This document shows positions 1-64,000 of a stretch of 64,000 bases of DNA, piece by piece; the first letter of the stretch is position 1, and each line of letters starts with the position of its first letter. The stretch lies in assembly GCF_000337775.1 (NCBI RefSeq), contig NZ_AOLQ01000059.1:1-64000 (forward strand), given 5' to 3'. The notes beneath the pieces were generated by a model that saw only the letters and a list, made by a program, of their open reading frames with translations, ran no database searches and was not told the DNA's origin. Source of the stretch: Haloarcula vallismortis ATCC 29715 (GTDB lineage: Archaea > Halobacteriota > Halobacteria > Halobacteriales > Haloarculaceae). Made by a program: the position numbers and the translations under genes.

Positions 1-66
1 AGTGTAAATATTGGGAGGGGCATGAAGAGCCGATACTTGCAGCAGACTCCGACCGCAACAGGCCAA

Positions 67-93
67 CCCCCCCACCCCTTCGTTTCCGGTGGA
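67..93 (-). promoter_or_regulatory. Origin recognition box (ORB), left
   Basis: Read on the minus strand this is TCCACCGGAAACGAAGGGGT followed by a run of G. It shares GAAACGAAGGGGTGGGGGG with the right box and has the haloarchaeal ORB form of a GAAAC core followed by a G-string. The G-string points away from the AT-rich core. Confidence 0.85.
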
Positions 94-110
94 GCGGGAA
101 ACAGGCCCGG

Positions 111-126
111 GGGGAGGGGGTGGGGA
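111..126 (+). repeat. G-rich inverted element, left arm
   Basis: GGGGAGGGGGTGGGGA follows CGGGAAAC at 96-103. The 14-nt core GGGGAGGGGGTGGG is repeated in inverse orientation at 315-331. It may be the G-string of a weaker, outward-in ORB-like site next to the AT-rich core. Confidence 0.65.
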
Positions 127-130
127 GGCC

Positions 131-260
131 GATAATGTTCTGTAAGAAGAGGAAAGATTTAATACAGTGCTACATAAACCAAATCCGTACTAGACAAAAC
201 AAAAGACTATCAGGGTTCAATGTACGGTTTTCTAGTGTCTAGACCACTCTAGCTAGTGAA
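131..260. other. AT-rich core of the origin, candidate unwinding element
   Basis: This is the most AT-rich stretch near the boxes, with A-runs at 153-220, in a GC-rich chromosome. Its place between the inverted ORBs fits a duplex unwinding element. Melting itself is inferred. Confidence 0.65.
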
Positions 261-314
261 GTCACAAGTCCCACCGATCTCCAGAACCGATGCGCTCCTG
301 ATTCAACGGGAAAT

Positions 315-331
315 TCTCCCACCCCCTCCCC
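315..331 (-). repeat. G-rich inverted element, right arm
   Basis: The reverse complement reads GGGGAGGGGGTGGGAGA, the inverse partner of 111-126. Together with the two strong ORBs it makes the origin nearly mirror-symmetric. Confidence 0.65.
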
Positions 332-345
332 AGGGGGGTGTGCTG

Positions 346-372
346 TTCCACTTGAAACGAAGGGGTGGGGGG
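346..372 (+). promoter_or_regulatory. Origin recognition box (ORB), right
   Basis: Plus-strand TTCCACTTGAAACGAAGGGG followed by TGGGGGG. It matches the left box except around positions 351-352 and is inverted relative to it. Probable Orc1/Cdc6 binding site. Confidence 0.85.
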
Positions 373-595
373 CTAGGATCGCTCACTCAAATTCGCATCG
401 CTCGGTTCCATGGCCGAACTCGACTCGAATAGTCCCCCTTTCGATCAAACCCTCAGCAGCGTCCGCACGCTGCCCTGTGCTATGCTCTCCCATGTCAGAA
501 AAGGGACCAATGTCTGACGTAGGCTTAAGTGAATTCGCCTATCTTTTAGGGTCAGAGCCGCCATACCGGACGACTCCGGGCGGCGGGAGGATAGG

Positions 596-1237
596 ATGGG
601 ATTGTTAACAAACCTCAAAGATAGCATCTCACGCGCGGCATCGACGCTGTTCTCCGAAGAGGATCCGAAGCGTATCGGAATCTACGGCCCGCCAAACGCC
701 GGCAAGACGACGCTGGCGAACCGTATTGCACGCGACTGGACCGGTGACGTTGTCGGGCCGGAGAGTCATGTCCCCCACGAGACTCGTCGGGCCCGCCGAA
801 AGGAGAACGTCGAGATTGAACGCGACGGGAAGAAGGTGACAATCGACATCGTCGACACGCCGGGCGTGACGACGAAAGTCGACTACACCGAGTTCCTCGA
901 ACACGATATGGAGAAAGACGACGCCGTCCGTCGCTCCCGCGAAGCGACTGAGGGCGTCGCTGAAGCGATGCACTGGCTCCGTGAGGACGTCGATGGTGTC
1001 ATTTACGTACTTGATTCCGCGACCGATCCGTTCACGCAGGTCAACACCATGCTCATCGGCATCATCGAGAGTCAGGACCTGCCGGTGTTGATTCTGGCAA
1101 ACAAGATTGATCTGGAGGAGTCGTCGGTTCAGCGCATCCGAAACGCCTACCCCCAGCACGAGACGATTCCGCTGTCAGCGCTCGAGGGAGACAACATGGA
1201 CGAAGTCTACGATAAAATCGCGGAGTACTTCGGGTGA
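596..1237 (+). CDS. oapA: Origin-associated Era-like GTPase OapA
   Basis: A 213-residue P-loop GTPase of the Era/TrmE type: Walker A GPPNAGKTT at residues 31-39, switch II DTPG at 87-90, NKID at 169-172 and an SAL motif near 183. It opens a tight cluster with the DUF2073 and zinc-ribbon genes. These three genes lie beside the main origin in Haloferax, where they were named oapA, oapB and oapC. The start is supported by a Shine-Dalgarno-like GGGAGG at 585-590. Family and genomic position are clear; a direct role in replication is inference, since the molecular function is not known. Confidence 0.88.
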   Translation: MGLLTNLKDSISRAASTLFSEEDPKRIGIYGPPNAGKTTLANRIARDWTGDVVGPESHVPHETRRARRKENVEIERDGKKVTIDIVDTPGVTTKVDYTEFLEHDMEKDDAVRRSREATEGVAEAMHWLREDVDGVIYVLDSATDPFTQVNTMLIGIIESQDLPVLILANKIDLEESSVQRIRNAYPQHETIPLSALEGDNMDEVYDKIAEYFG

Positions 1238-1241
1238 TATA

Positions 1242-1625
1242 ATGGCGGAAGTCAAAGACCCAGACGACGGCGTTCAGATAGACCTCATCAGCGGTGAACG
1301 CATGGCCGGGCTGGCCTCGATGGAGAAGATTCGAATGATTCTCGACGGGGTCCGTGACGGCAATATCGTCATCCTCGAGGAGGGCCTTTCGCCCGACGAG
1401 GAGTCCCGCCTGATCGAAGTCACGATGACGGAGATAAGCCCCGATGAGTTCAACGGCATCGAGATCGAGACCTACCCCAAGTCCGAGGCCGCCGACGCCA
1501 GCATCCTCGACCGGTTGATGGGCAAACAATCGACCCAGAAGCTAACGGTCATCGGACCGGCCAACCAGATAGAGACGCTCCACAAGGACGAAACGCTCAT
1601 CAGCGCCCTCGTCTCCCGGAAATAA
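1242..1625 (+). CDS. oapB: Origin-associated DUF2073 protein OapB
   Basis: 127 residues beginning MAEVKDPDDG. It is the conserved haloarchaeal DUF2073 protein found between the OapA GTPase and the OapC zinc-ribbon protein. The longer open frame from 1107 runs into oapA out of frame, so the ATG four bases after the oapA stop is the better start. No catalytic motif is visible; the protein is compact, mixed alpha/beta and acidic. Its stop overlaps the oapC start by one base, so the two are probably translated together. Biochemical function unknown. Confidence 0.85.
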   Translation: MAEVKDPDDGVQIDLISGERMAGLASMEKIRMILDGVRDGNIVILEEGLSPDEESRLIEVTMTEISPDEFNGIEIETYPKSEAADASILDRLMGKQSTQKLTVIGPANQIETLHKDETLISALVSRK

Positions 1626-2311
1626 TGCCCCATCAGTGTACGGACTGTGGCCGTGGCTTCGACGACGGGTCCAAGGAGATGCTCTCGGGCTGTCCCAACT
1701 GCGGCGGGAACAAGTTCCAGTATCAGCCCGAGGGGGCCGACATCTCCGAGACGCCGGACGCGGAGCCACCGGAACCACCGGGACCTGACAGTACTGTCGC
1801 TCGTACCGTTGGCAAAACCGCTGCCTCGGTGCGCGACTTCGTCAGCGGTTCCGCTGCGGACGGGGACCGGGACGCTGCGCAGTCCCAGTTCGACGCCGAC
1901 CGGTCGGCTGACGCCCAGCCGAGTGACCCATCCCACACGTCCGGTTCGCCGTCGACCGAACCCGACCGCACATCTGTGACCGAGGATTCAGCCCAGGCCA
2001 GCGCCCGCGGCGATATCGTCGAACCGGATGAGCTTCCATCCGACGCGCCGTCGGCGTCCGAATCTGAACACCGGTTCAGCCCTGTCGGTGCTGACCCTGA
2101 CCCACCAGCGGAACCAGAACAAGAGGATCGCCCTGACCTGGAGGAACTGCGCGCAGAACTCAACGACCAGTTCGAGTCGATCAAAGTACTGGAACCCGGT
2201 CAGTACGAACTGAACCTGATGGAACTGTACGACCGCGAAGAGTACATCATCGCGTTGCAGGAAGACGGCCACTACTCGATTCAGGTCCCGGAAACTATCC
2301 GCTCTGAGTAA
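1625..2311 (+). CDS. oapC: Origin-associated zinc-ribbon protein OapC
   Basis: 228 residues. The N-terminus has a zinc ribbon with Cys pairs at 5/8 and 23/26. A long acidic, Ser/Pro/Asp-rich and probably disordered linker covers about 45-155. A conserved C-terminal domain of about 70 residues ends in a beta-rich segment with a DHYSIQV-like strand (the residues read GHYSIQV). This is the OapC/DUF2072 layout. The start overlaps the oapB stop by one base. Role at the origin is inferred from position only. Confidence 0.85.
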   Translation: MPHQCTDCGRGFDDGSKEMLSGCPNCGGNKFQYQPEGADISETPDAEPPEPPGPDSTVARTVGKTAASVRDFVSGSAADGDRDAAQSQFDADRSADAQPSDPSHTSGSPSTEPDRTSVTEDSAQASARGDIVEPDELPSDAPSASESEHRFSPVGADPDPPAEPEQEDRPDLEELRAELNDQFESIKVLEPGQYELNLMELYDREEYIIALQEDGHYSIQVPETIRSE

Positions 2312-2439
2312 TCGGCGCGGCCCTCTATTTTTACCGATTCGATACCCGCGAATTACCCCGTAGAACCGCTGCAGACACCATTGAGTATCAACGCGGCACA
2401 ACCATTATATAATATGCCGTGGATGCTTCCGATAACGCC

Positions 2440-2565
2440 ATGAGCCACCGAGAACTCTCGACATCGGAGTCACACCTCGAAGAGTGGGCGGCACTCCTCG
2501 GTGCTGATATCGACGACGACGGGCGCGACACCGATCTGCTTGACGACCAGGACGACCCCGCGTAA
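2440..2565 (+). CDS. Small acidic protein, 41 residues, unknown
   Basis: Reads MSHRELSTSESHLEEWAALL and continues with an Asp-rich tail ending DDQDDPA. A TATA-like TATATAATA at 2406-2414 lies about 30 bases upstream, consistent with a leaderless transcript. Composition is typical for a haloarchaeal protein. No family recognised; function unknown. Confidence 0.55.
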   Translation: MSHRELSTSESHLEEWAALLGADIDDDGRDTDLLDDQDDPA

Positions 2566-2688
2566 CCATCGCGGACCGTTAGAGGGCGATTCGCAGTTAC
2601 AGCTACGTCTCTCACCCAGATAGCGGAACGAAAAGGCACCTCGGGACGGCGTCAGTCCCGAACGTTCGCAGTATCGTGCGATACTGAA

Positions 2689-3603
2689 TTACGAGATTTT
2701 GTCGTACTGATCGGAGAGCTTCTCGGCGGCGTCGGCCATCAGGTCCTGTTCGTAGTCGTCGAGACCCCATTCGACAATCTCTTCGACACCGTTGCTTCCG
2801 AGACGGACCGGGACACCGAAAGCGGTGTCTTCGTGCCCGAACTCGCCCTCCAGCTTGACTGAGGCCGGCAGCACCTCGCCGGTGTCGTTGAGGATGGCTT
2901 CGACCATGTGCGCGACGCCGCGGGCCGGCCCCCACTCGGTCGCGCCCTTGCGCTCGATGACGTCCATCGCAGATTCCTGCAGGTCGCCGAGCAACTGCTC
3001 TTTCTCGTCGTCGCTGAACTCGGGGTCAGTGCCGTCGACGCGGACCTTCGAGAACACGGGGACCTGTGCGTCGCCGTGCTCGCCGAGAATCGTCCCTTCG
3101 ACGTTCTGGACCGGCGCGTCGAACTCCTCGCTCAGCACGTAGCGGAACCGCGCGGAGTCCAGGCGGCCGCCGAACCCGATGACCTGCTCACGCGAGCGGT
3201 CGCCGGCCTCGTAGAGGTGCCGGTTGAGCAGGTCGACGGGGTTGGAGGTAGTCAGTGAAATGTAGTCGTCGTTGTGCTCGTCGAGCGAGGACTGGATGTC
3301 CTCCATGATAGGTGCGTTGTCGCCGGCGAGGTCAATCCGGGTCTGCCCGGGCTGGCGCGGGATGCCGGCTGTGATGACGACCACGTCGGAGCCGGCGGTG
3401 TCCTCGTAGCCGCCCTGGCGGACGCGCGTGTTCGAGTCGTAGGCGATGCCGTGGTTCGTGTCGGCTGCCTGCCCGACTGTGTCGTCTTCCTTGTCCGGGA
3501 TGTCCACGAAGACGACTTCATCAGCGATGTCACGGAGCGCGATGTTGTACCCTGCGGCTGCGCCGACCGTACCGGCTGCGCCGACTACGCTTACCTTTGT
3601 CAT
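2689..3603 (-). CDS. mdh: L-malate dehydrogenase
   Basis: 304 residues, NAD-dependent, interconverts malate and oxaloacetate in the citric acid cycle. The Rossmann motif [13 protein letters not shown] is at the N-terminus. The substrate-binding region around [11 protein letters not shown] and the catalytic His in the [10 protein letters not shown] segment are present. The sequence agrees closely with the halophilic malate dehydrogenase of Haloarcula marismortui, an LDH-like tetramer stabilised by acidic surfaces and salt. It is transcribed away from the zinc-finger gene at 3731. A TATA-like element (CGTTTAAC on minus, 3631-3638) about 30 bases upstream suggests a leaderless transcript. Confidence 0.97.
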
Positions 3604-3630
3604 ACCATTCGGAAAGGCTCGGGCGCGAAC

Positions 3631-3638
3631 GTTAAACG
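3631..3638 (-). promoter_or_regulatory. TATA-like element of mdh
   Basis: CGTTTAAC on the minus strand ends 28 bases before the mdh ATG, the usual spacing for a haloarchaeal leaderless promoter. Confidence 0.45.
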
Positions 3639-3730
3639 TGTCGAAACCCCGATTCCGCCGCGCATCGTTCAGGCAGTATCGGCGTCTCGCACCCGTAAAC
3701 TGTTTTCAGCCCGGCGGCGTTGTGACACGT

Positions 3731-4543
3731 ATGAGCGACTTCGACAAGGAAGCCGAACGCGAGAAACTCCGCGAGAAGTTCGAGCAAGAGGAGGACAACC
3801 GGGCGGCGACCGAGCAGATGAGCGAACTCCTGTTGAAGGGCGCAACGATGACGAACGCCCACTGCAGCGAGTGTGGCGACCCCATCTTCCGCTACGACGG
3901 CCAGGAGTTCTGTCCCACCTGCCAGAAGCCGGTCGCTCGCAACACGCAGGAAAATGGCGCTGAATCGTCGGACACCGACCAACAAGAGGGGCAGGCTGAC
4001 GATGGTGACCAGATTGAGGTTACCGATCCAACCGACGAGGCCCGCGTCCAGTTCGGCGATGCTGCCGAGGACACAGGTGAGAGTGTGGCGGACGCGACGG
4101 ACGAGTCCGAACAGCGGGAGACCGCACACACCCAGCCCGACACCGCGTCACAGTCTCGCTCTGAGCCGGCGGCGCCGACATCCGATTCGGCCGTTCCACC
4201 TGAAGCGGGGGGTAACCAGTCGACCCAGCCGTCCGACGACTCGGAGCCAGCGCCACAGACTGCTGGAACAGGTACTTCGTCGGCGTATAGCGGTCGAGCT
4301 GCCAACGACCAGCCGCGTGGGACAGCACCACAGAACCCCCCTGTTTCCGCTCGACAGACTCGGACGACCGATAGTCACACGGACGATATTGCGGCCAATC
4401 TCGATGCGGCATCTGCGCTACTGGCCGAGACGGTTCACCGCTTTGCCGAGCGCGCCGCGGCGGCCGAGAACCCACGGGAGGCTCGCGAACAGCTCCAGGC
4501 AGCGAGAGAAGCGGCGGAAGCGCTGGACGCGACGCGGTTCTGA
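3731..4543 (+). CDS. Zinc-finger protein of the autoantigen p27 family
   Basis: 270 residues. A charged N-terminal helix (about 1-38) is followed by a four-Cys zinc ribbon (C45, C48, C61, C64) of the Sjogren's/scleroderma autoantigen 1 family, then a long acidic Ser/Thr/Gln-rich disordered stretch (about 70-215) and a C-terminal Ala/Glu-rich helical segment. The frame continues upstream antisense to mdh, but base composition and a TATA-like CGTAAAC at 3694 favour ATG 3731. It is convergent with hef, only 8 bases apart. The archaeal function of this family is not established. Confidence 0.8.
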   Translation: MSDFDKEAEREKLREKFEQEEDNRAATEQMSELLLKGATMTNAHCSECGDPIFRYDGQEFCPTCQKPVARNTQENGAESSDTDQQEGQADDGDQIEVTDPTDEARVQFGDAAEDTGESVADATDESEQRETAHTQPDTASQSRSEPAAPTSDSAVPPEAGGNQSTQPSDDSEPAPQTAGTGTSSAYSGRAANDQPRGTAPQNPPVSARQTRTTDSHTDDIAANLDAASALLAETVHRFAERAAAAENPREAREQLQAAREAAEALDATRF

Positions 4544-4551
4544 ACGGACCG

Positions 4552-7065
4552 CTACGGCGCGTAGTCGCTGGCGATGACCTCTCGAATCCGGTCGGCGGTC
4601 ACGTCGCCGATACCGGACACCTCTAGCAGGTCTTCCTTATCGGCGGTCATCACCGCCTCGACGCTGCCGAAGGCGTTCAGTAGCGTGCGCGCGGTTACCG
4701 GACCGACTTCGGCGATAGAGGCGACAACGTACTCCTGTTGCTCGGGGAGCGTCTTCGATTGTTTCTCCCCATGGACGCTCACCTCGCGGTCGGCCACCTC
4801 CTGTTCCCGCCCGGCGATGACCTCCAGCAGGTCGGCGGTCTCGTCCTCGTCACTGGTCCGTAACACGCTCGCGCCGAAATCGACTGCCAGCGACGCGAGC
4901 GCGCCCTGAATCGCCTTGTGGTGCACGTTTCGCGCGCCAAAGAGGTCCTCGCCCTCGATGACGACGACGGGCCGGCCGTAGTTGCGCGTGGCGTCCCCGA
5001 CCTGTTCGAACATCGACCGGTCGCCGCCGGTCAGCGTGTCCATGAAGTCAGCGACGGTCTTGCGCTCGACGACGACGCGGTCCGAGAGTATGTAGTCCCC
5101 GACGGCCAGCGTTTCGAGTCGGGTCTCGATACCGTCCCGCGTCGAGAGGTCCCGGGCGATGTTCGAGTCGAGTTCCCGCTGGTCGGCGACGATCTCGACG
5201 GGGTCGTCCTCGTCGTCGCGTCCGGCAGTGGCGACCGTCCCGCTACTCTCCTCCTCTCCCGTTCTCTCGTCCCCATCGGTCGCCTCCGACGAGGCTTCTG
5301 CGAAGGCGTCCAGTCCGGCCTGACCGTCGCCGTCGTCGTTCTCATCGTTTGACTTGTTAGCTGTACTAGCCCTTTCGTTTCCGGTGGAACTCGACTGCTG
5401 TGTGGCGGTTTCATCGCGCTTCGTTCCACCCGAAGCGACCCCCTCGGCGTCTGGACCGTCGCCTCCCCCGCTCTCGTCTTCGTACTCGTCGAGCCCGGTC
5501 TGGTCGAGGCGGGCCTCCAGTTCGCCGGCGACGCTCTTGAGTTCGTTCAGCTCGCGTTTCATCCGCTTCTGGTCGTTGCGGGCCTTCCAGAAGTACGCCT
5601 CGTCGCGGGTGTCCTCGGCCAGCAGGACGACGACCCGTCCCTCGGCCTGGCGGCCGGTTCGGCCCTTCCGCTGGATGGCTCGAATCGCGGTCGGCACCGG
5701 CTCGTAGAACAGCACCAGGTCGACTTCGGGCACGTCCAGCCCTTCCTCGGCGACGGAGGTGGAGACGAGCACCTCGAACTCGCCGTTGCGGAACCGATCC
5801 AGCGTCTCCTGTTGCTGGGTCTGTGTCATCCCCTCGCTGCCGTCGGTGTCGCTCTGGCCGACGAACTTCTGCGTTGTGAAGTGGTCTGAGAGGAAATCGA
5901 CGAGCGTCTCGGCGGTGTCACGGGACTCGGTGAAGACGATGACGCGCTCGCCGTTCTCGATGCCCAGCGTCTCCGCGAGCAACATCCGGGTCTGGCGGAA
6001 CTTCGGATGGAGGTCGTCGTAGCTGTTGGCTTTCCGTATCGCCTCCCGCACCTTCGGCTCGCTGACGAGGCGCTGGTCGGCCTTCGATGCCCCGGAGGAG
6101 CGGGCGGCCTCCTTCAGCCGCTCGAAGTACCGCCGCAGGGACTCGACGCTCTGGGTCTCGACGTAGGTGACCGCGGTCCGGAGCTTGCGGATTTCGGCGA
6201 GCAGGCTCATCCCCTGATACCCCTCGCTCTGATCGTTGTTCATCAGGTCCCGCAGCTTGCCCTGCATCTGCTGGATTTCTCGCTCGGAGATGTCCGCCGA
6301 AGATTTGTTCGTGACGCCGAGTTCCCGCAGCTGGTCCAGTCGGTCCTCGATGACCTCGTTGATGGCGTCGCGGATTTCGACGACGATTTCAGGTAACTCG
6401 ATGCGATTCCAGTCAACGCTTGTGTCGTGGGTGTACTCGGTCACGTCGGCGTCGTCCTCGGTCATCACCGCAACCTCCGCAAGCCCGAGGTTCTCACAGA
6501 CCTCCAGTATCGCTTCCTCGTCGTCGCCGGGCGAGGCACTCATTCCTGTCACCAGCGGGTCCGCGGCGTCGGCGTGATAGCGGTCGGCGATGTAGTTGTA
6601 GGCGTAGTCGCCGGTCGCCCGGTGACACTCGTCGAAGGTACAGTGAGTCACCTCGGCAAGCGAGATTCGGTTGCCGACGAGGTCGTTCTCGACGACCTGC
6701 GGCGTCGCGATGACGATACGGGCGTCCTCCCAGAGCGCGGCCCGGTCGTCTGGCCGGACCTCACCGGTGAACACGACGACGTCCTCGTCGTCGATTTCCA
6801 GCGCTTCGCGGTAGAACTCGGCGTGTTGCTGGACCAGCGGCTTCGTCGGGGCCAGCATGAGTGCTTTCCCGCCGACGGCGTCGAGCCGTTCGGCGGTCAC
6901 CAGCAGCGAGACGGTCGTCTTGCCCAGCCCGGTCGGGAGACAGACGAGCGTGTGGTCAGCGCTCGCCGTCTCCGCCAGTTCGGTCTGGTAGCGGCGGTTC
7001 TCCAGAAACTCGGGCGTCACCAGCGGGCGCTCGACGTACTCGCCACCGGCGTCGGTGGTCGCCAT
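4552..7065 (-). CDS. hef: Hef-type helicase/nuclease (FANCM/XPF family)
   Basis: 837 residues. An N-terminal SF2 helicase carries Walker A PTGLGKT (44-50), DECH (145-148) and motif VI QRKGRTGRQ (465-473). After an acidic disordered linker (about 520-620) comes an XPF/Mus81-type nuclease domain with GDYILSDR and VERK (656-669), then a tandem helix-hairpin-helix region (about 780-837). Hef acts on branched and stalled-fork DNA and is the archaeal counterpart of FANCM. The disordered linker of haloarchaeal Hef is known to be the place where partners such as PCNA bind. All catalytic motifs look intact. It is a single-gene unit between convergent and divergent neighbours. Confidence 0.95.
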   Translation of the reverse strand: MATTDAGGEYVERPLVTPEFLENRRYQTELAETASADHTLVCLPTGLGKTTVSLLVTAERLDAVGGKALMLAPTKPLVQQHAEFYREALEIDDEDVVVFTGEVRPDDRAALWEDARIVIATPQVVENDLVGNRISLAEVTHCTFDECHRATGDYAYNYIADRYHADAADPLVTGMSASPGDDEEAILEVCENLGLAEVAVMTEDDADVTEYTHDTSVDWNRIELPEIVVEIRDAINEVIEDRLDQLRELGVTNKSSADISEREIQQMQGKLRDLMNNDQSEGYQGMSLLAEIRKLRTAVTYVETQSVESLRRYFERLKEAARSSGASKADQRLVSEPKVREAIRKANSYDDLHPKFRQTRMLLAETLGIENGERVIVFTESRDTAETLVDFLSDHFTTQKFVGQSDTDGSEGMTQTQQQETLDRFRNGEFEVLVSTSVAEEGLDVPEVDLVLFYEPVPTAIRAIQRKGRTGRQAEGRVVVLLAEDTRDEAYFWKARNDQKRMKRELNELKSVAGELEARLDQTGLDEYEDESGGGDGPDAEGVASGGTKRDETATQQSSSTGNERASTANKSNDENDDGDGQAGLDAFAEASSEATDGDERTGEEESSGTVATAGRDDEDDPVEIVADQRELDSNIARDLSTRDGIETRLETLAVGDYILSDRVVVERKTVADFMDTLTGGDRSMFEQVGDATRNYGRPVVVIEGEDLFGARNVHHKAIQGALASLAVDFGASVLRTSDEDETADLLEVIAGREQEVADREVSVHGEKQSKTLPEQQEYVVASIAEVGPVTARTLLNAFGSVEAVMTADKEDLLEVSGIGDVTADRIREVIASDYAP

Positions 7066-7131
7066 TACCTACGTGTTCGACCCCGCGGTGGTTAAGGGTT
7101 CAGATACCGCGGTGAAAGTGAACGGACGGCC

Positions 7132-7731
7132 TCAGAGGCCGAAACCGGGCAGGTACTGGACGCCAACCCACATCGCCAGCGCGCCGAGCACCGGAATCGA
7201 GAAGTTGTCGTCGATGACGTAGCCGGCGATACGGGGCTTGACGCCGTCGGCGAACGTCGCCGCGACCCCGCCGAGCACGGCTGCAGCGGGGGGGACAAAT
7301 GGGGCTGCAAGCAGTGTGCAGACGCCGAACATCACCAGCAGCACCCAGGCCTGCTTGACGTTGCTGGCATCGCTTGAGCCCAGCAGGCCGCTGATGGGGT
7401 CGCCGATGGCGAGCATCAACATCGCGGGGACGGCGATGGTTTCGGTCACGCCGGGCAGTTCGACGGCGACGGCGACGATGGCCATTCCGACGATGTACAG
7501 CGCGTAGCCGGCGGGGTTGTCCTGCTCGTACTCGCGGGTGAGTCGGTCGTACACGACCCAGTCTAGCCCCGTCGTCAGCCGCACCGCTTCGAGAACGATG
7601 ACAACGACCAGCGCCACAGTCAAAAAGCCCTGCACGACGCGCCACGTAATCAGGTCCGGCCGGAACAGGTGTGCGAGCGGCACCGCCGACCCGGTGACGT
7701 GGACCAGCCGGCGGGAGACCTCGTCGGCCAT
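7132..7731 (-). CDS. Dolichol kinase/phosphatidate cytidylyltransferase-like membrane protein
   Basis: 199 residues with about six hydrophobic segments covering most of the chain. It opens DEVSRRLVHVTGS, like the RRK/RKxVH start of the SEC59/DGK1/VTE5 (CTP-dependent polyprenol or lipid kinase) family, and holds the GDPISGLLG and FADGVKPRIAGYVIDDNF segments typical of that family's active region. In archaea these proteins are candidates for dolichol or digeranylgeranyl-lipid phosphorylation. The ATG directly abuts the glyS stop, so it is the last gene of the CBS-glyS operon. The exact lipid substrate is not known from sequence. Confidence 0.75.
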   Translation of the reverse strand: MADEVSRRLVHVTGSAVPLAHLFRPDLITWRVVQGFLTVALVVVIVLEAVRLTTGLDWVVYDRLTREYEQDNPAGYALYIVGMAIVAVAVELPGVTETIAVPAMLMLAIGDPISGLLGSSDASNVKQAWVLLVMFGVCTLLAAPFVPPAAAVLGGVAATFADGVKPRIAGYVIDDNFSIPVLGALAMWVGVQYLPGFGL

Positions 7732-9522
7732 CTACAGGTCGTCGAAGGTGCGGTCGCCGGTACTGAGCTGTTCGAGCGTCTCCGCCAGCCCGTCGATGGG
7801 GAGCCGTTTCTGCTCGGTCGTGTCCCGCTCGCGAACGGTGACCGTCCCCGCTCGCGGCTCATCGCCGCTCGCGCTTTCCGAGGCGCGTTGCGCCTCGCCG
7901 CCGTCCTCCAGACTTTCGTAATCCACAGTAACGCAGTAGGGCGTTCCCACCTCGTCCTGCCGGCGGTAGCGCCGGCCGATGGCCCCGGAGTCGTCGTAGG
8001 TGACCGAGAGGCCGGCGGCCCGAAGGTCGCCGGCGATATCGGTCGCGAGCTCGGCCATTCCGTCCTTGTCCATCAGCGGGAAGACCCCGACCGTCGTCGG
8101 TGCCTGCTCCGGCGGCAGGTCGAGGTAAGTTCGTTCCTCGCCGTCGACCTCGTCGGTCTCGTAGGCGTGTGCGAGGACGGTGTAGATGATTCGGCCCACG
8201 CCGAAGGACGGTTCGATGACGTGTGGGCGGATGTGTTCGCCGTTCTCGGTGACCTCGTCGACGCTGAAGTTCGTCTGTTCGACGGGGACGGTGTGGGACT
8301 CGCCGTCGACCTCGACGGTGACCTCGTCATCGTCGAAGGCGTCCGGGTTCCGCTCGGCCAGCGCTTCGAGTGCGTCGGCGACCGCACCGGCCGACCCGCC
8401 GAACTCCGGCCCGAGGTAGCTCATATCGGGGTCGACAGTGGCCCGTTCGACGGTGATCGGCTCGTCGTACTGCTTGAACACGGTGTAGTCCTCGCCGGAG
8501 TGGTCGGCGTGTTTCGAGAGGTCGTAGTCGCCCCGGTAGGCGAAACCGGTGATCTCGATCCAGTCGCCGTCGACCTCGCTCTCGGCGTCCCAGCAGTCGG
8601 AGGCGTAGTGGGCGCGCTCGCCGGCGAGATGCTGGCGATACCGGAAGCGGTCCATGTCGACGCCGATGCGCTCGTACCACTCCTTAGAGACGCCGAGGTA
8701 GTAGGCAACCCACTCGCTCTCGACGACGCCGTCGTCGACGGCTTCACGAACGGTGAGTTCGCGCTGGCCGCCGTCCTCGGCCTGTTGGTCGGCGACGGAG
8801 TACAGCGGCAGGACCACGTCTTCGACCTCGGCCAGCGGCGGTTCGTTCTCCTCGGGGTCGATGAAGTGTTCGAGCTCGGCCTGGGTGAACTCCCGGACAC
8901 GGACCAGCGACTTCCGCGGTGAGATTTCGTTCCGGTAAGCCTTGCCGATCTGTGCGACGCCGAAGGGGAGCTGATTGCGGGCGTACTCCGAGAGCTGTGG
9001 GAACTCGACGAAGATGCCCTGTGCGGTCTCCGGGCGGAGATAGCCCGGCGACGATGACCCCGGCCCGATGTTCGTCTCGAACATCAGGTTGAAGTTGTCG
9101 ACCGGCTGGTCGGCCAGCGACGTGTGACAGGAGGGACACTCGATGCCGTGCTCGGCGATGAGGTCCATTACCTCCTCGTTGGGGAGTGATTCGGCCTCTT
9201 CGATGTCCGTGTTGTCCTCGACGAGGTGGTCGGCGCGGTGGGTCGCACCGCACTCGCCGCACTCGACGATCATGTCATCGAAGCCATCGAGGTGGCCCGA
9301 GGCCTCGAAGACAGGTTCGGGCATCACGTCGGGTGCCGAGATCTCCTGATGACCTTCTTTGACGACGTAGCGGTCCCGCCAGGCGTCCTCGATGTTCGAT
9401 TTCAGCGCTGCGCCCTGTGGACCGTAGGTCCAGAAGCCCGCCGCGCCGCCGTAGGCGCTTGAGGAGGGGAAGTAGAAGCCGCGACGCTTGGCCAGCTCGG
9501 TGAGGCGTTCGCCTTCGCTCAT
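7732..9522 (-). CDS. glyS: Glycyl-tRNA synthetase
   Basis: 596-residue class II synthetase charging tRNA-Gly in the cytoplasm; the archaeal/eukaryal dimeric type. Motif 2 lies in the FRNEISPR-like segment (KAYRNEISPRKSLVRVREF), motif 3 near the GVGRII segment, and the anticodon-binding domain fills the C-terminal 130 residues. Two Cys pairs (CGEC and CPSC, about residues 85-155) suggest a zinc site in the insertion. Its start overlaps the stop of the upstream CBS gene by four bases, and its stop abuts the lipid-kinase-like gene: one operon. Confidence 0.95.
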   Translation of the reverse strand: MSEGERLTELAKRRGFYFPSSSAYGGAAGFWTYGPQGAALKSNIEDAWRDRYVVKEGHQEISAPDVMPEPVFEASGHLDGFDDMIVECGECGATHRADHLVEDNTDIEEAESLPNEEVMDLIAEHGIECPSCHTSLADQPVDNFNLMFETNIGPGSSSPGYLRPETAQGIFVEFPQLSEYARNQLPFGVAQIGKAYRNEISPRKSLVRVREFTQAELEHFIDPEENEPPLAEVEDVVLPLYSVADQQAEDGGQRELTVREAVDDGVVESEWVAYYLGVSKEWYERIGVDMDRFRYRQHLAGERAHYASDCWDAESEVDGDWIEITGFAYRGDYDLSKHADHSGEDYTVFKQYDEPITVERATVDPDMSYLGPEFGGSAGAVADALEALAERNPDAFDDDEVTVEVDGESHTVPVEQTNFSVDEVTENGEHIRPHVIEPSFGVGRIIYTVLAHAYETDEVDGEERTYLDLPPEQAPTTVGVFPLMDKDGMAELATDIAGDLRAAGLSVTYDDSGAIGRRYRRQDEVGTPYCVTVDYESLEDGGEAQRASESASGDEPRAGTVTVRERDTTEQKRLPIDGLAETLEQLSTGDRTFDDL

Positions 9523-10388
9523 AGGCCTCGCAGCAAGTCTATGTCCCGGACGATGCCGGTGAGCTCGTCACCCGACAGCAGCGGGATCTGCTCGATGTCG
9601 TGCTCGATCATCAGCTGTGCCGCCTCCTCGGCGGTGCGGCGCTTGTTCACCGTCACGACGTCGTCGGTCATGAACTCGCGGACAGGCTCGGCCGGGAGTT
9701 CGACGTTTCGGGTGGGCATGTACCGACCGCCGACCGCCTTGATACCTTCCCAGGCCCAGTCGTCGTCCTGATTGGCGATGGAGTCGCCGGTGTCGTCCTC
9801 GCCCTCGACGACGCGGGCGACAGCGATGATATCGACCTCGGTGAGCATCCCCGACATGTCCCCGTCGTCGCCGAGCACGACGCCGTAGGGGACGTTCGCG
9901 TGGGAGAGCTCCCGCTCGGCGACGGTCAGCGGTGTCTCTTCGTACACGCAGTTGATGTCGCGGTTGGCGAGTTCCCCGACGATCTCGTCGCCGTCGACGT
10001 CGCCGTTGGCGATGGACCGAATCACGTCGGTCACTGTGATGATGCCTTTGAGCTGGCCGTCGACGATGGGCAGGCGACGCTCGCCGTCCTCGACCATCAT
10101 CCGTGCAGCGGCCTCGATAGACGTGTCCCCGCTGATTGCCGGGACTTCCTCAACGAGAATGGCGAGCTGGTCCTCGTCAGGGCTCTCGATGAGCGCATCG
10201 CGTGAAATAATCCCTCTGAATTCCTCGCCCTCGTCCGTCTCCTTGATAACCGGGACCGACGAGAAGGCCTGCTCCTGGAGGTACTCCAGTGCGTCATCAC
10301 GGGTACCGGGTATGGTGACCGTGACGACCTCCGAGCGTGGCGTCATAGCGTCTGCGACGTTCATACTGCCAGAACTTCCTTCCCGCAT
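9519..10388 (-). CDS. Four-CBS-domain protein
   Basis: 289 residues made of two CBS pairs: repeats begin near DAMTPRSEVV, IEAAARMMVEDG, RDINCVYEETP and FMTDDVVTVNKRR. CBS pairs bind adenine nucleotides or related ligands and usually act as energy or ligand sensors. No catalytic domain is attached. An internal Met (start at 10364, MNVADAMTPR) may be the true start. The gene overlaps glyS by ATGA, so it is likely co-translated with the synthetase; what it regulates is unknown. Confidence 0.85.
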   Translation of the reverse strand: MREGSSGSMNVADAMTPRSEVVTVTIPGTRDDALEYLQEQAFSSVPVIKETDEGEEFRGIISRDALIESPDEDQLAILVEEVPAISGDTSIEAAARMMVEDGERRLPIVDGQLKGIITVTDVIRSIANGDVDGDEIVGELANRDINCVYEETPLTVAERELSHANVPYGVVLGDDGDMSGMLTEVDIIAVARVVEGEDDTGDSIANQDDDWAWEGIKAVGGRYMPTRNVELPAEPVREFMTDDVVTVNKRRTAEEAAQLMIEHDIEQIPLLSGDELTGIVRDIDLLRGL

Positions 10389-10432
10389 CTACTAAGTCCT
10401 TAACATCCGTCCGTTTTCGCCATCCGGGTAGC

Positions 10433-10585
10433 ATGTCGGGCGGCCAGCAGCTACCCCCGACGACCGTACAGGCGCTGTCGGAAACCGGGAGACCGTGCTG
10501 GATCGGAAACAACTACGTCTTCTGCCATATCGACACTTCGTCTCCAGGTGTGGACAGAATCCCTCCATCAACCCCTATTGGTTGA
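10433..10585 (+). CDS. Possible small protein, 50 residues (weak)
   Basis: Open frame beginning MSGGQQLPPTTVQALSETGR, with two Cys and no family recognised. A weak TATA-like CCTTAACA lies about 30 bases upstream. The composition is less acidic than its neighbours and the codon pattern is not convincing. The rest of the 10389-10735 gap shows no gene apart from the promoter of the next one. Confidence 0.25.
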   Translation: MSGGQQLPPTTVQALSETGRPCWIGNNYVFCHIDTSSPGVDRIPPSTPIG

Positions 10586-10704
10586 GATATCAGGCTCTAA
10601 CTGTGCCAGCATACGAACCAGATCATCCCATTCCTGACAGGACGTGGACTATTGTCAGACGGTTGGCCCAGCGCCATACCACTCCCCTCTCTGGGTTTCG
10701 CTAA

Positions 10705-10712
10705 ATTTTTAT
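10705..10712 (+). promoter_or_regulatory. TATA-like element of the 55-residue gene
   Basis: TTTTTATA, 24-31 bases upstream of the ATG at 10736 in an AT-rich pocket; typical leaderless promoter spacing. Confidence 0.5.
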
Positions 10713-10735
10713 AGGGTTGTTACATATTATCATGC

Positions 10736-10903
10736 ATGGAGTCGGAACCTGTCGCTCCGATTGAGATGGCCGCGGACGGAGACATCATGGCGTCCGTCGA
10801 AGAGGGTCCAACGGACCAGTTCATCGTCGCTGACGTGACCCGAGACGACGCCTATCTCACAACCCCGCTCGCTGACGCTGCTTCGCTCCCGGCCTGGCGA
10901 TAG
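10736..10903 (+). CDS. Small conserved-type haloarchaeal protein, 55 residues
   Basis: Begins MESEPVAPIEMAADGDIMAS and ends in LPAWR. It is acidic, has a clear leaderless promoter, and resembles a family of short uncharacterised haloarchaeal proteins (the DUF7556 type, from memory). It contains a QFIVADVTRDDAYL segment likely to form beta structure. No catalytic or metal-binding motif. It stands alone upstream of serA. Confidence 0.7.
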   Translation: MESEPVAPIEMAADGDIMASVEEGPTDQFIVADVTRDDAYLTTPLADAASLPAWR

Positions 10904-11049
10904 GTCCGGTCTCTCGATTCGTTTTCTCGACCGCTCTCGCCCAACAGGATACCCCATTAGCGGCGCGGTCGCTCCGCCCTGCGTCCCCGTCCGCAGTCGT
11001 TCGGACGGAGAAAACAAGCGTTATGCCGCCCCAGTAAGTTCGATTCGGT

Positions 11050-12636
11050 ATGAAGGTACTCGTTACGGATCCTATCGCTGACGCCGGTCTCACGCGGCTC
11101 CGTGAGGCGGGCCACGACGTCGAAACAGCCTACGAGGTCGAGGGCGACGCGCTCCTCGACGCGGTGGCCGACGCGAACGCGCTCATCGTCCGCTCGGGCA
11201 CCGAAGTCACTGAAGAAGTGTTCGAAGCCGCGACCGACCTCATCATCGTCGGCCGGGCCGGTATCGGCGTGGACAACATCGATATCGACGCCGCCACTGA
11301 CCACGGTGTCATTGTCGCTAACGCCCCTGAAGGCAACGTCCGTGCCGCCGCGGAACACTCCGTCGCGATGGCGTTTGCCACCGCTCGCTCCATCCCGCAG
11401 GCCCACGACCGCCTGAAAAGCGGCGAATGGGCCAAAGGCGAGTTCCTCGGGACGGAAGTCAACAACAAGACGCTGGGCGTCGTCGGCTTCGGTCGCGTCG
11501 GCCAGCAGGTCGCCAAGCGACTCGGCAGCCTCGGCATGGACATCGTCACCTTCGATCCTTACATCAGCCAGGAGCGCGCCGACCAGTTCGGTGCGGAACT
11601 CGTTGATGACCTCAACGACTGTCTCGCCAAGTCCGATTTCATCACCATCCACACGCCGCTGACCCCTGAGACGGAGAACATGATCGGCGAGGACGAACTC
11701 GCACTGCTCGAAGGCGGCTACGTCGTCAACTGCGCCCGCGGCGGTATCATCGACGAGCCGGCGCTTGCTGAGGCCGTCGAGAACGGCGTCCTGAAGGGCG
11801 CAGCGCTCGACGTCTTCGGCGAGGAACCGCTGCCCGAAGACAGCCCGCTACTCGACGTGGAGGACATCATCGTTACGCCCCATCTGGGCGCGTCGACGGA
11901 GGCCGCACAGGAGAACGTCGCCACCTCCACGGCCGACCAGATCATCGCCGCGGCCAACGGTCAGCCCGTCGCAAACGCCCTGAACGCCCCGTCGCTGGAC
12001 GAGGCGACATTCAAGCAGGTCGGGCCGTACCTCGACCTCGCCGACACCGCCGGCCGCATCGCGGTCCAGCTGTTCGGCGGCCACATGTCCGAAGTGCAGG
12101 TCACCTACGCGGGTGACATCGCCGAGGAGGACGTGGAGTACGTCACCGCGAGCGCCCTGAAGGGCGTGTTCGCGCCCTCGGACCTGCAGGTAAACGCCGT
12201 CAACGCCCCGCAGATAGCCAAGGACCGTGGCATCGACGTGACCGAGTCCAAGACCCGCACCTCCGAGGACTACCAGAGCCTCATCACCGTCACCGTCTCC
12301 GACGGCGAGGAATCCGTCTCCGTCTGTGGGACCCAGTTCGGCGGCGAGGAGCCCCGTATCGTCCGCATCGACGACCACCGTATCGAGGCCGTTCCCCACG
12401 GACATATGCTGGTCGTCCGCAACCGCGACGAACCGGGTACTATCGGCTTCATCGGCACCGTGCTGGGCGAAGCCGACATCAACATCGCCGGGATGTTCAA
12501 CGGCCGCGAAACCATCGGCGGCGAGGCCCTGTCCGTCTACAACCTTGACGAGCAGCCGCCACAGGACATCATCGAGCGACTCAACGGCGACAGCCGCATC
12601 ATCGAGACGACCTACGTCGAACTCGGCGACGAGTAA
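11050..12636 (+). CDS. serA: D-3-phosphoglycerate dehydrogenase
   Basis: 528 residues, first step of serine synthesis (3-phosphoglycerate to 3-phosphohydroxypyruvate, NAD). It has the N-terminal substrate/cofactor domains with the NAD motif VGFGRVGQQ (near residue 142) and the CARGGIIDE segment. The catalytic His lies in the TPHLGAST segment. An intervening allosteric-substrate-binding domain (about 320-450) and a C-terminal ACT domain (about 455-528, with NRDEPGTIGFIG) follow. This is the long form, in which ACT domains commonly sense serine. It stands alone. Confidence 0.94.
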   Translation: MKVLVTDPIADAGLTRLREAGHDVETAYEVEGDALLDAVADANALIVRSGTEVTEEVFEAATDLIIVGRAGIGVDNIDIDAATDHGVIVANAPEGNVRAAAEHSVAMAFATARSIPQAHDRLKSGEWAKGEFLGTEVNNKTLGVVGFGRVGQQVAKRLGSLGMDIVTFDPYISQERADQFGAELVDDLNDCLAKSDFITIHTPLTPETENMIGEDELALLEGGYVVNCARGGIIDEPALAEAVENGVLKGAALDVFGEEPLPEDSPLLDVEDIIVTPHLGASTEAAQENVATSTADQIIAAANGQPVANALNAPSLDEATFKQVGPYLDLADTAGRIAVQLFGGHMSEVQVTYAGDIAEEDVEYVTASALKGVFAPSDLQVNAVNAPQIAKDRGIDVTESKTRTSEDYQSLITVTVSDGEESVSVCGTQFGGEEPRIVRIDDHRIEAVPHGHMLVVRNRDEPGTIGFIGTVLGEADINIAGMFNGRETIGGEALSVYNLDEQPPQDIIERLNGDSRIIETTYVELGDE

Positions 12637-12669
12637 CACACAGCGGATTTTTCGGAAAGCCAGTCCCGA

Positions 12670-12885
12670 CTATTTTCCGTCGATAAGGCGCTCGTACCGG
12701 TCGACGACGGCCTGCCGGTGCTCGCGTTCCCGTTCGAGTGCGGTCTCCAGTGTCGCTACCTGTGAGCGCAACAGCGCGATCTGTATCTGATAGATCGTAC
12801 TGGGGGCCTGCCGGGCTGATGGTGACGGGGAACCCGACTGGTCCCCGGAGTCGAACGGCGGTGCTGAATCGCGGGACGAGGCCAT
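12670..12885 (-). CDS. Small coiled-coil protein, 71 residues
   Basis: A Ser/Pro-rich first half is followed by a strongly helical segment with heptad-like spacing (about 30-68, around IYQIQIALLRSQVATLETAL). No family recognised beyond similar short haloarchaeal proteins. It is convergent with serA and upstream of the sensor kinase pair on the same strand. A role as an oligomerising partner is only a guess. Confidence 0.6.
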   Translation of the reverse strand: MASSRDSAPPFDSGDQSGSPSPSARQAPSTIYQIQIALLRSQVATLETALEREREHRQAVVDRYERLIDGK

Positions 12886-12942
12886 ACCCGTGACAGGACC
12901 GCCACGGACAAAAACACCCGTCGGACAGCCGTCACGCGCCCG

Positions 12943-13992
12943 TCAGTCGCCCTGAGAAGTCCGGCGTCGGTCGTCGCCGGCGACAGTGACATCGGTGGTG
13001 AGTGGCAGCCGGAGCGTGAGCGTTGTTTCCCCGTCGCGCCTGTCGTAGGCGAGGTCTCCGCCGTGACAGTCCAGTATCCACTTCGTCAGCCACAGCCCCA
13101 GACCGGTGCTGTGTCTGAGTTGCGTTATCGGTTCGTCGCCGAACAGCACCGCCCGCTCGTTCTCGGGCAGCCCCGGCCCGTCGTCGCTGATCTCGACCAC
13201 CGCGTCCGTCCGCTCACGGCGCACCGTGACCGACAGCCGCGGCTCCCCGTTCGTGTGCTTGACCCCGTTCTCGACGAGCTGTGCCAGCGCGATTTCCAAC
13301 CGGTCGTCGACGGCGACGACCACGGTCTCGGAGGCCTCGACGACCAAATCGACCGTCGCAGCGTCGTCGCACCGTTCGAGCACCGACCGCACGCTCTCGA
13401 CAAGGTCTGTCTGCGACTCCGTCGTCGCGGCTGACCCCATCACGTACTCCATCTTCCCGGCTATCTCGCTCAGCTCGGCCAGTTCGCCCGCTGCCGTCGC
13501 CATCAGGGACGCTTGCGCCCCAAGGTCGCCCGACAGTTCGGCTGCGAGCATCTCTGTCCCGTCGAGCAGCGGCACGAGTTTGTTCCTGAGGTTGTGCCGT
13601 AGCACACGGTGGAGCACCTGATGGTGTTGCTCGCGTTGCTCTCGCCCGGCCAGGTCGGTGTATATCACCAGTGCTCGGTTCGCTGTCGTCGGAACGACCC
13701 GACAGTACAACTGCCGGGGACCCTCGACTGTCTGTCCCGTGACGGTGCCCTGCTGGAGGTGGGGGTCGCCCGGCCCTCCATCGGATGCTCTCCAGTTGTC
13801 CCGCTCGATTCCCGGGACGTACTCGGTCAGTGGCTCCCCGCGTACCTGCTCGCCGTCGACGCCAAATAGTTCGCCGAAGGCCGGATTCACCGCCCGGAGT
13901 ATCGGCTTGCCGTCGACGAACTCGACCTCGGCGACAGCGTCGTCGGTGTGTTCGAACAGTGCCCTGAACGACGTGGCATCCCGCTTATTCAT
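12943..13992 (-). CDS. PAS-domain sensor histidine kinase
   Basis: 349 residues from the Met at 13992 (MNKRDATSF). A PAS domain (about 5-115) precedes a dimerisation/phosphoacceptor helix with LRHNLRNKL, the haloarchaeal H-box form. A HATPase domain has NGVKHTN (N box), ISDDGPGLP (G1) and the STGLGLWLTKWI segment (G2). No membrane segment, so it is cytoplasmic. Its start lies inside the end of the upstream kinase gene (8-base overlap), so the two are co-expressed. An upstream in-frame extension to 14034 exists but overlaps more. Ligand unknown. Confidence 0.88.
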   Translation of the reverse strand: MNKRDATSFRALFEHTDDAVAEVEFVDGKPILRAVNPAFGELFGVDGEQVRGEPLTEYVPGIERDNWRASDGGPGDPHLQQGTVTGQTVEGPRQLYCRVVPTTANRALVIYTDLAGREQREQHHQVLHRVLRHNLRNKLVPLLDGTEMLAAELSGDLGAQASLMATAAGELAELSEIAGKMEYVMGSAATTESQTDLVESVRSVLERCDDAATVDLVVEASETVVVAVDDRLEIALAQLVENGVKHTNGEPRLSVTVRRERTDAVVEISDDGPGLPENERAVLFGDEPITQLRHSTGLGLWLTKWILDCHGGDLAYDRRDGETTLTLRLPLTTDVTVAGDDRRRTSQGD

Positions 13993-16051
13993 CCCTGTAC
14001 TGCGTGGCGGTGATGAACTCGAAGCGGGCGCCACCGGTCCCGCTTTCGGTTACAGACACGTCCCAGCCGTGTGCGCTCGCGATCTCTTTGACGATTGTCA
14101 GGCCGAGCCCCGTCCCGTCGTCACTCGTCGTGTAGCCGTTCTCGAAGATACTGTCCCGCTCTTCCGGGGGGATACCCACCCCGTCGTCGGCGACGTAAAA
14201 CCCGTTGTCGAGTGCCGCGACCCGGATGGTCGACGCCTGCCCGTGTGTGACAGCGTTGCGAAACAGGTTCTCGAAGAGGTGTTTGAGGCGGGCGTCGTCC
14301 CCGGAAACGACGAGGCTGTCCGCCTCGACGACCAGCTCCGTGTCACAGGCGCTAACGTGGGTCCAGCAGGCGCGCGCGACCGCACTGAGGTCGACCGGCG
14401 ACGGGTCCTCAACGCGGTCCCCCTGTCGTGTCAGCGTCAACACGCCCTCGATAACTTCTTCCATCCGCTCGTGAGCCTGACGCAGCCGGCCAACCCCGGC
14501 AGTACAGTCGTCAAGCTGGCTCAGCGTCCCTTTAGCGACCTGCAGCGGGTTTCGGAGATCGTGTGAGACGGTGCTGGCGAACTGTTCGAGCCGCTCGTTC
14601 TCCCGCTGTAGCGCCCGCTCCTTGCGGAGCCGTTGCAGGGCAATTTCGGCGTTGCTCGCGATTATCTGGACGAGGTTCAGGTCGGTCTCGTCGAACGCGT
14701 CTGCTTCTGTCTGTCCCACGCTGATGACGCCGTAGTCGCTTATCGGGACGTACAGCCACGAGACGACCGGTTCCAGCGCCGCGCCGCCGTCGTGGTCGCG
14801 GATATCCGTATAGACGCGTGCCTGCTGGTCCTCGAAGGCCGCACCGGGGAACCCCTCGCCGACCTCGTAGGTCGGCCGTTCCGACAGCAACCGCTCGGCC
14901 TTGTCGTTGACGTGACACGGCCGTAACTCCCCGTTTCGGTGGACGCGGATTACGTTGATGCGGAACGCCAGAATCGACTCGATGGCCGCCCCGACCTCGG
15001 CGGCGACCGCCGACGGGCTGTCCGCGCTGAGCAGGTCCCGCGTGGCCTCGTGGAGCGCCTTTATTTTCTCTTCACGCCGCCGTTTTTCGGTGATGTCCGT
15101 GTTGATGGCGACGTACCCGCGCGGCTCGTCGTCGCGCGGGAGCGGTGCAATCGTCTGTTCGATGACGTAGCGCTCGCCGTCGGGGCGTTCGTTGACCAGT
15201 TCCCCCCGCCACACCTCGCCGGCCCCGATGGTTTCCCACAGATCCTCGTAGACGGCCTCGCCGTGCTCGCCGGACTTGAGGATTCGCGGCGTGTGGCCGA
15301 CGACTTCCGACTCGGCGTATCCAGTCAGCTCCTCGAACGCCGGATTGACGTACTCGATGACGCCATCGGTGTCAGTGAACACGACGGCGTGGCCGGCGCT
15401 CTCGACCGCCTCCCGGAACTTCCACGGGCTGATATCGTCGGCTTCTGGGCGGCTCTCGCCTACTTTTCCGCCGTCGGTCCGCGCCGCTCGCTGTCCGTCG
15501 GTAGCCCCGCGTATCAAGCCGAGCTGAGCGGAGCGGATATCGGTGTCAATCCGTTCAATCTCAGCCAGAACCTCCGGCCTCGCCAGCTCGCGGAGTCGTC
15601 GACGCACGTGGTCGAACGCCGGGTTCTGTTCGGGTTCACTGCTCGGCTGAATCGCATCGAGGGCCTGTGCCTTCCGCGTCAGCGACACCATCTCACGGCG
15701 GTCGCCGTTCCGGACCGCCATCGCCCGGTCGATTGCCTGTTTGAGTGCGTCCCCGTCGACCGGTTTGTGGAGGTAGTCGTCACATGGGACCGAGAGGAGT
15801 TCCGGCGTCGGTTCGGCCCCGGCCACGACGACCACGTAGTACGACCCGCTGGCGTCCCGGACCGTCTCTTTCAGTTCTTGAAACACCATCTCCGGCTGTC
15901 CGTGGTCGTAGACGACAACGTCCGCCTGCTCGAACGAGGGCGCGATTCCCGCCAGTGTCTCGGCCAGCGCGTAGCTGTACGCTGGATCGAGGCCCGCCTC
16001 GTACACCCGGGGGTCGACTGCATCGTCGATGACCAGCACGTCTCGATCCAT
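13985..16051 (-). CDS. Receiver-PAS-GAF hybrid sensor histidine kinase
   Basis: 688 residues. The N-terminus (1-118) is receiver-like (VLVIDDA, LHKPVD), followed by a helical HalX-like stretch (about 118-175). The usual phosphoacceptor region reads VVVYDHGQ and is atypical. Then come a PAS domain (about 205-335, with FTDTDGVIEYVNPAFEELTG), a GAF domain (about 340-485), H-box SHDLRNPL with His near 497, and a HATPase domain ending the chain (DDGVGIPPEERD, GTGLGLTIVKEI). Soluble, no transmembrane segment. It forms a two-gene unit with the shorter kinase at 12943; no stand-alone response regulator is nearby. Confidence 0.9.
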   Translation of the reverse strand: MDRDVLVIDDAVDPRVYEAGLDPAYSYALAETLAGIAPSFEQADVVVYDHGQPEMVFQELKETVRDASGSYYVVVVAGAEPTPELLSVPCDDYLHKPVDGDALKQAIDRAMAVRNGDRREMVSLTRKAQALDAIQPSSEPEQNPAFDHVRRRLRELARPEVLAEIERIDTDIRSAQLGLIRGATDGQRAARTDGGKVGESRPEADDISPWKFREAVESAGHAVVFTDTDGVIEYVNPAFEELTGYAESEVVGHTPRILKSGEHGEAVYEDLWETIGAGEVWRGELVNERPDGERYVIEQTIAPLPRDDEPRGYVAINTDITEKRRREEKIKALHEATRDLLSADSPSAVAAEVGAAIESILAFRINVIRVHRNGELRPCHVNDKAERLLSERPTYEVGEGFPGAAFEDQQARVYTDIRDHDGGAALEPVVSWLYVPISDYGVISVGQTEADAFDETDLNLVQIIASNAEIALQRLRKERALQRENERLEQFASTVSHDLRNPLQVAKGTLSQLDDCTAGVGRLRQAHERMEEVIEGVLTLTRQGDRVEDPSPVDLSAVARACWTHVSACDTELVVEADSLVVSGDDARLKHLFENLFRNAVTHGQASTIRVAALDNGFYVADDGVGIPPEERDSIFENGYTTSDDGTGLGLTIVKEIASAHGWDVSVTESGTGGARFEFITATQYRDE

Positions 16052-16171
16052 TTCTTGCCCCCGTCTCTATCAGTATTCATAATATATTTCCCTCTGATTG
16101 TGAGCAGCTGAGAACGCGAACCAGTTTTAAATGATGCCCCGAACGTGTACTCCTGCGCCCGCCGACCCGTC

Positions 16172-19100
16172 TTACATGAAGTCGGCGATACCTGACTGTT
16201 TGTTGTGGTCGTTCTCGAACACCGACTCGATTTTCCGCTCCAGAATCTTGAGCCGCTGTTTCGTGTAGTCCCGTGCGCCGAACTCGTCGGCGACCCGAAT
16301 CGCCGTGTCGATGTACTTGTTGACCGACCCCTCGTGGACCGTGAGGGTGACGCGGCCGCCACACTCCCGGCAGTCGCCGGTCAGGGGCGCGCGGCGGAAC
16401 GACTCGCCGCAGTCCAGACACCGGACCTCCTGTCTGGAGAACGCCCGGAGGTTCCCGATGAGGTCCGGCAGGAAGTGGTACTCGATGATACGCTCGGCCA
16501 CGTCGCTCTCGACGACGGCCCGGAGCTTCCGGGAAATCTCTAGCTGGGCGTCCATCTTGTCTTCCATCGAGCCGAGCGTCTTGTACGCCGAGAGGTCCGG
16601 CCCGGCGGCGATGTTCGTCGTGTCGTGGGTATGGCGGAACTCGGTGTACTCGCGGTCGGTCCCCAGTGTCTCCTCGGCGATCTTCATGATATCCTCGACC
16701 TCGGTCGGGTCTTTCATTTCGCGGGTGGCCTCGTAGAACTCCCGGGGATAGGTCTCCATGATGTCCATGTTGTGGGCCTCGTCGTCGATCTCGCTGGGGT
16801 CGATGCGCGAGGACATCACCAGCGGGGCGTCCATCTGGCCCCCGCGCTGGTTCGGGAGATACGACTTCGAGAAGTTCAGGAGGCCGTCCATCAGGAGCAT
16901 CACGCAGTCTTCGTCGCCGTCACACTGCCCGACGTAGGTCCCCTCGACGGCCACTCGGTGGGTGTCAGCGACCGTGAGGCAGTAGACGTGGTCCACGTCG
17001 CTTTCGACGTACTCAACGGCCTCGACGGTGTCCGTCGGGGCTGCGCCGTCGGTGGCTTCCGTCGATTCTGCATCGCGTGCCGTCATCGTCGTCGTCTCGC
17101 CGCCGTCGTAGGCGGGAAGTTCGTCGCCGGCAGTCAGGTCGCTGGCCGGGATCTCTTCGATACCGTCCGGGCCGGCCCGGAGCATCGTGTGGTCGGGCGT
17201 GACCCGGAGTGTTCGGTCACCCACGTCGATGCGGACGAGGTGGTCCGGCGCGGGGTGTTTCGAGACGGCGTCGACCGGCTTGCGACAGGGACCGTCGTCA
17301 CCCAGCGACGACACGGTGAGGTCGCCGTCGAGTTCCTGTACAAGCGTCCCGAAGTCGTCTTCTTCGGGGTCGTCCAGCCGCTCCTCGACCAGTTCCTCGA
17401 TAGTACCGTACTCCCAGTCGCCGCTCTCGTCCTCGTACCACAGCCGAGTCTCCGGGTGGAAGCAGTTCCGGCGCTTGGCGGCGTGGAAGTACGGGTGGGC
17501 GTAGCCGACGGCGGCGGAAGTGAAGCCAACCACGCGCCCGACCGTTGCCGCGCTGGTGTGCGGAGCCATCCCAAAGACGAGTTCACCGACGAGGTCCTCG
17601 CGGTCGTCGAACTCGTAAAACCGCTCCAGCCCGTAGTACTGCTCCAGGAGGTCGTCGACGAAGCGGGCGGTCTGGAGCATGTGCTCGGCCGCGCCGTCCG
17701 AGAGCACGATGTCCTGGACCTTCAGTTCGACCAGCTGGTCCTCGTGGGTCAGCGGGTCGCCGTGGATGTCCTCCCTGTAGCCAAGCCCGCGGAGTCGCTC
17801 GGCGGAGACATCCAGTTCCGCGGCTCGGACCGCTGTCACCGGCAGGTCCGTCATGTCGTAGCGGACCGTCCCGTCTTTGAACGCCGACACGTCGTGTTTC
17901 GCCCGGAGGATGCCCTTCTCCATCGGCTCTGGGACTTTCTCCTCGGATGTGAGCCCTTTGACGGCTTTCAGCTGCTCGAAGGCCGTCTCGCGCTCGCCGA
18001 CGTTCTGTAGCGCGTCCCGATACGCTTCCTGCAGGTCGAGCACTTTGTACTGGGTCGGCGAGGCGAGCGTCTCACACCGCGGACACTCCGCACGGCCGGA
18101 CTCGTCGCGCTCGACTTCGCTTTCGCAGTCAGGACAGACGTACACCGGCTCCGTGGTCCCGTCGCATTCTGGACAGTTCGCCTGATGGGTCTCGGTCCCA
18201 CAGTCGGGACAGCGACGGCGGGCGATCTCCACTTCGACCTGTCCGGGCGTGTCGCTCATGTCGTCGGCGTGTTTCGTCGCCTTGGCCACGTCCCGCTGTG
18301 CGCCGCCGGCCTCGCCGATGGGGCTGAGCGTGTGGACGGCCGGCGAGAGGTCCCGCCGCTCGGATTTCTCGGGCCGCCCCATCCGGTTGCCGATGCGGGT
18401 CGGCGCGCGCTCCCGTATCTGGAACGGGGCGATTTCGTTGACTGCCACAACAGCGTTCTGGCCGTCTTCGCGCTCGGCGTCCTCGGCGACGCCAATGGCG
18501 TCCAGTGACTCGCTCTCGCCGTAGGTCCGGGCGCGCTCGGAGAGGTCCGAAGGCGTCCAGTCGCGCTCTAGCGACCGCGAGAACCCGAGTGTGCGCACCA
18601 GCGGCACCCAGTCGGTGACCGTGATCGTGTCCTCGTCCTGCGTGTGTTCGACGAGCAGGTGTTCAAGCGTCTGCTGGACGGCGTCGCTCCGTGGCAGGAT
18701 GAGCGCGCCGTCGTCGCTGTACGTCTCGCCCGCTGTGCCGTCCATCTCCGGATCGGCGTACGCCCCGTCGGCCTGTGCGATTTGGCCGTCCTCGACGGCG
18801 TCGGCGAGCGCACACACCCCGTCGACGCTCACGTCGTGCCAGAGGTAGGTGTACTTCGGGTGCAACGGCGCGTCGTAGTCGGTCGCCCACTCGATAGCTT
18901 CCTCGGCGCTGGGGTCGGCCAGGTCGATGTGGGGGGAGTCCCGCATCGCCTGTACGTCCGCGCCCGCGGCGTCGAGGTCCTGTTCCCACCACTCGACGGT
19001 GTAGGAGGCCGGCGCGAGCGGGTGGTTGTTCTCGACGAACTCGCCGTAGTTGACCAGATACTCCCCCAGGTCGAGTATCTTCTCGACGCCGTTACGGACC

Positions 19101-20359
19101 TCTAGAGCTTCCTCGGCGTCGTCGATGCGGCGTACGTCGCCGTTGGCCAACCGCACGGTCGGCCCCTCGATGGTGTCGACCGGGACGACGCCGGCGGCTT
19201 TCCCCGGTCGTTCGGTCTTGATCTGGGTGCCGGTCGCGAGGAAGTCGTCGACCAGATGCATCGTCGCCGGGTGGACGCCCGCCGTGGCGAAGCCGTGGTT
19301 TCTGGAGCGTCCGTACCGAAGCCGGAACCCGCCCGCCTTCGACGGGTGGGAGAACACCGGCCGGCCGGCGATGAGGTCCCGGAGGTATTTGTCGGCTGGC
19401 TCGACGCGCGGCGGGCCAGCCTGCTCGGTAGCGCCGTCCTCGCCGTCGTCTTCATCCCTCTCGCTCGCGTTGTCGCCGCTCTCGTCCTCCGAGCCGTCCC
19501 CCTGGTCGGCCTCGTCCTTGCCGATAGTCCCGTCGATGAGATCCTGGAGCCACGGCCAGTCGACCTCGTCGAGATTTCGGGTGTAGCGCTGGATTTTCGG
19601 CGCTTTCAGCGCGATTCCCTCGGCCAGTACCAGACACATCCCCCCGCGCGGCGAGTTCGAGTCGACGCGTTCGAGGTCCCGGTAGCCCGAGACTTCCTCG
19701 TCGCCGGTCGCCTCGCCGTCGAGCATGATGGGCATGTGCTCGGCGATGAACTTCGTCTCCTTCTCCTTGGGCGAGTACTGGAGGCCGGTGTCTTTATCAT
19801 AGAGGTCGATCTCCTCAGCGTAGCGCCCGATCTCTTCCTCGCGGGCCTTGTACTGGTCGATGCCAAGCAGCGCGCGGGCGTAATCGGCGACCAGCACGGA
19901 GAGCGCCTGTGCCGTCCCGCCGGCAGAACGAATCGGGCCGGCGTAGTAGACGTTGATGAACTCAGTCCCGTCGTCGTTTTCCAGCAGCTCGACGCGGTCA
20001 ATTCCTTCGATGGGGGCGGCGACGACACCCTCGGTCAGCAGGGCGACAGCGGTCCGGACTGCGCCTTCGACTTTCCCTTCCCGGCTGTCGTAGTCGCCGA
20101 CAGTCCCTTCGACGAAGTCATCGACCAGTTCCAGCGCGGCCTCCTCGCGGGACATCTGCCCCTCAAGCTCTCGCACCCGCTCGGCGACGCCGTCGATGCC
20201 GAGGATGTTCTCGACCCGGTCGGCCATGTCGCGCGCGGTCGGAATCTCGACTTCTGGCTTCGGGTCGCCACCGCGCTCTTTGGCCCGCTCTGCGACATCG
20301 AAAGCGGCTTCGAGCTGGGTTTCGAGCGTTTCGAAGTACTGTTCGTCGGCCTCTCGCAT
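16172..20359 (-). CDS. polC: DNA polymerase D large subunit (DP2) with intein
   Basis: 1395 residues including a 180-residue intein (966-1145); the spliced product would be 1215 residues. DP2 is the catalytic subunit of the archaeal replicative polymerase PolD. Visible features are the N-terminal domain with YYAGPIRSAGGTAQALSV, an acidic insertion at about 280-315, zinc-binding Cys clusters (CPDCGTETHQANCPEC near 717-732, CPDC 742-745, CPRC 759-762) and a C-terminal CLDC...CREC pair near 1314-1334. The extein around the intein is HAAKRRN / CDGDEDCVMLL, a highly conserved catalytic-core site. One base separates it from the upstream DUF296 gene. Confidence 0.96.
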   Translation of the reverse strand: MREADEQYFETLETQLEAAFDVAERAKERGGDPKPEVEIPTARDMADRVENILGIDGVAERVRELEGQMSREEAALELVDDFVEGTVGDYDSREGKVEGAVRTAVALLTEGVVAAPIEGIDRVELLENDDGTEFINVYYAGPIRSAGGTAQALSVLVADYARALLGIDQYKAREEEIGRYAEEIDLYDKDTGLQYSPKEKETKFIAEHMPIMLDGEATGDEEVSGYRDLERVDSNSPRGGMCLVLAEGIALKAPKIQRYTRNLDEVDWPWLQDLIDGTIGKDEADQGDGSEDESGDNASERDEDDGEDGATEQAGPPRVEPADKYLRDLIAGRPVFSHPSKAGGFRLRYGRSRNHGFATAGVHPATMHLVDDFLATGTQIKTERPGKAAGVVPVDTIEGPTVRLANGDVRRIDDAEEALEVRNGVEKILDLGEYLVNYGEFVENNHPLAPASYTVEWWEQDLDAAGADVQAMRDSPHIDLADPSAEEAIEWATDYDAPLHPKYTYLWHDVSVDGVCALADAVEDGQIAQADGAYADPEMDGTAGETYSDDGALILPRSDAVQQTLEHLLVEHTQDEDTITVTDWVPLVRTLGFSRSLERDWTPSDLSERARTYGESESLDAIGVAEDAEREDGQNAVVAVNEIAPFQIRERAPTRIGNRMGRPEKSERRDLSPAVHTLSPIGEAGGAQRDVAKATKHADDMSDTPGQVEVEIARRRCPDCGTETHQANCPECDGTTEPVYVCPDCESEVERDESGRAECPRCETLASPTQYKVLDLQEAYRDALQNVGERETAFEQLKAVKGLTSEEKVPEPMEKGILRAKHDVSAFKDGTVRYDMTDLPVTAVRAAELDVSAERLRGLGYREDIHGDPLTHEDQLVELKVQDIVLSDGAAEHMLQTARFVDDLLEQYYGLERFYEFDDREDLVGELVFGMAPHTSAATVGRVVGFTSAAVGYAHPYFHAAKRRNCFHPETRLWYEDESGDWEYGTIEELVEERLDDPEEDDFGTLVQELDGDLTVSSLGDDGPCRKPVDAVSKHPAPDHLVRIDVGDRTLRVTPDHTMLRAGPDGIEEIPASDLTAGDELPAYDGGETTTMTARDAESTEATDGAAPTDTVEAVEYVESDVDHVYCLTVADTHRVAVEGTYVGQCDGDEDCVMLLMDGLLNFSKSYLPNQRGGQMDAPLVMSSRIDPSEIDDEAHNMDIMETYPREFYEATREMKDPTEVEDIMKIAEETLGTDREYTEFRHTHDTTNIAAGPDLSAYKTLGSMEDKMDAQLEISRKLRAVVESDVAERIIEYHFLPDLIGNLRAFSRQEVRCLDCGESFRRAPLTGDCRECGGRVTLTVHEGSVNKYIDTAIRVADEFGARDYTKQRLKILERKIESVFENDHNKQSGIADFM
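16925..17464 (-). other. Mini-intein in DNA polymerase D large subunit
   Basis: Codes for residues 966-1145 of DP2. It starts CFHPETRL (block A, nucleophile Cys), has VTPDHTML as block B, and ends VYCLTVADTHRVAVEGTYVG then Gln (blocks F/G) before extein Cys+1. No LAGLIDADG endonuclease fits in 180 residues; a Thr/Asp-rich linker sits where one would be. The C-terminus is Gly-Gln instead of the common His-Asn. A terminal Gln is known from the PolII-site intein of Pyrococcus abyssi, which splices. Confidence 0.93.
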
Positions 20360-20360
20360 C

Positions 20361-20783
20361 TTAGATATTCCAGAGGTCCAGATCGGTCGGTTCGTCGTGC
20401 TCCCGCTGGAGTTCTGTCTCGAATCCGCGGACGTACAGCTCGCCCGCCCAGACGGTGCCGGCGTTCAGGTGGCCGGCGACCGCCTCGCCGTCGGGCCGTG
20501 AGAGGACGGCGTGGGTGTGGGCGAAGCGCTCCCCATCGAGGTGCGAGATGTTGCCCATGCAGGCGGCAACTTCAAGCGGTTCGTCGAAGGTCAACGAGTC
20601 GTACTCGGTCCGGTCCTGGTCGTAGAACATGAGTTCCGCGTCTTGGACCGCCCCGAGTCCGTAAAAAAAGCCGGCGTCGATGCCCTGTTCGTCCGCGAAG
20701 GCCTCGATCTGCGCGCGCCAGTCCCCACCGTGGTCCAGCCGGCAGACGAACTCGGACGTACTGTCGACTTCGCGGTAATCCAT
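20361..20783 (-). CDS. DUF296/PPC-domain protein
   Basis: 140 residues from the Met at 20783 (MDYREVDSTS). The whole chain is one PPC/DUF296 domain, with the GIDAGFFYGLGAVQDAEL region and the HTHAVLSR segment whose His residues bind metal in structures of this family. In plants the domain is linked to AT-hooks, but no AT-hook is present here. The prokaryotic function is not settled; the proteins are trimeric. The gene is one base upstream of polC, so it is probably co-transcribed with it. Confidence 0.82.
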   Translation of the reverse strand: MDYREVDSTSEFVCRLDHGGDWRAQIEAFADEQGIDAGFFYGLGAVQDAELMFYDQDRTEYDSLTFDEPLEVAACMGNISHLDGERFAHTHAVLSRPDGEAVAGHLNAGTVWAGELYVRGFETELQREHDEPTDLDLWNI

Positions 20784-20971
20784 ATCTGTACTGGATGGCA
20801 GGCCGCTCCAAAAGCGTTGCTTTCGGTCCAACCGTTTATATCCGAAGCCGAGACCACGGCCGCTGTGACGTAGTCACCGCCCGTCGCGTTGCGCGGTTGT
20901 GCGGCACACCGCGGCGGGACTGACGCGTGCCGCCTGTTCGCCACGATGTCAGGACAGACGACCGACCGGCG

Positions 20972-21481
20972 TTATGCCGGCAGTGACACGCGACTTACCG
21001 GCTGGTTTCGGTCGGCGTCGTAGAAGGCGAGTTCGTCGACGGTCCATTGGACCGGCTCGATGTCTCGCTCGACCAGCCGCGCGGCCGTGTCGCGGTCCCC
21101 ACCGCGGGCGACGGTTACGTGGGGGACGTACTCGTCGCCCTCCATGTCATCGACGGGGTCGAACCGCTCGCAGAGTCGCTCGTGCAGGGCGACCAGTCCG
21201 GGGCTCTCCACAGCGAGATACACCACCGGCGAAGGACCGGTCACGGCCGTCTCGAACTGCTCGACGCCCGAAACCCGCGCCTCGAACGCGGGCTGGCCGC
21301 GAAGCGCCTCGCGTCCCTGTGCTTCTCGTCGAGCGTAGGTCGTATGGTCGCCGTCGCCCAGTCGCTTGGCGACTAGCGTGTGTTCGCCCCGTCCCCGTCG
21401 CTGTGCGAGCGGCAGGTCCGCCGCGAGGTCGGCCGCCAGCGACGTGACTGCCGACGGGAGCGGGACGTTGATGCTGTACAC
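20972..21481 (-). CDS. 2'-5' RNA ligase-like (2H phosphoesterase) protein
   Basis: 169 residues from a GTG at 21481 (VYSINVPLPSAV). Two HxT/S-type signatures of the 2H phosphoesterase fold are visible as HTLVAKR and HVTVARG. This family includes ThpR/LigT RNA 2',3'-cyclic phosphodiesterases. The longer open frame to 21670 reads through the neighbouring membrane gene antisense-like region and lacks sensible composition. Substrate not known from sequence. Confidence 0.78.
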   Translation of the reverse strand: MYSINVPLPSAVTSLAADLAADLPLAQRRGRGEHTLVAKRLGDGDHTTYARREAQGREALRGQPAFEARVSGVEQFETAVTGPSPVVYLAVESPGLVALHERLCERFDPVDDMEGDEYVPHVTVARGGDRDTAARLVERDIEPVQWTVDELAFYDADRNQPVSRVSLPA

Positions 21482-21521
21482 AGTGAGCGAGTCGCCCGCT
21501 ACGGGCAAAAAGAGCGCGGTC

Positions 21522-21710
21522 CTACAGCCGGTCGAGCAGCCACAGGACGATGAGAACAACGAGGACGATCCCGAGTATCGGCTGGAGCGGCCCGAGGAGC
21601 CAACCCAACAGCCCCAGAACCCCGCCAACAATTTCGAGCACCAACCAGACCACAATGAGGACGAGGACAATCTTCAGCAGGCTGTCTACGTCGAGTTTGG
21701 CTCTGTCCAT
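21522..21710 (-). CDS. Small membrane protein, 62 residues
   Basis: From MDRAKLDVDSLLK. Two hydrophobic segments (about 12-34 and 38-59) separated by a Gly-Leu-Gly turn make a helical hairpin ending in DRL. Similar tiny two-helix proteins are common and uncharacterised in haloarchaea. It lies 41 bases upstream of the RNA-ligase-like gene on the same strand. Confidence 0.68.
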   Translation of the reverse strand: MDRAKLDVDSLLKIVLVLIVVWLVLEIVGGVLGLLGWLLGPLQPILGIVLVVLIVLWLLDRL

Positions 21711-21867
21711 GCTCGACAGAACTCCCTCGCCGGGCAAACCCCTTATGGCCGTGGGAGCTGGCGGTTCAGGTCCGAGACGGAAGCGGCATGGGATGTAAGG
21801 CTACTTGCTATTCAATCAGACAATCGGCAATAAACGATATACCTGCTGAGGGGATAGCCGCGGTAGG

Positions 21868-22953
21868 ATGGGCCGGACCGCTGGAACGCTGGTAGTTATG
21901 CTCGTCGCGACAGCACTGCTTGTACCAACAGCGGCCGGAATCGGTTTCGGTGGCCTCGAACAGCAGTCAGTCGACCCGGACGTGGTCGTGATGACGGCCG
22001 ACGTGGAACCGGATGGGGCCGCCGACTGGACGGTCGCCTACCGCATCCGGTTGGACGACGACGACGCCACGCAGGCGTTCAAGGATCTGCAGGCGGACAT
22101 TCAGGCCAACCCGTCGGCATATACGGACCGCTTCGAGAGTCGGATGCAACGTACCGCCGGGGCAGCGGAAAACACGACCGGCCGCGAGATGGCTATCGAG
22201 AACGTCACCGTGAGCGCGCGCGAGGAGACGTTCGGCCAGACGTACGGCGTCATCACCTACCGCTTCCAGTGGACGAACTTCGCCGCTGTCTCGGACGACC
22301 GACTCGAAATCGGCGACGCGCTCTCGGGGCTGTTTCTGGACAGCGAGACCTCGCTGACAGTACAGTGGCCGTCGGACTATCGAGCTGAGTCCGTCGCCCC
22401 GCAGCCCGACGAACGGGGGAACGCCTCTGTTACGTGGCGCGGCCAACAGGAGTTCGGGGAGAACGAGCCACGGGTGGTCGCCAGTTCGTCTCGCGGTGAC
22501 GGGGGTAACAGTCCCCTCATTGCCGGCTTCCTCGCCTTGATCGGTATCGCCGCCACAGCGTACGTTCTCAGGCGGTACGGCATGCTCGGTGGCGGTGAGA
22601 CAGCCGAACCACCGGCATCGATGGTCGAACCGGACGACCCGCCGCCGGAACAGCCCGTAGCCGGCACGGACGCAGATGCTGGCGCACCCCCGGCCGAACT
22701 CCTGAGCAACGAGGAACAGGTCCTGCAACTGCTCGAATCGAACGGCGGGCGACTCAAACAACAGCAGGTGGCCGGCGACCTTGACTGGACCGACGCCAAG
22801 ACGAGCCAGGTCATCGGAGGCCTGCGCGATGAGGACAAGGTCGAGACGTTCCGCATCGGCCGGGAGAACGTTGTGACGCTCCCCGATACTGACGTGACCG
22901 GTGGAAACAGCGACGAAGGAGACGAGGCCGACAGCGGCGACGAACCTCAGTAA
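21868..22953 (+). CDS. Membrane-anchored winged-helix protein
   Basis: 361 residues. A signal peptide/anchor (about 1-25, ending TAAG) is followed by an extracytoplasmic beta-rich domain (about 35-205; DUF7345-like from memory), a transmembrane segment at about 214-232, a low-complexity linker, and a cytoplasmic winged-helix domain at about 275-340 (NEEQVLQLLESNGGRLKQQQ; DUF7343-like) with an acidic tail. The layout suggests direct coupling of an envelope sensor to DNA binding. The next secreted gene, 137 bases downstream, is a possible partner. Target genes unknown. Confidence 0.78.
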   Translation: MGRTAGTLVVMLVATALLVPTAAGIGFGGLEQQSVDPDVVVMTADVEPDGAADWTVAYRIRLDDDDATQAFKDLQADIQANPSAYTDRFESRMQRTAGAAENTTGREMAIENVTVSAREETFGQTYGVITYRFQWTNFAAVSDDRLEIGDALSGLFLDSETSLTVQWPSDYRAESVAPQPDERGNASVTWRGQQEFGENEPRVVASSSRGDGGNSPLIAGFLALIGIAATAYVLRRYGMLGGGETAEPPASMVEPDDPPPEQPVAGTDADAGAPPAELLSNEEQVLQLLESNGGRLKQQQVAGDLDWTDAKTSQVIGGLRDEDKVETFRIGRENVVTLPDTDVTGGNSDEGDEADSGDEPQ

Positions 22954-23051
22954 TAAGGCTGTCGACGGTTTATCCGAACAGGTTTGCCATATCCACCGGC
23001 ATATTGCGGTTTTAATCCGGCTTAACCGGCGCTAATCCGGAGTCACTAACG

Positions 23052-23059
23052 CCTATTTA
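23052..23059 (+). promoter_or_regulatory. TATA-like element deciding the start at 23091
   Basis: CTATTTAT lies 32 bases upstream of ATG 23091, and the earlier in-frame ATG at 23064 would lie only about five bases after the element. This favours 23091 as the leaderless start. Confidence 0.55.
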
Positions 23060-23090
23060 TAGGATGTTCAGGAGCCAAGCAAGTGGTGTC

Positions 23091-23876
23091 ATGAGACGAG
23101 CGACCCCGCTGTTGGTGGTGCTGGTGCTCGTAGTGAGTACGCTCGCCGCCGTCCCAGCCGCAACGATGGCACAGGAAACGGAAACGGTGACCGAACAGGC
23201 CGACGAGAGCACGACGCCCCCCGGCGCACAGCTTGCGGGCGTCGTCAGCGTGCAGGGGGCCGAAATAGACGGTGAGGTTCAGTCCCGGACCTTCGGGGTT
23301 CGTGTCGCACGGGCGAACACCAACGACGCCAAAGCCGCCGTCGTCGCCGACCAGCTGAACGACTCTGAGTCGCGACTGGAAGAACTGCAACAGCGCAAGC
23401 AGGCGCTGGAGCAAGCCCGCGAGAACGGCTCGATGAGCGAGGGCGAGTACCGGGCGAAGGCCGCACAGCTCCACGCCGAAACGAAGACCGTCCAGCGGCT
23501 GGCCAACGAGACGAACGAGACAGCCAGCCAGCTCCCCGCCGAAGCGCTGGAGAAGAAAGGTATCGACCCGGCGGCGATCAGGACCCTCTCACAGCGCGCA
23601 AGCGAGCTGAGCGGGCCGGAAGTCGCCGCTATCGCACAGGGAATCGCCGGGCCGAACGTCGGGCAGCAGGCTCGACCTGACGGTGCCGGCGACCGCGGCG
23701 GTGATGCGGCGGACCGAACCGAAGCGGGTGACCGTCCGGGGGCCGGGCCGGATCGGACCCCGGCGAGTGAACGGACGGACGATACCGATACGACGCCGGC
23801 CAACGAGACGGCCACCAGCGGCGGGGACACCGAGCCGCCGGGTGGCGGGTCCGACGCTGTCGACGCTGGCCAATAG
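23091..23876 (+). CDS. Secreted coiled-coil protein, unknown
   Basis: 261 residues. A signal peptide (about 1-26, MRRATPLLVVLVLVVS then ending TMA) is followed by a short beta segment (GAQLAGVVSVQGAEIDGEV), a Glu/Gln-rich coiled coil (about 85-150) and a Thr/Asp/Gly-rich disordered C-terminus (about 190-261). No C-terminal anchor is visible, so it is either released or held by partners. It follows the membrane winged-helix gene on the same strand but has its own promoter. Function unknown. Confidence 0.7.
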   Translation: MRRATPLLVVLVLVVSTLAAVPAATMAQETETVTEQADESTTPPGAQLAGVVSVQGAEIDGEVQSRTFGVRVARANTNDAKAAVVADQLNDSESRLEELQQRKQALEQARENGSMSEGEYRAKAAQLHAETKTVQRLANETNETASQLPAEALEKKGIDPAAIRTLSQRASELSGPEVAAIAQGIAGPNVGQQARPDGAGDRGGDAADRTEAGDRPGAGPDRTPASERTDDTDTTPANETATSGGDTEPPGGGSDAVDAGQ

Positions 23877-24274
23877 CCAGAAAGAAGGCGAATACACTGT
23901 TCAAAGCTCGTCACACGCCAGTCAATCTGCTGGTACTGGCCGCTTCAGGCGACGTGATGGCTGCTACGGGACTGTGTCTGTTGACCACACCCACACCACC
24001 GTGAACACGGAAACTATTAGTACCCGAGTCACACAGCAGAAAGTAGATGACGCGGACCTCTCGCTCCACGATGCTTGCTGCGGATAGCGAGGGGTCCCTC
24101 CGTTTCTCCCCACGACGACGACCGGGCCGTTTCTAGGCCCACTACTACTTACTCTTCACTCGGCAGGTTCGTTTCGTCGCCAGACGCCGTCGTCGTCGGT
24201 TCGATGGGATACTCGATATAGTGTTTGATCGAGAAACCGACAGGCACACCACGGAACAAATGCAGAACACATCC
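23877..24274. other. Intergenic region upstream of argG
   Basis: About 400 bases without a convincing gene. It holds a hairpin GGGCC(N7)GGCCC at 24124-24140 followed by CTACTACTTACT, and a TATA-like CGATATAGTG just before the argG coding region. A 29-codon open frame beginning at 24047 (MTRTSRSTMLAADSEGSLRF) stops inside the hairpin region. This could be a leader or a small RNA, but nothing decides it. Confidence 0.4.
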
Positions 24275-25534
24275 ATGCCAGAAGGAAACGGAACCGTCGC
24301 GCTCGCGTTCTCGGGCGGGCTTGACACGACAGTCTGCGTATCGCTGCTGAAAGAGGAGTACGGCTACGACGAAGTCATCGGCGTCACCGTCGATGTCGGC
24401 CAGCCCGACTACGAGTTCGAGGAGGCCGAGGAGACCGCCGAGGCACTGGGCGTCGAACAGCACGTCGTCGACGCCAAAGCGGAGTTCGCTGACCTCTGTA
24501 TGGAGGCCGTCAAGGCCAACGCCGACTATCAGGGGTACCCGCTCGGGACCGCCCTCGCGCGCCCGGTCATCGCCAAGGCCATCCTCTCGGTCGCCGAGGA
24601 GGAGGGCTGTTCGGCCGTCGCGCACGGCTGTACCGGCAAGGGCAACGACCAACTGCGCTTCGAGGCGGTCTGGCGCGACTCTGACCTCGACGTCATCGCG
24701 CCGGTGCGCGAACTCGGGCTGACCCGCGAGTGGGAGAACGAGTACGCCGCGGAGAAGGGCCTGCCCGTCGAGGGCGGCGACGGCGGCCGCTACTCCATCG
24801 ACACGAACCTCTGGAGCCGCTCCATCGAGGGCTCGGAACTCGAAGACCCGAGCACCATCCCGGCCGACGACATCTACAAGTGGACCGACAACCCCTCGGA
24901 CAAGGACGCCGAACTCGTCGAGGTCACCTTCGAGGACGGCATCCCGGTCGCCGTCGACGGCGAGGAACTCGGTGGCGTCGAACTCATCGAGCAACTCAAC
25001 GCGCAGGCGGGTGCCCACGGCATCGGCCGCACGGACATGATGGAAGACCGCATGCTCGGGCTGAAAGTCCGCGAGAACTACGAACACCCCGCGGCCACCG
25101 TCTTGCTGACGGCCCACGAGGCGCTGGAAGGCCTCGTCCTCACGCAGGAGGAACGCCAGTTCAAAGCCCAGGTCGACCAGGAGTGGTCCCAGAAGGCCTA
25201 CCAGGGTCTCGTCGACGCGCCGCTGACGGGCGCGCTCGAAGCGTTCATCGACGATACCAACGAGCGCGTCACCGGCTCTGTTACTGTGAAGCTCGAAGGT
25301 GGCCACTGCCGCCCGGTTTCGCGCGAATCGGAGTACGCCGTCTACAGCGAGTCGGCGGCTTCGTTCAACGAGGAGGACGTTTCCGGCGGTATCACACAGC
25401 AGGACGCAACTGGCGTCGCGAAGTACCACGGCTTCCAGTCCCGCCTCGCGAACAAGATTCTGGATGACGCGAAGAAAGGGGCCGCCGTCACTGACGGCAG
25501 CGGCGATGCCGTGAGCGAGGACACGGAGGAGTAA
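24275..25534 (+). CDS. argG: Argininosuccinate synthase
   Basis: 419 residues from ATG 24275 (MPEGNGTVAL). In-frame Met codons at 24221 and 24260 are also possible starts. It joins citrulline and aspartate with ATP. The PP-loop SGGLDT is near the N-terminus, and the GCTGKGNDQLRFE and NLWSRSIEGSELEDP segments form the active site. First gene of the arginine cluster, four bases before argH. Typical family length. Confidence 0.95.
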   Translation: MPEGNGTVALAFSGGLDTTVCVSLLKEEYGYDEVIGVTVDVGQPDYEFEEAEETAEALGVEQHVVDAKAEFADLCMEAVKANADYQGYPLGTALARPVIAKAILSVAEEEGCSAVAHGCTGKGNDQLRFEAVWRDSDLDVIAPVRELGLTREWENEYAAEKGLPVEGGDGGRYSIDTNLWSRSIEGSELEDPSTIPADDIYKWTDNPSDKDAELVEVTFEDGIPVAVDGEELGGVELIEQLNAQAGAHGIGRTDMMEDRMLGLKVRENYEHPAATVLLTAHEALEGLVLTQEERQFKAQVDQEWSQKAYQGLVDAPLTGALEAFIDDTNERVTGSVTVKLEGGHCRPVSRESEYAVYSESAASFNEEDVSGGITQQDATGVAKYHGFQSRLANKILDDAKKGAAVTDGSGDAVSEDTEE

Positions 25535-25538
25535 CGGC

Positions 25539-27038
25539 ATGAGCGACGGCGGGGACCACGAGACGGCAAACGCTGACGACCACGACGAGACGGTCGTCCG
25601 CCGGGACCGCTTCGCGGGCGGGCCCGCTCGGTCGTTCCTCTCCTCGCTGTCCGACGACCAGCGCATCTTCGCGGCCGACCTCGCGGTCGACCGCGCCCAC
25701 GTCGTCATGCTGGCCGAACAGGAGATCATCGACCGCGAGACGGCCGGCGAGGTGCTGGCCGCGCTGGCGGATGTCGAGGACGCCGGCCACGGGGCGCTGC
25801 CCGACGGCGAGGATGTCCACGAGGCCATCGAGGGCGCCGTCATCGAGCGCGTCGGCCCGGACGGCGGGAAGATGCACACCGCCCGCTCGCGCAACGACGA
25901 GGTGGCGGCCTGCATCCGCTACCGCCTCCGCGAGGACATCCTGGCCCTTGTCGAGACGGTCGTCGGCGCCCGCGAGCAACTAATCGAGGTGGCCCGCGCC
26001 GAGCGCGAAACGGTGATGCCCGGCTACACGCATCTCCAGCCCGCCCAGCCGACGACGGTCGCCCACTGGGTGCTGTCCTACGAGCAGGCGCTCCAGCGCG
26101 ACACCGCGCGGTTGGTGGACGCCTACGAGCGCGTCAACCAGAACCCGCTGGGCTCGGCCGCGTTCGCGGGGACCCCCTTCGACGTGGACCGCGAGCGCAC
26201 GGCGGCACTGCTTGGCTTTGACTCGGTGGCGGAGAACTCGATGGACGCCTCGGCGACCCGGGACTTCCTCGTCGAGACGACGAGCGCCGTCGCCACGCTG
26301 GCGACGACCCTGTCGGGGCTGGCCGAGGACGTGGTCGTGATGGCGAGCAAGGGCCACGTCGACCTCGACGACGACTACGCCTCGACCTCGTCGATCATGC
26401 CCCAGAAAAAGAACCCCGACACGCTGGAACTGGTCCGCGGACGCACGGGCGACGCTGTCGCCGGGCTGAACGGCCTGTTGACTAACCTGAAAGGCCAGCC
26501 CCGGGCGTACAACCGCGACCTCCAGCGTGCCGGGCGCCACGCCTGGGACGCCATCGACAGCGTCACCGAGAGCGTCGCGGTCGCGGCCGGCGCGGTCGCG
26601 ACCGCCGACTGGCCCGCCGAGACGCTCGAAGCGGCGGCCACTGACGGGTTCTCGACGGCGACCGGCGTGGCCGACCTGCTGGCGATGGCCGGCGTCCCGT
26701 TCCGGACGGCCCACGAGGTCGTTGCCGAGGCGGCAGCGGACCTGGAAGCCGACGAAGACGCGCCCGACTACGCGGCGCTGTCGGCCGTCGCCGAGGGCGT
26801 GCTGGGCGAGCCCCTGTCGACCTATGTCGACCGCGAGGCCCTGGAGGCCGCGCTCGACCCGACTGAAAGTGTCGCCATGCGGGACTCTCGCGGTGGCCCG
26901 GCCCCCGATGCCGTCGCCGAGCAGGTGTCGACAGCCGAGGACGTGCTCGCGGCCGACAGCGAGGCACTGGCCGACTGCCGGCAAGCGGTTTCACAGGCGG
27001 CTGACCGCCGCCGGACGGAGGTGGACCGATATGTCTGA
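25539..27038 (+). CDS. argH: Argininosuccinate lyase
   Basis: 499 residues of the fumarase/aspartase superfamily; cleaves argininosuccinate to arginine and fumarate. The signature loop SSIMPQKKNPD is intact (near residue 284), as are HTARSRNDEVA and GYTHLQPAQP. Four bases after argG, so the last two steps of the pathway are translated together. A promoter region separates it from lysW. Confidence 0.95.
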   Translation: MSDGGDHETANADDHDETVVRRDRFAGGPARSFLSSLSDDQRIFAADLAVDRAHVVMLAEQEIIDRETAGEVLAALADVEDAGHGALPDGEDVHEAIEGAVIERVGPDGGKMHTARSRNDEVAACIRYRLREDILALVETVVGAREQLIEVARAERETVMPGYTHLQPAQPTTVAHWVLSYEQALQRDTARLVDAYERVNQNPLGSAAFAGTPFDVDRERTAALLGFDSVAENSMDASATRDFLVETTSAVATLATTLSGLAEDVVVMASKGHVDLDDDYASTSSIMPQKKNPDTLELVRGRTGDAVAGLNGLLTNLKGQPRAYNRDLQRAGRHAWDAIDSVTESVAVAAGAVATADWPAETLEAAATDGFSTATGVADLLAMAGVPFRTAHEVVAEAAADLEADEDAPDYAALSAVAEGVLGEPLSTYVDREALEAALDPTESVAMRDSRGGPAPDAVAEQVSTAEDVLAADSEALADCRQAVSQAADRRRTEVDRYV

Positions 27039-27074
27039 GCGACCACCGTCCCCTCGCGGGACAATTATACCATA

Positions 27075-27084
27075 ATTCTGATAT
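27075..27084 (+). repeat. Direct repeat ATTCTGATAT, copy 1
   Basis: A 10-base sequence in the argH-lysW gap, repeated exactly at 27151-27160. It lies upstream of the lysW promoter and may be an operator half-site pair. No regulator gene is in this cluster. Confidence 0.4.
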
Positions 27085-27150
27085 ACAACTCAGAAACGTC
27101 GCGGATTCAGGCTTTTCAAACCATTAGAGTGCTGTCTGTGTAGTAAATTT

Positions 27151-27160
27151 ATTCTGATAT
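27151..27160 (+). repeat. Direct repeat ATTCTGATAT, copy 2
   Basis: Exact second copy, 76 bases from the first and 11 bases before the TATA-like TTTAAG of lysW. Its position just upstream of the core promoter suits an activator or repressor site. Confidence 0.4.
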
Positions 27161-27170
27161 GTTCGAAGGC

Positions 27171-27176
27171 TTTAAG
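27171..27176 (+). promoter_or_regulatory. TATA-like element of the lysW operon
   Basis: TTTAAG preceded by purine-rich CGAAGGC, 28-33 bases before the lysW ATG; leaderless spacing. Confidence 0.5.
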
Positions 27177-27203
27177 TGGATCCCTATCACAGGATGAACT
27201 ACA

Positions 27204-27368
27204 ATGGCAGAATGCATCGAGTGCGGGGCGGACGTGTCCCTGCACGACGACCTCGAAGTCGGAGAGATTGTCGACTGTACCACCTGCGGTGCCGAACTCG
27301 AAGTCGTCGGCGCCGACCCCGTCGAGCTCGACAGCGCACCCGAGCTCGAAGAGGACTGGGGTGAGTGA
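27204..27368 (+). CDS. lysW: Amino-group carrier protein LysW/ArgW
   Basis: 54 residues: zinc ribbon CIECGADVSLHDDLEVGEIV then DCTTCG, an acidic middle, and the diagnostic C-terminus EDWGE. The gamma-carboxyl of the last Glu is joined to the amino group of glutamate, so the arginine intermediates are carried on this protein. It is too short to notice in a routine ORF list. It begins the biosynthetic half of the cluster, with its own promoter, 84 bases before argX. Confidence 0.95.
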   Translation: MAECIECGADVSLHDDLEVGEIVDCTTCGAELEVVGADPVELDSAPELEEDWGE

Positions 27369-27371
27369 GGT

Positions 27372-27436
27372 GTTCGCGGTCCCGCGGCGCTCGACGCCGT
27401 ACGTACCCGTGGCGCGTGACGCCGCGAGCCGCGAAC
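27372..27436 (+). other. Hairpin between lysW and argX
   Basis: GTTCGCGG (27372-27379) pairs with CCGCGAAC (27429-27436), and CGCGGC (27383-27388) with GCCGCG (27421-27426), leaving a small internal loop and a 32-base apical loop. It fills most of the lysW-argX gap. There is no T-run, so it looks more like an attenuating or stabilising mRNA structure than a simple terminator. Confidence 0.5.
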
Positions 27437-27452
27437 GCACGGAGGACCCAGT

Positions 27453-28349
27453 ATGAAAGTCGGACTCCTCTACTCGCGCATCCGCCGGGACGAGAAGCTC
27501 CTGCTGTCGGAACTGCGCGAGCGCGACCACGAGATCGAGAAGATAGACGTTCGCAAACAGCAGTTCAACATCCACGAGGCCCCCGAAGCCTTCGAGGACC
27601 TCGATATCGTCGTCGACCGCTGTCTGGCGACCAGCCGCAGCGTGTACGCGACGAAGTTCGCGGAGGCCTACGGCGTCCCCGTGGTCAACGGCCCCGAGGT
27701 CGCTGACACCTGCGCGGACAAAGTCAACAACAGCCTCGCGCTTGAGGCCGCGGGCGTCCCGACGCCCAACACCGACGTGGCGTTCACGAAGGACGCGGCG
27801 CTTGAGTCCATCGAGAAGTTCGGCTACCCCTGCGTCCTCAAGCCGGTCGTCGGTTCCTGGGGTCGCCTGATGGCGAAGATCGACTCCCGCTCGGCCGCCG
27901 AGGCCATCCTCGAACACAAGGAGACGCTCGGCCACTACGAGCACAAGATCTTCTACGTCCAAGAGTTCGTGGAAAAGCCCGGCCGCGACATGCGCGTGCT
28001 GGCCGTTGACGGCGAGCCAATCGCGGCGATGGTCCGCTCCTCAGACCACTGGCTCACGAACGCCGCGAAGGGCGCAGAGACCAACGAGTTCGAACTGGAC
28101 GACCGCGCGCTGGAACTGGTCGAGAAGGCCTCCGACGCGGTTGGGGGCGGCTTGCTCGGTATCGACCTAATGGAAGTCGGCATCGACGAGGAGAGCGGCG
28201 AGTTCGAGGACTACACGGTCCACGAAGTCAACCACACCGTCGAGTTCAAAGCGCTGAACGAGGTCACCGACGTGGACGTGCCCGCGAAGGTCGTCGACTG
28301 GCTCGAACAGAAGGCGGCGACGGAAGCCGACGCCGAGGTGACAGCATGA
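27453..28349 (+). CDS. argX: LysW-glutamate ligase ArgX
   Basis: 298-residue ATP-grasp ligase of the RimK/LysX family that attaches glutamate to the C-terminal Glu of LysW. The ATP-grasp core is visible in FGYPCVLKPVVGSWGRLM and in FYVQEFVEKPGRDMRVLAVD, and metal-binding Glu/Asn residues occur near VHEVNHTVEFKAL. Because haloarchaea make lysine by the diaminopimelate route and argF/G/H lie here, it is assigned to arginine (ArgX) rather than lysine. Its end overlaps argC by four bases. Confidence 0.93.
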   Translation: MKVGLLYSRIRRDEKLLLSELRERDHEIEKIDVRKQQFNIHEAPEAFEDLDIVVDRCLATSRSVYATKFAEAYGVPVVNGPEVADTCADKVNNSLALEAAGVPTPNTDVAFTKDAALESIEKFGYPCVLKPVVGSWGRLMAKIDSRSAAEAILEHKETLGHYEHKIFYVQEFVEKPGRDMRVLAVDGEPIAAMVRSSDHWLTNAAKGAETNEFELDDRALELVEKASDAVGGGLLGIDLMEVGIDEESGEFEDYTVHEVNHTVEFKALNEVTDVDVPAKVVDWLEQKAATEADAEVTA

Positions 28350-29383
28350 CGTACACCGCAAGCGTCGTCGGCGGCTCCGGGTTCACCGGCGGGGAACTGC
28401 TCCGCCTGCTCGAGGGCCACCCCGAGTTCGAACTCGAACAGGCCACCAGCCGCTCGAAGGAGAACAAGACTATCGGGCACTCACATCCGAACCTTCGGCA
28501 CTCGGACCTGCGCTTTTCATCGCCCGAAGAGCTAGAGTCCGTGGACGTGCTGTTTGCCGCGACGCCCCACGGCGTCTCGATGGAGCAGATCGACGCGTTC
28601 CAGGACGCCGCCGGCACGGTCGTCGACCTCTCGGCGGACTTCCGCCTCGATAGCGAGGCGCAGTACGACGAGTGGTACGATGGGCATTCGCGCCCGGACC
28701 TGCTCGAAGAGAGCGAGTACGCGCTGCCGGAACTGAACCGCGACAATCTTGAAGGGGCTGACCTCATCGCCTCCGGCGGCTGTAACGCCACGGCGACGAT
28801 TCTGGGTCTGCTCCCGCTGTTCGAGGCCGACATCCTCTCCGGCGACGAGCAGGTCGTCGTCGACGTGAAGGTCGGCTCCAGCGAGGGCGGGGCCGGCGGC
28901 GGCGAGGCCTCTAGCCACCCCGAGCGCTCGGGCGTCGTCCGCCCGTACGCGCCGACGGGCCACCGCCACGAGGCCGAGATCCAGCAGTTCCTCGGCATCG
29001 ACGTCTCCTTCACCGTTCACGCGGTGGACATGATCCGCGGCGCGAGCGCGACCTGTCACGTCTTCCCCGAGGGGCCCGTTTCGAAGGGCGACCTCTGGGG
29101 AGCCTACCGCGGCGAGTACGAGGACGAACCGTTCGTCGAACTCGTCGCTGGCGGCGGTGGCGTCTACCGCTACCCCGAACCGAAGTCGGTCGCCGGGACG
29201 AACCGCGCCGAGGTCGGCTTCGAACTCGACCCCGGCAACAAGCGACTGGTCGTGTTCTCGGCCATCGACAACATGATGAAGGGGTCGGCGGGTCAGGCCG
29301 TTCACGCCGCGAACGTCGCCCTTGGCATGGAAGAGACGGCGGGCCTGGAGTTCCAGGGACTCCACCCCGTCGGCGCACCGTAA
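28346..29383 (+). CDS. argC: LysW-glutamyl-phosphate reductase
   Basis: 345 residues; NADPH-dependent reduction of the LysW-bound acyl phosphate to the semialdehyde. N-terminal VVGGSGFTGGELLRLLEGHP is the cofactor motif and the active-site Cys is in SGGCNATATI, the form seen in LysW-type ArgC/LysY enzymes. C-terminal residues VFSAIDNMMKGSAGQAV complete the family pattern. Start overlaps argX (ATGA), stop is 16 bases before argB. Confidence 0.94.
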   Translation: MTYTASVVGGSGFTGGELLRLLEGHPEFELEQATSRSKENKTIGHSHPNLRHSDLRFSSPEELESVDVLFAATPHGVSMEQIDAFQDAAGTVVDLSADFRLDSEAQYDEWYDGHSRPDLLEESEYALPELNRDNLEGADLIASGGCNATATILGLLPLFEADILSGDEQVVVDVKVGSSEGGAGGGEASSHPERSGVVRPYAPTGHRHEAEIQQFLGIDVSFTVHAVDMIRGASATCHVFPEGPVSKGDLWGAYRGEYEDEPFVELVAGGGGVYRYPEPKSVAGTNRAEVGFELDPGNKRLVVFSAIDNMMKGSAGQAVHAANVALGMEETAGLEFQGLHPVGAP

Positions 29384-29399
29384 CCCTGGAGAGGTTTTC

Positions 29400-30260
29400 A
29401 TGACAGTAGTTATCAAAGTCGGTGGCGCTCGCGCGGTCGACCCCGCGGGGGCGCTTGCGGACGTGGCATCGCTCGTGGCCGATGGTGAACAGGTCGTCGT
29501 GGTTCACGGCGGCTCCACCAAAGTCGACGAGACGCTCGAACGGCTCGGCGTCGAACCGGAGTACGTCGAGACGCCGTCGGGCGTCGTCGGCCGGTTCACC
29601 GACGAAACCACGATGGAGGTGTTCGAGATGGCGTTCGGGCATCTCAACACCCAGCTCGTCGCCGGCCTCCAGAGCGAGGGCGTCGATGCGGTCGGGCTCA
29701 CCGGCGTCGACGGCAAACTGCTCTACGGACCGCGGAAGTCCGCAGTGCGGGTCGTCGAGGACGGGAAGAAAAAGATCCGCCGTGGCGACCACTCGGGCAC
29801 CATCAAGCAGGTCAACGGCGACCTGCTGGAGACGCTACTTTCTGACGGCTACACGCCCGTTGCAGCACCGCCGATGGCTGGGGACGACGATGGCGACGTG
29901 ATTCCCGTCAACACCGATGCCGACCGCTCGGCAGCGGCTATCGCCGGCGAACTCGACGCGACGCTGGTCCTCCTGACCGACGTGGCGGGCGTCTATGCGG
30001 ACCCCGAGGACCCGGCGACGCTCATCGAGGCCGTCGAGACGGCCACCGACTGGGAGGCCCTCGAAGACGCGGCCGAGGGCTTCATGAGCCGGAAGATAAT
30101 GGCCGTTGAGGAGGCGCTGTCCGGCGGCGCACCCGAGGCGGTCGTGGCCGACGCCAACGCCGACGCCCCGATTCGCTCGGCGCTCGACGGTGGCGGCACC
30201 CACGTCCACGCGAGCGCACTCGAACAGGATACAGACCAGACAGCGACGGAGGAACAATGA
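29400..30260 (+). CDS. argB: LysW-glutamate kinase
   Basis: 286 residues of the amino acid kinase family; phosphorylates LysW-gamma-glutamate. VIKVGGARAVDPAG at the N-terminus and VVVHGGSTKVDETLERLG form the nucleotide and substrate site. ATG 29400 is preferred to the upstream frame from 29322, which lies inside argC. Overlaps argD by four bases. Confidence 0.94.
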   Translation: MTVVIKVGGARAVDPAGALADVASLVADGEQVVVVHGGSTKVDETLERLGVEPEYVETPSGVVGRFTDETTMEVFEMAFGHLNTQLVAGLQSEGVDAVGLTGVDGKLLYGPRKSAVRVVEDGKKKIRRGDHSGTIKQVNGDLLETLLSDGYTPVAAPPMAGDDDGDVIPVNTDADRSAAAIAGELDATLVLLTDVAGVYADPEDPATLIEAVETATDWEALEDAAEGFMSRKIMAVEEALSGGAPEAVVADANADAPIRSALDGGGTHVHASALEQDTDQTATEEQ

Positions 30261-31384
30261 GCGGATTCGTCTTCAACGAGAAACCTATTCAGATCGAACG
30301 TGGCGACGGTGCCTACGTCTACGACGACAGCGGCACAGAGTACTTGGACATGGGCGCGTCCTACGCCTGCGTCCCGCTCGGTCACAAGCACCCGGCAGTA
30401 CAGGACGCCGTCACCGAGCAGCTAGAGAAGATAACGTACGTCCAGGCGTCGTACCCCAACGCCCAGCGAACGGCGCTGTACGACCTGCTCGCCGACACCG
30501 CGCCGGACCCCATCGACAAGACCTGGCTCTGTAACTCCGGGACCGAGGCCAACGAGGCGGCGCTGAAGTTCGCCCGCTCGGCCACCGGCAACTCCAAAAT
30601 CGTCGCGACGATGCAGGGCTTCCACGGCCGGACGATGGGCGCGCTCGCAACCACGTGGAAGGACAAGTACAAGAAGCCCTACGAACCGCTCATCGGTGAT
30701 GTGGAGTTCGTCCCCTACGACGACAGCGAGGCGCTCGCCGAGGCCGTCGATGAGGACACCGCCGCGTTCATCGTCGAACCGGTCCAGGGCGAGGGCGGCA
30801 TCAACCCGACCTCGGACGGCTACCTCGAAGACGCCCGAGAAATCACCGAGGACGCCGGAGCGGCGCTCATCTTCGACGAGGTCCAGACTGGCATGGGCCG
30901 GACCGGTGCGCTGTGGAACTCCCAGCGTGCCGTCGTCGCGCCCGACATGATAACCGCGGCGAAGGGGCTGGGCAACGGCCTCCCCATCGGCGCGACGCTG
31001 TGCCGGGACTGGATCGCCGAGGACTACGGCTCCCACGCCTCTACGTTCTCCGGCGGGCCGGTCATCTCTGCGGCCGCCGGTGCGACGGTCTCGACTATCA
31101 TCGAGGACTCGGTGCCGGGCAACGCCGCCGTAATTGGCGACTACCTCCTGACGGAACTGGAAGCGGCTATCGGTGACGAGGTTCGAGACATCCGCGGCGA
31201 GGGCCTGATGATCGGCGTCGAGGTCGGCCGCGGCGCGAACGCGGCGCTGAAAGAGCTCGCACTGAACCACCAGGTGCTCGCTTTGCCGGCCGGCCGCACA
31301 GTCGTCCGCCTGCTCCCGCCGCTGACCATCGACGAGGCCCACGCCGACGCCGTTGTCGACGCGATGGCGGAGGTGGTGGGATGA
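30257..31384 (+). CDS. argD: LysW-ornithine-pathway aminotransferase
   Basis: 375-residue class III PLP aminotransferase turning the LysW-bound semialdehyde into LysW-ornithine. The CNSGTEANEAALKFAR segment, DEVQTGMGRTG, and the PLP lysine in ITAAKGLGNGLPIGA are intact. Overlaps both neighbours by four bases. Confidence 0.95.
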   Translation: MSGFVFNEKPIQIERGDGAYVYDDSGTEYLDMGASYACVPLGHKHPAVQDAVTEQLEKITYVQASYPNAQRTALYDLLADTAPDPIDKTWLCNSGTEANEAALKFARSATGNSKIVATMQGFHGRTMGALATTWKDKYKKPYEPLIGDVEFVPYDDSEALAEAVDEDTAAFIVEPVQGEGGINPTSDGYLEDAREITEDAGAALIFDEVQTGMGRTGALWNSQRAVVAPDMITAAKGLGNGLPIGATLCRDWIAEDYGSHASTFSGGPVISAAAGATVSTIIEDSVPGNAAVIGDYLLTELEAAIGDEVRDIRGEGLMIGVEVGRGANAALKELALNHQVLALPAGRTVVRLLPPLTIDEAHADAVVDAMAEVVG

Positions 31385-32442
31385 GCGAAGCCGCGACGCC
31401 TGAGGCCGACACGGAGGCGCGTGACCTGCTGGAAGCGGTCGTCCGCATCCCCTCGGTCTCGCGCAACGAGCGCGAGGCGGCCGAGCAACTGGTCGAGTTC
31501 TTCGAGGCCCACGGCCGCGAGGTGTGGCTCGACGAGGTCGGCAACGTCCGTGCGCCCGCCGACGACGGCGTCCTGCTCACCTCCCACATCGACACGGTTC
31601 CGGGTGACATCCCGGTCCGTATCGAGGAGACCGACGAGGGCGACGTGCTGTGGGGTCGCGGCAGTGTCGACGCGAAAGGGCCGCTGTGTGCGATGGCCGT
31701 CGCCGCGGTCCGTACCGGGGCCTCCTTCATCGGCGTCGTCGGCGAGGAGGTCGACTCGAAGGGGGCCCGATTCCTCGTCGAGGACCGCGACTCTGCACCC
31801 GACGCGGTCATCAACGGCGAGCCCTCCGGCTGGGAGGGCATCACGCTGGGCTACCGCGGCCTGCTTGCCGGGACCTACGTCGCGACCAGCGAGTCCGGCC
31901 ACTCCTCACGCCCGGAGAACAACGCGATTCAGGACGCTATCGACTGGTGGTCGTCGGTCGACGACGAGTTCGACGACGACGAGTGGCATCCGGTGTTCGA
32001 GCAAGTCACCTGCAAGCCCGTCGAGTTCGAGGGCGGTCCCTCTACCGACGGACTGAGCGTCGAGGCGACGATGGACGTGCAACTGCGGGTCCCGCCGGAG
32101 TACACCACCGACGAGATTCGAGAGATAGCTGACGGCTATCTGACCAACGGGACCGTCAACTGGAACGACAGAGTCGAACCGGTGATGCAGAGCCCCCGGA
32201 CCAGCGCCGCCAGAGCGTTCCGGGCCGCGATTCGCCAGCAGGACGGCGAGCCGACGCTGCTTCGCAAGACCGGCACCAGCGACATGAACGTCTTCGCCAA
32301 GGCGTGGGACTGCCCGATGGTGACCTACGGGCCCGGCGACTCCGACCTCGATCACGCACCGAACGAGCACCTCCCGCTCGACGAATACGACCGCGCCGTT
32401 GCGGTGCTTGAAACCGCCGCCGGACGCCTGCTGGAGGACTGA
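31381..32442 (+). CDS. argE: LysW-ornithine hydrolase (M20 family)
   Basis: 353 residues, zinc-dependent deacylase-type peptidase that frees ornithine from LysW (ArgE/LysK). Metal ligands are visible in LLTSHIDTVPG and in RGSVDAKGPL, and the catalytic Glu pair in GVVGEEVDSKGA. Shorter than bacterial ArgE, as expected for the LysK group. Overlaps argD by four bases and is one base from argF. Confidence 0.93.
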   Translation: MSEAATPEADTEARDLLEAVVRIPSVSRNEREAAEQLVEFFEAHGREVWLDEVGNVRAPADDGVLLTSHIDTVPGDIPVRIEETDEGDVLWGRGSVDAKGPLCAMAVAAVRTGASFIGVVGEEVDSKGARFLVEDRDSAPDAVINGEPSGWEGITLGYRGLLAGTYVATSESGHSSRPENNAIQDAIDWWSSVDDEFDDDEWHPVFEQVTCKPVEFEGGPSTDGLSVEATMDVQLRVPPEYTTDEIREIADGYLTNGTVNWNDRVEPVMQSPRTSAARAFRAAIRQQDGEPTLLRKTGTSDMNVFAKAWDCPMVTYGPGDSDLDHAPNEHLPLDEYDRAVAVLETAAGRLLED

Positions 32443-32443
32443 C

Positions 32444-33340
32444 ATGGACATACTCGACGTCGACGACCTCACGACCGACGAACTGGCGACTGTCCTCGCC
32501 CGCGCCGCGGCCATCAAGGCCGACCACGGCGAGGGGAGTACGAGTGACCTGCTGGACCAGCAGACGCTGGGGATGATATTCGAGAAACCGTCGACACGAA
32601 CCCGCGTCTCCTTCGAGACGGGGATGACGCAACTGGGCGGCCACGCCGTGTTCCTCGGTCCAGACGATATCCATCTGGGCCACGGTGAACCGGTCAAGGA
32701 CACCGCCCGCGCGCTCGGCCGCTACGTCGATTTCATCATGGCACGCGTGTTCGACCACGCCGATGCCGAGGAACTGGCCGAATACGCCGAAGTCCCGGTC
32801 ATCAACGGCCTGACCGACGACGCCCATCCCTGCCAGACGCTGGCCGACCTGCTGACCATCCGCGAGCAGTTTGGCGACTTTGAGGACGTCTCCGTGGCGT
32901 GGGTCGGCGACGGCAACAACGTCTGCCAGTCCTTTGTCATCGGCGCAGCGATGGTCGGGCTGGACCTCACTGTCGCCACCCCCGAGGGCTACGGCATCTC
33001 TGACGATGTCGCCGACCGCGCCGCTGCCTTCGGCAACGCGCCGGAGACGACTCACGACCCCGAGGCCGCCGTCGCCGACGCCGACGTGGTGTACTCCGAT
33101 GTGTGGGTCAGCATGGGCCAGGAGGACAAACGCGGCCAGAAACTCGAAGATTTCGAGGGGTTCCAGATCACGACGGACCTGCTCGGAGACCGACCGTTCA
33201 TGCACTGCCTCCCTGCCCACCGCGGCGAGGAGGTCACCGACGACGCCATTGAGTCCGACAACGCTGTCGTCTGGGACCAGGCAGAGAACCGCCTGCACGC
33301 CCAGAAGGGGCTGCTCGCGTGGCTGGCCGAGCAGGAATAA
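32444..33340 (+). CDS. argF: Ornithine carbamoyltransferase
   Basis: 298 residues; makes citrulline from ornithine and carbamoyl phosphate. The carbamoyl phosphate motif FEKPSTRTR, HPCQTLADLL, and HCLPAHRGEEV are all present. Last gene of the cluster; the ATG follows the argE stop by one base, and two hairpins follow. Confidence 0.95.
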   Translation: MDILDVDDLTTDELATVLARAAAIKADHGEGSTSDLLDQQTLGMIFEKPSTRTRVSFETGMTQLGGHAVFLGPDDIHLGHGEPVKDTARALGRYVDFIMARVFDHADAEELAEYAEVPVINGLTDDAHPCQTLADLLTIREQFGDFEDVSVAWVGDGNNVCQSFVIGAAMVGLDLTVATPEGYGISDDVADRAAAFGNAPETTHDPEAAVADADVVYSDVWVSMGQEDKRGQKLEDFEGFQITTDLLGDRPFMHCLPAHRGEEVTDDAIESDNAVVWDQAENRLHAQKGLLAWLAEQE

Positions 33341-33358
33341 CGGTTTGCGGCATCTGTA

Positions 33359-33379
33359 CCGCGCGCCGTCGGCGCGCGG
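33359..33379. terminator. Perfect GC hairpin after argF
   Basis: CCGCGCGCCG T CGGCGCGCGG: a ten-pair perfect inverted repeat with a one-base centre, 19 bases after the argF stop. Confidence 0.6.
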
Positions 33380-33384
33380 TTTCA

Positions 33385-33414
33385 CGCGAATCGCGTCGCG
33401 ATTCGCGCCTTTTT
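33385..33414. terminator. Second hairpin with T-run after argF
   Basis: CGCGAATCGCG T CGCGATTCGCG, eleven perfect pairs, then CC and TTTTT on the plus strand. Probably ends the arginine transcript; it may also serve the convergent SDR gene. Confidence 0.68.
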
Positions 33415-33466
33415 CGCCACCGAAAGACTCGCGCCGCTGTGGGAACCCGACGACGAAAAACGTGGT

Positions 33467-34222
33467 TTAGAAGTGCCCGAACTTGTCCCGGCGGAACACG
33501 TCGATGCTGTTGATAGCGGTCGGCGGGTCCTGTCGCATAGCGAAGGCGATAGCGTCGGCTACCTCCTCGGGTTCGGTCACCTCTCCCGGCTCGAACCGCT
33601 CGTTGAACGGGGTTCCGTCCTCGGAGCCGAACTCAGACCGCACCTCTGAAGGATTGACCACGGTGACGCCGATGTCGTCGTCACCGACCTGGCCGGCGAG
33701 GCTCTGGGCGAAGCCGCGGAGCCACCATTTGGTGGCGGCATAGACGGGGTTGAACGGTCGCGGATACTGTCCGGCGAAGCTACCGACGAACACGAGCGAG
33801 CCAGCCCCATCACGGAGATGAGGCAGCGACTTGCGGGCGGTGTAGAACGCGCCGTCGACGTTGACGTCTATCATCGTCCGGTACTGCTCGTCGGACAGTG
33901 TCTCCACGTCCGAGCCGCGGCCGACGCCGGCGTTGACGACGACACCGTCGAGCGAGCCGAGGGTTTCGACGGTCGACTCGATAGCGGCCGCGACCTGTGC
34001 CGAGTCGCTCACGTCGGCCGGCACGACATGGGCGTCGACGCCGTGGTCGTCGGTGATTTCGTCGGCCAGCTCAGAGAGACGGTCTTCCCGACGGGCGACC
34101 AGCGCCACGTCCGCCCCGTCGTGTGCCAGTTTTCGGGCGGTCGCTGCGCCGATACCCGAACTCGCGCCGGTGACCAGTACAGTCGTCTCTGCCAGTGGTG
34201 CCGAATCCATGGTCGGACTCAT
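33467..34222 (-). CDS. Short-chain dehydrogenase/reductase
   Basis: 251 residues, classical SDR. The NADP/NAD motif TGASSGIGAATA, the NAGVG segment, Ser in FVGSFAG and the active-site YAATK are all present. Arg residues after the second strand (VARRED) suggest NADP preference. A second in-frame Met at 34210 may be the start. It is convergent with the arginine cluster. Substrate unknown. Confidence 0.88.
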   Translation of the reverse strand: MSPTMDSAPLAETTVLVTGASSGIGAATARKLAHDGADVALVARREDRLSELADEITDDHGVDAHVVPADVSDSAQVAAAIESTVETLGSLDGVVVNAGVGRGSDVETLSDEQYRTMIDVNVDGAFYTARKSLPHLRDGAGSLVFVGSFAGQYPRPFNPVYAATKWWLRGFAQSLAGQVGDDDIGVTVVNPSEVRSEFGSEDGTPFNERFEPGEVTEPEEVADAIAFAMRQDPPTAINSIDVFRRDKFGHF

Positions 34223-34287
34223 GGGTGTCTCGGGGTTAGCGTTTGGGCCCGGCGACTCACGACGTGGCGACGGTCGACCGCCGCGAG

Positions 34288-35265
34288 TCAGAGAAACACC
34301 GACGAGGCCCGCTTGACGAAGTCGACGGGGTCGGACCGGAGCTGTTCGACGTATCTGAGCGGATCAGATTTGACCGCTTCAATGGACATGCGGCCGTTTC
34401 TGGCGACGCGGCTCAGATAGCCCTGCTGGAGCATGCGGTTTTGCTCCTTGCTGTAGACGGGCTTGTTCGTATGCATGGCTATTGTTCGGGCCTGAGAATG
34501 CGAACTCTCGATGAATAGCTTGGCGTCTGAACACTGGTACACCCCGGCCTTGTACTCGCCGTGGTTGCCTGCAGCGACCCGCGTGGCCTTATCGGGGTAC
34601 TGCATCATCACTAGCTCGTCGTACTCGATCCCGTGTTCGTCAAGCCAGGCAGCGGTCTCGCTGCGATATTTCTCCAGCCGACAGGTGACTATTTTCCCGA
34701 TTTTCACCGACGGAACACAGATCGGGTCAACAGTCGAGATAAACTCCCGGTATTCCGGCCCGTCGTCGTTCTCTTCCGGCGTCGGGTCGCGACAGAGGAT
34801 GCCGTCGAGGTCAACGCAAGAGTTTCTGAGGAAGGCGTGGTGCATCATGTTCCACTCGAACACTCTCGGAAACGCCAGGGTCTGGGCGTACGTATCGACG
34901 AACCGCTCTGCGCCCTCGTCAACGTACACAGCGCCGTAGTGCACGTCAGCGGACAGGTCGAACCCGTCAATTACTGACTGGGCATCGGTCATTTCGCTGC
35001 CGGTGTAGACGGTATCGTCGACCACCAGTATCTTCGAGAATTTCGAGAGGTCGAACTCACCGTCGTACCGTTCCCCCGTCTGCAGGAGTCTCCCCTCCCG
35101 CAACCCGTCGATATCTGTCATCGGGAGGTTGAGATGTAGCGAGAGTAAGTTTGACACTAACATTCCACTTCTGGGTATTCCGACGATCAGATCCAGGTCA
35201 TCTGGTAGATCGACGATCCACTCCTGCGTATCACCACTGAGATGGTCGAAACTCCTGTAATTCAT
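34288..35265 (-). CDS. Phosphoribosyltransferase-HAD fusion protein
   Basis: 325 residues. The N-terminal half (1-145) is a type I phosphoribosyltransferase with the PRPP loop ILVVDDTVYTGSEM (79-92) and VGIPRSGML. The C-terminal part begins a HAD-like domain with VDLDGILCRD (151-160), KIVTCRLEKYR and LFIESSHSQARTIA. The two-domain order is reminiscent of proteins in polysaccharide and viral loci, from memory. The gene has lower GC than its neighbours and is flanked by a gene-poor AT-rich gap, so transfer is plausible. Substrates unknown; no partner gene is recognised nearby. Confidence 0.85.
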   Translation of the reverse strand: MNYRSFDHLSGDTQEWIVDLPDDLDLIVGIPRSGMLVSNLLSLHLNLPMTDIDGLREGRLLQTGERYDGEFDLSKFSKILVVDDTVYTGSEMTDAQSVIDGFDLSADVHYGAVYVDEGAERFVDTYAQTLAFPRVFEWNMMHHAFLRNSCVDLDGILCRDPTPEENDDGPEYREFISTVDPICVPSVKIGKIVTCRLEKYRSETAAWLDEHGIEYDELVMMQYPDKATRVAAGNHGEYKAGVYQCSDAKLFIESSHSQARTIAMHTNKPVYSKEQNRMLQQGYLSRVARNGRMSIEAVKSDPLRYVEQLRSDPVDFVKRASSVFL

Positions 35266-35705
35266 TGGTCTCTGGGATCGGGAAGTATTAGCAGCCTCAT
35301 CGTAGCTCGAACACCACGAGGAGAAATGCGCTTACTTCTTTTCAGGTGACATCCGCCGGCGAGTGTTAATACCTTTGATATATAACACTACGGAATATTA
35401 TACTGAAATTAAAGGTCGCCTGCGATAGCCCACATTCTGCTGTAGGACAATTCTCCACCCGAAACAGCACCCTTTTTGATTACATTGTCAATAGTTTTCA
35501 CAGTAATACTTGCTGCCGGCATCCTGCTAGCTGTGGCTTCCAGCTGAAACAGTACTCGATCTGATATATCTGGCAACGGCTCACAGGGATACCCCGAGCT
35601 ACTGACGATAGCCCGGAACCGGATGGAAGCAGCCAGAGCTGGTGCCACGGCGGTGAGGTTGAGGTAACGACCCTGTTTATCGGGGTTGGAACAATACAGG
35701 TGGGT
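35266..35705. other. AT-rich gap, possible gene remnant
   Basis: About 440 bases of clearly lower GC than the surroundings. It has TATA-like TTGATATATAA near 35379 and a minus-strand open stretch (35409-35738) whose later half is SITVKTIDNVIKKGAVSG and so on to WAIAGDL. I recognise no family and the upper part overlaps the next gene's start, so this may be a decayed gene. A TTTAT box near 35675 probably drives the gene at 35706. Confidence 0.4.
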
Positions 35706-36095
35706 ATGTCTGTCAACCCGTCTCCGGACCAGTTTCACGAACTGATGGTCGACGACGAGCCGAATCTCTCAGACGTGATGGCCTGTGTGTTCGGTGTGCA
35801 GGAACACGAGGTACGGACGTATCAGACATTGCTTGAGACACCTGCAAGCACTGTCGAAGAACTCGCTGACGAACTTGGCCGCGACCGCTCGAACGTCAAT
35901 CGTTCGCTGTCGACGCTCCGCGAGAAGGGGCTCGCGACGCGGAAACGACGGCTCCTCGATGGTGGTGGCCACGTGTACCAGTACACTGCGACACCGCTGT
36001 CGGAGGCCCGTGAACTGATGCACGAGACGCTCGACGAGTGGACCGTCGCGGTCCATCACCGCATCGACGAGTTCGACGCCAGCCCCGGCGAGTGA
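35706..36095 (+). CDS. Winged-helix regulator (TrmB-like)
   Basis: 129 residues from ATG 35706 (MSVNPSPDQF); a GTG six bases earlier is also in frame. The DNA-binding helix-turn-helix is in TVEELADELGRDRSNVNRSL (about 50-70), followed by a wing with RKRRLLDGGGHVYQYTA. The C-terminal helix could dimerise. Resembles TrmB/haloarchaeal single-domain regulators with no sensor domain. It sits 77 bases upstream of thrC on the same strand; targets unknown. Confidence 0.8.
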   Translation: MSVNPSPDQFHELMVDDEPNLSDVMACVFGVQEHEVRTYQTLLETPASTVEELADELGRDRSNVNRSLSTLREKGLATRKRRLLDGGGHVYQYTATPLSEARELMHETLDEWTVAVHHRIDEFDASPGE

Positions 36096-36172
36096 TAGCT
36101 ATCGCGCCGTGAGTCCTGATGGAATGGCCGACAACCGTCCGACTTTTGCCCACTGGGGGCATGGTCCCGATA

Positions 36173-37552
36173 ATGGCTGACCTGCAACTCACCGACGACG
36201 TGCCGCCGGTTGCCGACGACGGCGTCTGGCTGGCCTGTATCGAGTGTGGTGAGACGTTCGCTCCGTTCGACGCGATTCGCTACACCTGTGACGACTGCGA
36301 CGGCCTGCTTGAGGTCCGCTACGACGACCTCCCGACCTTCGACGAGTTCGAGGGCTCGGGGGTCTGGCGGTACAACGCCGCCCTGCCCTTCGAGGAGGGC
36401 GTCACGCTCCCCGAGGGTGACACGCCGCTCCACGAGATGCCCCGCCTGAAAGACGACATCGGCGTCGACGCGCTCCGCGTGAAACACGAGGGGATGAACC
36501 CCACCGGTTCGTTCAAGGACCGGGGCATGACCGTCGGTGTTCGGGTCGCGCAGGAGGTCGGCGTCGACCGACTGGCCTGTGCCTCGACAGGGAACACCTC
36601 TGCGGCGCTTGCGGCCTACGGTGCTCGCGGCGGGATGGAGACGCTCGTGCTCCTGCCCGCCGGGAAGGTCGCGGCTGGGAAAATCGCGCAGGCGAGCCTC
36701 CACCGCGCGCGGATTCTGGAGGTCGACGGCAACTTCGACCAGTGTCTCGACATCGTGCAGGACCTCGCCGCCCGCGGCGAGGCCTACCTCCTCAATTCGC
36801 TGAACCCCTTCCGCCTAGAGGGCCAGAAGACTATCGGGCTGGAGATCATGGAGGAGTTCTACGCCGACAACGGCGAGTACCCGGACCGCATCGTCCTGCC
36901 GGTCGGCAACGCCGGCAACACCGCGGCGCTGTACAAGTGCTTCCGGGAACTCGTCAAGGCCGGCGCTATCACCGAGGACCAGGTGCCCAAACTCACTGGC
37001 GTCCAGGCCGAGGGAGCCGCTCCGATGGTCGAGGCTATCGAGAACGGCTACGAGGACACCCGCCGCTGGGAAGACGTCGAGACCCGAGCGACCGCCATCC
37101 GAATCGGCAATCCGGTCAACGCGCCGAAGGCGCTGCCGGGTATCCGGGAGACCGGCGGCACCGCCGTCGCCGTCTCTGACGAGGAAATCACCGCGGCCCA
37201 GCGCGATATCGCCGGGGAAGGCGTTGGCGTCGAACCGGCCTCTGCGGCCTCCATCGCCGGCCTCCGGAAACTCCGACGCGAGGGCGAGGTCGATAGCGAC
37301 GAGTCGGTCGTCTGCCTGACCACGGGCCACCTGCTCAAAGACCCCGAGGCAGCCGCCGAAGCCGGCAACGAGCCGGAACCGGTCGCAAACAGCACCGAGG
37401 CTGTGCTGGACCTCATCGAGGAACCGTCGTCAGTCACTGATACAGTTCGGCGACAGGTCTCGAAGGCCACCGACGCACCGCTGGTCCCGGCGCTAGTCGC
37501 CGGTGGTCTCGGCGTCGCGTACCTCTACCGGAAGTTCCTCTCGAAGAAGTAA
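36173..37552 (+). CDS. thrC: Threonine synthase with C-terminal hydrophobic tail
   Basis: 459 residues from ATG 36173 (MADLQLTDDV). Converts O-phosphohomoserine to threonine with PLP. An N-terminal CIEC...CDDC zinc ribbon is followed by the PLP lysine at NPTGSFKDRG (K115) and the glycine loop VGNAGNTAAL. After the catalytic core the chain continues with about 60 extra residues ending in a 17-20 residue hydrophobic stretch (around LVPALVAGGLGVAYLYR) and KFLSKK, which looks like a tail anchor. The GGGGG at 36156-36160 lies upstream of the chosen start. Family certain; membrane anchoring inferred. Confidence 0.92.
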   Translation: MADLQLTDDVPPVADDGVWLACIECGETFAPFDAIRYTCDDCDGLLEVRYDDLPTFDEFEGSGVWRYNAALPFEEGVTLPEGDTPLHEMPRLKDDIGVDALRVKHEGMNPTGSFKDRGMTVGVRVAQEVGVDRLACASTGNTSAALAAYGARGGMETLVLLPAGKVAAGKIAQASLHRARILEVDGNFDQCLDIVQDLAARGEAYLLNSLNPFRLEGQKTIGLEIMEEFYADNGEYPDRIVLPVGNAGNTAALYKCFRELVKAGAITEDQVPKLTGVQAEGAAPMVEAIENGYEDTRRWEDVETRATAIRIGNPVNAPKALPGIRETGGTAVAVSDEEITAAQRDIAGEGVGVEPASAASIAGLRKLRREGEVDSDESVVCLTTGHLLKDPEAAAEAGNEPEPVANSTEAVLDLIEEPSSVTDTVRRQVSKATDAPLVPALVAGGLGVAYLYRKFLSKK

Positions 37553-37656
37553 CGTCAGCGGGCAGGACCGCCACCGGTGTGGCTCTGTTCGACGCTCTGG
37601 CTGAAACCTGACTTCGCCGACTCCCCGTTCGATATTTTCCCACCTTTTCGCCAGTA

Positions 37657-37664
37657 GAAATATC
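37657..37664 (+). promoter_or_regulatory. TATA-like element of the leader ORF/DUF4166 unit
   Basis: GAAATATC, 26-33 bases before ATG 37690. Confidence 0.4.
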
Positions 37665-37689
37665 CATCTGCCGCGGGAATAGCGACGCA

Positions 37690-37791
37690 ATGGACGCACA
37701 GACGCGGGGCGTGTCGGGAGTGCCGTGCCGGAACACTGTCGTCGAGACGCCGCTCGCGCCGGGGACGCCACCAACTGGGGTAGTGCTGTGA
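37690..37791 (+). CDS. 33-residue leader ORF overlapping DUF4166 gene
   Basis: Reads MDAQTRGVSGVPCRNTVVET and ends GVVL. It has a properly placed TATA-like element for leaderless translation, and its TGA overlaps the GTG start of the next gene (GTGA at 37788-37791). That arrangement suggests translational coupling. It could equally be a mis-set upstream part of the next gene; the frames differ, so it cannot be the same protein. Confidence 0.4.
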   Translation: MDAQTRGVSGVPCRNTVVETPLAPGTPPTGVVL

Positions 37792-38462
37792 CGGGCGTCT
37801 ACGAACGGGCGCTGGGCGACGCGGCCGACGACCTCCATCCGAAGGTTCGCGACCGATACAGCCTCGGGGCGGACGACGGGACGGTCTGTGTTGGCCGCGG
37901 CGAGATGGACATCACTCGCGGGACGCTGGTTCTGCCGGCGCTGTACGCGATGACGACCCAGAACATGCTGTTTCCCGAAGCCGGCGAGGACGTGCCGTTT
38001 TCAGTGACGACAGTGGCCTACACGACCGAGGGTGGGCACGAGGCGATGACGACCCGCCGCGCATTTGACTTCCGTGACACCACTCGCGTGTTCGACTCGC
38101 TGACCGTCTGGGACGCTGATGCAGAGCGACTGCTTGACTTTCTCGGAACGCACGGCCGGGTCGCCAGCGAACTCCACCCGCAGGTCGAAGACGGCGCGCT
38201 CGTGGTGACCGGCGGCCGGCAGTGGGCCCGTCTGGGCAACCGCTACGTTCCGCTCCCGGGGCCGTTGGCCGCCGCTGTTGAGGTGCGTGACCGCTACGAC
38301 GAGGACGACGAACGCTACCACGTCACCGCGACCGTCGAGAACGACCTCGCGGGCCATATGCTCGGCTACCGCGGGACCTTTACACAGGAGCAGACTGCCA
38401 GCGACGGAACCCCTGACGACCTCCGAATCGTCCCCGGGCTTGCCCGACTCCCGCCGCGATGA
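37788..38462 (+). CDS. DUF4166 domain protein
   Basis: 224 residues from GTG 37788 (VTGVYERALGDA). DUF4166 domains are found fused or next to YndJ-like membrane proteins, and here a YndJ-like gene follows with a four-base overlap. Conserved-looking features are LHPKVRDRYSLG, RGEMDITRGTL and the C-terminal LAGHMLGYRGTFTQE. No signal or membrane segment. Biochemical role not known. Confidence 0.78.
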   Translation: MTGVYERALGDAADDLHPKVRDRYSLGADDGTVCVGRGEMDITRGTLVLPALYAMTTQNMLFPEAGEDVPFSVTTVAYTTEGGHEAMTTRRAFDFRDTTRVFDSLTVWDADAERLLDFLGTHGRVASELHPQVEDGALVVTGGRQWARLGNRYVPLPGPLAAAVEVRDRYDEDDERYHVTATVENDLAGHMLGYRGTFTQEQTASDGTPDDLRIVPGLARLPPR

Positions 38463-39442
38463 GCGGCCGTCCCGTCGGTGCCCGGCAATCAGAACCCGAC
38501 AGCATCGCCCAGCCCGCCATCGGCGGCGTCGCCGTGGCAGACCTGAGCACGGTGCTTGGGGCGGTGGTCTGGCTGTCGCTGACGGCGACTGGGGCACTCG
38601 ATACTATCGAACGGGCGCTTGCACTCGCGCCGCTCGTGCTGGTCCCGCTTGCGCTCCGAACGGCGGTAACCCGGACGTTTCAGGCACCTGCAAATCGGCT
38701 CACGACCACAGCTATCTGGCTCCAGCCGGCCGGCGCACTCCTGCTCGCGGCCTCGCTGGTCGTTTCGTCACCTGCGCCGCTGGCCGCCGCGCTCGCAACG
38801 CCGTGGCTGGCCGTTACTGGCCTCCTCGGATACACCGCGCTCGTGCGGACTCACAGACGCGGCGGTCTGTCGCTTCCGGAGACAGCTATCGATGCCGGCT
38901 TCGCCTACATCTCAGTTGGCGCGGTCGCGCTCCTGCTGGCCCATCTCGACCTGACGTTCTGGTTCGACCGCGTCATCATTCGACTGACGGCAGTCCACTT
39001 CCACTACGCCGGGTTCGTCCTCCCGGTCGCAGCAGGACTGGCCGGCCGGCACCTCGGTGCCCACTTACGGGGATTCCGCGCTGTCGTCGGTGTCATCCTC
39101 GTCGGCCCGGCGCTCATCGCGGTCGGCATCGCCTTCTCGCCGGTAGTGGAGATCATCGCCGTGAGTGTCTTCACCGTCGCTGTCGCGGCCTTCGGTGTCC
39201 TCGTTCTGTGGCGTGTCGTCCCGAGCTGTTCCCGACCACAGGGCGTTCTGTTGGGCGTCTCCGCGGTGGCGCTCCCCGTTTCGATGGCACTTGCGCTCGG
39301 CTACGGAGTGTCGACGTTCACCGGTCGCTCGCTGGGACTCACGATTTCGACAATGGTCGCGTTGCACGGGTCGCTGAACGCGTTCGGGTTCGGGCTCTGT
39401 GCCATGCTCGGCTGGCGACTCGGCCATTCGTGGGCCGCGTAG
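38459..39442 (+). CDS. YndJ-like membrane protein
   Basis: 327 residues with about nine hydrophobic segments. The VHFHYAGFVLPVAAGLAGRHL region, with conserved His residues inside a membrane segment, and the final LHGSLNAFGFGLCAMLGWRL match the YndJ family. Overlaps the DUF4166 gene by ATGA. Function of the family is unknown; conserved intramembrane His suggests metal or redox chemistry, which is only an inference. Confidence 0.82.
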   Translation: MSGRPVGARQSEPDSIAQPAIGGVAVADLSTVLGAVVWLSLTATGALDTIERALALAPLVLVPLALRTAVTRTFQAPANRLTTTAIWLQPAGALLLAASLVVSSPAPLAAALATPWLAVTGLLGYTALVRTHRRGGLSLPETAIDAGFAYISVGAVALLLAHLDLTFWFDRVIIRLTAVHFHYAGFVLPVAAGLAGRHLGAHLRGFRAVVGVILVGPALIAVGIAFSPVVEIIAVSVFTVAVAAFGVLVLWRVVPSCSRPQGVLLGVSAVALPVSMALALGYGVSTFTGRSLGLTISTMVALHGSLNAFGFGLCAMLGWRLGHSWAA

Positions 39443-39449
39443 CCGAGAG

Positions 39450-39848
39450 TCAGTGCTCCGCTCGCTCTGGCTCTAACCGGTAGCGTGTCGTCTCCTGTCC
39501 GTCGAACCGGGGGCCGTTTCCGGTAGACGTGAACCCGACGGCCTCGACAGCGGTCTGGACCTCCGATTCGTCTTCCGGGAGCAGTAGCTCGACAGTCATG
39601 TGTTCCCGACGTGCGAACGCAATCGGGTCGGAAAGCAGTTCTTCACAGGCCGCCGTTGACCCGGCCAGCTGCGTCACGTGGACGGTTCCACGCTCGGCGT
39701 CGAAGCTCACGAACCCAATGATGTCGTCACCTTCCTCGGCCACGCGGACGGTACGGTCGTGGACGAGGTTTCGCATCACGTCCGGCGGCCCGTCAGCGAG
39801 GGCGGCCAGTCGTTCGGCGTCATCTTCGATAGCGTCGCGGATATCCAT
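39450..39848 (-). CDS. GNAT-like N-acetyltransferase
   Basis: 132 residues from ATG 39848 (MDIRDAIEDDAERLAALADG). The order of helix alpha1, the VRVAEEGDDIIGFVSFD strand pair, and the later strands follow the GNAT fold, but the Q/RxxGxG/A CoA loop is weak (HVTQLAGSTAACEELL). Activity may be altered or lost. Convergent with the YndJ-like gene, seven bases apart. Substrate unknown. Confidence 0.68.
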   Translation of the reverse strand: MDIRDAIEDDAERLAALADGPPDVMRNLVHDRTVRVAEEGDDIIGFVSFDAERGTVHVTQLAGSTAACEELLSDPIAFARREHMTVELLLPEDESEVQTAVEAVGFTSTGNGPRFDGQETTRYRLEPERAEH

Positions 39849-40049
39849 ACATGTGCGTGGGAACCCCACGCAAATAAACGGTGTGTCGGACGCTCCGGAC
39901 TGTGCCCGCCTTCGCAGCAACAGGGCTTCGCACGACGGAATCTGCCGGTCGCCGTCAACAGTGAGACGCGGTCACAGATGAACACAGTTATCCCGAGCGA
40001 CGGATAACGCGAGGGCAATGGTTCACATGCACACGGGCACGGTGGTAGC

Positions 40050-41225
40050 ATGCGCGTAGTCGCCAAGTTCGGCGGGACGAGCCTCGGTAGCGGTGACCGC
40101 ATCAACCGGGCCGCAGACTCGATTGCCGCTGCTGTCCAGCAAGGCCACGAGGTCGCAGTCGTCGCCTCGGCGATGGGCAACACGACTGACGAGCTGCTCG
40201 ACGAGATCAACTACGACGCCGACTCCGCGGACCGCGCGGAGATCGTCTCGATGGGCGAACGGACCTCTGTCCGGATGCTCAAGGGGGCACTCGCCGCCCG
40301 CGGTATCGAGGCCGTCTTCCTCGAACCCGGCAGCGAGGACTGGCCGATTATCACCGACGAGTACGGCGAGGTCGACGTCGAGGAGACACAGAAGCGCGCT
40401 CACGCGCTCGCCGGCCAGCTCAAGGACGTCGTCCCGGTCATCACCGGCTTCTTGGCCGAAGACTATCAGGGCAACGTGACGACGCTTGGCCGTGGCGGCT
40501 CTGACACGAGCGCCGTGATGATGGGCGACTACATGGACGCTGACGAAGTCGTCATCGTCACCGACGTCGAGGGCGTCATGACCGGGGACCCACGGGTCGT
40601 CGAAGGCGCGCGGAACGTCGGCAAGATATCCGTCGACGAACTCCGCTCGCTGTCGTTCCGCGGGGCCGAGGTGGTCGCGCCGTCGGCGCTGTCGTACAAG
40701 AGCGACGACCTCGGCGTTCGCGTCGTCCACTACCAGCACGGCGATCTGCTCTCCGGTGGCACGTCCATCGAGGGCGAGTTCCAGAACCTTATCGACCTGC
40801 AGGAACAGCCAATCGCCTGTGTGACCGTCGCTGGCCGCGCTATCCGGAACAGCCCGGGCATCCTCGCGGACCTGTCGGGTGCTATCGCTGACGAGGAGAT
40901 CAACATCGAGGCCAACTCCTCTGGGATGGACTCGTTGACGTTCTACGTCGACGAAGACGACGCCGAGGAGGCCGAGGCACTGTTGCACGCCCGCATCGTC
41001 GACGATGAGACGCTCTCGTCGGTCACCGTCGAGGACGAGATCGCCGTCATCCGCGTCACCGGCGGCGACCCGAGCCAGTCGGCGCTGGCCCATCAGGTTA
41101 TCGAGCCGCTGGCCGACGCCCATATCCACCTCTACGACGTGATTACGTCTGCGACATCGGTTTCGGTGTTCGTTCCGTGGGAGGACCGCGAACAGGCCCT
41201 CTCGCTCGTCCAGGACGTATTCTGA
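40050..41225 (+). CDS. lysC: Aspartate kinase
   Basis: 391 residues; first step to threonine, methionine and lysine. N-terminal VAKFGGTSLGSGDRI is the kinase signature, GRGGSDTSAV binds aspartate, and two ACT domains fill about 255-391 (RNSPGILADLSG, then IRVTGGDPSQSAL), which normally give feedback control. Stands alone; thrC of the same pathway is 2.5 kb away. Confidence 0.95.
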   Translation: MRVVAKFGGTSLGSGDRINRAADSIAAAVQQGHEVAVVASAMGNTTDELLDEINYDADSADRAEIVSMGERTSVRMLKGALAARGIEAVFLEPGSEDWPIITDEYGEVDVEETQKRAHALAGQLKDVVPVITGFLAEDYQGNVTTLGRGGSDTSAVMMGDYMDADEVVIVTDVEGVMTGDPRVVEGARNVGKISVDELRSLSFRGAEVVAPSALSYKSDDLGVRVVHYQHGDLLSGGTSIEGEFQNLIDLQEQPIACVTVAGRAIRNSPGILADLSGAIADEEINIEANSSGMDSLTFYVDEDDAEEAEALLHARIVDDETLSSVTVEDEIAVIRVTGGDPSQSALAHQVIEPLADAHIHLYDVITSATSVSVFVPWEDREQALSLVQDVF

Positions 41226-41239
41226 ACGCGGAGTCCTTT

Positions 41240-41902
41240 CTAATCGGTTGAGGAGGCCTGCTCGAACCGGCTCGCGGGCAGCAGGAGTTCGCTGACTTCT
41301 GGCAGGTGTTTCAGATTGTAGACGATTTTCGCGTTGTCAGACACTGGTGCGGCGATACACGACAGGCGAATCCCCTTCTCAGTGAGCTCGGGCGGGAGAA
41401 TGTGGCTCGCCGGCGACGGCATCTCGCCCTCGACGACTGCCACCGCGCAGTTCGTACACGCGCCGCCACGGCAGGCAAACGGCCACGCGAAGCCGTTCTT
41501 TTCCGCCGCTTCGAGCAGCGTGTCGTTTGGATCGACGTAGAACCGTCCGAAATCAGTCGACTGCAGGTTCGCGTCGCCGGCTTTCTCAAACAGAGCCTCG
41601 TCTTCGAGTGCCCAGCCGTGGTCCTCAAGCACCTCGAAGTTGAGAAACTCCACCATCGGATCGTCCGGCTCCGGCGGGGCCTCCTCGGCCTCGGGCTCTG
41701 CCTCCGCTGTCTCGTCGGGCAGCGGGTCCCCGGGCTCGTAGCCGTTCTGCAGCCGTTCGTAGGCTGTCTTGACTGCCTGAAACTCAGCCGTCGACCCACC
41801 CTGATCGGGGTGTGCCTCCTTCACCCGCTCGCGGTACGCGTCGACGATCTCCCCGTCGTCGGCGTCCGGCGTGATTCCGAGGACCTCGAATGGGGACTCC
41901 AC
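41240..41902 (-). CDS. J-domain/[2Fe-2S] ferredoxin fusion
   Basis: 220 residues. Residues 1-52 form a J domain with HPD at 31-33 (FEVLGITPDADDGEI, AYRERVKEAHPDQGGSTAEF). An acidic Pro/Glu linker (55-85) follows. The remainder is a plant-type ferredoxin with cluster ligands C144, C149, C152 and C182 (CRGGACTNC, LSC). The J domain would recruit DnaK; the ferredoxin would carry electrons or be a client/reporter. The arrangement occurs in haloarchaea as far as I recall, but the function is not established. Confidence 0.88.
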   Translation of the reverse strand: MESPFEVLGITPDADDGEIVDAYRERVKEAHPDQGGSTAEFQAVKTAYERLQNGYEPGDPLPDETAEAEPEAEEAPPEPDDPMVEFLNFEVLEDHGWALEDEALFEKAGDANLQSTDFGRFYVDPNDTLLEAAEKNGFAWPFACRGGACTNCAVAVVEGEMPSPASHILPPELTEKGIRLSCIAAPVSDNAKIVYNLKHLPEVSELLLPASRFEQASSTD

Positions 41903-41991
41903 ACCACACAGTAGCGGTCACGGACATAAATCCTCTCCTCCCGCTGCAGTATCTGCAGGCTACGGATGCCGGGCGACGCGCTGTTCCCGGG

Positions 41992-42690
<699 letters not shown>

Positions 42691-42766
42691 TGCTAGTGTC
42701 TACCCCCTGTGGGGTCTTGAGTGTCGGTCTCGGCTCAGTATCTGTGTCCGCTGTGTGGCCATCCGT

Positions 42767-43375
42767 TCACTCCCCGTTGTACACTGCCACGTCGAACTCG
42801 CCTCCCGAACCCGTGACGCCGGCCGAACAGACGGCGTGTTCGTACTCGTGGTCGTACACCTCGCGGGCCGCTCCGCCAGCGTCGGTCGCGGTCAGGTCGA
42901 ACGCAGTCGGGCTGTTCTCCTCGTAGGTCGCCACCAGCGTCGGCTCGGTGACCTCCTCGACGAGCAGCGCGTCCCGGCGAACGGTTCCGATGACTGCACC
43001 CGGCCCGTCGGCGTTCGTCGTCGGGTCCGCCGCGTCGACGCCGACGATGCCGGCAACCCGCGGCGTGTCGTAGTCATCCTTCTCGAAATCGAGCGACAGC
43101 AGCGGTTCGGCAAGGGCGTCTCGCGCCGGATAGCCCAGTTCGAGCTTCTCGGCGATGGGGTCGACGTGCGACCCGTTCCCGACGACTGCGCCCCGCTCGG
43201 TGACGCGGACGCCGTTGTAGGAGATGTAGGGGTTGTCCGTCTCCGGGGCGTCCGGCGTCGGTTCGACGGTCACCGTGCCGTCGCGCTTTACTGTCTGGCG
43301 GTTGGGGAACGAGCGCGAGGAGACGCGGTACGCGCCGACCTCGGGACTGACGACGACGAATCGTCCGACGTACAT
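42767..43375 (-). CDS. purO: IMP cyclohydrolase, archaeal type
   Basis: 202 residues from ATG 43375 ([20 protein letters not shown]). Archaeal PurO closes the ring in the last step of purine synthesis (FAICAR to IMP). RSFPNRQ and YISYNGVRV match the family. The frame could extend upstream to 43501 but that part does not look like coding sequence. Single gene. Confidence 0.92.
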
Positions 43376-43539
43376 ACACGAGTGTGCACGGCACCCCGAA
43401 AAAGTGCTATCGATGTCCGGCCCCGCGTTGCCATCTGCGGTAAAATCAGGTCGAGAATTTGAGAACTGGTGGCACAAGGCATGCGGCGATGAATCGCGCA
43501 ACGCTTACAAAGGGGCACCCGATACTGTAGAGTGCACAC

Positions 43540-43612
43540 AGTCCATTGGGGTAGAGGCCAATCCTGAAGCCTTCTGGGGGCTTCGACCCTGGTTCGAATC
43601 CAGGATGGACTA
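43540..43612 (+). tRNA. tRNA-Gln (CUG)
   Basis: Acceptor AGTCCAT pairs perfectly with ATGGACT, discriminator A. The D arm contains GGGGTAGAGGCC, the anticodon arm is GAAGCC-TTCTGGG-GGCTTC with anticodon CTG, and the T arm is CCTGG-TTCGAAT-CCAGG. CCA is not encoded; no intron is seen. An AT-containing CTTACAAAG at 43505-43513 may be its promoter element. The acceptor start with A is usual for haloarchaeal tRNA-Gln. Confidence 0.95.
43591..43612 (+). repeat. tRNA-Gln 3'-end repeat, copy 1 (in the tRNA)
   Basis: GGTTCGAATCCAGGATGGAC plus TA, the T arm and acceptor end of the tRNA. An exact 22-base copy lies 116 bases downstream. Confidence 0.9.
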
Positions 43613-43836
43613 TTTCTGCGGCGAGCAAACTCGCGAGCTGCGAAATTGTAATTACTGGAATCGAACCCTGCCAGTCGCACGTAGCGAAGCGAGCACGTCT
43701 GGCTTCGGTTCGAATCCAGGATGGACTACTCTTGTCGCGAACAAACCGTGAGCGACAGCGTCGTTATTAGTGGATTCGAGCCCTGAAAGACGAGCGAAGC
43801 GAGTCTTTCCGTGGTTCGAATCGGCTATTCCACTCG
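43613..43836 (+). repeat. Diverged tandem array downstream of tRNA-Gln
   Basis: GGTTCGAATC recurs at 43591, 43707 and 43813 (periods 116 and 106). The sequence between copies is also repeated in diverged form: GCGAGCAAAC at 43621 and GCGAACAAAC at 43737; TGGAATCGAACCCTG and TGGATTCGAGCCCTG; and a stem with AGCGAAGCGAG loop in each unit. No coding frame is convincing. Confidence 0.75.
43707..43728 (+). repeat. tRNA-Gln 3'-end repeat, copy 2
   Basis: Exact 22-base copy of the tRNA 3' end without the 5' half, so not a tRNA gene. The form is that of an attachment-site duplication or of a tandem duplication through the tRNA end. Confidence 0.9.
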
Positions 43837-43883
43837 ATACCCCGGGCCCTCGCATACTTGTGGCTCCCGTTCGGAGACATTGT

Positions 43884-44315
43884 ATGGCACCGACGCACGT
43901 CCTCGTCCCGCTGGACGGGTCACCGCTGGCTGACGAGGCGCTGACCTACGCGCTGGAGACGTTCGACTGTCGGATTACAGTTCTGAACGTCGTCGCGCCC
44001 CTCGATACAGGGATGAGCGAAGGCGGGATGCTCGAACCGGGCGCAGAGCGCCGGGCGGCGGCCGACGAGCGGGCGACGAATCTCGTCGAGCGGGCGTCAC
44101 GAGAGGCCAACGAGGCCGGCAAGCAGGTCGAGACGGCCGTCGAGACCGGCGACCCAGCTGAGACGATTCTGGGCTACGTCGAGGAGACCGACGCGGACCA
44201 GGTGGTGATGGGCGGCCACGGGGGGACCCGAAACGAGATTGTCCGGCGGTTGTTGGGGACCGTTGCGACAGCGGTTGTCAGCGAAGCGCCGGTGACAGTG
44301 ACGGTCGTCCGATAG
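43884..44315 (+). CDS. Universal stress protein family
   Basis: 143 residues from ATG 43884 (MAPTHVLVPLDGSPLADEAL). The ATP-binding pattern G-x2-G-x9-G is visible in MGGHGGTRNEIVRRLLGTVA, and the last strand VTVTVVR completes a UspA fold. The longer frame upstream crosses the repeat array and is not used. Convergent with the phosphate permease gene, 38 bases apart. Role in stress tolerance is by family only. Confidence 0.9.
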   Translation: MAPTHVLVPLDGSPLADEALTYALETFDCRITVLNVVAPLDTGMSEGGMLEPGAERRAAADERATNLVERASREANEAGKQVETAVETGDPAETILGYVEETDADQVVMGGHGGTRNEIVRRLLGTVATAVVSEAPVTVTVVR

Positions 44316-44353
44316 TCACGAACGCCGACGACCCGGCGGCATGCAGGCACCGT

Positions 44354-45547
44354 TTACGCTTGACTGCCGAGAGCCGCTTCCAGTACCTGGTACACGCCGA
44401 AGCCGATGACGACGCTGGTGACGAGCGTGATAAGCCAGAAGCCGACAGTCACACCGATTTTCCGGCGGGAGACGCCGGCGGAGCCGCCGGCCAGCCCGCC
44501 GCCGATGACTCCGGAGATGATGATGTTGTTGAACGAGATAGGGATGCCAAGCGCGATGGCGGCCTGGGCGATGATGAAGCCGGGGACCAGCGCCGCGATG
44601 GACCGGCGGACGCCGAGCTGTGCGTACTCGCGAGAGGTCGCCTGCAGTAGGCGGGGTGCGCCCATCCATGCCCCGCCGAGGATACCTACTGCACCGAGCG
44701 CCAGCAACACAAACCCGGGCAGACCGAGTTCGGCGCGGTAGAGGTTTTCCAGCGGGCCGGTCGCGAGGCCGACCTGACTGCCGCCACTGGAGAAGGCAAC
44801 GACGCTGCCGAGAACAACGAGAAAGGTCTTGATACCCTTCTCGACGGACGCCTGGGTCTGCAGGCGGATGTAGTAGAAGCTCCCGGCGGCGACCAGTAGC
44901 GTCGCTGCGACGGCGGCGATATCCGTTCCGACCACCATTCCGGCGAAACCGGCCAGCGAGCCCTGGTCAGTGCCGGCCGGCGACGGGATGATGCTCAACT
45001 GGACGTTGGCGACGATCCCTCCGACAACGCCGGCGAGCAACGGGACGCCGACCGTTTCGGGGATGTCGTCTCGACGCAACACAGTCGCGGTGAGATAGGC
45101 CAGGCTCCCCGAGACAGGCGGGACGAGCAGCCAGAAGGTCGCGATGCGGCGATAGGTGTCGAAGACGGGGTCGCCGCCGAGCGAGAGGCCGACGCCGACC
45201 ATCGCGCCCGTCGTCGCGAACGCCGCCGGAACGGGGTAGCCCGAGTAGATGCCGAATGCCATGAACCCAGTCGCGGTCAGCAGGCCGGCGACTGCCGCCA
45301 GTGAGGTGATTGCAACGCCGTCGATGAGGCCGGCACCGACCGTCTCCGAGATGCTCCCGCCCTGTGTCAGCGCGCCCAGCGCGGCGAGGATGCCGATCAG
45401 GAAGGCGGCGCGCATCGTCGAGATGGCGTTTGCACCGATAGCCGGGGCGAACGGCGGTGAGTTGCTGTTCGCACCGAGTGTCCAAGCCGTCACCAGGCCG
45501 GTGACCGTCGCGAGGGCAACCAGTGCCCAGAAGACGAGGGTAGTCAC
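44354..45547 (-). CDS. PiT-family inorganic phosphate transporter
   Basis: 397 residues with ten or more hydrophobic segments and the duplicated PiT signature: TLGANSNSPPFAPAIGANAIS near the N-terminus and AFSSGGSQVGLATGPL in the second half. PiT proteins import metal-phosphate with a proton or sodium ion. The usual GANDVAN is altered to GANSNSP, so the substrate could be different (for example sulfate). Single gene. Confidence 0.85.
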   Translation of the reverse strand: MTTLVFWALVALATVTGLVTAWTLGANSNSPPFAPAIGANAISTMRAAFLIGILAALGALTQGGSISETVGAGLIDGVAITSLAAVAGLLTATGFMAFGIYSGYPVPAAFATTGAMVGVGLSLGGDPVFDTYRRIATFWLLVPPVSGSLAYLTATVLRRDDIPETVGVPLLAGVVGGIVANVQLSIIPSPAGTDQGSLAGFAGMVVGTDIAAVAATLLVAAGSFYYIRLQTQASVEKGIKTFLVVLGSVVAFSSGGSQVGLATGPLENLYRAELGLPGFVLLALGAVGILGGAWMGAPRLLQATSREYAQLGVRRSIAALVPGFIIAQAAIALGIPISFNNIIISGVIGGGLAGGSAGVSRRKIGVTVGFWLITLVTSVVIGFGVYQVLEAALGSQA

Positions 45548-45720
45548 CGCGTGTCCGGCCCCGTCAGGGCCTGCCAGTTGCTGCTGTGTGAACGCGACCA
45601 GACTGTCATTGCCAGCCGTTCACACCCAGTACATAAAATGTCCGCGGCGTCGGCAGCGAACGGTGATCGGCCCGCCTTGCCATGGTTTGTCGCCGATGTG
45701 GCTAATGTGCGACACCGAAG

Positions 45721-45728
45721 TCTTTAAC
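45721..45728 (+). promoter_or_regulatory. TATA-like element of the BMP/ABC operon
   Basis: TCTTTAAC, 25-32 bases before ATG 45753; leaderless spacing. Confidence 0.55.
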
Positions 45729-45752
45729 GCCCATCGACACCGCTGGTGGGAC

Positions 45753-46880
45753 ATGTCACAGCGACGGCGCACGTTCATCAGTAGTGTCGGTACCGCAACT
45801 GCAATCGGGCTAGCCGGCTGCCTCGGCGGCGATGGTGGAGACGGCGGCGGCGACGGTGGCGACGGTGGCGACGGTGGAGATGGCGGCGACGGTGGCGATG
45901 GCGACAGCGGTCCGGCCGCTCGTATCGGAATGGTGTATGCGACGGGCGGGCTCGGCGACGGGTCGTTCAACGACCAGGCCCAGACCGGCGCTATTCGAGC
46001 CGCGGACGAACTGAACATCGAATACGACGAGTCTCAGCCCGAAGCGGTACAGGACTTCGGCAGCCTTCAGCAGCAGTACGCACAGTCCTCGAACCCGGAC
46101 TACGATCTGGTCTGCTGTATCGGTTTCCTGCAGGCGGACGCCCTCACCGAGAACGCCGAACAGTACCCGGAGCAGGACTTCATGATCGTGGACTCCGTCG
46201 TCGAGGCGGACAACGTCGGCTCGTACGTGTTCGGTGAGCATCAGGGCTCGTTCCTCATCGGATTGATGGCCGCGAAGCTGACCAGTCAGGACTTCTCGGC
46301 TGGAGCCGGCTCCACGCAGAGTGACTCCGCGAGCGTCGGCTTCGTCGGCGGCGTCGAGGGTGACCTCATCGGTCGCTTCGAAGCCGGCTACAAGGCCGGT
46401 GTCAAGCATGCGGAGGAGGACGTCGACATCCAGACAGCCTACGTCGGCGACTTCAACGACCCGTCCGGCGGGCAGGAGGCTGCTCTCTCGATGTACGAGT
46501 CCGGTGCGGACATCGTCTACCACGCGGCCGGCAACACCGGGACTGGCGTGTTCCGGGCGGCCCAAGAAGCGGAGCGCTTCGCAGTCGGCGTTGACCGTGA
46601 CCAGTCCGTCACCAAAGAGAACTTCAGCGACGTCATCCTCGCGAGTATGGTCAAGCGCGTCGACAACGCTGTGTACACGTCGGTCGAATCCGTCGTCAAC
46701 GACAACTTCGAGGGCGGCGCTGTGAACACGCTCGGCCTCGAACAGAACGGTGTCGAAGCGGTGTACGGCCAGCAGCTCGGCTCGGAAATCCCACAGAGCG
46801 TCAAAGACGAGGTGTCCGAAGTTCGCCAGAGTATCATCGACGGCGACATCAGCGTTCCGACCGACCCCGAAAACGCCTGA
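45753..46880 (+). CDS. BMP-family nucleoside-binding lipoprotein
   Basis: 375 residues from ATG 45753. A Tat-type signal (SQRRRTFISSVGTATAIGL) ends in lipobox LAGC (C23). A run of Gly-Gly-Asp repeats (about 25-53) tethers the folded domain to the membrane lipid. The substrate-binding domain is of the BMP/Med family (MVYATGGLGDGSFND, VGFVGGVEGDLIGRFEAGYKAG, IVYHAAGNTGTGVF). BMP proteins bind purine nucleosides. First gene of a four-gene importer; 173 bases separate it from the ATPase gene, with a second TATA-like element. Confidence 0.93.
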   Translation: MSQRRRTFISSVGTATAIGLAGCLGGDGGDGGGDGGDGGDGGDGGDGGDGDSGPAARIGMVYATGGLGDGSFNDQAQTGAIRAADELNIEYDESQPEAVQDFGSLQQQYAQSSNPDYDLVCCIGFLQADALTENAEQYPEQDFMIVDSVVEADNVGSYVFGEHQGSFLIGLMAAKLTSQDFSAGAGSTQSDSASVGFVGGVEGDLIGRFEAGYKAGVKHAEEDVDIQTAYVGDFNDPSGGQEAALSMYESGADIVYHAAGNTGTGVFRAAQEAERFAVGVDRDQSVTKENFSDVILASMVKRVDNAVYTSVESVVNDNFEGGAVNTLGLEQNGVEAVYGQQLGSEIPQSVKDEVSEVRQSIIDGDISVPTDPENA

Positions 46881-47020
46881 GACGGAGCAGTGGCACAGTG
46901 TACCGGTCTGGGCCGGCTCTGAGGCCGGCACCGCCGGAGACAATCCACACTCGTCCGTCTGAGTCACCGCGGCCACACACGCAGTTGCCGCATATTTTTG
47001 GCAGACATGTGGAACCGTGA

Positions 47021-47028
47021 AGTTAAAA
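47021..47028 (+). promoter_or_regulatory. TATA-like element before the ABC ATPase gene
   Basis: AGTTAAAA, 26-33 bases before ATG 47054. The ATPase-permease genes may have their own transcript besides read-through from the binding-protein gene. Confidence 0.45.
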
Positions 47029-47053
47029 CACCGGGACGGTAACGGCTCAGAGT

Positions 47054-48610
47054 ATGGAACAGGCCGTCCACCTCGATGGTATTACAAAGCGGTTTCCGGG
47101 GGTAGTCGCGAATGACGACGTCGATCTGGCGGTCGAGAAGGGGACGGTTCACGCACTGCTCGGCGAGAACGGTGCGGGAAAAACCACCCTGATGAACGTC
47201 CTCTACGGGCTCTATCAGCCCACCGAGGGGACGGTCAACGTGCACGGCGAGACACAGCAGTTCGACTCGCCGCGCGACGCCATCGACGAGGGTGTCGGTA
47301 TGATCCACCAGCACTTCATGCTGGTCGATCCGATGACCGTCACCGAAAACATCACGCTTGGGAACGAGCCCCGCAAGTGGCTTGGTCTCACGGTCGACAG
47401 CGATCAGTCCCGAAAACAGGTCCGTGAACTGTCCGAGCGGTACGGGTTCGACGTGGACCCCGACGCCCGAATCGAAGATGTCGGTGTCGGCGTCCAGCAG
47501 CGAGTCGAGATTCTCAAAGCGCTCTATCGTGGTGCGGATGTCCTGATTCTGGACGAACCGACGGCCGTACTCACACCGCAGGAAGTCGACGACCTCTTTC
47601 GCGTGCTCGAAGAGCTGACCGATCAGGGCAAGACGATTATCTTCATCACGCACAAGCTCGGCGAGGCGATGGAGGCTGCTGACGAGATAACTGTCCTTCG
47701 CGAGGGGAAAAACGTCGGGACGGTCGCAGCCGACGATATCACTCGGGAGGAGCTGGCCGAGATGATGGTCGGCCGGGAGGTGCTGCTCGACCTCGACCGG
47801 GACCCCGCCGAGCCGGGCCGGTCTATCCTCGACGTCGAGAACCTCGTCGTGGAGGACGACCGCGGCGTCAATGCGGTCGACGGGATTTCGCTCGAGGTCC
47901 GGGCCGGCGAGGTGCTCGGCATCGCTGGCGTTGACGGAAACGGCCAGTCGGAACTGGTCGAGGCAATTACCGGGCTTCAGCTGCCTGACGAGGGAACGAT
48001 CACGTACGACGGCGTCGACCGGACTACCGACAGCCGCCGGGAGCGCATCGAGGCCGGACTGGCCTACATCCCGGAAGACAGACAGGAACGGGGGCTGGTG
48101 ATGGACTTCGACCTCGTCGAGAATGGCCTGCTGGGAAGCCAGCACGCCCCCGACTACTCCTCGAAGGGCCGCATCGACTGGGACTACACGCGCGACCACG
48201 CGGAGGAGATAATCGAAGAATACGACGTTCGGCCGCCGGATGCCAACGCCCACGCGAAGTCACTCTCCGGCGGGAACCAGCAGAAGTTCGTCGTCGGTCG
48301 GGAGTTCGCCCGGGACCCGCGTCTCGTCGTTGCCTCTCACCCCACTCGCGGTGTGGACGTGGGGTCGATGGAGTTCATCCACGACCAGATCAACGCCCTC
48401 CGAGAGGCGGGCCGAGCCGTCTTGCTCATCTCCTCGAATCTGGATGAGGTCCAGTCACTTTCGGACCGGCTTGCCGTCGTCTACGAGGGCGAGATCGTCG
48501 ACATCGTCGATCCCGAGCGCGTGACCGAGGAACAACTCGGACTGCTGATGGCCGGGGAGCAACCTGACGCCGCCCCGACCATTGCGGCGGACGGGGAGGG
48601 ACACCAATGA
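47054..48610 (+). CDS. Nucleoside ABC transporter, double ATPase subunit
   Basis: 518 residues with two ABC domains. The first has Walker A GENGAGKTTLMN, Walker B LILDEPTAVLTP, and signature in the VGVQQRVEILKAL region. The second has the degenerate Walker A GVDGNGQSELVE and signature LSGGNQQKFVVGRE, as in RbsA-type ATPases, where one site is usually weak. Overlaps the first permease gene by four bases. Energises the importer with the two permeases below. Confidence 0.95.
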   Translation: MEQAVHLDGITKRFPGVVANDDVDLAVEKGTVHALLGENGAGKTTLMNVLYGLYQPTEGTVNVHGETQQFDSPRDAIDEGVGMIHQHFMLVDPMTVTENITLGNEPRKWLGLTVDSDQSRKQVRELSERYGFDVDPDARIEDVGVGVQQRVEILKALYRGADVLILDEPTAVLTPQEVDDLFRVLEELTDQGKTIIFITHKLGEAMEAADEITVLREGKNVGTVAADDITREELAEMMVGREVLLDLDRDPAEPGRSILDVENLVVEDDRGVNAVDGISLEVRAGEVLGIAGVDGNGQSELVEAITGLQLPDEGTITYDGVDRTTDSRRERIEAGLAYIPEDRQERGLVMDFDLVENGLLGSQHAPDYSSKGRIDWDYTRDHAEEIIEEYDVRPPDANAHAKSLSGGNQQKFVVGREFARDPRLVVASHPTRGVDVGSMEFIHDQINALREAGRAVLLISSNLDEVQSLSDRLAVVYEGEIVDIVDPERVTEEQLGLLMAGEQPDAAPTIAADGEGHQ

Positions 48611-49887
48611 GCGATAGCGACCCGTCACGGAACGGCGACAGCACATCGACGCCGGACGCGGACGACCGGTGGTCACAGTATCGACAGCGACTCATCAGAC
48701 TGGGCCAGACCTCTGTCGGCGAGCGGATCCTCATCGCTGTCTCGGCGCTGGTGCTCTCTATCGTTGTCGGGACGGTCATCGTCACCGCCGCGGGACTGAT
48801 GGCGACGTGTCGCTCGCCGGTGCTCACGTTCGGTTCCACGACGCTGTGTTACGACCCGTTCTACGTATTCAATCGGCTGTTCCTCGGCGCACTGGGCGAT
48901 CCCTTCGCCGGCGGCTGGTCGCCGCTGAACGCGCAGTTCGCGGCAACGCTCCGGGAGACGACGATTCTGGTCTTTACCGGGCTCTCGGTGGCCTTAGCGT
49001 TCCGTGCCGGCATCTTCAACATCGGGACGCAGGGCCAGCTTATCATCGGAGCGCTGGCGGCCGCACTGACGGTGCTCTGGGCGGGCTCGCTCGTCTCCGG
49101 GACGATCGCACTCGTCCTGTTCATTCCGCTCGGGCTGCTCGCCGGCGCGATTGGCGGCGGTCTCTACGGTGCAATACCCGGCGCGCTGAAAGCCTATGCC
49201 GACGCAAACGAGGTGATTACCACTATCATGCTCAACTTCGTTGCTGTCCGAGTAACCCTGTATCTCGTCCGGAACCAGTTCGCCGACCCGACGAGTCAGG
49301 CGACACAGACCCGGACGCTGCCCGTCGAGGGGCAGTTCCCGTCGATCCTGTTCGACCCGCGGACGGACTTCTCGCTGCTCGCGCTGCTGATCGCGCTCGC
49401 GTTCGTCGGGGGCGTCTACTACCTGCTTGAACACACGGCCTTCGGCTACGATCTGCGAACCGCCGGCATTCAGCCCGCAGCCGCGGAGTACGGCGGCGTC
49501 GACTCCGCCCGAACGATCCTGACCTCGCTGACGCTGTCGGGCGCGCTCGGCGGCATCGGCGGGGCCGTGTTCGTGATGATGACGCTCGGGAAGTTCCAGA
49601 CGGGTATCCCGAGCTACGGCTTCGACGGAATCACTGTCTCCATCCTCGCCGGCAACAACCCCATCGGGGCCGTCTTCGCCGCGCTGCTGTTTGGCGTCCT
49701 CAAGTCCGGTTCGAACGTGGTGGCGTTCGCGACCGACGTGCCGCCACAGCTGGTTGGCGTCCTCCGGGGGCTCATCATCCTGTTCGTCGCGATGCCGGAG
49801 TTCTTCCGTATCATCGGCCGGCGGCTCGCAGCGCGCGAGCCCGACAGTCCGGCCGCCGCGACCGCGGGAGGTGGTGCTGATGACTGA
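48607..49887 (+). CDS. Nucleoside ABC transporter permease 1
   Basis: 426 residues. After an N-terminal hydrophilic stretch of about 35 residues there are nine or so membrane segments. Family pattern: GLSVALAFRAGIFNIGTQGQLIIGA and DANEVITTIMLNF, plus EAGIQPAAAEYGG-type coupling loop (RTAGIQPAAAEYGGVD). Overlaps the second permease by eight bases. YufP/NupP-like. Confidence 0.93.
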   Translation: MSDSDPSRNGDSTSTPDADDRWSQYRQRLIRLGQTSVGERILIAVSALVLSIVVGTVIVTAAGLMATCRSPVLTFGSTTLCYDPFYVFNRLFLGALGDPFAGGWSPLNAQFAATLRETTILVFTGLSVALAFRAGIFNIGTQGQLIIGALAAALTVLWAGSLVSGTIALVLFIPLGLLAGAIGGGLYGAIPGALKAYADANEVITTIMLNFVAVRVTLYLVRNQFADPTSQATQTRTLPVEGQFPSILFDPRTDFSLLALLIALAFVGGVYYLLEHTAFGYDLRTAGIQPAAAEYGGVDSARTILTSLTLSGALGGIGGAVFVMMTLGKFQTGIPSYGFDGITVSILAGNNPIGAVFAALLFGVLKSGSNVVAFATDVPPQLVGVLRGLIILFVAMPEFFRIIGRRLAAREPDSPAAATAGGGADD

Positions 49888-50944
49888 CGACAGTGCCATG
49901 AATCGACTCTCGTCAATGTCAGGCCGGCTGTTCATCGCCGCCGCGGCGTTCCTCGCACTGGCCGTCCTCGCCGGTTTCGGCCTCTTTGCACCGGAGTCGA
50001 CTCTCGGCCAGATATTCTGGGTACTGGCCTCGAAATCGACGCTGTCATCGACTCTGCGGCTCTCGGTCCCAATCGTGCTGGCCGCGCTGGGCGGCATCTT
50101 CGCCGAGAAGAGCGGTATCATCAACATCGGGCTCGAAGGCCTGCTCATCATCGCAGCCTTCGCAGCCATCTTCGGGGCTGATGTCACCGGCTCGCTGTGG
50201 CTCGGGTTCCTCATCGGCATCGTCGCGTCGACGCTGCTCGCCGGCGTGTTCGCCGTCGTCTGTATCGAGTTTCGCGCCGACCAGATTATCGCTGGCTTGG
50301 CTGTGTGGCTTATCGCGCTTGGCCTCGCCCCCTTCGCCTCGCAGGTGTTCTACGGCGGGCCAAACACCAGCAGCGTCGGCACCTTCGATACAATAACCGT
50401 CCCGACGCTTGCCGATATCCCGTTTTTCGGCGCGCTGTTCGACGCCTCGCCCGCGGTGTACATCATGTTCCTCGCCGTGGCGGCGTCGTGGTACGTGCTG
50501 AACCGCACCACCTTCGGCCGCTGGGTCCGGGCCGCCGGCGAGAACCCGAAGGCGCTGGACACCGCCGGCGTCGACGTGTCCCGCGTCCGCTACGCTGCTG
50601 TCCTGCTGTCCGGCGTCCTCTCGGGGATGGGCGGAGCCGCGCTGGCAATCAACATCGGCCAGTTCACCGGCAACGGCCCGACGATGGTCAACGGCAAGGG
50701 GTTCATCGCTATCGTCGCGTACCTCTTTGGCAACTACAACCCGGTCGGCGCGCTGCTGTCGACCACGCTGTTTGCCGGCCTCGACGCAGTCCAACTGCGC
50801 CTCCAGACCGCCGACGTGATTGCCGTCCCCGACTCGCTGGTCCAGACTATCCCGTTCGTCGCGGTCATCGTCGTGCTCGCGCTGGTGGGCAAGACTCGCC
50901 TGCCCGAAGCCGCCGGCGAGCACTACGAGTCCGGCGAGGAGTAG
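49880..50944 (+). CDS. Nucleoside ABC transporter permease 2
   Basis: 354 residues from ATG 49880 (MTDDSAMNRL). Eight or nine membrane segments; FAEKSGIINIGLEGLLIIAAF and VRAAGENPKALDTAGVDV are the family's conserved and coupling segments. The frame extends upstream but inside permease 1. Last gene of the importer. YufQ/NupQ-like. Confidence 0.93.
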   Translation: MTDDSAMNRLSSMSGRLFIAAAAFLALAVLAGFGLFAPESTLGQIFWVLASKSTLSSTLRLSVPIVLAALGGIFAEKSGIINIGLEGLLIIAAFAAIFGADVTGSLWLGFLIGIVASTLLAGVFAVVCIEFRADQIIAGLAVWLIALGLAPFASQVFYGGPNTSSVGTFDTITVPTLADIPFFGALFDASPAVYIMFLAVAASWYVLNRTTFGRWVRAAGENPKALDTAGVDVSRVRYAAVLLSGVLSGMGGAALAINIGQFTGNGPTMVNGKGFIAIVAYLFGNYNPVGALLSTTLFAGLDAVQLRLQTADVIAVPDSLVQTIPFVAVIVVLALVGKTRLPEAAGEHYESGEE

Positions 50945-51084
50945 TCTGATTCTATGTAACTGTTTACCGCGACAACCGCCCGATTTGTGGCAACGTAATC
51001 CGATCCGTACGCAACGCTGTCGAAGATGAGGGGCGACCTCGATGGTTGAGAAACGGTTAACGAGGAGCATGAGAAAGTCAGCGT

Positions 51085-51482
51085 GTGACTGACGATATCG
51101 CGTATCCCTCTGTCGAACTCGTCTTTGGTCTCCACGAACAAATCGTGGGAGAAGGCGAGATCACGGAACCGGGGGTCCGGTCGGAGGACGCGGTTGCATC
51201 CGCGCTGCAGTACATCTCGGAAGGGTTCTTCGGGGAGGTTCCTGAGACAATTCATCACAAAGCGGTCCATCTGATGCGGCTACTTGTTGCGGAACTCCGT
51301 TCGTCGACGGAAACAAGCGAACAGCACTCCGGGCGGTGGTGGTCTTCTATATGATGAACGGATACACGTTCGACTACGGTGATGAAATTCGAGCCCTCTT
51401 GCACCGGTTCGCAACTGACGAAGCCGCGGTCGACACAGACACGGCGGTCATCTACTTTCGAGCGTGTGCTCGCCGCAACTGA
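51085..51482 (+). pseudogene. Doc/Fic-type toxin gene with frameshift
   Basis: The first frame (GTG 51085, VTDDIAYPSVELVFGLHEQI) gives the N-terminal Doc pattern up to VHLMRLLVAE at 51294. The rest of the family continues in another frame from 51297 with PFVDGNKRTALRAVVVFYMM to the stop at 51480, about 61 codons. One base is missing between them; restoring it gives about 132 residues, normal for Doc, with the Fic core (here PFVDGNKR, the leading His lost at the lesion). Upstream (50945-51084) I see only short open stretches and no intact antitoxin. Confidence 0.78.
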
Positions 51483-51515
51483 TAAAGGGACACACTGGAT
51501 ATAATCAGACAGAAA

Positions 51516-51686
51516 ATGGCGTCTAGCACCGATTCCTCAACGCCAGTCGACGACGAGGTCAGCCAGCTATACGAGCGGTATCAGGCGGCCGAAAGTGATG
51601 CCGAACGTCGCGAGATCGCCTTGGAGATGGGGAAGCTTGACGGACGCCGCCACGCGGATATCTATGCAGCACTTGAAAACGAGTGA
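51516..51686 (+). CDS. Small charged helical protein, 56 residues
   Basis: Begins MASSTDSSTPVDDEVSQLYE and is mostly Glu/Arg-rich helix ending ALENE. A TATA-like GATATAATC (51498-51506) is close to the start. Short relatives occur in haloarchaea; function unknown. It lies between the broken toxin gene and leuS. Confidence 0.6.
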   Translation: MASSTDSSTPVDDEVSQLYERYQAAESDAERREIALEMGKLDGRRHADIYAALENE

Positions 51687-51828
51687 TACGGACTGTTGTA
51701 CGGTGCTGTGACAGTTGCCCGCAGTCGGGGCTTTTAATCCGTATCTGTTCGGGCACGCTTTTCGTGACCTGACCGACACTGGCTAGCCGAACACTCATGT
51801 GCGCGGACGGCACACCACGAAGTAGCAA

Positions 51829-54507
51829 ATGTCGCGCCGATATGACCACGCGCGGGTCCAGGAGTACTGGCAGCAGGCCTGGGAGCGAGACGGCGTCTTC
51901 GAGTGCCCGACCGACGCCGACGACCCGACCTACGTGCTGGGGATGTTCCCCTACACCTCCGGGTCGTTGCACATGGGACACATCCGGAACTACGCCATCA
52001 CCGACGCGTACGCTCGATACCGGCGGATGGCCGGCGACGACGTACTTCACCCGATGGGATGGGACGCCTTCGGCCTGCCGGCGGAGAACGCCGCATACGA
52101 GCGAAACACCGACCCCGAATCCTGGACCCGAACGTGTATCGACCAGATGAAAGACGACCTCCGGGAGATGGGCTTTGGCTACGACTGGTCCCGGGAGATC
52201 ACCACCTGTGACCCCGAATACTACCAGTGGAACCAGTGGCTGTTCACCCAGTTCTACGACGAGGGGCTGGTCGACTACGGCGCGGCGACGGTGAACTGGT
52301 GTCCGGATTGTGAGACAGTACTTGCCGACGCACAGGTCGAGACACCACCGGAAGCCGACGAAGGCGAGACGACCGCCGGCACCGGCCACAGCCACACCCA
52401 CGGCGGCGGCGTCTGCTGGCGCTGTGGGACTGGCGTCGAGCAACGGGACCTCGACCAGTGGTTCTTCGCCATCACTGACTACGCCGAAGAGCTGTATCAC
52501 GGGCTGGACGAGCTAGAGGGATGGCCCGATGGCGTCCGGGACAGCCAGCGCAACTGGATCGGCCGCCAGGAAGGAGCGCGCGTTGCTTTCTCCGTCGGCT
52601 ACGACGACCACGACACCGTCGAGGCGTTCACGACGCGGCTCGATACGGTGTACGGCGCGACGTATCTGGCGTTGTCGCCGGGCCACGACCTCGCGCGGGC
52701 GCTGGCCGAGACGAACGACGCTGTCGCCGAGTACGTGGAATCAGTGGCGAATACGGACGACGCTGGGATGAGCGGCATCGAGACGGACCTCACTGCAACC
52801 CACCCCTACACCGACGAGGAACTGCCGGTGTACATCGCGGCGTACGTCCTCGACGATGTGGGCACGGGCGCGGTCATGGGCGTGCCGGCCCACAACGAGC
52901 GGGACCACGCCTTCGCCGACGAACACGGCCTGCCCGTACAGCAGGCCGTCGAACCGGTCGACGGCAGCGGGACGGACCTGCCACACGCGCCCTACACCGG
53001 CGATGGGATGCTCACGGACAGCGGCGAGTACGACGGCCTCGCCAGCGCCGCCGCCCGCGAGCGACTGCGCGAACACGACGCCGCTGAGGAGGCGGTGACC
53101 TACCGCCTGCGGGACTGGCTCATCTCCCGGCAGCGCTACTGGGGGACGCCGATTCCTATCGTCCACTGCGACGACTGCGGCCACGTCCCGGTCCCCGAGG
53201 AAGACCTGCCGGTGGAACTGCCAGAGTACGTCCAGACGACAGGCAATCCCCTCGACGCCGCCGAGGAGTGGAAGCAGACGACCTGTCCCGACTGCGGGGC
53301 CGACGCGGTACGAGAGACGGACACGATGGACACGTTCGTCGACTCCTCGTGGTATTTTCTCAGATATCTCTCACCGCACTTCGAGTCAGCTCCCTTCGAC
53401 CAGCAAACTGCCGACGAGTGGCTCCCGGTTGACGTGTACGTCGGCGGCGAGGAACACGCCGTTCTCCACCTGCTGTACATCCGCTTTTTCACTCGGGCGC
53501 TGTCAGATATCGGCCTGCTGGACCGCGAGGAACCGGTCGAGCGACTCATCAATCAGGGGACGGTGCTTCACAGCGGCGAGAAGATGTCCAAGTCGAAGGG
53601 CAACGACATCGCGCCCCACGAGTACGGGGCCGAGACGACGCGGCTGTTCGTCCTCTCGGCGGCCCACCCCTCTCAGGACTTCGAGTGGACCGTCAAGGAC
53701 GTCTCGTCGGCATACGACTTCCAGCAGACGCTGTATCGGCTCGTCACCGAGTACACCAACCAGACCGAGACCCGCACCGAGAGCGCCGACCACGACGCGT
53801 ACTTGGAGCGGGAAATCGACCGGACAATCGCCGCTGTCACCGAGGAGTACGACCGCTTTCGCTTCCATCGAGTCATCGGCGAAATACAGCGCTTTGCACG
53901 CCTACTGGGCCGCTATGCGGGCTACGACCGCCCCTACCAGTTCGCCTACAGCCGGGGCCTGCGAGTGCTCGCCGGCCTAGTCGCCCCGATTGCGCCGTTC
54001 CTCGCCGAGGAGATGTGGCAACTGCTCGACGAGGACGGCCTCGTCGCCGAGAGCCGGTGGCCGGAACCGCTCCGGGACGTGGAGGACTACCGTATCGAGC
54101 GGCAGGTCGTTCGGCGGACGCTTGACGACGTGCGCGAGATCACAGAGGTCGTCGACATCGACGAACCCAACGAGATCGAACTCGTCGTCGCCGCCGACTG
54201 GAAGTACCGCGCCTACGAGATAGCCCGCGAGTCGGACCCCGACGACGCCATCGTCGGTGAAATCATGGCCGACGAAGCGATCAAACAGCACGGCGACACG
54301 GCCGCCGACTTCGCCGACCGCCTGGCCGACCGCGGCGCGGGACTCGAACCGATTATCGACGGCCAGCGCGAACTCGACACGCTCCAGCAGGCCGCGTGGC
54401 TGTTCGAGGACGAGTTCGGCTGCAACGTGGTTGTCCGGCGGGCGTCACCGGACGACGACCTCGCGGCCAAAGCCCGCCCGAACAAGCCCGCGATCCACAT
54501 CTCCTGA
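51829..54507 (+). CDS. leuS: Leucyl-tRNA synthetase
   Basis: 892-residue class I synthetase. HMGH (48-51) is the HIGH motif and KMSKS at 585-589 completes the site. A Cys/His-rich insertion (CPDC...CWRC, about 160-205) and CDDC...CPDC (about 445-490) suggest zinc sites, and an editing domain lies between. Includes a His-rich TGHSHTHGGG stretch near 185-195. A TATA-like TTTTAATC at 51732-51739 is far enough upstream for a short leader. Confidence 0.96.
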   Translation: MSRRYDHARVQEYWQQAWERDGVFECPTDADDPTYVLGMFPYTSGSLHMGHIRNYAITDAYARYRRMAGDDVLHPMGWDAFGLPAENAAYERNTDPESWTRTCIDQMKDDLREMGFGYDWSREITTCDPEYYQWNQWLFTQFYDEGLVDYGAATVNWCPDCETVLADAQVETPPEADEGETTAGTGHSHTHGGGVCWRCGTGVEQRDLDQWFFAITDYAEELYHGLDELEGWPDGVRDSQRNWIGRQEGARVAFSVGYDDHDTVEAFTTRLDTVYGATYLALSPGHDLARALAETNDAVAEYVESVANTDDAGMSGIETDLTATHPYTDEELPVYIAAYVLDDVGTGAVMGVPAHNERDHAFADEHGLPVQQAVEPVDGSGTDLPHAPYTGDGMLTDSGEYDGLASAAARERLREHDAAEEAVTYRLRDWLISRQRYWGTPIPIVHCDDCGHVPVPEEDLPVELPEYVQTTGNPLDAAEEWKQTTCPDCGADAVRETDTMDTFVDSSWYFLRYLSPHFESAPFDQQTADEWLPVDVYVGGEEHAVLHLLYIRFFTRALSDIGLLDREEPVERLINQGTVLHSGEKMSKSKGNDIAPHEYGAETTRLFVLSAAHPSQDFEWTVKDVSSAYDFQQTLYRLVTEYTNQTETRTESADHDAYLEREIDRTIAAVTEEYDRFRFHRVIGEIQRFARLLGRYAGYDRPYQFAYSRGLRVLAGLVAPIAPFLAEEMWQLLDEDGLVAESRWPEPLRDVEDYRIERQVVRRTLDDVREITEVVDIDEPNEIELVVAADWKYRAYEIARESDPDDAIVGEIMADEAIKQHGDTAADFADRLADRGAGLEPIIDGQRELDTLQQAAWLFEDEFGCNVVVRRASPDDDLAAKARPNKPAIHIS

Positions 54508-54951
54508 CTACTCGGTCGCGGCCGCGTCGCGGGTGGCCTCGTGCGCGTCGGTCACCGCGTCGACCAATCGCTCCCGCTGTTCGTGATATATCAGGTGTGA
54601 GCGACAGTCACAGTCCGAGCAGCCGAAGGCGTCGACGTGGTCGAACCCCGCTGTCGTCGGCCCGTCGACCCGCTGAGCGACGGCACATTCGATGTCGGCC
54701 TCGGTCGTGACGACCCGGTCGACGGTTGTCGCCGCGTCGCCAAGCAGGTAGTCGATGTGCCAGTGCCGGGTGTCGTTGTCGCCGGCGGCGACCGCACGGT
54801 GACGGTCGATGCGGCCGAAGCCGCCGCTTCCCAGCGCGCTCCCGGTGTAAGCGTACCAGCCGACTGGGAACTCAATCTCGCCCAGCGCGCCGACCGTTAT
54901 CGGCCCGCCGGCGTCCCGTTCGAGTACCAGCGTGTAAGTTCCGCCGGGCAT
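54508..54951 (-). CDS. GIY-YIG nuclease-like (DUF123) protein
   Basis: 147 residues: GTYTLVLER is the GIY part and WYAYTGSALG the YIG part, followed by RIDRHR and HWHIDYLL. DUF123 domains are a GIY-YIG subgroup, sometimes fused to endonuclease III. A CSDCDC stretch near 128 may bind metal. Convergent with leuS, with no gap. DNA-repair role inferred from family. Confidence 0.85.
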   Translation of the reverse strand: MPGGTYTLVLERDAGGPITVGALGEIEFPVGWYAYTGSALGSGGFGRIDRHRAVAAGDNDTRHWHIDYLLGDAATTVDRVVTTEADIECAVAQRVDGPTTAGFDHVDAFGCSDCDCRSHLIYHEQRERLVDAVTDAHEATRDAAATE

Positions 54952-54959
54952 GCGCCCGT

Positions 54960-55250
54960 TCAGGTCCCGATATCGGGGTCGGCGGCGAGTTCGCCGAACC
55001 CGTCGATGCGGAACTCTCGGGAGTCAGTGCAGTCCTCGTTCTCGGCGGCGAGTTCGCCGACGACCCAGTTGAACCGGCGCTGGAATCCGTCGTAGGGCGC
55101 ATCCGCGAGCAGGTCAGTGACGCGGTCGCTCGTCAGGTCCTCGTCGTACTCCTCGGCGAAGGCGGCGATATTCTCGGCGGCTGTCTGTGCGATTTCGTCG
55201 TCGGTCTCGTCTGCGAACGCCGCGGTGATGGCGTCAGTCAGTTCGGACAT
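54960..55250 (-). CDS. Conserved-type acidic protein, unknown, 96 residues
   Basis: From ATG 55250 (MSELTDAITAAFADETDDEI). Acidic helical protein with a YDGFQRRFNWVVGEL motif-like segment in the second half. No domain recognised. Eight bases upstream of the DUF123 gene on the same strand, so probably one operon. The longer frame overlaps the divergent rhomboid promoter and is not used. Confidence 0.68.
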   Translation of the reverse strand: MSELTDAITAAFADETDDEIAQTAAENIAAFAEEYDEDLTSDRVTDLLADAPYDGFQRRFNWVVGELAAENEDCTDSREFRIDGFGELAADPDIGT

Positions 55251-55342
55251 ACACGAGGTAACGCCACGATGCCACGTATGCGTTCTGCAACGGTTCGGGG
55301 TGTCCGAGCGTTTCTTGTATCGAGGGCGACAAAAACGGTCCA

Positions 55343-55975
55343 ATGAAGCCGCTGCGACAAAGCCCAACCGTGGCCACGCTGGCCGTCATCGTTGTTGTGT
55401 TTCTCACACAGCAGGCCGTCGGCGTGGTGACCGCCCCGCGCAGCCTGTTTGCACTCTCGCCCCCGCTGTTCAGTCGCCCCTGGACGCTCGTCACCAGCGT
55501 GTACGCACACGCTGGCTTACCCCATCTCATCGCGAACGCCGTCGGGCTGGCGCTGGCCGGCGTCGTCATTGAACGCCGGACCACGCCGCTCCGGTTCCAC
55601 GCCTTCTTCGTCTCGACCGGTGCACTTGCCGGTGTTTCACAGGTCTCGGTAACCAGTCTCCTCGGCCCGCTCGTCCCCGGAATGGTCAGCCACGTCTCTA
55701 TCCTCGGAGCCAGCGGCGCGGTGTTTGCGCTCTTCGGCTATCTGCTTGCCGCGAACCGTCTGACCGATACCGTTGTTGGCGGATTCGAACTCGCGCCCCG
55801 CGTCCAGCTGGTTCTCGCTGGTGTCGTCGCCGCTGCCATCACGTTCGCCACCGCGAATCCCGGCGTCGCGCTTATCGCACACTTTACCGGGCTCCTGCTT
55901 GGATTCCTTGCTGGCCGCGTTCACCTGCTGCGGCCGGCGGATTCACCGCAGACACCCGAGTCTGCGAACTACTGA
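55343..55975 (+). CDS. Rhomboid-family intramembrane protease
   Basis: 210 residues, about six membrane segments. HLIANA gives His61 and Asn65, the catalytic Ser is S124 in GASGAVFAL and the catalytic His is H180 in LIAHFTGLLLG. All residues expected for activity are present. The chain ends in a hydrophilic tail. Cleaves unknown membrane proteins. Confidence 0.9.
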   Translation: MKPLRQSPTVATLAVIVVVFLTQQAVGVVTAPRSLFALSPPLFSRPWTLVTSVYAHAGLPHLIANAVGLALAGVVIERRTTPLRFHAFFVSTGALAGVSQVSVTSLLGPLVPGMVSHVSILGASGAVFALFGYLLAANRLTDTVVGGFELAPRVQLVLAGVVAAAITFATANPGVALIAHFTGLLLGFLAGRVHLLRPADSPQTPESANY

Positions 55976-56072
55976 CTGCGTGCCGTTGTTCCGGGAGAGC
56001 GACGACACGCCCTGTCTCGTGGCACGTAGTTGGTAAGTGATACCAAATAACTCGGACGCGTAGACAGACGGA

Positions 56073-57521
56073 ATGGTCCAGAGTCGCGAGGTTGCGTCCG
56101 TCACCATCGCAGTACTGCTGGTGCTTGCTGGGTGTGGCGGGTTCGTCGCGAACGGGGTGGACAGCAGCGCGAACCAGCGGACTGCAACCGAGACGACGAC
56201 GCCGGAGGCCCCCTCGCCGGCCGCAGCGAACGGGACGCTTGAGGTCCACTTCATCAACGTCGGCCAGTCGGTGGCGACCTTGCTGGTCAGTCCCGATAAC
56301 GAGACGATGCTCATCGACTCCGGGGACTTCACCGACGACGGTGAGTACGTCCTGCAGTATCTCGACCGACAGGACATTGACCGAATCGACCACTTCGTCG
56401 TCTCGCACAACGACGCCGACCACATCGGCGGGAACGCGGCCGTCATCAGGCACTACGAGACCGAGAAAAACGGCGTCGGCGCGGTGTACGACCCCGGTAT
56501 CGCCGCGAGCACGCAGACCTACGAGCGATACCTCGACGCCGTCGACGCCTACAACGTGACGCTGTACGAGACTCGCGAGGGTGACCGGATTCGCTTTGCG
56601 GGCGTCGAGACGACCGTGCTCGGCCCGCCGGAGCCGTACCTAGAAAACGCGGCCCGCAACGAGAACAGCATCGTCCTCCGAATCGAACACGGCGAGACGA
56701 GCTTTCTCTTCACCGGCGACGCGGAGGACGACCAGGAGGCGTATCTCGTCGAGACCTATGGATCGGGGCTCAGATCGACAGTGCTGAAAGCCGGTCACCA
56801 CGGCAGTGCGTCAAGCACGAGCGGGTCGTTGCTCAACGCTACTGACCCCCGGACCGTCGTGGTGTCAAGCGCCTACGATTCACAGTACGGCCACCCGAGC
56901 AACGAGACGCTCGGGCGGCTTGCGGCACGCTCGGTTCCGGCGTACTGGACCGCCACCCATGGCGACACCGTCCTGACCAGCAACGGGACCGCTGTGACCG
57001 TCAGCACGCAGCGAGCAGCGCCGACCGCACCGCTGTCACTGCGGTCTGGAAACCCGATTGCGCCGGGCACGACTGAGCCGGTCCAGCCGCGAGCGATCTA
57101 CTTCGACCGCTCGTCCCCGCGGACTGATACGCCGGTCGCAACCGAGACGCCGTCCGTGACCGACGGTGGAACGCCCACGGAGAACACGAGTGGCGACCTG
57201 ATTATCGACCGGGTGCGCGCCGATGCGGCGGGCGACGACCGGGACAACCTCAACGACGAGTACGTCGTGTTCCGGAACGCGGGCGCGGAACCGCTGGAAA
57301 TGGGCGGCTGGACGGTCGCTGACGAAGCCGGCCACACCTACACCGTCCCCGATGGATTCACCCTCGAACCGGACGCGACCGTGACCCTCCACACCGGCAG
57401 CGGTACGGACACGGACACCGACCTTTACTGGGGGTCCGGGCGTCCGATATGGAACAACGGTGGCGATACAATCACCGTGACCGACACCGACAACGAGACT
57501 GTGCTGAAACGGAGTTACTAA
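56073..57521 (+). CDS. ComEC-type metallo-beta-lactamase lipoprotein with lamin-tail domain
   Basis: 482 residues. A lipobox LAGC (C21) marks it as a surface lipoprotein. The MBL-fold domain (about 52-320) has SHNDADHIGG (111-120), the ComEC/Rec2 C-terminal hydrolase form, plus FLFTGDAEDD and KAGHHGS. A Thr/Pro-rich linker (about 335-375) leads to a C-terminal lamin-tail-like beta domain (about 376-482, NDEYVVFRNAGAEPLEMGGW). No membrane channel part, unlike full ComEC. Next gene is DUF3006, overlapping by one base. Extracellular DNA hydrolysis is a reasonable inference. Confidence 0.88.
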   Translation: MVQSREVASVTIAVLLVLAGCGGFVANGVDSSANQRTATETTTPEAPSPAAANGTLEVHFINVGQSVATLLVSPDNETMLIDSGDFTDDGEYVLQYLDRQDIDRIDHFVVSHNDADHIGGNAAVIRHYETEKNGVGAVYDPGIAASTQTYERYLDAVDAYNVTLYETREGDRIRFAGVETTVLGPPEPYLENAARNENSIVLRIEHGETSFLFTGDAEDDQEAYLVETYGSGLRSTVLKAGHHGSASSTSGSLLNATDPRTVVVSSAYDSQYGHPSNETLGRLAARSVPAYWTATHGDTVLTSNGTAVTVSTQRAAPTAPLSLRSGNPIAPGTTEPVQPRAIYFDRSSPRTDTPVATETPSVTDGGTPTENTSGDLIIDRVRADAAGDDRDNLNDEYVVFRNAGAEPLEMGGWTVADEAGHTYTVPDGFTLEPDATVTLHTGSGTDTDTDLYWGSGRPIWNNGGDTITVTDTDNETVLKRSY

Positions 57522-57805
57522 TGGTATCCGACGGAACCTACACCGCCGTTATCGACCGAATCGAGGACGGAATCGCCACGCTGGAAGTAGACACCGAGGA
57601 CGGAGTGTCTGCCCTCGACATTGAGGCGGCTGAACTGCCAGCCGAGGCACGGACGGCCGACGTGGTTCTGGAAATCACTGTTGTGGACTCGGCGCTCGCA
57701 GACGTAACCCATGATCCCGAAGAAACCGCCGACCGGGCGAGCGAGGCGCAGCGTCGCTTCGATCGGTTATCGAAGCGACCGCCACAGGACGGCGACGACA
57801 CCTAA
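57521..57805 (+). CDS. DUF3006 protein
   Basis: 94 residues from ATG 57521, which overlaps the preceding stop codon. A small beta domain (TYTAVIDRIEDGIATLEVD) and a helical tail. DUF3006 genes often accompany ComEC-like MBL genes. No catalytic motif. Probably works with or on the MBL protein. Confidence 0.8.
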   Translation: MVSDGTYTAVIDRIEDGIATLEVDTEDGVSALDIEAAELPAEARTADVVLEITVVDSALADVTHDPEETADRASEAQRRFDRLSKRPPQDGDDT

Positions 57806-57865
57806 GGCCGCCACACACTCCGTAGGAGCCTGGTAACAATATGTGTTGAGTGCGTAGCTCGGTGT

Positions 57866-58033
57866 ATGTGGAACAGTGACATAGAAACGGCCGACCCACC
57901 GCTGGGGCGGTGTCCGGCCTGTGACGTGACGATTCCCGCAGCGAATCTCGTTATCGCGTACGACACGACCGGCGACTGGCCGCGGATGCTCGCTACGTGT
58001 CCAGACTGTGAGGACGCGGTGAATCCAGTGTAA
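57866..58033 (+). CDS. Zinc-ribbon protein, 55 residues
   Basis: Begins MWNSDIETADPPLGRCPACD and ends with CPDCEDAVNPV; two CxxC pairs 30 residues apart form a zinc ribbon. Resembles a haloarchaeal family of short putative zinc-binding proteins (DUF7837-like, from memory). 60 bases after DUF3006. Confidence 0.72.
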   Translation: MWNSDIETADPPLGRCPACDVTIPAANLVIAYDTTGDWPRMLATCPDCEDAVNPV

Positions 58034-58176
58034 TTCCTGTCGGCACAGAAATGACAGCTTTCCTGACCGTGAATACAGATAGACGTGCTGGTGCAGTCGC
58101 CTATCTGTGTAGTGACCACGGATTAGGTGGGGTATACTGTTGATTCAACTAATGATACTGAGGTCAGACAGGGTGA

Positions 58177-58488
58177 GTGACGGTGGGGTCATCGAGCGGC
58201 GATAGTCCCCCGCTCCCACACCAGAGCGACACCGACGGACTACGGCCGACGGATCCCGGCCGCTATCTCGATACGCTTGCGCTTGCCGCCCGCGGGGCTT
58301 GGACCGTGACGCTCGCCGGTGTCCGACCGTTTGCCTTTTGGGGAGCGGTATTGCTACCGCTGTTGTACATCCCCTCGCTCTACGGCGTCGGCACTGAACA
58401 GGACACGGCGCTGTTCGTCGAACTCGTTATCTGGCATATGGCTTCTATCGTTCTCGGTCACGGACACACGCCGTTCTGGAGTGAGTAG
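58177..58488 (+). CDS. Small membrane protein, 103 residues
   Basis: GTG start reading VTVGSSSGDSPPLPHQSDTD (initiator read as Met). A hydrophilic N-terminus is followed by two hydrophobic segments (about 45-70 and 78-95). No family recognised. An upstream promoter is not obvious, so the start is uncertain. Confidence 0.55.
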   Translation: MTVGSSSGDSPPLPHQSDTDGLRPTDPGRYLDTLALAARGAWTVTLAGVRPFAFWGAVLLPLLYIPSLYGVGTEQDTALFVELVIWHMASIVLGHGHTPFWSE

Positions 58489-58559
58489 CCCGGCAATTCC
58501 CTTACGACCGCTGTCCACCTGAAACGATGGGGGTATGAGGACGGTTCTCTCCCTCGGTC

Positions 58560-59297
58560 TCAGCCAACGAAAACCTGCTCGTCAAGCCGTTCGGTGGCGG
58601 TCTCGGCCAGCGTCCTGAGGTTCACCGTATCCTCACGGTTGTACGACACCAGCGTTTCGAGTGCACCGTCTCGGCCCTGCTCGTGTTCCCGCCAGAGTCG
58701 CACGGCGTCCTTACCTGAAATGTCGGGCCGGTCCCGCTCGATACCGATGTCCTGCTCGACCTGTTTGAGCCCGCCGGAGAGTCCGATTTTCTTGCAGGTG
58801 TACATCAGGTCCAGATGCGGGCGGTCGAGGTCGACATCGAAGTTCGCTTCGAGAAAGGGCACGTCGAAGCGCTTGCCGTTGAACGTCACCAGCAGGTCCG
58901 CGCCGTCGAACGCGGCCCGAAGGTTCTCTGCGGTCAGGTCGTCGCCGGCAATGAGCGTCTGTGTTTCTCCGTCTTGGTGGAGGCTCACCGTCGTCACCTG
59001 ATTGCGGTCCTGATCGAGTCCAGTCGTCTCGATATCGAAGAAACAGGCCCGTTCGCGGAAGGTTTCGTACAGTCGCCAGCGCTCGCTGCTGGGGAACGTA
59101 TGATCGAAGTAGGTAACATCGGTTTCGGCGATGCGCTCACGTCCCTCGTCGATGAACTGCTGGATGCGGTCGCCACGCTGGCCGCCGACGACGGACGGTT
59201 CGAACTGGTCCCAGTGGGTGATACCCTGTTGCCAGATAGACTGCTCGGTCTTCTCCCCGACGCCGTCGGTACCGATGAAACTGTTCTCGACGCGCAC
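58560..59297 (-). CDS. Ribonuclease H-like (YprB-type) exonuclease domain protein
   Basis: 245 residues. DEDD-type residues are visible in FFDIETTGLDQ, TFNGKRFDVPFLE, LDLMYTCKKIGL and YNREDTVNL. The N-terminal 80 residues (MRVENSFIGTDGVGEKTEQS) carry the helical region found before the nuclease core in YprB-like proteins. Substrate unknown; probably DNA or RNA exonuclease. Confidence 0.88.
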   Translation of the reverse strand: MRVENSFIGTDGVGEKTEQSIWQQGITHWDQFEPSVVGGQRGDRIQQFIDEGRERIAETDVTYFDHTFPSSERWRLYETFRERACFFDIETTGLDQDRNQVTTVSLHQDGETQTLIAGDDLTAENLRAAFDGADLLVTFNGKRFDVPFLEANFDVDLDRPHLDLMYTCKKIGLSGGLKQVEQDIGIERDRPDISGKDAVRLWREHEQGRDGALETLVSYNREDTVNLRTLAETATERLDEQVFVG

Positions 59298-59383
59298 GCT
59301 CTCCGGTACAGGGTGGGCTGTATGTAAGCCCGTCGGTGCGAGTGATGCGCGACCGACCGGCGACTACGGACTGACTGCCCGGT

Positions 59384-59557
59384 TCAGAGCCGCTGTGTCC
59401 CACACATCTGGAGAATGCTGTCGTACACTGACTGGTCTTCCAGCGGAACGACGACGGTACTGTCACAGTTGCGACACACTGACTGGGGCTGGTCGAACGT
59501 CCGCTCACAGAACGGACACACGAACACTGTGGCCCCAGTGGACGCCACTTTGCTCAT
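59384..59557 (-). CDS. Small zinc-ribbon protein, 57 residues
   Basis: From ATG 59557 (MSKVASTGATVFVCPFCERT). Cys pairs CPFC and CRNC form a zinc ribbon, with a Cys near the C-terminus. The longer frame upstream lacks protein-like composition. Function unknown. Confidence 0.68.
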   Translation of the reverse strand: MSKVASTGATVFVCPFCERTFDQPQSVCRNCDSTVVVPLEDQSVYDSILQMCGTQRL

Positions 59558-59702
59558 AGTTCCCGGAAGACATCCGATACCAAGGGCGTACTTGTTACGT
59601 CTATACGCCGGCCGCGTCCAGCCACTATACAAATAGTACTGCTCGCTGTGTCCGGCCTCTCTGAGCGAAAGCACGAAGCCGGGTGGAGCCCATGGTGGCA
59701 CA

Positions 59703-60077
59703 ATGACCACGTTTCTGCTCGCCACCACCTCGGTTCACGTCACAGCGGCCGCCGCTGACTACCTCCAGCACCGACTCGACCCGGCAGACGATCACGATAT
59801 CGTCGCGGTCGCCGTCCGCGACCCCGACGCGCCGTCGCGGGACGCAGGTGACGCCGTCAACGTCGCCCGCTCGCGGCTCGCGTCGTTCATGCCCGCCACG
59901 GAAACACGAGAGGGAACGCCCCTGACAGAGATACTGGCAGCTATCGACGAGCACGACCCGGACGAACTGCTCATCGGACCACACCGCGGGACTGACGACA
60001 GCGACGGTGTCGGCTCGACAGCCCGGGACCTCCTGACCCGCGTTGCCCGTCCCGTCATCGTCCTTCCGCTTCCCTAG
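59703..60077 (+). CDS. Usp-like alpha/beta protein
   Basis: 124 residues. Parallel-strand order and the final ARPVIVLPLP resemble UspA, but the ATP loop G-x2-G-x9-G is degenerate (IGPHRGTDDSDGVGSTARDL). Likely a non-nucleotide-binding or divergent member. Convergent with the next gene, overlapping it by four bases. Confidence 0.65.
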   Translation: MTTFLLATTSVHVTAAAADYLQHRLDPADDHDIVAVAVRDPDAPSRDAGDAVNVARSRLASFMPATETREGTPLTEILAAIDEHDPDELLIGPHRGTDDSDGVGSTARDLLTRVARPVIVLPLP

Positions 60078-60802
60078 CGGGAGAACAGGCCGTCGTCCTC
60101 GAAGGTCAGGCCGAGGTCGACATCAAGCAGGTCTTCGGCTATCGCGGCGACGGCCGGTGCGACATCCGAATCGGGCTCCGCCGCGAGCGGTCTGGGTGCG
60201 TCCGGGCCGATATGTGGGACCGTATGCGCCGCGTCCTCGATAGCGTCGCCGTTCTGGCCGTGCACGCGGGTTGCGACAACGGCTGCTGCTGGCGCGTCGA
60301 TGTCACGGAGTCGGCCCTGTTGTCGCGGAAGCAGGTCGCCCCCGCGCTGGCCGGCCGGCACCACGAGCGCCCGCCGCTGTGCGGTCGTGGCGGCGGCGAC
60401 GGCCTGATTCGATGCAATCGGCGGCACGTCGAGGAGGACGTGGTCGAACCGCCCGGCTACCGCTTCGATGGCCCGTTCGAGCGCCTGTGCGCTCTCGGCT
60501 GACTTCGCCCGCGCGAGGCGCTCGAACGGTGCGTGGGCCGGACAGAGCGCGACTCGCCCGTCTGCGTCGATGTCCCACTCGAACAGCGCGTCATCGATTG
60601 GCGCGTCCCCAACGGCCACCGCGGTCACGTCGGTGTCGAGTCGCCCGTCGACATACGTTGCAAGCCCCTGCGTGCCAAAGGCCGCGTCGACGACGGCGAC
60701 GGACCGCCCACCCCGGGCCAGCGTTGCCGCCGTCTCGACTGTTAGTCTGGTCGTTCCAGCCCCACCGGTACACCCGACGAACGCAAGCGTCGAAACCCCC
60801 AT
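60074..60802 (-). CDS. MinD/ParA-like protein with altered P-loop
   Basis: 242 residues of the SIMIBI fold: VDAAFGTQGL corresponds to the switch region and DHVLLDVPP to Walker B. The P-loop reads CTGGAGTTRL, where the MinD/ParA form is KGGVGKTT, so both the signature and the P-loop lysines are absent. ATP hydrolysis may be lost or done differently. Haloarchaeal relatives seem to share this form, from memory. Partner unknown. Confidence 0.8.
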   Translation of the reverse strand: MGVSTLAFVGCTGGAGTTRLTVETAATLARGGRSVAVVDAAFGTQGLATYVDGRLDTDVTAVAVGDAPIDDALFEWDIDADGRVALCPAHAPFERLARAKSAESAQALERAIEAVAGRFDHVLLDVPPIASNQAVAAATTAQRRALVVPAGQRGGDLLPRQQGRLRDIDAPAAAVVATRVHGQNGDAIEDAAHTVPHIGPDAPRPLAAEPDSDVAPAVAAIAEDLLDVDLGLTFEDDGLFSR

Positions 60803-60844
60803 GCGTCGCTGTTGGCGTATCTTTCGATAAAAAGATACGGAATT

Positions 60845-61273
60845 TTACGTCTGTTCGGCGACGATGTCCGATTCGATAGCGTCCAGTTCGTCATCAGAGA
60901 GGTCGGGGCGGTCGGTGACCAGCGCGTGGATCGGCCGGCCGCCATCGTCCTCGAATCGCGGGACGATGTGGCCGTGAACGTGGGGGACCTCTTGCCCGGC
61001 TTCCTCGCCGTTGTTGAACGCGACCGTGCTTGCGGGGGCGTCGACGGCCGCCTCGACCGCAGGGACGAGTTCGTGCAGGGTCGACATGACCGCACCCGCC
61101 ACGTCGGCGGGTGTGTCGTTCAGCCGCTCGTGGTGGGCTTTCGGGATGACGAGCGTGTGGCCCGGCGACAGTGGGTTGGCGTCCAGAAACGCCAGCACGG
61201 TGTCGTCCTCGTAGACGGTTCGACCGGGGATGTCACCGGCGACGATCTGGCAGAAGATGCAATCCTCGCTCAT
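60845..61273 (-). CDS. HIT-family nucleotide hydrolase/transferase
   Basis: 142 residues. CIFCQIVAGDIPG starts the chain with a possible zinc pair, and the histidine triad is HVHGHIVPRF. Cytoplasmic; acts on nucleoside phosphates or phosphoramidates (Hint/Fhit group). 42 bases before the MinD-like gene on the same strand. Typical length. Confidence 0.92.
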   Translation of the reverse strand: MSEDCIFCQIVAGDIPGRTVYEDDTVLAFLDANPLSPGHTLVIPKAHHERLNDTPADVAGAVMSTLHELVPAVEAAVDAPASTVAFNNGEEAGQEVPHVHGHIVPRFEDDGGRPIHALVTDRPDLSDDELDAIESDIVAEQT

Positions 61274-61307
61274 GGTCGCCTCTGTGTCCGGCGGTCACAA
61301 GAAGGTT

Positions 61308-61943
61308 CTAGGTGTCGCTGACACCGGCGACCGCATCTGTGATAGCGTCGACGTACGTCTCGCGGTCATAGCCCAGCCGCGAGAGCCAGACCTCCTGATA
61401 GGAGGGGTGGAGCAGCGGAACCACGGGGACGCCCAGCGCCTCGTTCCGTCGGGGAGTGAGTACGCTGTCGAGGAAGCCATCGAGGGCCGCGTCGTCGAGT
61501 GCGAGGACCGTCTTCGTCGCGTGCTTTCCCGTTGTCACGACTGCTGCCGGCTTGACCGTCTCGACTTCCTCGACGAGATACGGGCGACAGTTCCCCAGTT
61601 CCGCGCCGGTCGGGTCGCGGTTCCCCGGCGGGTGGCACTTCACCGCGTTCGTGTAGTAGCAGTCTGTGTGGCCGAACCCGGCATCGGCGAGCAGTTGCCG
61701 GATTTTCCGGCCGGAGCGTTGCGAGGTGTAGGCCAGCCCGGTCAGATTACCGCCCCGCCACTGCTCGGCCTCGAGGTCGCCCTCGGCTGGGGCCTCACCG
61801 ACGACTACTATGTCGGCGTCCAGCGGTCCGTTACCCCACGAGATGCAGGTCCGACTTTTGGCGAGTTTTGGGCAGCGCTGACAGTCCGCCGTGAGCGCGT
61901 TTTGTTGCTCGTCGTCCGGGAACTCGGGCACAGGCGAGGGCAC
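61308..61943 (-). CDS. Uracil-DNA glycosylase, family 4-like
   Basis: 211 residues from a GTG at 61943 (VPSPVPEFPDDE); a second GTG at 61931 is possible. Four Cys for the [4Fe-4S] cluster (CQRC, CYYTNAVKC, NC) match the thermophilic/archaeal type. Motif GEAPAEGD and LLHPSYQ form the catalytic pocket, although the first motif is GEAPG in classical family 4. Removes uracil from DNA. The longer upstream frame is antisense-like and unused. Confidence 0.86.
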   Translation of the reverse strand: MPSPVPEFPDDEQQNALTADCQRCPKLAKSRTCISWGNGPLDADIVVVGEAPAEGDLEAEQWRGGNLTGLAYTSQRSGRKIRQLLADAGFGHTDCYYTNAVKCHPPGNRDPTGAELGNCRPYLVEEVETVKPAAVVTTGKHATKTVLALDDAALDGFLDSVLTPRRNEALGVPVVPLLHPSYQEVWLSRLGYDRETYVDAITDAVAGVSDT

Positions 61944-62035
61944 GGATGTAAGCGGCAAAGCCGTGGCGGTCAGCAGACGCCGCGGCCACCGCGTAGCCCA
62001 AAACCTTTGCTGGTGGCGGCTATCGCAACGCGTGT

Positions 62036-62206
62036 ATGCCCTCCTACGAATACAAGACCCTCGACGTCGACACCGGGATGTTCGGAAGCAGTAGTGTCCC
62101 CACCGAGAAACTGAACGAACTCGGCGCTGATGGGTGGGAAGTAGTCGCACCGATAACCGAAAACAGCGGGCAGACAGCCGGGTTGCTCCTCCAGCGCGAG
62201 CGCTGA
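62036..62206 (+). CDS. DUF4177-like protein, 56 residues
   Basis: Begins MPSYEYKTLDVDTGMFGSSS and carries KLNELGADGWEVVAPI, the DUF4177 pattern of a helix followed by a GWE strand. Ends with LLLQRER. Function unknown. 84 bases upstream of ileS. Confidence 0.78.
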   Translation: MPSYEYKTLDVDTGMFGSSSVPTEKLNELGADGWEVVAPITENSGQTAGLLLQRER

Positions 62207-62290
62207 CTGACGCACGGGGCTGTCGGCCTGCTGTCTGAAGAGAACGCACACAACCGATTGTCCTTTATTGGAGGCGGCGAATGTGCCGGT

Positions 62291-64000
62291 ATGGAACGTT
62301 TCGCCGCTGTCGACGACCAGTACGACCCCGACGCCGTCGAGGACGGCGTCTTCGAGTACTGGGACGACGTCGACGCCTACGAGCAGACGAAGGCCTATCG
62401 GGCCGACGGCGAGGATTACTTCTTTGTTGATGGACCGCCCTACACCTCCGGCGCGGCCCACATGGGGACGACGTGGAACAAGACCCTGAAGGACTGTTAC
62501 ATCCGCTACCTGCGGATGCAGGGCTACGACGTCACCGACCGGCCGGGCTACGATATGCACGGCCTCCCGATCGAGACGAAAGTCGAGGAGCGACTCGACT
62601 TCGAGAACAAGAAAGACATCGAGCGCTTCGGCGAGGAGAACTTCATCGAGGAGTGCAAGGATTTCGCCGAGGAGCAACTCGAAGGCCTCCAGAGCGACTT
62701 CCAGGACTTCGGCGTCTGGATGGACTGGGACGACCCGTACAAGACGGTGAACCCCGAGTACATGGAGGCCGCCTGGTGGGGCTTCCAGCAGGCCCACGAG
62801 CGCGGCCTGGTCGAGCAGGGCCAGCGCTCTATCAATCAGTGTCCCCGGTGTGAGACCGGTATCGCCAACAACGAGGTCGAGTACCACGACGTGGGCAAGC
62901 CCTCTATCTACGTGAAGTTCGATCTGAGTGACCGCGATGGCAGCCTGGTCATCTGGACGACGACCCCGTGGACCATCGTCGCCAACACCTTCGTCGCTGT
63001 CGACGGCGACTTAGACTACGTGGGCGTCGACGCCGAGAGTGAGGGCGAGACCGAACGACTCTACGTCGCCGAGGCCTGCGTCGAGGACGTGCTGAAGGCC
63101 GGCCGCTACGACGACTACGAGGTCGTCGAGGAACTCACTGGGGAGGAAATGGTCGGCTGGGCGTACGACCACCCGCTGGCCGAGGAAGTGCCGGACCACG
63201 CCCAGGGCGAAGGCTCCGGGCAGGTGTACACCGCTGACTACGTCGAGGCCGACCGCACGGGCCTCGTCCACTCCGCGCCCGGCCACGGTGAGGAGGACTT
63301 CGAGCGCGGACAGGAACTCGACCTCGAAATTTTCTGTCCGGTCGGGTCTGATGGCGTCTACACCGACGCCGCCGGCAAATACGAGGGCACGTTCGTCCGC
63401 GACGCCAACGACGATGTCATCGCGGACCTCGACGACAACGGCCACCTCCTCTCCAGTGAGCAGGGCCACACCGTCCGTGAGGGGCAGTGTTGGCGCTGTG
63501 ACACCGATATCGTCCGCATCGTCACCGACCAGTGGTTCATCACGGTCACCGACATCAAGGACGAACTGCTGGCGAACATCGAGGACAGCGAGTGGTACCC
63601 CCAGTGGGCGCGGGACAACCGCTTCCGGGACTTCGTCGAGGACGCGCCGGACTGGAACGTCTCGCGGCAGCGCTACTGGGGTATCCCCATCCCTATCTGG
63701 CTGCCTGAAGACTGGAGCGGCGACATGGACGACGCTATCGTCGTCGGCGACCGCGAGGAACTCGCCGAGCGCGTCGACCAGGACATCGACCCCACAGCTG
63801 TTGACCTCCACAAGGGAACTGTCGACGACCTCACGATCACTGAGGACGGTACGACCTACACCCGTGTCGGCGATGTATTCGACGTGTGGCTCGACTCCTC
63901 CGTCGCGACGTGGGGGACCGTCGACTACCCCGAACAGACCGAGGACTTCGAGGAACTGTGGCCTGCCGACCTCATCATGGAGGCCCACGACCAGACCCGC
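62291..64000 (+). CDS. ileS: Isoleucyl-tRNA synthetase, N-terminal part
   Basis: The window ends inside this gene: 570 codons are present and the usual length is about 1050. Class I synthetase; the HIGH motif appears as HMGT (57-60) in PYTSGAAHMGTTW. WTIVANTFVAV and PGHGEEDF belong to the editing domain, QCWRCD...QWF to a zinc-like site, and WNVSRQRYWGIPIPIW to the catalytic core. KMSKS lies beyond the window edge. Confidence 0.96.
   Translation, partial: MERFAAVDDQYDPDAVEDGVFEYWDDVDAYEQTKAYRADGEDYFFVDGPPYTSGAAHMGTTWNKTLKDCYIRYLRMQGYDVTDRPGYDMHGLPIETKVEERLDFENKKDIERFGEENFIEECKDFAEEQLEGLQSDFQDFGVWMDWDDPYKTVNPEYMEAAWWGFQQAHERGLVEQGQRSINQCPRCETGIANNEVEYHDVGKPSIYVKFDLSDRDGSLVIWTTTPWTIVANTFVAVDGDLDYVGVDAESEGETERLYVAEACVEDVLKAGRYDDYEVVEELTGEEMVGWAYDHPLAEEVPDHAQGEGSGQVYTADYVEADRTGLVHSAPGHGEEDFERGQELDLEIFCPVGSDGVYTDAAGKYEGTFVRDANDDVIADLDDNGHLLSSEQGHTVREGQCWRCDTDIVRIVTDQWFITVTDIKDELLANIEDSEWYPQWARDNRFRDFVEDAPDWNVSRQRYWGIPIPIWLPEDWSGDMDDAIVVGDREELAERVDQDIDPTAVDLHKGTVDDLTITEDGTTYTRVGDVFDVWLDSSVATWGTVDYPEQTEDFEELWPADLIMEAHDQTR

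Follow-up and report, generated by a model that had tools for sequence, protein, structure and literature searches.

The window, a stretch of 64,000 nucleotides from Haloarcula vallismortis ATCC 29715 (NZ_AOLQ01000059.1, positions 1 to 64,000 of the forward strand), carries at 43540..43612 on the + strand a gene for tRNA-Gln with the anticodon CTG (ARAGORN; Rfam RF00005, 47.7 bits). The last 22 nt of this gene, GGTTCGAATCCAGGATGGACTA (43591-43612), recur as an exact copy at 43707..43728, 116 bp on and on the same strand; the two copies lie within a 40-nt repeat of 85% identity, and an exact repeat of this length and spacing is far beyond chance. A third, partial copy, GGTTCGAATC, follows a further 106 bp downstream at 43813..43822 (+ strand) and comprises the first 10 nt of the 22-mer; it is the T-loop part only, the acceptor part being gone, as it is from last copies elsewhere. 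The neighbouring genes are those for a phosphoesterase, IMP cyclohydrolase, a universal stress protein (Usp) and a PHO4 phosphate transporter; none of them codes for an integrase, and the locus has no cargo. The exact repeat, the shorter third copy and the absence of an integrase nearby had all been pointed out in a sequence-only reading of this DNA and were borne out here, as was its description of the spacers as diverged repeats of one another with matching stem-loops.

Computed folds give the two spacers matching two-hairpin structures, both more stable than all 200 of 200 dinucleotide shuffles (z -3.4 and -4.5), and each spacer contains a strand complementary to the T-arm. In unit 1, hairpin A (43613..43645, + strand; a stem, tandem G.A pairs, 2 bp and a loop) abuts the 3' end of tRNA-Gln; it was assigned by fold and covariation, and the assignment is supported by related units, in which the stem covaries and the GA/GA is near-invariant. 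Hairpin A is followed by what we call the anti-T strand, CTGGAATCGAACCC (43655..43668, +), which is the complement of the T-arm copy at 43707 and is backed by fold, covariation and specificity for the local tRNA. Next comes the inner stem-loop of hairpin B (43670..43703, +; placed by alignment), with a type I core, GCCAGTCGC...GCGAAGCGAGCACGTCTGGC, that occurs in near-identical form behind many other tRNAs. Unit 2 repeats this arrangement on the + strand, with hairpin A at 43732..43758 (by fold), an anti-T strand, GGATTCGAGCCC, at 43772..43783 and an inner stem-loop with a type II core, GAAAGACGAGCGAAGCGAGTCTTTC, at 43785..43809 (both by fold and alignment). A covariance model matches unit 2 at 43729-43825 with E 1e-19, a value to be read with the fact that unit 2 is itself among the 20 Haloarcula units from which the model was built.

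The units share one plan, running from hairpin A through a short linker, the anti-T strand and the inner stem-loop to a copy of the local tRNA 3' end that begins at the T-loop (GGTTC). In hairpin A the stem and a 2-bp helix both covary, the tandem G.A between them hardly varies, and a loop closes the hairpin; the outer stem of hairpin B is formed by the anti-T strand and the T part of the 3'-end copy. Unit length in the collected set is about 85-215 nt (median about 120), with a repeat of roughly 110 bases. We do not claim hairpin A as a k-turn or L7Ae site, the GA/GA being symmetric and without a bulge.

Searching the H. vallismortis genome with the covariance model gave 18 matches, 17 of which lie downstream of a tRNA and on its strand (13 tRNA genes); at 9 of these 13 genes the first unit begins no more than 4 nt from the tRNA end. 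The model overlooked a perfect copy behind Leu-TAA; with that copy included, units follow 14 of the 42 tRNA genes that lie outside a cluster of 25. The cluster itself (contig C4:254165-257733; 25 genes in about 3.6 kb) had no model match and is probably accessory. Given that two thirds of the tRNAs outside the cluster have no units and that their occurrence differs from species to species, units are dispensable at any one tRNA.

At E<=0.001 the same model had matches in 287 of the 292 haloarchaeal genomes, covering 75 of 77 genera. Scanned across the phylum, it matched 79 of 81 genomes from the order of H. vallismortis and none of the 312 others; the numbers of units per genome in both scans are to be taken as "at least". 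The class members without a match at E<=0.001 under strict filters (G293, G045, G051, G152 and G214) are possible cases of natural loss. When the best match was taken from each of 60 non-Haloarcula genomes, a sample biased by that choice towards good ones, 59 of the 60 lay downstream of a tRNA on its strand. An independent scan for the exact pattern of the type I core returned 55 matches, 49 of them sitting 49-336 nt behind a same-strand tRNA, with 2 more at contig starts and 4 after a tRNA 3'-end fragment. The arrays behind a fragment, with no whole tRNA (L130, L131, L158 and L174), are placed as if they had been displaced by an element integrated upstream. One type I core behind a tRNA (L140, PXTT01000074.1) lies on a contig binned as a Bacteroidetes MAG, which is probably a misbinned haloarchaeal contig.

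Twenty dispersed loci were also examined. At these the hairpin matches lie directly behind Val, Arg, Lys, Asp, Glu, Gly and Leu tRNAs, on the same strand, and the units end in the 3' end of the local tRNA and have an anti-T strand that suits the local T-arm. The idea of a transposed repeat, which came from these dispersed matches, was dropped because the matches sit behind other tRNAs and cluster by tRNA locus. There were four exceptions among the 20 loci. Two low-scoring loci (L032 and L033) were discarded as family members, what they contain being a common GAGCGAAGCGAG palindrome found in other repeats. At the third (L041:650-720; G006 C3 about 240.16 kb) a tRNA-Cys of a plasmid tRNA cluster carries a hairpin B with type I core within its T-arm, and the tRNA is split by this insertion. 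At the fourth, a rearranged tRNA-Gln locus (L046:600-1000; G005), the 5' half of a tRNA-Gln is followed by unrelated sequence and then by a complete, different tRNA-Gln, an arrangement that looks like an insertion or replacement.

Structural conservation was assessed in 138 units from loci outside the model-building set. In these, 94.2% of cells are paired and 543 cells are compensatory, compared with 158 after shuffling and no more than 66 in slid controls; these counts lean towards the model because the alignment was fitted to it. A model-free test of the anti-T helix compared wobble with A.C pairs and found wobble at 94 of 763 eligible sites (12.3%) versus A.C at 36 of 897 (4.0%; p 3.5e-10), with corresponding values within Haloarcula of 42/271 and 13/309 (p 3.4e-6); both p-values are optimistic since related sequences are not independent. 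The excess of wobble over A.C pairs indicates selection on an RNA, and selection on DNA palindromes alone would predict equal rates on both strands. An alternative to RNA selection is a strand-biased mutation process, about threefold and acting on both transition types. The bias is clear only in the anti-T helix; the ratio of G.U to A.C was 16:15 in the hairpin A core over all rows (8:5 in the best 90) and 9:9 in the inner stem (7:3 in the best 90).

The anti-T strand is also matched to its own tRNA. At variable T-arm positions its pairing with its own tRNA versus other tRNAs scored 0.97 vs 0.74 and 0.98 vs 0.69, further own versus other scores were 0.86 vs 0.71 and 0.69 vs 0.37, and the match falls to near background past about 11 nt. 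Internal 3' copies carry on average 0.57 mismatches per 21 positions to the tRNA, with adjacent spacers only 63% identical. In the last copies the acceptor part has 1.58 mismatches per 11 versus 0.34 per 11 in the T part, the conservation of the T part being favored by the way in which the copies were found. From the intactness of internal copies and the loss of the acceptor part from last ones we conclude that the acceptor part is retained only where another unit follows. A polarised, CRISPR-like accretion of units was rejected on the ground that copies in the middle of an array are no less intact than the first.

All 32 of the Haloarcula genomes searched contain a match, and in most of them the orthologous tRNA-Gln lies between the genes for IMP cyclohydrolase and the universal stress protein. 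The number of units behind it ranges from 0 recognisable (L016, L020, L021 and L026) to 3 (L003). The sequence-only reading had offered two interpretations of the array, namely repeated integration and loss of elements at this tRNA or a tRNA-derived RNA array. The former is not supported: between constant flanking genes the Haloarcula locus differs only by its 0-3 short units, and where both flanks could be compared no large insert was seen. It gains something only from two relatives (L015 and L027), in which the acceptor of tRNA-Gln differs from that of most Haloarcula and the distal copy retains the 3' end common in the genus; this suggests that the tRNA-Gln gene was replaced there and that its old 3' end was left behind as a fossil.

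Haloarcula units have a mean identity of 0.726 to units behind the same tRNA in other species, versus 0.594 to units behind other tRNAs in the same genome and 0.617 to units behind other tRNAs in other genomes. With same-tRNA identity the highest of the three, inheritance by locus is indicated rather than recent transposition. Nor do the units behave as dispersed MITE, REP or SMR elements, for which varied sites and copies alike within a genome would be looked for. The type I core pattern had no match in the IMG/VR viral database and the array had none in phage records; a search with the array matched 1 of 72,556 plasmids. The matching plasmid is NZ_CP119561.1 of Haloarcula halophila, where the match, at a position equal to that of the L041 insertion, lies within a tRNA-Cys of the plasmid's tRNA cluster. 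Per-locus inheritance, variable unit number, near-absence from plasmids and phages and the lack of an integrase thus leave repeated element integration unsupported. The second interpretation, a tRNA-derived RNA array, is supported as far as sequence comparison goes, with units of the same plan behind many tRNAs across the class, strong covariation and a wobble-pair bias all in its favor.

A DNA-level explanation should nevertheless be weighed. The chief rival is an att-type array, in which a site-specific recombinase would use the segment from the T-loop to the 3' end of the tRNA, each unit would be a minimal integrated cassette moved in trans, and the palindromes would be recombinase or ssDNA-hairpin sites. 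Direct repeats of a tRNA 3' end, as found at the tRNA-Gln locus, are the classic scar of integration, and a distal copy left from a replaced tRNA-Gln in L015 and L027 would be of a piece with this. The main supports, in our view, are the four displaced arrays, which stand behind tRNA 3'-end fragments and not behind whole tRNAs, and the identity of internal copies, expected of working att cores, next to last copies that have decayed. We still regard this explanation as unlikely. There is no integrase or cargo between the repeats and no inserted element in relatives, carriage by viruses or plasmids comes down to the single plasmid match, and there is no gradient of decay along the arrays. Its main problems are that both the recombinase and a carrier are missing, that units resemble those of same-tRNA orthologues and not those elsewhere in the genome, and that the wobble asymmetry is strand-specific.

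Two other explanations were weighed. If a functionless trailer hairpin had been duplicated in tandem by slippage between 22-mers and had then drifted, its arms being kept by quasi-palindrome correction, a copy number of 0-3 at the tRNA-Gln locus would be natural, and correction by template switching would hold the anti-T strand equal to the local T-arm. We consider this improbable: drift sits poorly with spacers that are 63% identical while internal 22-mers are nearly perfect, palindrome correction would not be expected to yield near-invariant tandem GA mismatches or a wobble bias, and the units occur class-wide behind many tRNA species. More improbable again is a transcription-termination or trailer-protection module, with hairpins that halt RNA polymerase or exonucleases and a repeated 3' end that is a by-product. 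In 9 of 13 first units hairpin A begins only a few nt from the tRNA end, and it often overlaps a T-rich stretch; both would suit such a role, but most tRNA genes of the same genome lack the module, and the anti-T strand and the exact internal 3' copies are left unexplained.

There is precedent for this plan in RtT RNA (RF00391; rttR in the tyrT and tyrV operons of E. coli). At tyrV/rttR of E. coli K-12, which served as a control, a 178-nt unit closes with a repeat of the tRNA-Tyr 3' end (19/22) and has a strand complementary to that repeat (12/14). Three RtT copies are recognised there by Rfam, whose consensus pairs the same two strands, the 5' strand GGGGAAGGAU with the repeated tRNA 3' end AUCCUUCCCC. 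The haloarchaeal units are alike in that (i) they stand in tandem downstream of a tRNA and on its strand, (ii) the tRNA 3' end is copied at the end of each unit and (iii) a 5' strand of the unit folds back on the repeated 3' end. They differ in having hairpin A with its tandem GA, in having other cores, in standing behind a wide range of tRNA species in almost all genomes of the order, and in lacking any sequence or covariance-model match to RtT. With RF00391, neither the array nor any of ten related loci gave a match at E<=5, and the H. vallismortis genome gave none at E<=1, with the E. coli control positive; the model matched 1 of 14 control genomes (E. coli). When the array and these ten loci were scanned against Rfam, the only matches that passed the gathering scores were tRNA and a 5S rRNA. 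According to PMC4986893, which cites Bosl and Kersten (1991), RtT RNAs are freed from the primary transcript as the tRNA is processed and are linked to the stringent response. Having the architecture in common with RtT and no match to its model, the haloarchaeal units are RtT-like by architecture and not members of RtT by sequence.

Other systems bear a partial likeness. RNAs of the 3'ETS-leuZ type, from the spacers of tRNA precursors, are stable tRNA 3'-trailer RNAs that act as sRNA sponges in E. coli. The haloarchaeal units would likewise be tRNA 3'-trailer RNAs, but 3'ETS-leuZ is not known to have a repeated tRNA 3' end, and we know of no tandem units among RNAs of that type. The att sites of integrated elements (archaeal tyrosine recombinases, PMC8371274) share the direct repeat of a tRNA 3' end; in the haloarchaeal units, however, about 95 bp of conserved, structured spacer takes the place of cargo, no integrase is present, copies are many per genome and the stems covary. 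Also comparable are the SMRs (small mobile repeats) and PATEs of Haloquadratum walsbyi, roughly 110-bp non-coding haloarchaeal repeats with inverted repeats, of which SMRs insert into PATEs and IS605-type transposons (PMC3119063), whereas the units described here follow tRNA genes and show no transposition between loci.

In the literature searched we found no description of this family, and the units appear to form a family of tRNA-linked RNAs, so far undescribed, that follows the plan of the RtT RNA of E. coli. Missing from Rfam 15, they would belong with the most widely distributed non-coding elements of the class that still await description. With the plan held in common with RtT, Haloferax and Haloarcula would offer a second, genetically tractable group in which to study tandem copies of tRNA 3' ends. 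The units may also account for apparent att scars at haloarchaeal tRNAs, which could otherwise be mistaken for old integrations.

We lean, with moderate confidence and from comparative evidence, towards the array being a local instance of haloarchaea-wide tRNA-trailer RNA modules that are co-transcribed with the tRNA and work like enterobacterial RtT RNA. Transcription would run on from the tRNA into its units, and a cut at the tRNA 3' end, presumably by tRNase Z, would turn the trailer into a single structured RNA or several, each about 85-215 nt long (median 120). Within hairpin B, pairing of the anti-T strand with the T-arm part of the duplicate would keep the latter from competing with the tRNA's own 3' half. 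Internal copies are probably kept identical to the tRNA as processing points between units; the last copy would be dispensable, its acceptor part being free to decay, and recombination between the 22-nt repeats would make arrays expand and contract. Several points count against the RNA model. DNA recombination, too, would be expected to make the acceptor part identical to the local tRNA, the wobble bias is weak or lacking outside the anti-T helix, most tRNAs of the genome do without units, and keyword passages of H. volcanii RNA-seq papers contain no mention of such trailers.

A doubtful variant of the RNA model is that the units are an order-wide system of two-state modules, convergent with RtT in architecture, in which the anti-T strand could pair either with the duplicate or with the real T-arm and thereby tune tRNA maturation or emit tRNA-linked regulatory RNAs. 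If this were true, 3'-end fold-back modules would be a general and overlooked route from tRNA genes to new RNAs. A computed equilibrium fold of the precursor placed the 5' acceptor strand on the duplicate 3' end (0.94 vs 0.02); we set this fold aside and suspect that the outcome reflects the multiloop branch bonus of the energy model.
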